Positions 1-21,640 of a DNA stretch of 21,640 nucleotides are shown one piece after another. Position 1 is the first letter of the stretch; each line of letters starts with the position of its first letter. The DNA comes from a virus. The DNA is taken from positions 1 to 21,640 of IMG/VR virus record IMGVR_UViG_3300028840_004868; one strand, given 5' to 3'. Both the position numbers and the translations under genes were made by a program. The notes beneath the pieces were generated by a model that saw only the letters and a program-made list of their open reading frames with translations, was not told the origin of the DNA and ran no database searches.

Positions 1-777
1 ATAACGATACCCACCAATTGCACCTTTGTAAACTTTTAATTTAGGTTTTAACAAAGAAGTAAAAGCTATATTACCATAATCGTATCCTTGCTGAGATCTT
101 GATGTGGGCGAAAGGGCTCCTAAACAACATACAGTGACCCCACCCCTTTCATATTTAAAATAATTATGTTGGTGTCCTAATACTACAGTATTAATATTCC
201 TATTAACACAATAGTCAATTAACCAATTCAAATCTACAGACCAAGGATCATTTTTAATGTAAAATTGTGAATCTTGTTTATGAACACTAAAATGTCCAAT
301 AAGTATATTTGGAGTATGTGAAAAACTCAAACTTAATAATGATTCTTTAGCTGTAGTATGATACATATAAGGAACAACTGCAATATAAGGTGTTGATGCC
401 AATGCTCCTATAATTGGAAAGATGCAAGGTTTGTAAATAATGTTTACCATAGGAGCATCTATGTACCAAAGAGAGGATTCGTGCTTACTTGATACATCAT
501 GATTGCCAGCAATAATTGTATACTGCATACCCCTTTCTGCCCCATAACGGAGCATATTACGTAAGTCTTTAATTATACTAGGATGTACAAGCAAACTTTT
601 AGAATCGAACATATCACCCAACACAACCATATATTTACATCGTTTACCCAAACAATATTGAATCGAATCTCTAAAAGCTTGTACACGAATTCTAGTTACT
701 AAATCAGGATCATCTCCATAAGGAAACTTTACATTACCTAAGTGGGGATCTCCAACTAAACATATATGTCCATACAA
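1..777 (-). CDS. sbcD: Mre11/SbcD-like metallophosphoesterase (3' end beyond window)
   Basis: Open minus-strand frame of 259 codons that runs off the left edge, so the C-terminus is missing. The calcineurin-like phosphoesterase motifs occur in order: GDPHLG (D10, H12), GDMFD (D55), AGNHD (N92, H93), GHFSVH (H162) and GHQH (H202, H204). These residues bind two metals in Mre11, SbcD and T4 gp47. I infer a DNA double-strand-end nuclease working with the RecA-like protein encoded just upstream. An SbcC/gp46 ATPase partner, if present, would be outside the window. There is no suitable ATG. I chose TTG at 777 because GAGGAG lies at 784-789 with six bases between, and because it leaves the first metal motif intact. 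The family assignment is strong; the exact substrate is inferred. Confidence 0.85.
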   Translation of the reverse strand, partial: MYGHICLVGDPHLGNVKFPYGDDPDLVTRIRVQAFRDSIQYCLGKRCKYMVVLGDMFDSKSLLVHPSIIKDLRNMLRYGAERGMQYTIIAGNHDVSSKHESSLWYIDAPMVNIIYKPCIFPIIGALASTPYIAVVPYMYHTTAKESLLSLSFSHTPNILIGHFSVHKQDSQFYIKNDPWSVDLNWLIDYCVNRNINTVVLGHQHNYFKYERGGVTVCCLGALSPTSRSQQGYDYGNIAFTSLLKPKLKVYKGAIGGYRY

Positions 778-823
778 TTATTACTCCTCTATATAAAATC
801 CAATCATTTAAATTTTAACCTTT

Positions 824-1873
824 CTATTCATCAATATAAAGACCTTCCAAATCAACTTTCTCTTGAGGTTTTCTTTTTTTCTTCTCAAGACCAAAACTTT
901 CTGGCCAAGTTTCTTTACATAATTCCATAAGAATCTTATCATCGAATTTATTAGCTCTACCTTTCAAATCACCATAAGAATAAGAGCCACTAGCTTTGGT
1001 TACAACACGTTCTTTTACCGCATTCTCAAGAACACTTACCGGGTTATCATACCCATTTTTAAAATTCAAATATAGGTCCGCTTCTTGTTCCGGAGAAAAG
1101 AAAGCATTTGCATCAGTTTTTATACTAATTATCTTACCTATACTCTTTCCGGACTTTTCCCATTTACCCTTATTCTTTAGTAATAACCTTACTCTAGATA
1201 GTGCCCGGCTACCCCCGCCTCCGGTAGTAGTATAAAGAGCACCAAACATGTTTCCTATCTTCGAAATGAGATGGTTTGCAAGTATGACGGATGTTCCGGT
1301 CCGGTAGCAAACACCTCCCAACTCTCTACAAAATTCCCACATAATACGAGACTTATTTGCTACAGTAGATTTCTCAGTAGTAGCTAAGCTCATATCATCC
1401 CAAAAGATCATTACATCAAAACCATTTTCTTTAGCAATATTTATTGTATTTTTTACCATATCAAGAGCTTTTTCAGAAGTAGACAGGGGTATCATAACTA
1501 CCTCATCAAGGTCTACTCCTATACGTTTTGCTCTTTCAATATCGTCTGCTGCAGATAATTTTGGATCTAATATTATTGGAACAATATTTTTCTTATGACA
1601 AGAGGCTATAGTGTGCAATATGAGGCTCGTCTTTCCAACTTTTTCTTTACCATATATCTCTATAAAGTAACCTTTAGGAAAGCCTCCAATACCCAATACC
1701 CCCCAATCTATAGCCATTAGCCCAGTAGGTATAACTTCTAATGGACGAGCATCTATCATTTTAATAACAGATTCTTTTCCAAAAGCTTTATTCAATGAGT
1801 CTAATACTAATTCAGATGGTTTCTTTTTATCTTTCTTAGGAGTTTCTTTTTTAGTTGTTTTCTTTTTTGCCAA
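824..1873 (-). CDS. recA: RecA-like recombinase
   Basis: RecA/UvsX-type strand-exchange ATPase. Numbering from the longer GTG reading at 1879: Walker A GKEKVGKTS at 77-85, a Walker B-like strand DVMIFWDD near 155-162, ANH at 201-203 in the place of the RecA sensor motif, and a glycine-rich L2-like loop TTTGGGGSR near 217-225 followed by a RecA-type strand RVRLLL. The N-terminus is very lysine-rich and the tail ends in LEGLYIDE, an acidic tip. GTG at 1879 overlaps the ribosome binding site AAGGAG (minus strand, 1884-1879). TTG at 1873 has ideal five-base spacing, so I prefer it and the protein would be 349 aa. It lies between the ParB-like and Mre11-like genes and presumably works with the gp32-like SSB in recombination or repair. 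Confidence 0.88.
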   Translation of the reverse strand: MAKKKTTKKETPKKDKKKPSELVLDSLNKAFGKESVIKMIDARPLEVIPTGLMAIDWGVLGIGGFPKGYFIEIYGKEKVGKTSLILHTIASCHKKNIVPIILDPKLSAADDIERAKRIGVDLDEVVMIPLSTSEKALDMVKNTINIAKENGFDVMIFWDDMSLATTEKSTVANKSRIMWEFCRELGGVCYRTGTSVILANHLISKIGNMFGALYTTTGGGGSRALSRVRLLLKNKGKWEKSGKSIGKIISIKTDANAFFSPEQEADLYLNFKNGYDNPVSVLENAVKERVVTKASGSYSYGDLKGRANKFDDKILMELCKETWPESFGLEKKKRKPQEKVDLEGLYIDE

Positions 1874-1882
1874 AGCCACTCC

Positions 1883-2785
1883 TTATAAATAATCTCTTAA
1901 AGAGAGTACCCATTCTAAAGTTTCAATCTTTTCTTGTTCTGTTTCTATATCCATATCATTAAGCATATCTGTAATCTCGTATTTTGAGCGAACTTTACCT
2001 TTCAAGGGTTTGTGCCTCGCCATAGGCCCAGAAATTTTCTTGCGTGCTATACGAGCTTCTAATTCATGATACTCAAGCCTATCTGCCTTTTCTAAAAAAT
2101 ATAATTGGTCTTCTAAATCTGCCATTGCAATGGCTCTCATTTTACTATAAGATATATCACCTTTATTGTAAGCCAAACGAACAGCAGGAGACATATTACT
2201 CGATATGTGTTTATGTCTACACACCATTGATTGAGATATTCCAAAAAGCTCTCCTACATATCTTTCTGGTAAAAAACCCAATCTACCATTAGGTTTTTTC
2301 CTACCAATACTAAGGACTTTATATACAATATCAGATACGTCTAATGGGTCTAAATTATCTAAACCATTTATTATATAAGAAAGCACATTTTCATTTATAT
2401 CTTTACGAAGTATTTTTATAGGTACTAAAGTTTCAAAACCATCTTCGTGTAATTTTTCAACAGTATTTAGCAATACATAATTGTTTATTGCTAAATACGA
2501 ACAAGGTGCTAATTCATAATTTCTATAAACAAATGTAGTATCCTTAATACCCTTTTCCTTTATACTACCATATAAAAAAGGATCTGACTCTTCATTATCA
2601 CAGTGCCATCGAATAGTGTTTATATGAGTTAATCTCGTTTTTCGAATAGCTTCTACACGTATATGATCTCTTTCTTGAAACGTGTCTGTAAAAAAACGAG
2701 TGTCTCCTACAAGGAACTCAGGGGAGTAATCGGTATAACCGATTGTCTCCCCTTCAGATTCCCCGTAAAATATTACAAAAGACAC
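1883..2785 (-). CDS. ParB-like DNA-binding protein
   Basis: A 300-aa protein whose central part looks like the ParB/KorB fold. A segment around residues 72-127 resembles a degenerate ParB N-terminal domain, and a helix-turn-helix lies near 174-195 (YVGELFGISQSMVCRH). It is followed by a ParB-type helical stretch (SPAVRLAYNKGDISYSKMRAIA, about 199-220). The GERRxR box that binds CTP in canonical ParB is not visible; NNYVLLNTVEKL occupies the place where I would expect it. The C-terminus is charged and helical. It starts with GTG inside TAGTG, the stop of the SSB gene, with no ribosome binding site, so translation is probably coupled. Its position between SSB and RecA suggests a role in replication or recombination rather than plasmid-style partition; that is inference. 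Confidence 0.6.
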   Translation of the reverse strand: MSFVIFYGESEGETIGYTDYSPEFLVGDTRFFTDTFQERDHIRVEAIRKTRLTHINTIRWHCDNEESDPFLYGSIKEKGIKDTTFVYRNYELAPCSYLAINNYVLLNTVEKLHEDGFETLVPIKILRKDINENVLSYIINGLDNLDPLDVSDIVYKVLSIGRKKPNGRLGFLPERYVGELFGISQSMVCRHKHISSNMSPAVRLAYNKGDISYSKMRAIAMADLEDQLYFLEKADRLEYHELEARIARKKISGPMARHKPLKGKVRSKYEITDMLNDMDIETEQEKIETLEWVLSLRDYL

Positions 2786-3594
2786 TAGTAATCTGAATAA
2801 TCAGCGGTGTAATTATTTGAACCACTAGTTAAATCTTCAATCCATTGTTTTACTTCATCATAAGGCATTGGGGAATGAATTTTTTCCATTGGGTTTTTCA
2901 TCAATTCACTCCAAATAGATTGAAAAGGAATAGATTTCCTCTGGAGAACTTGAACATTATACTCAATTTTACTTCCTTTTTCTGTCCTTTTTACTAAAAT
3001 TTGCATGAGTGCTTTCGGATCATGTAAAGCTGCGCCGTATTTTATTTGTGACAATAATGGCTCAACTATTGTCTTGGACATACGTGCTAAGGCCACATCC
3101 CAACGACTCTTGTCACTAGAAGTAATATTTACTATATTAGCAAAAGCTTGAGTATTCGGGTATAATTGTCCACCAAGCTTTTTATGTGCCCTATTTGTTG
3201 ATGCTTTTAAATCATTCATCCATTCACACCATGCACATTTTTTTTCTCCATGTGCAAGTGCACATGCTTGCATTTTTGATAAATCTTCAGGAAAAGTTAC
3301 ACCTAAACCTTTCTCTAAATCTCCAAGATAATGAACAGAAGTTACTGCAAATGGTAAATTATTTGGAACTCCATAACTTCTTTTTGGAGGTAGTAACAGC
3401 ATTACAGTGTCACCATTAGGGAATTTAAAAATTGCATTTTTACTTTCTAGTTGTTTTTCTAATTTTGCTACTGCATTTTCGTCCATTTCAAAAGCGAGAT
3501 CATCATTGTTTTGTGTTTGATTTTTTGGCATTGTTTCCTCTTTCTTTGTTTCTTCTTTTGGTTTTCTTGTTCTTTTTTTCTTTGGTACTATCAT
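2785..3594 (-). CDS. gp32-like single-stranded DNA-binding protein
   Basis: A 269-aa protein resembling phage gp32-type SSBs. It has a basic N-terminal arm, a core with a probable zinc site (H88, C111, H115, C120, C123; the CAWC pair is the clearest part), an aromatic and basic core with HYLGDLEKGLG and SKSRWDVAL-like stretches, and an acidic/aromatic tail NNYTADYSDY of the kind that recruits partner proteins. The ATG at 3594 has GAGG six bases upstream and begins one base after the stop of the preceding gene. A second ATG at 3531 (Met22) has its own GAGG at 3537-3540, so a shorter form lacking the lysine-rich extension is possible. Its neighbours are a coiled-coil protein upstream and the ParB-like and RecA-like proteins downstream, a typical recombination context. 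The function assignment is by pattern, not alignment. Confidence 0.65.
   Translation of the reverse strand: MIVPKKKRTRKPKEETKKEETMPKNQTQNNDDLAFEMDENAVAKLEKQLESKNAIFKFPNGDTVMLLLPPKRSYGVPNNLPFAVTSVHYLGDLEKGLGVTFPEDLSKMQACALAHGEKKCAWCEWMNDLKASTNRAHKKLGGQLYPNTQAFANIVNITSSDKSRWDVALARMSKTIVEPLLSQIKYGAALHDPKALMQILVKRTEKGSKIEYNVQVLQRKSIPFQSIWSELMKNPMEKIHSPMPYDEVKQWIEDLTSGSNNYTADYSDY
3529..3540 (-). promoter_or_regulatory. Internal ribosome binding site and second start of the SSB gene
   Basis: GAGG at 3540-3537, five bases, then in-frame ATG at 3531-3529. It would give a 248-aa SSB without the 21-residue basic N-terminal arm. Both this and the ATG at 3594 have good spacing, so either or both may be used. 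Confidence 0.35.
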
Positions 3595-3595
3595 A

Positions 3596-4024
3596 CTAAT
3601 CCTCTAACGTATAATCACCTGGAACATCTTTAAGCATTGAAGTATGTCTTACGCCTTGTTTGTACTCTTCTGATAATGGATATAACATCGCATTTATCAT
3701 CTTTGATTTGGTTTGTATAGCTTCGACTATTGCTTTTTGCTTATTTACTTCTTTTTCTTTTGATATTTTTTCTTTTATTAAATTTGTATATTTTTTATCT
3801 TTTTTCACATATGCAAGTATAAGATCTTTCGTCGGTTTTTCTAGATCCTTATGATAATATGCATATAATTCTGAATATTCTGCATCAATAGCAGCACATG
3901 ATAACATGTACTCTTCTTTTATATCAGCTAATATTTCACATTGTCTTTGCAACTGTCCATGAATTTTACTAGCTTCTAATAGTAATTCTGTTGGGTTTAA
4001 CGATAAAATTCCAGTTGTTTCCAT
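3596..4024 (-). CDS. Unknown 142-aa helical/coiled-coil protein
   Basis: I do not recognise this protein. It is almost entirely helical, with no glycine- or proline-rich core before the tail. There is a charged heptad-like stretch around residues 65-105 (KDLILAYVKKDKKYTNLIKE and the following segment), which suggests a coiled coil or helical bundle. There is no signal peptide or membrane segment. The ATG at 4024 is preceded by AGGAGG ten bases upstream, and its stop lies one base from the start of the SSB gene, so the two are likely co-translated. The location between the polymerase and SSB suggests a replisome accessory or an SSB partner, for example a helicase loader or mediator. Nothing in the sequence proves this. 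Confidence 0.7.
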   Translation of the reverse strand: METTGILSLNPTELLLEASKIHGQLQRQCEILADIKEEYMLSCAAIDAEYSELYAYYHKDLEKPTKDLILAYVKKDKKYTNLIKEKISKEKEVNKQKAIVEAIQTKSKMINAMLYPLSEEYKQGVRHTSMLKDVPGDYTLED

Positions 4025-4038
4025 TTTGGAAACACCTC

Positions 4039-4305
4039 CTATCCATAAGCTTCTCTCAAAACATCTTCTAAATCACTCCAAGAAAAACAAAACCCCAAAC
4101 GTCTAAGATTCTTACCATCTTCCATACAACAATCACAAACTTTTAAATTAGACCACTCTCCATCATAAAGAATATTTATTGCAAAGTATTCATCTCCTTT
4201 TTCTATACATTCTCTACAACAATCACATACGTGATTTTTATTAGCTTTTCTTTTTATTTCTTCATAGATATCACAATACCCATATTCACAAGCACAATAA
4301 CTCAT
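4039..4305 (-). CDS. Small Cys-rich probable zinc-binding protein
   Basis: An 88-aa protein with eleven cysteines. CxxC pairs at C27-C30 (HVCDCC, also C29 and C33) and C57-C60 (VCDCC) have equivalent spacing, as in treble-clef or zinc-ribbon knuckles. Extra cysteines at 4, 6, 11 and 73 could bind a second metal. The ATG at 4305 has AGGAGG four bases upstream. It is encoded between the UDG-polymerase and the coiled-coil/SSB genes, so it is probably made with the replisome. Zinc binding is inferred from the cysteine pattern; I recognise no specific family. Confidence 0.7.
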   Translation of the reverse strand: MSYCACEYGYCDIYEEIKRKANKNHVCDCCRECIEKGDEYFAINILYDGEWSNLKVCDCCMEDGKNLRRLGFCFSWSDLEDVLREAYG

Positions 4306-4313
4306 AAAACCTC

Positions 4314-6866
4314 CTACAAATCATATTGACCGTAAATATAGTGACTCTTTGGTGCTTCTGGATATTTAGGATTATCTAAACTATTTATAGTTATACCTTC
4401 TTTCATATCACCTAAAGAATCGCCTACTTTAAAGTCAACTTCTAATGGTACATCACGAATAGTTGGTTGAGTTACCAATACATAACCTATCGCTTTACAA
4501 GCCTCTTCAATCATATCCTCGTGAACTAAAAATAAAATACTATCATGCACAGTACCTATTATAGCGGCAACACCAGGCAATTTATTATTTACCAATAAAT
4601 TATGTGAAGAAACCATACCTCTTAAAGTATATTCTTGCGCACCACCTTGAATCTTAGTATTTATTGCTTGTCTTTCAGCACCACCTTTTTTTGTTCTATT
4701 GCTCAAACCAATATCAGGCAGCCACCTAACTCGAATAGGTTCACCACACCAATTAACCCATACACAACCGGCCTTAGAAGCCTCTAGAATAGTACGTATT
4801 TGATAACGTCTTACACCCTTATAAAGTTGAAAATAACGTTTCTTGGTTTCCTTAGCCTCTTCTAAAGTAAGCTCTACACCATAATCTTGGAGAGCATATT
4901 CTTGAAGTCTATATTCAGACATACCAAAAGCTAATCCAAAATTTGCCGGTTTTCCTGATTGTCTTTGTTCTTTAGACACTTTTTCAATAGGAATACCTGA
5001 AATAAAAGCAGCAGTTTTTTTATGAATATCTACACGTTCTAAATATGCTTTTATTAATTCTTCATCACCGCTTTCTTGAGCCATTTGACGCAATTCAGCT
5101 TGTCCAAAATCTACTTCGAGTATTTTCAAAAAAGGTAGTGGTGATGTTAAACATGAACGTAATAATTTTGATTCTTCGTTTGCTGGTCTAGGTAAATTTT
5201 GAAGGTTCGGGTTACTACTACTCAATCTACCTGTTCTTACAATCCTATAAAATGTATGTAGTTTATATGTACTATCCCAACGTTTCTCCCAACCTTTTAC
5301 ATAAGTATTATATAATGTAGATAATCGAGAGTGCTCTAGTATATTATCAACAATATCTATTTTACCTTTGAAACTTTGAACAACATATTTATCAGTACTA
5401 GCAGATCCTTTATCTGTTTTCTTTGCTATTTTCTTTTTAAATCCATTTTCATTATCAAACAATAATTCTCTCATATGATAAGAAGATGCAATATTAAATA
5501 TGCCATCTTTTATCTTATCGGAATTCTTAGCAACTTTTTGAACAGTTGTATTTGCTAATATTATATCTTCTTGTTTTTTTATGTTATCATTAAGATAACT
5601 CTTAAGAGAAGAATGTACCGAAGTATCTACTTGCATACCTATTGATTCTATGTCATACAAAACAGCTCCAAGTTTATGATAGAGATCTTCATATGTAGAT
5701 AATAAACCAAATTTCTTTAGCATATCATAATATAAAATAACTAACCGATAAGTTGCAATAGTATCCAGAGCGCAATACCACATTGTAAAACGTGGATTAT
5801 CATCATAAGCTTTTTCATAGCCAGATCCTCTTTTATTTTTCAGTTTAGAGTGAAAAACTTCTTTGTGACCACCCATTCCAACCATATATTCACAAGTAGC
5901 TAAATCATTACGTAATTCAGGATTAAAAATACTACGAAGGATCATAGAATCTATAAAAGGTTTTTTAGTAAAAACACTACGTTTTAAACCTAGTTGTTCA
6001 GTTATTTTAGCGTCTGCTTTCCAACTATGGGCACACACTACTATATTATCATCTAAAAATAAATTTTCTAACTCTTTCAAAAAATTAACATTTTTAAATA
6101 CATCTTCTGGAAAAGCTACCGCATTATTCGCACCCCAACATAAGGAGGCGCATAAAGCCCTATCACTATCAGAGTTAAATTCAGTATCATAACCTATAAG
6201 ATATTTTCCATAAAAGTTTGGTTTATTCGCTTTTTTTCTTATACCTTTTAATATATCTATAGCTTTATATACATTATCAATATAAACAACTCCACAAGCC
6301 TCCCAATGCACCCAAGAGTTATTAGGAGGGTTTAATACTCTATACATAGATAAGCGCTCCCAATAAGGAATGAGCGCTTTATTACGAAGAAGATTTGTTG
6401 GGTGCATAAAATATTCAATAGTATATTGAGTACCACCATATTCATGTATAGTATAAGCCCCGAATAGATTCGTTATAGATAATTTTTCACCAGTAAAAGT
6501 GTGTAAAGCCTTAGCTCCAAAAGCAAATATACGTTTAGGTTTAATAGTATCTATCAATGACCATAAACGTTCACTACAATATGGTATATGAGAATCAACA
6601 TCAGTAGTGTAACAGGAAACACAATTTGTAATATAGTATGTAGGACGATAGCCGAATTTATTCTCATACACATCTAAAGCTTTTTCAAGCCAAGATCTAA
6701 AAACCTTTCCAGTAGGCCCTACGAATACTTTTTTTAGTTTTCTTTCTTCTTCACCAGGAGATTCGCCTACAATAAGCCAATCTACAGTATTTGTATTACC
6801 ATAATCATTTACATATAATGAATTTAAATCCTCAAATAAAGGACATAACTTATTATTACATACCAA
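4314..6866 (-). CDS. Uracil-DNA glycosylase (family 4-like) fused to family A DNA polymerase with 3'-5' exonuclease
   Basis: An 850-aa replicative polymerase with three parts. Residues 1-178 form a UDG-superfamily domain: C3 and C8 plus C82/C85 and C97 could hold the [4Fe-4S] cluster of family 4 enzymes, GESPGEEE (34-41) and FVGPTGK (48-54) match motif 1, and MHPTN (154-158) matches motif 2. Residues 220-385 form a DEDDy proofreading exonuclease: D227/E229, D285, and Y364/D368. Residues 395-850 form the polymerase: motif A LEVDFGQAELR (D586), motif B RQSGKPANFGLAFG (K639, F643), and motif C GTVHDS (D775), with Ser where Glu is usual. No 5'-3' exonuclease domain is seen. It starts with TTG at 6866, three bases after the previous stop, with AAAGG upstream; the next Met would destroy the UDG domain. 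It probably removes or senses uracil during phage replication. Confidence 0.92.
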   Translation of the reverse strand: MVCNNKLCPLFEDLNSLYVNDYGNTNTVDWLIVGESPGEEERKLKKVFVGPTGKVFRSWLEKALDVYENKFGYRPTYYITNCVSCYTTDVDSHIPYCSERLWSLIDTIKPKRIFAFGAKALHTFTGEKLSITNLFGAYTIHEYGGTQYTIEYFMHPTNLLRNKALIPYWERLSMYRVLNPPNNSWVHWEACGVVYIDNVYKAIDILKGIRKKANKPNFYGKYLIGYDTEFNSDSDRALCASLCWGANNAVAFPEDVFKNVNFLKELENLFLDDNIVVCAHSWKADAKITEQLGLKRSVFTKKPFIDSMILRSIFNPELRNDLATCEYMVGMGGHKEVFHSKLKNKRGSGYEKAYDDNPRFTMWYCALDTIATYRLVILYYDMLKKFGLLSTYEDLYHKLGAVLYDIESIGMQVDTSVHSSLKSYLNDNIKKQEDIILANTTVQKVAKNSDKIKDGIFNIASSYHMRELLFDNENGFKKKIAKKTDKGSASTDKYVVQSFKGKIDIVDNILEHSRLSTLYNTYVKGWEKRWDSTYKLHTFYRIVRTGRLSSSNPNLQNLPRPANEESKLLRSCLTSPLPFLKILEVDFGQAELRQMAQESGDEELIKAYLERVDIHKKTAAFISGIPIEKVSKEQRQSGKPANFGLAFGMSEYRLQEYALQDYGVELTLEEAKETKKRYFQLYKGVRRYQIRTILEASKAGCVWVNWCGEPIRVRWLPDIGLSNRTKKGGAERQAINTKIQGGAQEYTLRGMVSSHNLLVNNKLPGVAAIIGTVHDSILFLVHEDMIEEACKAIGYVLVTQPTIRDVPLEVDFKVGDSLGDMKEGITINSLDNPKYPEAPKSHYIYGQYDL

Positions 6867-6867
6867 C

Positions 6868-7668
6868 TTACGCGCCTTTCGTTTTTGTTCTATCTCGCCA
6901 AAATTTACCCCATTCTGTTCGTAATCCGTTACGCCTTCTACCTTTCAATACTTTAGATCTTGTTTGTTTTTGAACCTCTTTTAACTGTTCTATAACCTCT
7001 TCTTCATCATCAAAATCATACCCACACTTTACGAATAATTCAAAAATAGCATTTAATGTCATAGCTTTTTCAATATCTTTTGTAATATTTTCCTCAGTTA
7101 TTTCTTCTAAAGTTTCTTTGTCAAACATAGTTTGTTGTTCCTTAAAACTTCCTAAAGGTATGTCTTCTTTTTCTGGAACACCTACTACAACATCATTAAA
7201 TACCAAATCTAAATCATCATCCGTAGTATCTTCAAGTACTATATCTTTTGCTACAGCTTGTACCATAGTATCAATAACTTCTTTAGAAAATACTAACTCA
7301 TCATCATTATTATTTGTTGTATATTTTTCATCAATAACATCTTCAATAGGTTTTTTATTTTCCCAACGCTCAGCATCTTCATCAAAAATAGCAATATCTG
7401 TTTTCTGTGGTTTATTTTCTATAGTATCTTCAACCACCAAATCCATAGAAAGATTCTTAGATAAAAATTGAAACAATAAAATCAAATCGTTATGTGATAA
7501 ATCTCCAACAAGAACATTAAAAGTTGGGTTACTATCAACAGATTGATTTTGTATTTCAACCTTTATTCTACGGTCTCCAAGCACTGCACCCAATGACCAA
7601 ACACCCTCAGCAGATTTGAAAAGCTGAGTATAAAAATCATGACTCGAAAAACTCTCCAACGTTTCCAT
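6868..7668 (-). CDS. Unknown acidic protein with basic C-terminal tail
   Basis: A 266-aa protein that I do not recognise. Residues 1-75 look folded and beta-rich (VWSLGAVLGDRRIKVEIQNQ). Residues 80-220 are very rich in Asp and Glu with low-complexity acidic stretches and look flexible. The last 30 residues are strongly basic and aromatic (KGRRRNGLRTEWGKFWRDR). The ATG at 7668 has GGAGG six bases upstream and lies 32 bases inside the 3' end of the primase gene. The stop is one base from the TTG of the polymerase gene, so this protein and the polymerase are very likely co-translated. An acidic body with a basic tail could be a DNA-mimicking or polymerase-tethering factor, but that is speculation. 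Confidence 0.75.
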   Translation of the reverse strand: METLESFSSHDFYTQLFKSAEGVWSLGAVLGDRRIKVEIQNQSVDSNPTFNVLVGDLSHNDLILLFQFLSKNLSMDLVVEDTIENKPQKTDIAIFDEDAERWENKKPIEDVIDEKYTTNNNDDELVFSKEVIDTMVQAVAKDIVLEDTTDDDLDLVFNDVVVGVPEKEDIPLGSFKEQQTMFDKETLEEITEENITKDIEKAMTLNAIFELFVKCGYDFDDEEEVIEQLKEVQKQTRSKVLKGRRRNGLRTEWGKFWRDRTKTKGA

Positions 7669-8446
7669 GTTTACCCTCCAAAGATTCTATTTCTAAACCT
7701 AGAAAGCTATCATATCCATAATCAGCAGGGTCTTTACCCTCCATTAAACGGACACAATATGCATTATAACCTCTAATACTTGCTTTTAAAACATACTCAA
7801 AAGTATATTCATAAGCATCACTATCAAGTGCAAATATAGGGTTTTTACATCCCAATAATATTCTATCTAATTGTGCTTCTGTTATAGATTTACCTAATGT
7901 AGCTATAGCAGGTAAAGGGTATAAACGTATAACATCTATAGGGCCTTCAACAATTATCAATGTATCATAAGTTTTAAGTAGTTGACCATTATAAATATCA
8001 ATATTTCTATCTATATTTTTATTTATATATGTACCATTTCTTGTTCTATAAACAAATTTATCTTTTTTCATATCTAATAATGGAAAAACAATACCTTGCA
8101 TACTACCATCTAAACATAAGCTTACTTCAAATTTATCCAATACTTCATCAGGTATTTTACGAGTCTTCATATAATAATATGAAGGAGATATTACATTAAA
8201 AGACGTTATAGGAAAAAGTTTTTTATGTTTAGTTGTATTATAACCAATATACGTATCTATAAAATTTATATCTACTACTACGTTAAATTTATTAGCAATT
8301 TCTTTTGTTAGTCTACCATAAGAACCGCAACGATAACATTTATAAGTACCGCTTTCTAAATCTATAGAAGCATTTTCGCGAGAGCCCACACTACCTAATT
8401 TCTCATAACAAAATGGGCACTTGCGTCTAACCTTTCCATACATCAT
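7637..8446 (-). CDS. DnaG-type DNA primase (zinc ribbon plus TOPRIM)
   Basis: A 269-aa primase. The N-terminal zinc ribbon has C10/C13 (CPFC) and C37/C40 (CYRC). The TOPRIM part has VEGPIDV (E167), ALDSD (D208, D210) and GKDPAD (238-242), the metal-binding acids of primases and topoisomerases. It is shorter than bacterial DnaG (about 600 aa) and has no visible helicase-binding domain; phage primases of this size exist. The start is ATG at 8446 inside an ATGA overlap with the stop of the preceding gene, so it is translationally coupled. It lies downstream of the DnaB-type helicase in the same operon. The cluster also encodes an unrelated AEP prim-pol, so which enzyme primes replication is open. 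Confidence 0.88.
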   Translation of the reverse strand: MMYGKVRRKCPFCYEKLGSVGSRENASIDLESGTYKCYRCGSYGRLTKEIANKFNVVVDINFIDTYIGYNTTKHKKLFPITSFNVISPSYYYMKTRKIPDEVLDKFEVSLCLDGSMQGIVFPLLDMKKDKFVYRTRNGTYINKNIDRNIDIYNGQLLKTYDTLIIVEGPIDVIRLYPLPAIATLGKSITEAQLDRILLGCKNPIFALDSDAYEYTFEYVLKASIRGYNAYCVRLMEGKDPADYGYDSFLGLEIESLEGKHGNVGEFFES

Positions 8447-8850
8447 AATTCTTCAAGTTCAACCAACTTATTACGCCAATCTTCTGGATTGCTTTTTATT
8501 TCTGCTTTTAAACTATCAACTTCTGAAACTAAAGATTTAATAGCTTGTTCCTTTTTAAGATTTTCATAATGAGGAATAGCTTCTGCCATAGCCTCATTTA
8601 AAAGATCCATAAGAGCTGGAATATCTTCTAACCATAGACTTTTTGTAATACCGTCCACAGTAGATGAGGTTGGTCTACCAATACGAACCTTTAAATCATA
8701 TGTATTTTCTGGTCTTCTTATTTCAACAACCAGAGTAACGGTTCTACCACTAACATTTTTTATAGTAGCCTCTTTCTTCACAACTAGGTCGTGATCAAGC
8801 CAGTGGTAAAAGGGTTTGTTAACGAATCTATCTGATTTATCTCTTTGCAT
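8443..8850 (-). CDS. Unknown 135-aa protein between helicase and primase
   Basis: I do not recognise this gene. Residues 20-75 alternate like beta strands (TVTLVVEIRR, YDLKVRIGRP, ITKSLWL), and residues 76-135 are helical and charged and may form a coiled coil. The layout loosely recalls small ssDNA-binding folds, but I see no diagnostic motif. The ATG at 8850 has no good ribosome binding site and lies 67 bases inside the helicase gene, a longer overlap than elsewhere in the cluster. The stop overlaps the primase start as ATGA. The coupling to helicase and primase suggests a helicase-primase accessory or loader; this is inferred from position only. Confidence 0.65.
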   Translation of the reverse strand: MQRDKSDRFVNKPFYHWLDHDLVVKKEATIKNVSGRTVTLVVEIRRPENTYDLKVRIGRPTSSTVDGITKSLWLEDIPALMDLLNEAMAEAIPHYENLKKEQAIKSLVSEVDSLKAEIKSNPEDWRNKLVELEEL

Positions 8851-10205
8851 TTTTTATTATCTAACCTTTTAACTTCATTTGTGTCAAAAATTCTACCGTG
8901 TTCAAAATCTGTAGGATAGGGGCCTATTTCTCCTATGTTTTCGCCCCCTTCAACAACCCTACATATTGGTACATATAAACGAGCAACACGATCCATTTGC
9001 TCTTGTTCTGTCCTACATATAGCTATCAATAGATCTAAATGATCTGTTTTTCCAATACAACGGGCTATGTCAGATTCTTTTATTATAAGATTATTCATAG
9101 AATCTCGAGTTAATTGAGAACCCGTCCATACTGCTGCATTAAATCCAGAAGGAACATTTGGATATTTAGTAGGTGAACCTAAATTTCTAATACCCAAATA
9201 AATAGCATCTAAAGCATCATAGTCACTAAGCTTTTCTGTAGGACGTATTAAATCAGCATAATCTATTATTATTACATCAACTTTTCTTTTGGTTATCTGC
9301 TCATGATTAGCAATATAAACACCTATGTCTTCAATAGTCATTGATTTACCAGGAGCAAATTTAACTGTAAAATCCCCTCCTGTTTGCTTAAGTAACTTGT
9401 ATAGTTTATCTTTTACTAATCTAGAAGCATTTTTTCCCCCCCATAAAATATCATTTATGAGAATATCTATTAAGCCGCTAGTTATACGATGTCTTACAAC
9501 ATCTTTCATAAGCTCAAAAGTGAAATATAAAACATTCTTACCTAAAAGAATTGCGGTTTGTGCTATATGACATAGTAATATAGACTTGCCACCCTTACGA
9601 CCAGCTACAACAACTCCAAGCTCACCACGCCCTAAACCACCTATAAGCTTTTCATCTAGCTCATAAACACCTATAGGAAAGCGCTCAACTAAAGACTTAC
9701 TTTCTAATATATCATTAGTATATGACTCTAAACACATACTCATAGGCTCTTCTATAATCAAATCTAAGGAACGAGCAAATTCGAATGATGTATTTATAGT
9801 ATCTCTAATAGCATCATATTCACAATTCTTATACAAAGAAATAGCCTGTTCTAAAGCATTACCCATACTAGTTTTTAATATAGCCTCTTTTACTATATCT
9901 CTTACAGTATCTAAATCAGGATTTTTAAACTGTTTAGATTCATTTATAGTATTCAAAGCATCTTCTACGATATTGCTTTTTATTTTTCCCAACTCGAATT
10001 GTAATTCTATAATAGCAGATAAATGGTTCCAGCCCCCAAAACTCTTTTGTTGTTTTAAGATAGAAAATATAAGACTATCAGACTTCAAAGAAAAAAGATT
10101 TGGATCTAATTTAGACAATAATTGTCTACCATTATCTTTATCTTTAATTATAAGAGCTAACAATTCTGTTATAAACCTCTTTGAGAAAGGGTATGTTTGC
10201 TTCAT
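8784..10205 (-). CDS. dnaB: DnaB-type replicative helicase
   Basis: A 473-aa RecA-fold hexameric helicase. Residues 1-150 form a helical N-terminal region. The DnaB linker and core begin near 177 (PIGVYELDEKLIGGLGRGEL). Walker A is AGRKGGKS (201-208), matching the ARPSMGKT type of DnaB. Walker B is VIIIDYADL (311-319), and WTGSQLTR (360-367) is in the place of the DnaB sensor motif. It unwinds the fork for the UDG-polymerase. The ATG at 10205 lies in an ATGA overlap with the prim-pol stop and has GAAGG six bases upstream. Length and motifs fit the family. The neighbouring genes encode the prim-pol on one side and the TOPRIM primase on the other. Confidence 0.88.
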   Translation of the reverse strand: MKQTYPFSKRFITELLALIIKDKDNGRQLLSKLDPNLFSLKSDSLIFSILKQQKSFGGWNHLSAIIELQFELGKIKSNIVEDALNTINESKQFKNPDLDTVRDIVKEAILKTSMGNALEQAISLYKNCEYDAIRDTINTSFEFARSLDLIIEEPMSMCLESYTNDILESKSLVERFPIGVYELDEKLIGGLGRGELGVVVAGRKGGKSILLCHIAQTAILLGKNVLYFTFELMKDVVRHRITSGLIDILINDILWGGKNASRLVKDKLYKLLKQTGGDFTVKFAPGKSMTIEDIGVYIANHEQITKRKVDVIIIDYADLIRPTEKLSDYDALDAIYLGIRNLGSPTKYPNVPSGFNAAVWTGSQLTRDSMNNLIIKESDIARCIGKTDHLDLLIAICRTEQEQMDRVARLYVPICRVVEGGENIGEIGPYPTDFEHGRIFDTNEVKRLDNKKCKEINQIDSLTNPFTTGLITT

Positions 10206-11212
10206 CCAAAACCTTCCAATACTAAACGCTCACAATTATCATCGAGCAAGAAAGTTTTATAAGTACGTTTTATATCAAAAAACTTTCTAATTTTATAAAC
10301 AAAATTAAATAAACTATTATATAAAGTTGTAAGAATACCGAGCAATTTATTAAAAATTCTTTTTTTAGTATTTGGAGTTTCTACAATACTACGCCAAATA
10401 TATTTAAATATAGAAAGAACCTCTTTATCTTCTAAAGGTTTTTTAAATAATGTACTATTTAAAAAATACAATATAGTATCTAAATATTCAACAAACCACG
10501 CGTATTTATGACAAATACAAGAAGCTATTTTAAATAAAGTATTATTACGATGTCCCTCTCCTATATCAAAACCAATCTTAGAACATATATAATATTTAAA
10601 ACCTTTAAAGTAACTTGCAGGAATTTTTTCGTTTTTTAACCCTAAAAAATACAAAAGTTTATCCAAACGGGTTAATTTATCCTTTTCATTAATAAACTCA
10701 ACAACTTTAGGCCTTTCAATTTTTATATTTTCACTACGTTTTTGAGGTATATTTTTTGATAGATCACTCAACAAAAATTTAACTTTTGAAAAGTGATCTG
10801 GACTATCGCATTTATTCTTCCAAGTATAAGTTCCATTTTTAGTTTTCGATCCCGGCCCTATCACATAACCTTTCTCGTTATTACGAATATCTAACCTACC
10901 GTAACGAGTGTCTATATAGCTACCATTACGAATGTCGAATTCAAAAGTATTTATAGAAAAATAAAAATGATAACCTCTTGGAGTTTCAACGCAACCATAT
11001 TCTATATGATTATTTATTAAGTCTTTTTCAAATAGCAAACCTCCTAATTTATTATCAATATCAACTACACAAATCCCACTAGTTTTTCCACACCTAATAC
11101 CATAAGATTCGGTATCTAAAGGTAAACTTTTATTTAATTTATTCCATTTACAATAAGCTATTTTATCGTTAGTTGGAAAAACTAACCATTTAACATCTAT
11201 ATCAAAAGTCAT
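10202..11212 (-). CDS. AEP-type primase-polymerase (prim-pol) with PriCT-like C-terminus
   Basis: A 336-aa protein of the archaeo-eukaryotic primase superfamily. In the chosen frame the catalytic motifs are VVDID near residue 50, TPRGYHFYF (the His motif) near 80-90, and RLDIR near 110-115. The middle is basic. A segment GEGHRNNTLFKIASCICHKY, followed by LEDKEVLSIFKYIWR, looks like a PriCT domain. The frame is open from 11248, but ATG at 11212 is the better start: it has GAGGAG at 11219-11224 with six bases spacing and avoids overlap with the reductase stop at 11223-11225. It can probably start and extend DNA or RNA chains. The last 70 residues are very basic and hydrophobic. This is a second primase in the same operon as the DnaG-type one. 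Confidence 0.85.
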   Translation of the reverse strand: MTFDIDVKWLVFPTNDKIAYCKWNKLNKSLPLDTESYGIRCGKTSGICVVDIDNKLGGLLFEKDLINNHIEYGCVETPRGYHFYFSINTFEFDIRNGSYIDTRYGRLDIRNNEKGYVIGPGSKTKNGTYTWKNKCDSPDHFSKVKFLLSDLSKNIPQKRSENIKIERPKVVEFINEKDKLTRLDKLLYFLGLKNEKIPASYFKGFKYYICSKIGFDIGEGHRNNTLFKIASCICHKYAWFVEYLDTILYFLNSTLFKKPLEDKEVLSIFKYIWRSIVETPNTKKRIFNKLLGILTTLYNSLFNFVYKIRKFFDIKRTYKTFLLDDNCERLVLEGFG

Positions 11213-11218
11213 AAACAA

Positions 11219-11224
11219 CTCCTC
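11219..11224 (-). promoter_or_regulatory. Ribosome binding site that fixes the prim-pol start
   Basis: GAGGAG on the minus strand, six bases before ATG at 11212-11210. It partly overlaps the TGA stop of the reductase gene (11225-11223), which suggests coupled translation. Confidence 0.7.
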
Positions 11225-14200
11225 AACTACATCCGCTAGAACTACCACAATTTGTACAATAAAAACAACTTCCTTGTCTACACATTATAGACCCACAATC
11301 TAAACAAACTTGAGCGTCTTCTTGTGTAGGTTCAAATTTAGTATCTACTACTAAAGATTGTTTTTCATCTTCCATATCATCATCTTCTTCAAAATTATTA
11401 TTCAAAAATTTATTACCTAACCAACGAAAGACATAATCCATAATAGACTTAGCTATAGGTATATCAGAATTGCCTGTAAAGCCACTAGGTTCAAATCGTG
11501 TATGCTCGAATTTATCTACAAGTACTTTTAGAGGTACGCCATATTGAAGCGCCATAGACGTGACTAGAGCCACAGAGTCAACTAGTCCAGAAACTACCGA
11601 GCCGGCCTTAGACATCTTAATAAAAAGCTCACCAGGAGATCCATTTTCGTATAGACCTACAGTAAGGTATCCCTCATGTCCTGCAATAGAAAATTTATGA
11701 TTTATAGCCGCACGTTCATCAGGTAAAGAAATGCGAGAATTATTTTCATATACCATAATAGAAGTTTCCTTATCCGAATTAATATTTTTCGATGTTACTT
11801 GCATAGGTTGAATAGCTTTTGATTTATCACGATAAATAATAATTGATTTCAAACCCTTTTGCCAAGCTTCAACATATAAATCTCTTATATCATCAATAGT
11901 ATAACTACTAGGAATATTAACAGTTTTACTTATACCCCCATTTAAAAATGGTTGTACTGCTGATAACATATCTATATGACCATTGACAGAGATACAACTA
12001 CCGTTTTCTTTTGATGGTAAAGCACAATCAAATACATTAAGATCCATAGTATTTATAAGATCACAAATATCTTCCCCATTCTCTAAATATTCCTTAATAT
12101 TATCTATCTTTCCAGCTTTATAACCTAAACGTTTTAAAGCTGGTTCAACAGACTTACATACACTTTTTATAATACCGCCGCCTACAAGCTGTTTAGTTTT
12201 AAGCAATGAAAACACAGGCTCTATTCCAGTAGAGTCACAATCCATAATAAAAGAGATCGTTCCGCACGGTGCAAGTAAAGTTACTTGTGAGTTGCGTACT
12301 CCATATTTTTCTCTCAAATTATGAAAGCGCTCCCACATACTAGCAAACGTATATTTAAGCATACCATCATAGTTTTGCATCCCATAAGTAACTAATTTTA
12401 CACCGTCAGCTTTTATAGAACCTTTAATTTCAGCTAATTTAGTACTTTGTATGTATGCACTAACTGTCATAAGACTAGTAATACTAGCAACTATTTCTCT
12501 AGCTTCGTTGCTATCATAAGGTATAGCAAGACGCATTAAAAATGCTCCCAAGTTAGTAAAGCCTAAACCTAAAGGACGATATTTTTTAGAATTTTCTTCT
12601 ATAGCTTTACTTGGATACGAGGCTCTATCTATTAAAATTTCTTGTGCTGTTATAAATATTTGAACCGCTCTGCTAAAAGGTTCCCAAAAAGTATTATTAT
12701 ATGAACCATCAGAAAGTTCTAAAAACTTTACTAGGTTCAAACTAGCAAGATTACAAGAAGTATTATCTGGAGCTAAAAATTCACCACAATTATGAACTAC
12801 GAACCCGTTTACAATACCCCAATGCGTTAATGGTTCTGTAAAATCATATACAGATTCAATACCAAGTTCTTGAACTATTTTTATAGAAGGGGAATTATTA
12901 ATAAACCATTTTTCAAAAAAAGCTCTATGTTTTATAAAACTAAATCCAATGTTTTCAGCAAAGTTTTTTAGATTTTTAAACCCAGAAATCATCAAAACAT
13001 TGCCTTTATTTTTTGTAATAAACTCATCACTAGTAAAGTAAGATTCTATATCAAAAAAAGATCTTAACCAACTTTTTAATTCTATTAAATTATCTCTATT
13101 TTTGTCAGCTATACCATACTCACGTTCTTTATTTATAAAACCTTTAGCTGTACAATACCCATTTATAAAATCTGGATTATCATAGGCACTTTCTTGTATC
13201 ATATCTTCTTTAAAATTTTTTGTCTTTACGCCTCTCAAAAATGAACCTTCATTTTTATATCTTCTAAACCGAATATAAGGCAATAATCGTTTACCTAATA
13301 AATCTTTAGCTTCACATTCATCTCCATTATTAAGAAGAAATATATGATCTGGTGTACATCTAATAGGTTCTATATCATGAGTAAATACTAATTCTAATAC
13401 ACGTTTTTTTCCTGTAGATACAACTTTACCTTTAGATACTTCACCATATCTATTTATAACTTCTACCTCTTCATTTGCAAGAAATGCAAAGCTTTCGTAG
13501 CCATTAACAGTAAGAAGCTTCATATCACCAGTAAAACAAGGGTTTGAGCTTCTTATTGGAATATCTAAAGTATTGGCCTTATTAATAGTATCTATAAATT
13601 GAATGCCAGGATCTCCACAATCATAAGAAGCTTTGGCTATTTCATATAATATATCATTGGCTTTTTCAGTAGCAACAACTTCACCATCTACCCTATTAAC
13701 TAAATCCCAAGTATTATTATGTTCAGCCGCTTGCATAAAGTCATCAGATAAACGAACACAATGATTTGCATTTTGAAAGGCTACTGTAGAATAAGCATCT
13801 CCATCTATACTCGAATCATAACCCAACGAAATAAGATCTCTAGCTTTTTGTTCTTCTTTAGGTTTACACTGTATAAATTCAAGTATGTCTGGGTGATCAC
13901 AATCTAATGATCTGAGCACCGCCGCTCTTCTTTTTACCCCTGCGCTTTTTATAACCCCTGCAAACGTGTCCAAAGCTTTCATAAAGGATACTGGACCAGA
14001 ACTTACACCTCCCCTACTAAGCCCTTCATTCGAGGCTCTAAGATTTGAAAGATTAGTTCCTGACCCACTACCACCTTTGAAAATACGAGCTTCTAGCTTG
14101 GCTAGATCCATTATAGAATCCATAGAATCTTCTACATTATTGATGTAACATGCTGATATGTTTGGACTTTCTTCTATGCCAAGATTAAACCACACAGGAC

Positions 14201-14546
14201 TATTGAAGCTACCCATTTGATGGTACAATAGATAAAATAGTTCTCCTCCAAAAATAGCTGCGTCTGAAGGAGATTCAAAGTAACCATCTTCTATCCCCCA
14301 ATCCGCAATAGTAAAGGCTACACGATCTAATACATCTTCAATGGAAGTTTCTCTTTCTTCTGAATTCAACTTACCATTAAAATATTTAGAAACGAATATA
14401 TTTACAGCTTGATCAGACCAATGTTTAGGAACATTCACATCTTTTTGCTCAAATATTACGTTCCCTTCACCATCTACAATACGAGCATCTCTTTTCTCAT
14501 ACTCATATTCTTTAGTTTCTTTAGTAAAATATCTTTCTAAATTCAT
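11223..14546 (-). CDS. nrdJ: Class II (adenosylcobalamin-dependent) ribonucleotide reductase, with intein
   Basis: A 1107-residue precursor; about 857 residues after splicing. It reduces ribonucleotides to deoxyribonucleotides using adenosylcobalamin. NrdJ hallmarks: PVWFNLG (117-123), SACYINN with redox C133, a glycine loop KGGSGSGTNLS (157-167), NPCGE split by the intein (N335, P336, then C587, G588, E589), SCNLASLNL with C598, APCGTISF (759-766), and the NrdJ-type C-terminal region LFIKMSKAGS through TRFEPSG (974-1022). A Cys-rich tail has CLDC (1081-1084), C1089, C1094, CTNC (1097-1100) and C1106. There is no ATP-cone at the N-terminus. The ATG at 14546 has AAGGGTG seven bases upstream. 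It is the first gene of the replication module and so supplies dNTPs. Class II enzymes need no oxygen and no separate small subunit. Confidence 0.95.
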   Translation of the reverse strand: MNLERYFTKETKEYEYEKRDARIVDGEGNVIFEQKDVNVPKHWSDQAVNIFVSKYFNGKLNSEERETSIEDVLDRVAFTIADWGIEDGYFESPSDAAIFGGELFYLLYHQMGSFNSPVWFNLGIEESPNISACYINNVEDSMDSIMDLAKLEARIFKGGSGSGTNLSNLRASNEGLSRGGVSSGPVSFMKALDTFAGVIKSAGVKRRAAVLRSLDCDHPDILEFIQCKPKEEQKARDLISLGYDSSIDGDAYSTVAFQNANHCVRLSDDFMQAAEHNNTWDLVNRVDGEVVATEKANDILYEIAKASYDCGDPGIQFIDTINKANTLDIPIRSSNPCFTGDMKLLTVNGYESFAFLANEEVEVINRYGEVSKGKVVSTGKKRVLELVFTHDIEPIRCTPDHIFLLNNGDECEAKDLLGKRLLPYIRFRRYKNEGSFLRGVKTKNFKEDMIQESAYDNPDFINGYCTAKGFINKEREYGIADKNRDNLIELKSWLRSFFDIESYFTSDEFITKNKGNVLMISGFKNLKNFAENIGFSFIKHRAFFEKWFINNSPSIKIVQELGIESVYDFTEPLTHWGIVNGFVVHNCGEFLAPDNTSCNLASLNLVKFLELSDGSYNNTFWEPFSRAVQIFITAQEILIDRASYPSKAIEENSKKYRPLGLGFTNLGAFLMRLAIPYDSNEAREIVASITSLMTVSAYIQSTKLAEIKGSIKADGVKLVTYGMQNYDGMLKYTFASMWERFHNLREKYGVRNSQVTLLAPCGTISFIMDCDSTGIEPVFSLLKTKQLVGGGIIKSVCKSVEPALKRLGYKAGKIDNIKEYLENGEDICDLINTMDLNVFDCALPSKENGSCISVNGHIDMLSAVQPFLNGGISKTVNIPSSYTIDDIRDLYVEAWQKGLKSIIIYRDKSKAIQPMQVTSKNINSDKETSIMVYENNSRISLPDERAAINHKFSIAGHEGYLTVGLYENGSPGELFIKMSKAGSVVSGLVDSVALVTSMALQYGVPLKVLVDKFEHTRFEPSGFTGNSDIPIAKSIMDYVFRWLGNKFLNNNFEEDDDMEDEKQSLVVDTKFEPTQEDAQVCLDCGSIMCRQGSCFYCTNCGSSSGCS
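12789..13538 (-). mobile_element. Intein in nrdJ, with degenerate LAGLIDADG domain
   Basis: An in-frame insertion of 250 residues (precursor C337 to N586). The splicing signals look intact: block A CFTGDMKLLTVNGY, block B TPDH (398-401), block F-like VYDFTEPLTHWGIVNG and block G VVHN followed by Cys+1. Removal rejoins SSNP to CGEF, giving the expected NPCGE. Residues 460-471 (FINGYCTAKGFI) align with a LAGLIDADG helix, but both acidic positions are replaced (Thr and Lys), and no second motif is seen. So the homing endonuclease is probably dead. The length is between that of mini-inteins and full inteins, consistent with decay. Splicing is predicted from motifs only. Confidence 0.9.
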
Positions 14547-14641
14547 TAAACACCCTTTTTATGGGCCTAAATAGGCTCTAAAAACGTTTTAAATTTTATG
14601 TATACCAAACTACCTGGAAAAGCTTTTCGTGGATTGTGAGG
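14547..14641 (-). promoter_or_regulatory. 95-bp gap before nrdJ with short palindromes
   Basis: The gap between the antirepressor-like gene and nrdJ holds three short perfect palindromes on the minus strand: GAAAAGCTTTTC, AAAACGTTTT and GCCTATTTAGGC, the last close to the nrdJ ribosome binding site. They could be operator half-sites or weak hairpins that control the reductase. I see no convincing -35/-10 pair and no GC-rich terminator followed by T residues. Confidence 0.3.
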
Positions 14642-15421
14642 CTAACTAGAGGTGTTTAAGAACAAAATAGTAGCTACAAAATAAAGATCGTTAATATAGT
14701 TCATATTATTGGCGTATTCCAAAGGCTCGGTATAACATCTTTTAGCTCTATCTGGCAAATCAACACCTATAAAAGAATTAAACACCTCGTATAAATAATC
14801 AAAAACATCTGAAACTTCCAAATTTTTTCTGGTTGCATGCATATTGACTAATTCTACAATAGCATCTCTTTTTGATATGGTAATGAAACTTCTTTCTTCC
14901 AATTTATTCAATCTAATTCCATAAGTATCTAATTTCTTATTAATAATATCTAATATCTTTCCATAAGTATCTAATTTCTTATTAATAGTATATATACCAC
15001 TATTAATACCGTATATGTTACTTGTTTGTTCCTCAATAACACCACTCATAGCATAAACCACATTTGAAAGAGGTTTAAGCTCTTGTCCTATAGAATACGA
15101 GCCTGTTTTTCGAATGGAAGGGAGTACCTCTTCAGTTATCCAATCCTGGAAGCGTTCAGCATTAGGCTTTCGAGACCGGATAATCATCTTGTAAAGCCCT
15201 TGCTCCGAGATAATCGAGTAAGCGCGAGCTCCTTTATTCGTATCAATTGAAATGATACCAACATGTATGTCCTTGAGTTTCTTCATTATTTCGCTGACTG
15301 CAGATTGAGACAGCCCAAGTGCCATCCCCACATCTCTGGCTACGAACCAAGGCTCACCATCCTTCTCAAAAGTACGTACATTAGTACCTTTAAAAGAAAA
15401 TTCTTGAATAGCTGTTTCCAT
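14642..15421 (-). CDS. BRO-N domain antirepressor-like protein
   Basis: A 259-aa protein with an N-terminal BRO-N/phage antirepressor domain at about 1-107: FSFKGTNVRTFEKDGEPWFV, ARDVGMALGLSQSAVSEI, a SEQGLYKMI segment, and RFQDWITEEVLPSIRKTG. BRO-N proteins bind DNA or counter phage repressors. The middle has two tandem 14-residue units (146-159 and 160-173, core INKKLDTYG), probably two heptad pairs of a coiled coil. The C-terminal domain (about 178-259) is unfamiliar. The ATG at 15421 has AAAGG ten bases upstream. It lies just upstream of the replication operon, so it is well placed to control the switch to replication. The domain is clear, while its target and its effect on lysogeny are not known from the sequence. 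Confidence 0.85.
   Translation of the reverse strand: METAIQEFSFKGTNVRTFEKDGEPWFVARDVGMALGLSQSAVSEIMKKLKDIHVGIISIDTNKGARAYSIISEQGLYKMIIRSRKPNAERFQDWITEEVLPSIRKTGSYSIGQELKPLSNVVYAMSGVIEEQTSNIYGINSGIYTINKKLDTYGKILDIINKKLDTYGIRLNKLEERSFITISKRDAIVELVNMHATRKNLEVSDVFDYLYEVFNSFIGVDLPDRAKRCYTEPLEYANNMNYINDLYFVATILFLNTSS
14917..14987 (-). repeat. Tandem 42-bp repeat inside the BRO-N gene
   Basis: A 29-bp stretch at 14917-14945 recurs exactly at 14959-14987, with a period of 42 bp, or 14 codons. It encodes the repeated INKKLDTYG segments. The in-frame period suggests that coiled-coil length can change by slippage or recombination without breaking the frame. Confidence 0.9.
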
Positions 15422-15672
15422 AATTTTTTTACCTTTCTAAACAATACCTAAAAAAACTATACATAACCTTACTAAAAAGGCAAATATTTTTTTATCCTCC
15501 TACCTCACAAACGGGAGGAGAAGTTTTCCCCCTCACACTATATCTATATAAACTTTTTTCAGGTTTTCCGAAAAATAATTAAAAAAAGTGAAAAAAAGTT
15601 TATTCCTTAGTAATAACAATATATTACAATGGCACACTGTGTCACATACAATAGGGTCCTAATTATTTTTTA
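15422..15672 (-). promoter_or_regulatory. 250-bp regulatory gap upstream of the BRO-N gene
   Basis: No gene was seen here on either strand. Contents: a probable promoter (15623-15651) with a near-palindrome in its spacer, A- and T-rich tracts, and a 6-bp stem (TCCTCC 15495-15500 with GGAGGA 15514-15519, loop 13) in the predicted leader RNA. That stem holds GGAGG-type sequences but no convincing ORF follows, and no U-tract follows on the minus strand, so it is not an obvious terminator. Confidence 0.4.
15623..15651 (-). promoter_or_regulatory. Candidate promoter with operator in the spacer
   Basis: On the minus strand: -35-like TTGTAT (15651-15646), 17-bp spacer, -10-like TGTAAT (15628-15623). 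The spacer contains TGACACAGTGTGCCA (15644-15630), a 15-bp near-palindrome with six of seven pairs matching. A dimeric repressor bound there would cover the promoter. It would transcribe the BRO-N gene with a leader of roughly 190 bases. Found by eye; unproven. Confidence 0.35.
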
Positions 15673-15879
15673 TTATAATGGTCCAATATCGTCTAGCAAT
15701 TCGTGTGCCTCAATATAACTTAATAACGCATACCTTACAAAAGTCCCAAAGAGGAGTGGCCGGTATCCCTTCAATACACGTTTCTCATTAAGCTTATTCC
15801 AATACTCATTTATCTCTTTACTATATTTCCGCTCAAGATAAATATGATGACGATCCCTTACTCGAGTATCTTTATTCAT
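15673..15879 (-). CDS. Small ribbon-helix-helix-like protein, possible transcription regulator
   Basis: A 68-aa basic protein. The order of a short strand (RHHIYLER), helix A (SKEINEYWNKLNEK) and helix B (FGTFVRYALLSYIEAHE) fits an Arc/MetJ-type ribbon-helix-helix fold, which binds DNA as dimers. The family match is by pattern only. The ATG at 15879 has AGGAG seven bases upstream. It lies next to a near-palindromic site in the promoter region of the BRO-N gene, so it may regulate that gene or itself. Alternative: an unrelated small helical protein. Confidence 0.6.
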   Translation of the reverse strand: MNKDTRVRDRHHIYLERKYSKEINEYWNKLNEKRVLKGYRPLLFGTFVRYALLSYIEAHELLDDIGPL

Positions 15880-16037
15880 AATAACGCTCCTAATGTTTTC
15901 AACAACTTACCCATTTTCCTATTATATTAATATATATTTAATCTATTATCTTAATTATAATATTATAAGTTAATAAACAACAAATAAGTTAATATATATA
16001 TTTAAAGTTAAAACAACATATTAATATTAAAAGACTA
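15880..16037 (-). promoter_or_regulatory. 158-bp very AT-rich gap with direct repeat and promoter-like boxes
   Basis: Almost pure A+T between the SF2 helicase and the ribbon-helix-helix gene. ATAAGTTAATA occurs twice (15965-15975 and 15984-15994, period 19). On the minus strand TTGTTG (15983-15978), 18 bp, TATAAT (15959-15954) is a plausible promoter for the small regulator; a second TATAAT is at 15967-15962. The composition would also suit a DNA-unwinding element. No gene seen. Confidence 0.35.
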
Positions 16038-17393
16038 TTATAATATATTTTTAATATATAAATCAATAGTTTGTATATCATTAAACCTTTCTACCTTTAA
16101 CTTTTCTGATTCATAATTTTGTATTCTTTCTCGAGAATGACTTAAAGACGTAGCATTTTCAATATCATAGAGATCAAAAAATATAATTTTATCCTTGTCT
16201 TTTGTTTTTCTCGTTCCTCTACCTAGCTTTTGAATAGTAGGAATAAAGGCTTTCCATCCTGCCGCATTGATACAACTTTTTAATTCTGGAATATTAACAC
16301 CTTTATTAAATATACGAGATGTAAGAAGAATATCAGTTTCACCGTTAATAAGTTCTTTGATTGCCCGTTCTCTTTGAAATCCATCATATAAGCCATGTAC
16401 TAAATCTGCTGAGTAACCTAAGTTGTTGATATTTTTTTGTAATAAGTAACCGTGTTCCCTATATTCATAAAAAAGTAAGCAAGGTTTTGGAGCTATTCGA
16501 CATAATTCAAGGATAGCAATATTTCTATTCTTATTCGTTGTTATAACTTCTTTGTAGTTATATTTCGAATACTTATATTTTTCTACTGAGTAATCATAAA
16601 AAATTACATAAGGGTCTGCTAAGTTATTAGCGTTAATAAGCTCTTGCATAGAAATGTTGTGTATTATTCCTCCTGTACAAGCTACTACATATATATCTAA
16701 AGAATCGGTTCTATTAGTAGGGGTAGCAGAAAGACCGATTCTCCATTGTGCTGGAATGGACATAGCTACTTTGTAGTATGTTTCAGCTCCTAATATATGA
16801 CACTCATCAAATAATACACAAGTAACATCTTTTAGTAAGTAGTTTAAATTATTAGATTTAGAAAGAGAATATAATGTTTGTAACGTTACAATGTTGAATT
16901 TAGATAACTCAAAATTTGAAGAGGATATAATATTAGCTGTTTTACCTGTAAGTTCCTTATAAGCTGTCGCTGTTTGATTGATAAGAGATATAGTATCCAC
17001 AACAAATAATGTAACACCTTGAATACACTCAGATAAACAGATAGCTACTCGTGTTTTTCCTGATCCTGTAGGGTGTTTTAAAATTCCTCTTTTCTTTTCA
17101 AGTACTTTATTAATGGCTTCCTCTTGATAATAACGAAGTGAATATTTTTCTTTCACATTTTTATATTCATATGTATTTAAATCATTGATTTTATACTCTA
17201 TTTCACTAGCATATAATCTTTTTTCCACTATAAACAATATTCCAATGGGGAACCTTTTTTGCTTTTCACACTTTAAATTAACTACCATAATTTCAAGAGG
17301 GTCATTATAATGAGGTACTGAAAATCTAGTAAATCTTTCTATTGTATCATCATCATAATAGCACCATTGATTTTTTATAGTGATTGTAATCAT
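16038..17393 (-). CDS. SF2 DNA helicase of UvsW/XPB type
   Basis: A 451-aa superfamily 2 helicase. An N-terminal domain (1-82) is followed by the Q-motif-like RYYQEEA (87-93), Walker A HPTGSGKT (107-114), DECH box (196-199), SATPTNR (222-228), a C-terminal RecA-like lobe with LLTSRIFNKGVNIPE (356-370), and motif VI QKLGRGTRKT (388-397). T4 UvsW and relatives unwind branched DNA and R-loops and help the switch to recombination-dependent replication; I infer a similar role with the RecA-like and Mre11-like proteins. The ATG at 17393 overlaps the previous stop as ATGA and has no clear ribosome binding site of its own, so translation is coupled to the hydrolase-like gene. Confidence 0.85.
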   Translation of the reverse strand: MITITIKNQWCYYDDDTIERFTRFSVPHYNDPLEIMVVNLKCEKQKRFPIGILFIVEKRLYASEIEYKINDLNTYEYKNVKEKYSLRYYQEEAINKVLEKKRGILKHPTGSGKTRVAICLSECIQGVTLFVVDTISLINQTATAYKELTGKTANIISSSNFELSKFNIVTLQTLYSLSKSNNLNYLLKDVTCVLFDECHILGAETYYKVAMSIPAQWRIGLSATPTNRTDSLDIYVVACTGGIIHNISMQELINANNLADPYVIFYDYSVEKYKYSKYNYKEVITTNKNRNIAILELCRIAPKPCLLFYEYREHGYLLQKNINNLGYSADLVHGLYDGFQRERAIKELINGETDILLTSRIFNKGVNIPELKSCINAAGWKAFIPTIQKLGRGTRKTKDKDKIIFFDLYDIENATSLSHSRERIQNYESEKLKVERFNDIQTIDLYIKNIL

Positions 17394-18187
17394 TTACACA
17401 AATCTTTGAAAAAGTTATAAGCATAATCGTTCTTACGAACCCCTACTACAAATTTTGAAGACCAATATCTTACAATTGGTATGTTGTTGTGGAGACAAGT
17501 ATCATATGCCTTTTTAAGGGCTTCATATGGCGTGTGTTGCCTCCAAACTTGATTCCAGGTAGGTAGACCTAGGCAAAGTTTCACGTGCTCTGGAAGCCAG
17601 TCAGCCTTGTTTATGGCGAAGTGTTGCATATAACCTGGACCTTTCTCCCAAGGCGTAGTCTTTCCTCGAATTTCGCTTAGCCCATAAGCTTGTAAATATA
17701 ATCTATCTGCAAACAATGTCATTGAACAGTCTTCTGTAGCTTCTTTATGCCACGGATGCGTAGTAACATCTATTCGTATATCATGGTAAACTTCTCTAGC
17801 TTCTTCGAGTTTCCAATTAAGATCTCTAGCTGCTTGTCCTAAATTATTATATCCATATAGATGTTTTTCTTTCCACAAATGTTCTAAATCAAATTCTATT
17901 GCAGATATACCAGTTTCGTATAATTGTTTAATGTAATTGTTAATCAAATTGTCTATTCGATTTATGTTAGGTTTTACCCACAAAGTTACAGATGTTTCTA
18001 TATCATTTTTAATACAATTATTAACTAACTTCTCTATGTTTTTTATATCCCAAATCAAACTATAAGGTCTTACCGAATAGTTCGACATTATTGAAATTGT
18101 TGAGAAATCTAGGTCTCGTAGTTGTTTTATATAATTATCTTTTAGTACTACTTTTATAGGATCATCTACCCAAAGTTCTTTAAACAT
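17390..18187 (-). CDS. TIM-barrel glycoside-hydrolase-like protein, possible endolysin
   Basis: A 265-aa protein with eight recognisable strand segments of a (beta/alpha)8 barrel: ELWVDD, TISIMSNY, TSVTLWVK, AIEFDLEHLW, IRIDVTTHPW, RLYLQAYG, VKLCLGLPTW and IPIVRYWSSKFV. The fourth strand carries acids E98, D100 and E102, where glycosidases of this fold usually have catalytic acids. Trp residues lie at barrel ends. There is no signal peptide or wall-binding repeat. The exact family (GH25-, GH18- or another type) is not clear to me. The ATG at 18187 has AAAGGA seven bases upstream. Its neighbourhood, with a virion protein and an XhlA-like membrane protein upstream, favours a lysis or capsule-degrading enzyme, but that is inference. 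Confidence 0.6.
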   Translation of the reverse strand: MFKELWVDDPIKVVLKDNYIKQLRDLDFSTISIMSNYSVRPYSLIWDIKNIEKLVNNCIKNDIETSVTLWVKPNINRIDNLINNYIKQLYETGISAIEFDLEHLWKEKHLYGYNNLGQAARDLNWKLEEAREVYHDIRIDVTTHPWHKEATEDCSMTLFADRLYLQAYGLSEIRGKTTPWEKGPGYMQHFAINKADWLPEHVKLCLGLPTWNQVWRQHTPYEALKKAYDTCLHNNIPIVRYWSSKFVVGVRKNDYAYNFFKDLCK

Positions 18188-18203
18188 TATAACTTCCTTT
18201 CTA

Positions 18204-19037
18204 TTAAGGTATTACAACGTGTCCAATAATTGTACAATTCATAGTAATTAAACCTCGTAAATCATCTTGAATCATTATTTTTATTTTATCATTTGTTGAT
18301 CCATTTAATCTTAACGCTACTCCAGATCTTCCATGGACACAGGCTTGATGCGTAACACCATATACTCCAGCTGGAGCTTTATCATCATATTCTGTTGTAC
18401 ACCCCTGTTCTTTAAAACCTATATTATTAACTATTAATGCAACATTTTTATTATTAGTATTTTCTTGTCTGATAACGATACCATTTGTTAATTGTGGTAA
18501 ACCACCAAATTTTCCACTATCCATTACTACATTATCTGTCATAGATAATGTTATTGTATAAATATCAAAAGCTACATTAGGTGGAGGTTTTACACTAAAT
18601 TCTTGTGTTGCACCAGACCCATCAACGTTCATATTCCAAGGACCTACTTCTATTGTTGAAGCTATGGTTATGTCTTCATCTAATGGCGATTGTATTGTTA
18701 TTGTTGCTCCAGGAGGAGCTGTACTAGATTTTACAATAGATTGAAAAAAATGTGAATCTTCTAATATAGTTATAGCGTCCCCAACAACTACACCAGCATT
18801 AGTATCTACATTTAATACCGTATTGTTTGCTGACGCTGGTGCAGTTAATACTGGTGTAGCAGCTATTTGATACATATATAAATTAACAACAGGAGTTGTC
18901 TGATCTTGAACGAATACATCTAACCATTTACTTGGCGGTGTTACTACTTGTATAATACCATCATCATCTGTACGAACACATCTTAAATTTTGACTCAAAC
19001 ATTCTTGTTTAGTAGTAGATCCGACCAGGATTGCCAT
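18204..19037 (-). CDS. Beta-rich virion structural protein (probable)
   Basis: A 277-aa protein dominated by Thr, Val, Ile, Asn and Gly with alternating beta patterns. The N-terminus has no basic signal. Features are TAPASANNTVLNVDTNAGVV (about 65-84), DAITILEDSHFFQS (88-101) and a C-terminal HGRSGVALRLNG...GHVVIP region, as in phage tail or capsid-decorating proteins. I cannot name a family. The ATG at 19037 has GGAGG nine bases upstream. It lies between the XhlA-like and hydrolase-like genes at the end of the tail region, so a tail or baseplate-associated protein is most likely. It could also be a head decoration protein. Confidence 0.55.
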   Translation of the reverse strand: MAILVGSTTKQECLSQNLRCVRTDDDGIIQVVTPPSKWLDVFVQDQTTPVVNLYMYQIAATPVLTAPASANNTVLNVDTNAGVVVGDAITILEDSHFFQSIVKSSTAPPGATITIQSPLDEDITIASTIEVGPWNMNVDGSGATQEFSVKPPPNVAFDIYTITLSMTDNVVMDSGKFGGLPQLTNGIVIRQENTNNKNVALIVNNIGFKEQGCTTEYDDKAPAGVYGVTHQACVHGRSGVALRLNGSTNDKIKIMIQDDLRGLITMNCTIIGHVVIP

Positions 19038-19061
19038 ATTATTAAGCCTCCAAAAAAGGAA

Positions 19062-19077
19062 TTATTTAATTAAATAA
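19062..19077. repeat. 16-bp perfect AT palindrome
   Basis: TTATTTAATTAAATAA is a perfect palindrome between the XhlA-like gene and the virion protein gene. On the minus strand it is followed four bases later by T6. With no G or C in the stem it would be a weak hairpin at best; it may be a protein-binding site or chance. Confidence 0.3.
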
Positions 19078-19081
19078 GATA

Positions 19082-19408
19082 TTATTCTAGTATTAATTTT
19101 GTAATACCAAATGCGAGGCTGCTCATAAGAGCACTTATACTCACAATTAAACCTATTAATTTTATTGAGAATTCTTTGTTGGCTTTTTGTAAAGATAATG
19201 TCTTGTTAATAGCAGCTATTTTTTCTTTTAACTCATCTTGTGTATTATCTAAATTTTCTATTTTTGGCACTAGTATACTAAGTTGTCCGTTAACTCGAGA
19301 TACTTCTTTTGTTAAACTTAGTATACCATCAACCAACTCCTTGTTATTCATTTGTAAAACTTCTCTATTGTTAATATTTATTATCTTAATTAACTTGCTT
19401 TTTAACAT
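19082..19408 (-). CDS. XhlA-like membrane protein (possible holin component)
   Basis: A 108-aa protein with a coiled-coil body (about 22-78, with regular Leu/Ile spacing: LTKEVSRVNGQLSILVPKIE and ELKEKIAAINKTL) and one C-terminal membrane segment (about 84-104, LIGLIVSISALMSSLAFGIT). This is the layout of the PBSX XhlA family, which works with a holin in lysis. The first Met (19408) has no nearby ribosome binding site. Met20 (ATG at 19351) has a weak GAGAAG upstream and begins the coiled coil, so the protein may be 89 aa, which matches XhlA size. It follows the tail-fibre gene. Alternative: a tail-associated membrane anchor or superinfection protein. Confidence 0.6.
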   Translation of the reverse strand: MLKSKLIKIININNREVLQMNNKELVDGILSLTKEVSRVNGQLSILVPKIENLDNTQDELKEKIAAINKTLSLQKANKEFSIKLIGLIVSISALMSSLAFGITKLILE

Positions 19409-19440
19409 ATTTTAATGGTAATTTGTATATTATTTTATAT

Positions 19441-19448
19441 CCTCCTTT
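19441..19448 (-). promoter_or_regulatory. Strong ribosome binding site without a properly spaced start
   Basis: AAAGGAGG on the minus strand overlaps the stop of the tail-fibre gene (19449-19447). The next 30 bases contain no ATG, GTG or TTG; the first ATG is at 19408, 32 bases away. It may serve that ATG through RNA folding, or a non-standard start. Confidence 0.5.
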
Positions 19449-20886
19449 AGTCTTTTAAGAAATCTATATCATTAGGTAATAAGGTATCACCGTATGGCCA
19501 AAATATAACATTGTAAGCTTTAATAGCTTGTGCACTATTTTCATGATAAACTTGTATATATTTTGAGGATTGATACGTATTATCAGTAGTTTGCATTGCT
19601 TGTGTCCAGTTAGGATGATTTGTATCTCTAGAATAAACAGTAATTTGTCCATCAGTTATACGGCGAGTTATGAAAAGTTCATATACTTCATTTGTGGTAT
19701 ACCAACCACTTCCAGTACTTGTTAAAAATGTTTTACTACCACCGTTCATCCGAAAAAGAGCCGAATCACCATTGACATTTTCACGATAAAATATATATCC
19801 GGTATTATTTGCTCCTGAAGATCCTTCATCGGCAGCAGTAGCTACAAAAGCAAAAATATCTTGGGCACCAGTCCCCTCATTTTTTATCTTTATATACCAA
19901 GCCCCATAAGCTCCTGTATTTTGTAAAGATGCATAACCACTACCACTCGCAGAAAAATCTAAATATCTTTCAGAACCATTATCAAGCCATTGATGACTAG
20001 CACCCCAAGTTTGCCAAGGTCCTACATTATTGGGGGCTGATTTAGCTGCAAAAGTGACTGGGTATTCAAATCTAGGCGTTAGTCTATGAACATGTTTGGT
20101 TGCGTATTCAACATATTCATCTCGAACATTTGTATCAGATAATAAAGATGGGAATAATTTAAATCCTTTCAATTTTATATCAGACTCCCTTGTAAATCTG
20201 AATAGCTCTAAATTTGACGCCGCATCTGATGTTTGTGTACCATTGCCAGGTACTGGATTTGATACTGTTACCTTCGTGCCATTTATCCAAACTTCTGGAG
20301 ATATTGCAGGATTTGATCTATCATGTCTAATTATTATTTGTTTTCCGTTATAAGTAGCTCCAATTGGAAAAGTCCATGCTCCATTTGCAATACTAAACGG
20401 GGAAATTAAAGCCATCGTTGTTACTGGACTTAGATAACCATACCAACCACCTTTGTTAAATGTATAACCAAAAGGAGCTTCGCCTACAGTTTTTGGAATT
20501 ATACCATTAAAAATAGTAGTAGTATTTGGTAATGTATTTATAGAAGAATCTTTTCCTAAATTTATTTTTCCTAACCCTTTACCGTGACTTTCCCAAACCA
20601 TATCTTTTCCATCATTATATATAGATAAGTTTCCAGATACTGTGCCATGATTGCCAAAGCCGCTCTTATCTGTAATTATATTATTTTGGTTAGGTTCTCC
20701 ATGTAAATCTATTACAGCGCCTTTAGTATCCTGTTCAGGAAAGCGAAATATTTTTTTAGGTTCATATCCTACAATTATATTTTCAAATAGTTTATGAATA
20801 GTTGAAATTTGTTGATCTGATAGTATAGAAGGGAATTCTATTGCACATTTTATAGCCTTACGAACGGGATATGCTCCGGTTGAATA
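19447..20886 (-). CDS. Tail fibre / receptor-binding protein, C-terminal part (frameshifted from the upstream part)
   Basis: The frame is open from 20886, just after a TGA, to the stop at 19447-19449 (479 residues). ATG at 20601 has only a weak GGAAAAG upstream and lies inside a LamG-like module, so I do not think it is the true start. Reading from 20886, AIKCAIEFPSILSDQQIS is the end of a concanavalin/LamG module begun in the other frame. Then comes a second module (VIDLHGE, DKSGFGNHGTVSG, PEVWINGTKV, SLLSDTNVRDEY), and a C-terminal beta-sandwich-like domain (about the last 215 residues, rich in Gly, Trp and Tyr), probably carbohydrate-binding. The likely role is host-surface recognition. 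It belongs to one gene with the piece at 20850-21640. Confidence 0.75.
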   Translation of the reverse strand, partial: YSTGAYPVRKAIKCAIEFPSILSDQQISTIHKLFENIIVGYEPKKIFRFPEQDTKGAVIDLHGEPNQNNIITDKSGFGNHGTVSGNLSIYNDGKDMVWESHGKGLGKINLGKDSSINTLPNTTTIFNGIIPKTVGEAPFGYTFNKGGWYGYLSPVTTMALISPFSIANGAWTFPIGATYNGKQIIIRHDRSNPAISPEVWINGTKVTVSNPVPGNGTQTSDAASNLELFRFTRESDIKLKGFKLFPSLLSDTNVRDEYVEYATKHVHRLTPRFEYPVTFAAKSAPNNVGPWQTWGASHQWLDNGSERYLDFSASGSGYASLQNTGAYGAWYIKIKNEGTGAQDIFAFVATAADEGSSGANNTGYIFYRENVNGDSALFRMNGGSKTFLTSTGSGWYTTNEVYELFITRRITDGQITVYSRDTNHPNWTQAMQTTDNTYQSSKYIQVYHENSAQAIKAYNVIFWPYGDTLLPNDIDFLKD

Positions 20887-21640
20887 TCAGCACCAACAAA
20901 TGAACCATCAGTATAATATTTTGTATTTACACCATTACCAAAAGATATAGCTAAAGATGTTTTATTTTCATAATTTGTTGCTATACTACCCGTTTGTGTA
21001 GTTGAAGTTAAACCAATTTGTTGAGTAGGTCCGGCTACAGTTTGTATATAAAATAACCAATTTAAACCAGTAGCATCGTATTTAGAAAAAACATAACTAA
21101 ATCCCTCGGTTAAAGTTAATTCTATTAATGGTTCTGTTGATACAAATAAAGTTCTATTAGCATTAAGTTGTTCTGATCCATGAGCTATTTGATAATTACT
21201 TCCAATATAAGATCCTCCCAATAAATTAGTTTCTGTAGAAAAACCATAACATTTATTAATTTTTTTCCATTGTGGAGTACCATTAATTGTTATACTTCTT
21301 CCATAACCATCTAAAGTATTTAGGTGACCTAATAGTGGAATAGATAAAACTGATGGAGACAAACTTAATACCATTTGTTTATCTATAGTTTTAACTTGGA
21401 GTGATGAAAGTTCTTTAGATATTATGAACGGTAATCCTATTTTATTACCATTTTCTAAATAATTACCTATACTTAATCCTCCAATAGTAACAGGTTTTGT
21501 AGTATTATACATATCATTAAAAGTTCCACTTGATCCTTGAGTAGATGTAACACCTATTCCATCTATGTAAATTTTACCGGATGTTGATGTATATGTAGCA
21601 CTCCCATCGTATGTGAAAACTGCTGATTGAACTTTATATT
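20850..21640 (-). CDS. Tail fibre / receptor-binding protein, upstream part (5' end beyond window)
   Basis: The frame is open to the right edge. ATG at 21512 falls inside a LamG-like module that reads YDGSATYTSTSGKIYIDGIG before it and KPVTIGGLSIGNYLENGNKIGLPFIISKELS after it, so it is not the start. A second module begins near SPSVLSIPLLGHLNTLDGYG and ends abruptly after YYTDGSFVGADIQPEHIP, at the stop at 20850-20852. The expected last strand of this module is found intact in the overlapping -1 frame. LamG/concanavalin modules bind glycans, and repeated copies in a phage gene point to a tail fibre or tail-tip adhesin. The restored protein would have at least 730 residues in this window. Confidence 0.75.
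   Translation of the reverse strand, partial: YKVQSAVFTYDGSATYTSTSGKIYIDGIGVTSTQGSSGTFNDMYNTTKPVTIGGLSIGNYLENGNKIGLPFIISKELSSLQVKTIDKQMVLSLSPSVLSIPLLGHLNTLDGYGRSITINGTPQWKKINKCYGFSTETNLLGGSYIGSNYQIAHGSEQLNANRTLFVSTEPLIELTLTEGFSYVFSKYDATGLNWLFYIQTVAGPTQQIGLTSTTQTGSIATNYENKTSLAISFGNGVNTKYYTDGSFVGADIQPEHIPFVRL

Follow-up and report, generated by a model that had tools for sequence, protein, structure and literature searches.

The window (the whole 21,640-nucleotide stretch of viral DNA analysed here) encodes a family A DNA polymerase (PolA) that begins with a uracil-DNA glycosylase (UDG) domain, and the catalytic residues of that domain are kept in the window's clade while relatives lose them freely. 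We put even weight on the explanation that the domain is a cluster-bearing, DNA-contacting module that, in the window's lineage, has kept the ability to excise uracil near the polymerase. The separation of the cysteines from catalysis across the family is a new result, and is more interesting than the architecture itself.

A single open reading frame encodes all three domains of the protein. Translation of the window gave one 850-aa ORF running from 6866 to 4314 on the minus strand (Table 1), and the plus strand of 4314-6866 is riddled with stops. Pfam matched PF03167 (UDG; residues 21-173, E-value 2.5e-16, 60.5 bits against a curated cut-off of 24.3), DNA_pol_A_exo1 (residues 216-375, 1.1e-4) and DNA_pol_A (residues 440-818, 8.1e-79), all far beyond chance. 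These matches bear out an earlier sequence-only reading of the window, which had proposed one 850-aa protein combining a UDG domain, a DEDDy exonuclease and a family A polymerase and had suggested the PF03167 search as a check. The full-length AF2 model (pLDDT 89.9) was built on 61 aligned sequences, and its residues 187-826 resemble Klenow-type polymerases (Z up to 35.9). The residues of a family A polymerase with DEDDy proofreading are present (D586, K639, H774 and D775; D227, E229, Y364 and D368), and among relatives D227 and E229 are conserved in 85/85 and Y364 in 84/85. Residue 647 (4926-4928, minus strand), at the motif B position of Klenow Y766, is Phe in the window, L158 and L159 and Tyr in at least 90% of relatives.

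Table 1. Positions of the polymerase gene, its domains and motifs, and neighbouring replication genes in the window.
Feature	Positions	Strand	Basis and remarks
RecA/UvsX-like recombinase	824..1879	-	syntenic in L158 and L159
Single-strand DNA-binding protein (SSB)	2785..3594	-	phrog_1192, 2.4e-9; syntenic in L158 and L159
UDG-exonuclease-family A DNA polymerase	4314..6866	-	850 aa; TTG start; AF2 full-length pLDDT 89.9
Family A polymerase domain, residues 440-818 (D586, K639, H774, D775)	4413..5549	-	PF00476, 8.1e-79; Klenow fold, Z 35.9
DEDDy 3'-5' exonuclease domain (D227, E229, D285, Y364, D368)	5742..6221	-	PF01612, 1.1e-4
UDG-superfamily domain, residues 21-173	6348..6806	-	PF03167, E 2.5e-16; residues 1-184 fold like family-4 UDGs (Z about 21)
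UDG motif B, HP (H155, P156)	6399..6404	-	H155 in 85/85; aligned with HPAY of TthUDGa
C97, putative cluster ligand	6576..6578	-	Cys in 81/85; 85/94 in the polymerase-sampled set
C85, putative cluster ligand	6612..6614	-	Cys in 81/85; 91/94 in the polymerase-sampled set
N81, uracil-binding position (N91 in UdgX)	6624..6626	-	alignment; UdgX role from PMC10359453
UDG motif A, GESPGEEE (residues 34-41; catalytic-position E35, E41)	6744..6767	-	pairs with GEGPGEEE in T. thermophilus UDGa; E41 in 84/85
C3 and C8, putative N-terminal cluster ligands (CxxxxC)	6843..6860	-	C8 conserved in 81/85
AAAGG, ribosome-binding-site-like	6875..6879	-	8 nt upstream of the TTG start; inferred from sequence
Toprim primase	7637..8446	-	profile matches; syntenic in L158 and L159
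DnaB-like replicative helicase	8784..10205	-	profile matches; syntenic in L158 and L159

The N-terminal domain has a predicted UDG fold that is closest to that of the family-4 UDGs. An AF2 model of residues 1-186 alone (64 sequences) had a pLDDT of 92.4, and its best structural matches were the family-4 enzymes 4zbx, 1vk2, 4zby and 1ui1 (Z 20.6-20.9 over 170-175 residues, rmsd 2.6-2.8). This UDG fold and the significant PF03167 match both went in favor of the earlier reading. UdgX came next at Z 18-20, ahead of the UDG portion of phiLo 9QHS (Z 15.7) and of TDG/Mug (Z about 14). The best sequence relative in the PDB was UDGa of T. thermophilus (1ui0, E 5.5e-13). The domain scored far under the curated cut-offs of both NCBIfam family-4 models (50.8 against 125.3 bits for TIGR00758, and 51.5 against 250 for NF040953), and we therefore call it family-4-like and not a member of family 4. 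It matched the NCBIfam UdgX model with 45 bits. Motif A of family 4 is GE(A/G)PG (PMC10359453); the window has GESPG, with a Ser at the variable position that occurs in 3/64 aligned domains.

The active-site positions of family 4 are intact in the window. In the alignment with T. thermophilus UDGa (TthUDGa), E35, E41, F48, N81 and H155 are identical residue for residue, F48 pairing with the phenylalanine of FVG, N81 with the asparagine of ITN, C85 with the cysteine of KC, and H155 with HPAY; the catalytic E, N and H of family 4 thus correspond to E41, N81 and H155. The equivalents of N81 and H155 in UdgX, N91 and H178, hold uracil (PMC10359453). Both motifs that had been described as intact, GESPG (residues 34-38) and HP (residues 155-156), align with TthUDGa. 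Conservation counts over 85 relatives are biased by the GE[AS]PG patterns used in the search, and a polymerase-seeded sample was used instead for the counts of intact and dead domains given below.

Four cysteines form the likely ligand set of a putative [4Fe-4S] cluster. The sequence-only reading had listed five (residues 3, 8, 82, 85 and 97); all five are present, and C8, C85 and C97 are each found in 81/85 relatives. C82 is found in 1/85, that is, in the window protein only, and so is no conserved ligand, which leaves C3, C8, C85 and C97. The N-terminal pair is a CxxC in 58/64 aligned domains; it is CxxC in L159, CxxxC in L158 and, among these domains, CxxxxC in the window alone. The in-frame region upstream of the TTG start encodes no Cys, making C3 the sole candidate for the first ligand, and C3 at this unusual spacing is probably that ligand. 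The GESPG motif A and the atypical CxxxxC spacing could mean that the cluster or the activity is altered.

The polymerase lies in a replication module that is shared with its nearest kin. These are L158 (a 41.7-kb contig) and L159 (a 95.8-kb contig), which are 35-36% identical to the window across the whole polymerase and form one clade with it on the polymerase-domain tree (support 99). The order helicase, DnaB, small protein, Toprim primase, Pol, SSB, RecA is common to all three. This clade, with DnaB, primase and SSB as neighbours, supports a replicative role for the polymerase. The window polymerase is divergent: no sequence found exceeds about 40% identity to it in the polymerase domain. 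A single-protein search of viral_contigs with it found no relative, and the nearest kin emerged only when the polymerase domain alone was the search seed.

Several other genes were observed. A small conserved gene (8443-8850, minus strand) overlaps by 67 bases the 3' end of the region next to the DnaB-like gene (8784-10205, minus strand), and L158 and L159 have its homologue in the corresponding position. The module has two primase types, a Prim-Pol (AEP-type; 10202-11248, minus strand) and the Toprim primase. Directly after the polymerase gene is an 88-aa, cysteine-rich, zinc-ribbon-like protein (4039-4305, minus strand) that matches phrog_28814 and phrog_7314, both function-unknown families. 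A class II ribonucleotide reductase (11223-14546, minus strand) is split by an intein at about residues 341-586 (CFTGD...VVHNC; Pfam Intein_splicing, 4e-4).

The fusion of UDG to PolA is a standard architecture in phage PolA, neither rare nor new. A scan seeded with four fusions found at least 574 viral-contig stretches that encode relatives; an alignment of the UDG domain only was too divergent to serve as a seed. When the seed was the polymerase domain only, 58/80 nearest PolA relatives were fused to UDG, and when it was UDG-less polymerases, 52 of the 74 new loci were still fused; with scans limited to about 600 stretches and 80 loci, these fractions hold for the nearest relatives and are no estimate over all phages. 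The architecture had been called rare in the sequence-only reading, which these counts contradict, and its statement that UDG-like domains fused to phage polymerases had been seen before was correct: known phages with the fusion include Thermus phage phiLo, ctfzr933, StAshley, vir526, Youna2, Almagne and SPO1-type phages. A literature search, with subscription papers outside its reach, turned up no work on UDG-PolA fusions. L044, L108 and L121 encode UDG and polymerase as two ORFs that adjoin or overlap, through either a natural split or a frameshift of the fusion.

Catalytic residues of the fused domain have been lost many times in the family, and the cysteines have mostly stayed. We sampled 94 non-redundant fused domains through the polymerase domain, 89 of which were uncut by a contig end. 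E41, N81 and H155 were all kept in 47/89 and at least one was lost in 42/89 (one in 5, two or three in 37). All four cysteines were kept in 28 of the 37 domains missing two or three catalytic residues. For example, the raw sequence of L258 has TKTPL for GEAPG and ISPSAV for HP and has kept CTDC, KC and the last Cys. The difference between intact and not intact requires a minimum of 16 changes on the polymerase tree, an approximate count because this FastTree tree has many weak forks; if only the starred branches are counted, the intact label still needs at least 8 changes. The window, L158 and L159 all keep the three catalytic residues, although three sequences are weak statistical evidence.

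This pattern points to two roles for the domain. A fold that is kept without catalysis, usually with its cysteines, suggests another role, and the 28/37 domains argue for such a second role. Lineages with a preserved active site, the window's clade among them, probably make use of catalysis; that the clade has kept these residues despite their loss in 42/89 speaks for selection acting on its active site. The suggestion that the window's domain is active and more than a scaffold gains weight from this comparison. Based on these results, we believe that the domain's family-wide role is probably structural or DNA-binding, with uracil excision added in lineages like the window's. We hold more tentatively, with less than even confidence, that a [4Fe-4S] UDG-fold module is common to phage replicases, that its cluster serves replication in a structural, DNA-binding or redox capacity separate from glycosylase chemistry, that this chemistry has repeatedly been lost, and that the window's clade is among the lineages retaining a working, replicase-coupled glycosylase.

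We favor a mechanism in which the protein would be the family A polymerase that replicates the phage's DNA, with the family-4-like UDG domain at the N-terminal position of the 5'-nuclease domain of bacterial Pol I. The cluster-bearing domain would be an additional DNA-contacting module for the polymerase in all members, and in lineages with E41, N81 and H155, the window's included, it would flip out and excise uracil, mainly where dUMP has been misincorporated into new duplex or where cytosine has deaminated close to the fork. The resulting abasic sites would be passed to host AP endonuclease repair. Architecture, predicted fold, conserved residues, synteny and the family pattern were computed, and from them we infer the cluster, the activity, the coupling to the fork and the substrate strand. 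Excision of uracil from a single-stranded template at the fork would be dangerous, which speaks against this mechanism. The domain could instead be purely a structural, DNA-binding or processivity module, with catalysis either missing or of no consequence in the window, as would hold for SPO1-type polymerases. The many separate losses with cysteines mostly kept, and the UDG profile match that SPO1-type polymerases retain without motif A, N81 or the cysteines, favor this alternative; we consider it unlikely, but a serious contender, because the window and its two closest relatives have preserved every one of the catalytic positions, which drift where they are unneeded. It is improbable that the domain is a uracil sensor without turnover, binding template uracil so that the polymerase stalls, with an effect comparable to read-ahead by archaeal family B polymerases. 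The pocket residues are intact and the fold is shared with uracil-binding UdgX, but the UdgX hallmarks GEQPG and KRRIH are missing and the chemistry residues E41 and H155 are kept.

We also weighed whether the domain reads a modified pyrimidine, as a specialisation for phages with a substitute for cytosine or thymine. A divergent thymidylate-synthase (TS) homologue is found in 18/33 fused records and, in loci that include it, sits 0.2-1.5 kb upstream of the fused Pol (directly upstream in L161:7192-8094, L197:7500-8318, L223, L231 and others). D179 of T4 dCMP hydroxymethylase is the residue that selects dCMP (PMC6400193), and the TS homologues, detected by motif pattern, have Asp at the matching position in 88/88 (a motif match and not a structural alignment); cytosine modification may therefore be common in phages with a UDG-fused Pol. 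In known phages such homologues bear a plain thymidylate synthase annotation. Some known fused phages carry 7-deazaguanine or thymidine-modification genes, which would also fit recognition of a modified base. However, TS-like neighbours did not track catalytic state (27/48 intact versus 24/46 dead; p about 0.6 for independent pairs), 7/17 UDG-less records have the homologue too, neither the window nor L158 shows a TS-like gene, and L159 has only QueC and ThyX. As catalytic state is not tracked and the gene is not seen in the window or L158, modified-base recognition does not lead among the explanations for the window, and we consider it very improbable. There was no apparent link of the fusion with ThyX (4/33 fused versus 2/17 UDG-less) or QueC (1/33 fused over the cut-off). 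Two other links were rejected: dUTPase, of which only the trimeric family was covered, was in 0/33 fused and 1/17 unfused records, and 22/28 records of phages with a UDG-less Pol have no separate UDG that might complement it.

If the domain is active, then one protein both makes DNA and removes its uracil, and fork-coupled uracil repair becomes testable in a single enzyme. The mixture of intact and decayed domains, which usually retain their cysteines, offers a natural experiment on the role of an Fe-S fold in a replicase versus glycosylase chemistry. For reagent polymerases, an intact UDG domain would matter with uracil-containing templates.

The domain combines features of known UDGs with differences from each of them. 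It is like the family-4 enzymes TthUDGa (1ui0), T. maritima TM0511 (1vk2) and S. tokodaii UDG (4zbx) in fold (Z about 21), catalytic positions and the pattern of putative ligand cysteines; those are free-standing, with GE(A/G)PG and CxxC, whereas the window's is fused to a polymerase, with GESPG and CxxxxC. UdgX of M. smegmatis has a similar fold (Z 19-20) but needs GEQPG and KRRIH, and the window has neither: motif A is GESPG and the loop is CYTTDVDSHIPYC. UdgX-type covalent trapping is ruled out by the missing hallmarks, as H93 is in the loop but in no KRRIH context.

Among known phage polymerases, the window shares with the SPO1 and phiLo types the order UDG, 3'-5' exonuclease, PolA in one ORF. 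The solved Pol of Thermus phage phiLo (PDB 9QHS; L004) likewise has an N-terminal UDG with intact motifs and CxxC...C...C, followed by exonuclease and PolA, but is 1175 aa with long insertions, and its UDG fold matches the window domain with Z 15.7; the 9QHS chain begins at residue 34, so the solved entry is without the CxxC. The SPO1-type Pol of Bacillus phages (SPO1L1, L306:2176-4953) differs in that motif A, N81 and all of the cluster cysteines are gone and the UDG profile match is kept (8.5e-22). SPO1 DNA contains hydroxymethyluracil. The best full-length match among known phages is the Pol of phage ctfzr933 (MW202455, L002; 27.7% identity over 96%), which has an intact UDG like the window and, in contrast to it, pyrimidine-modification genes in its neighbourhood.
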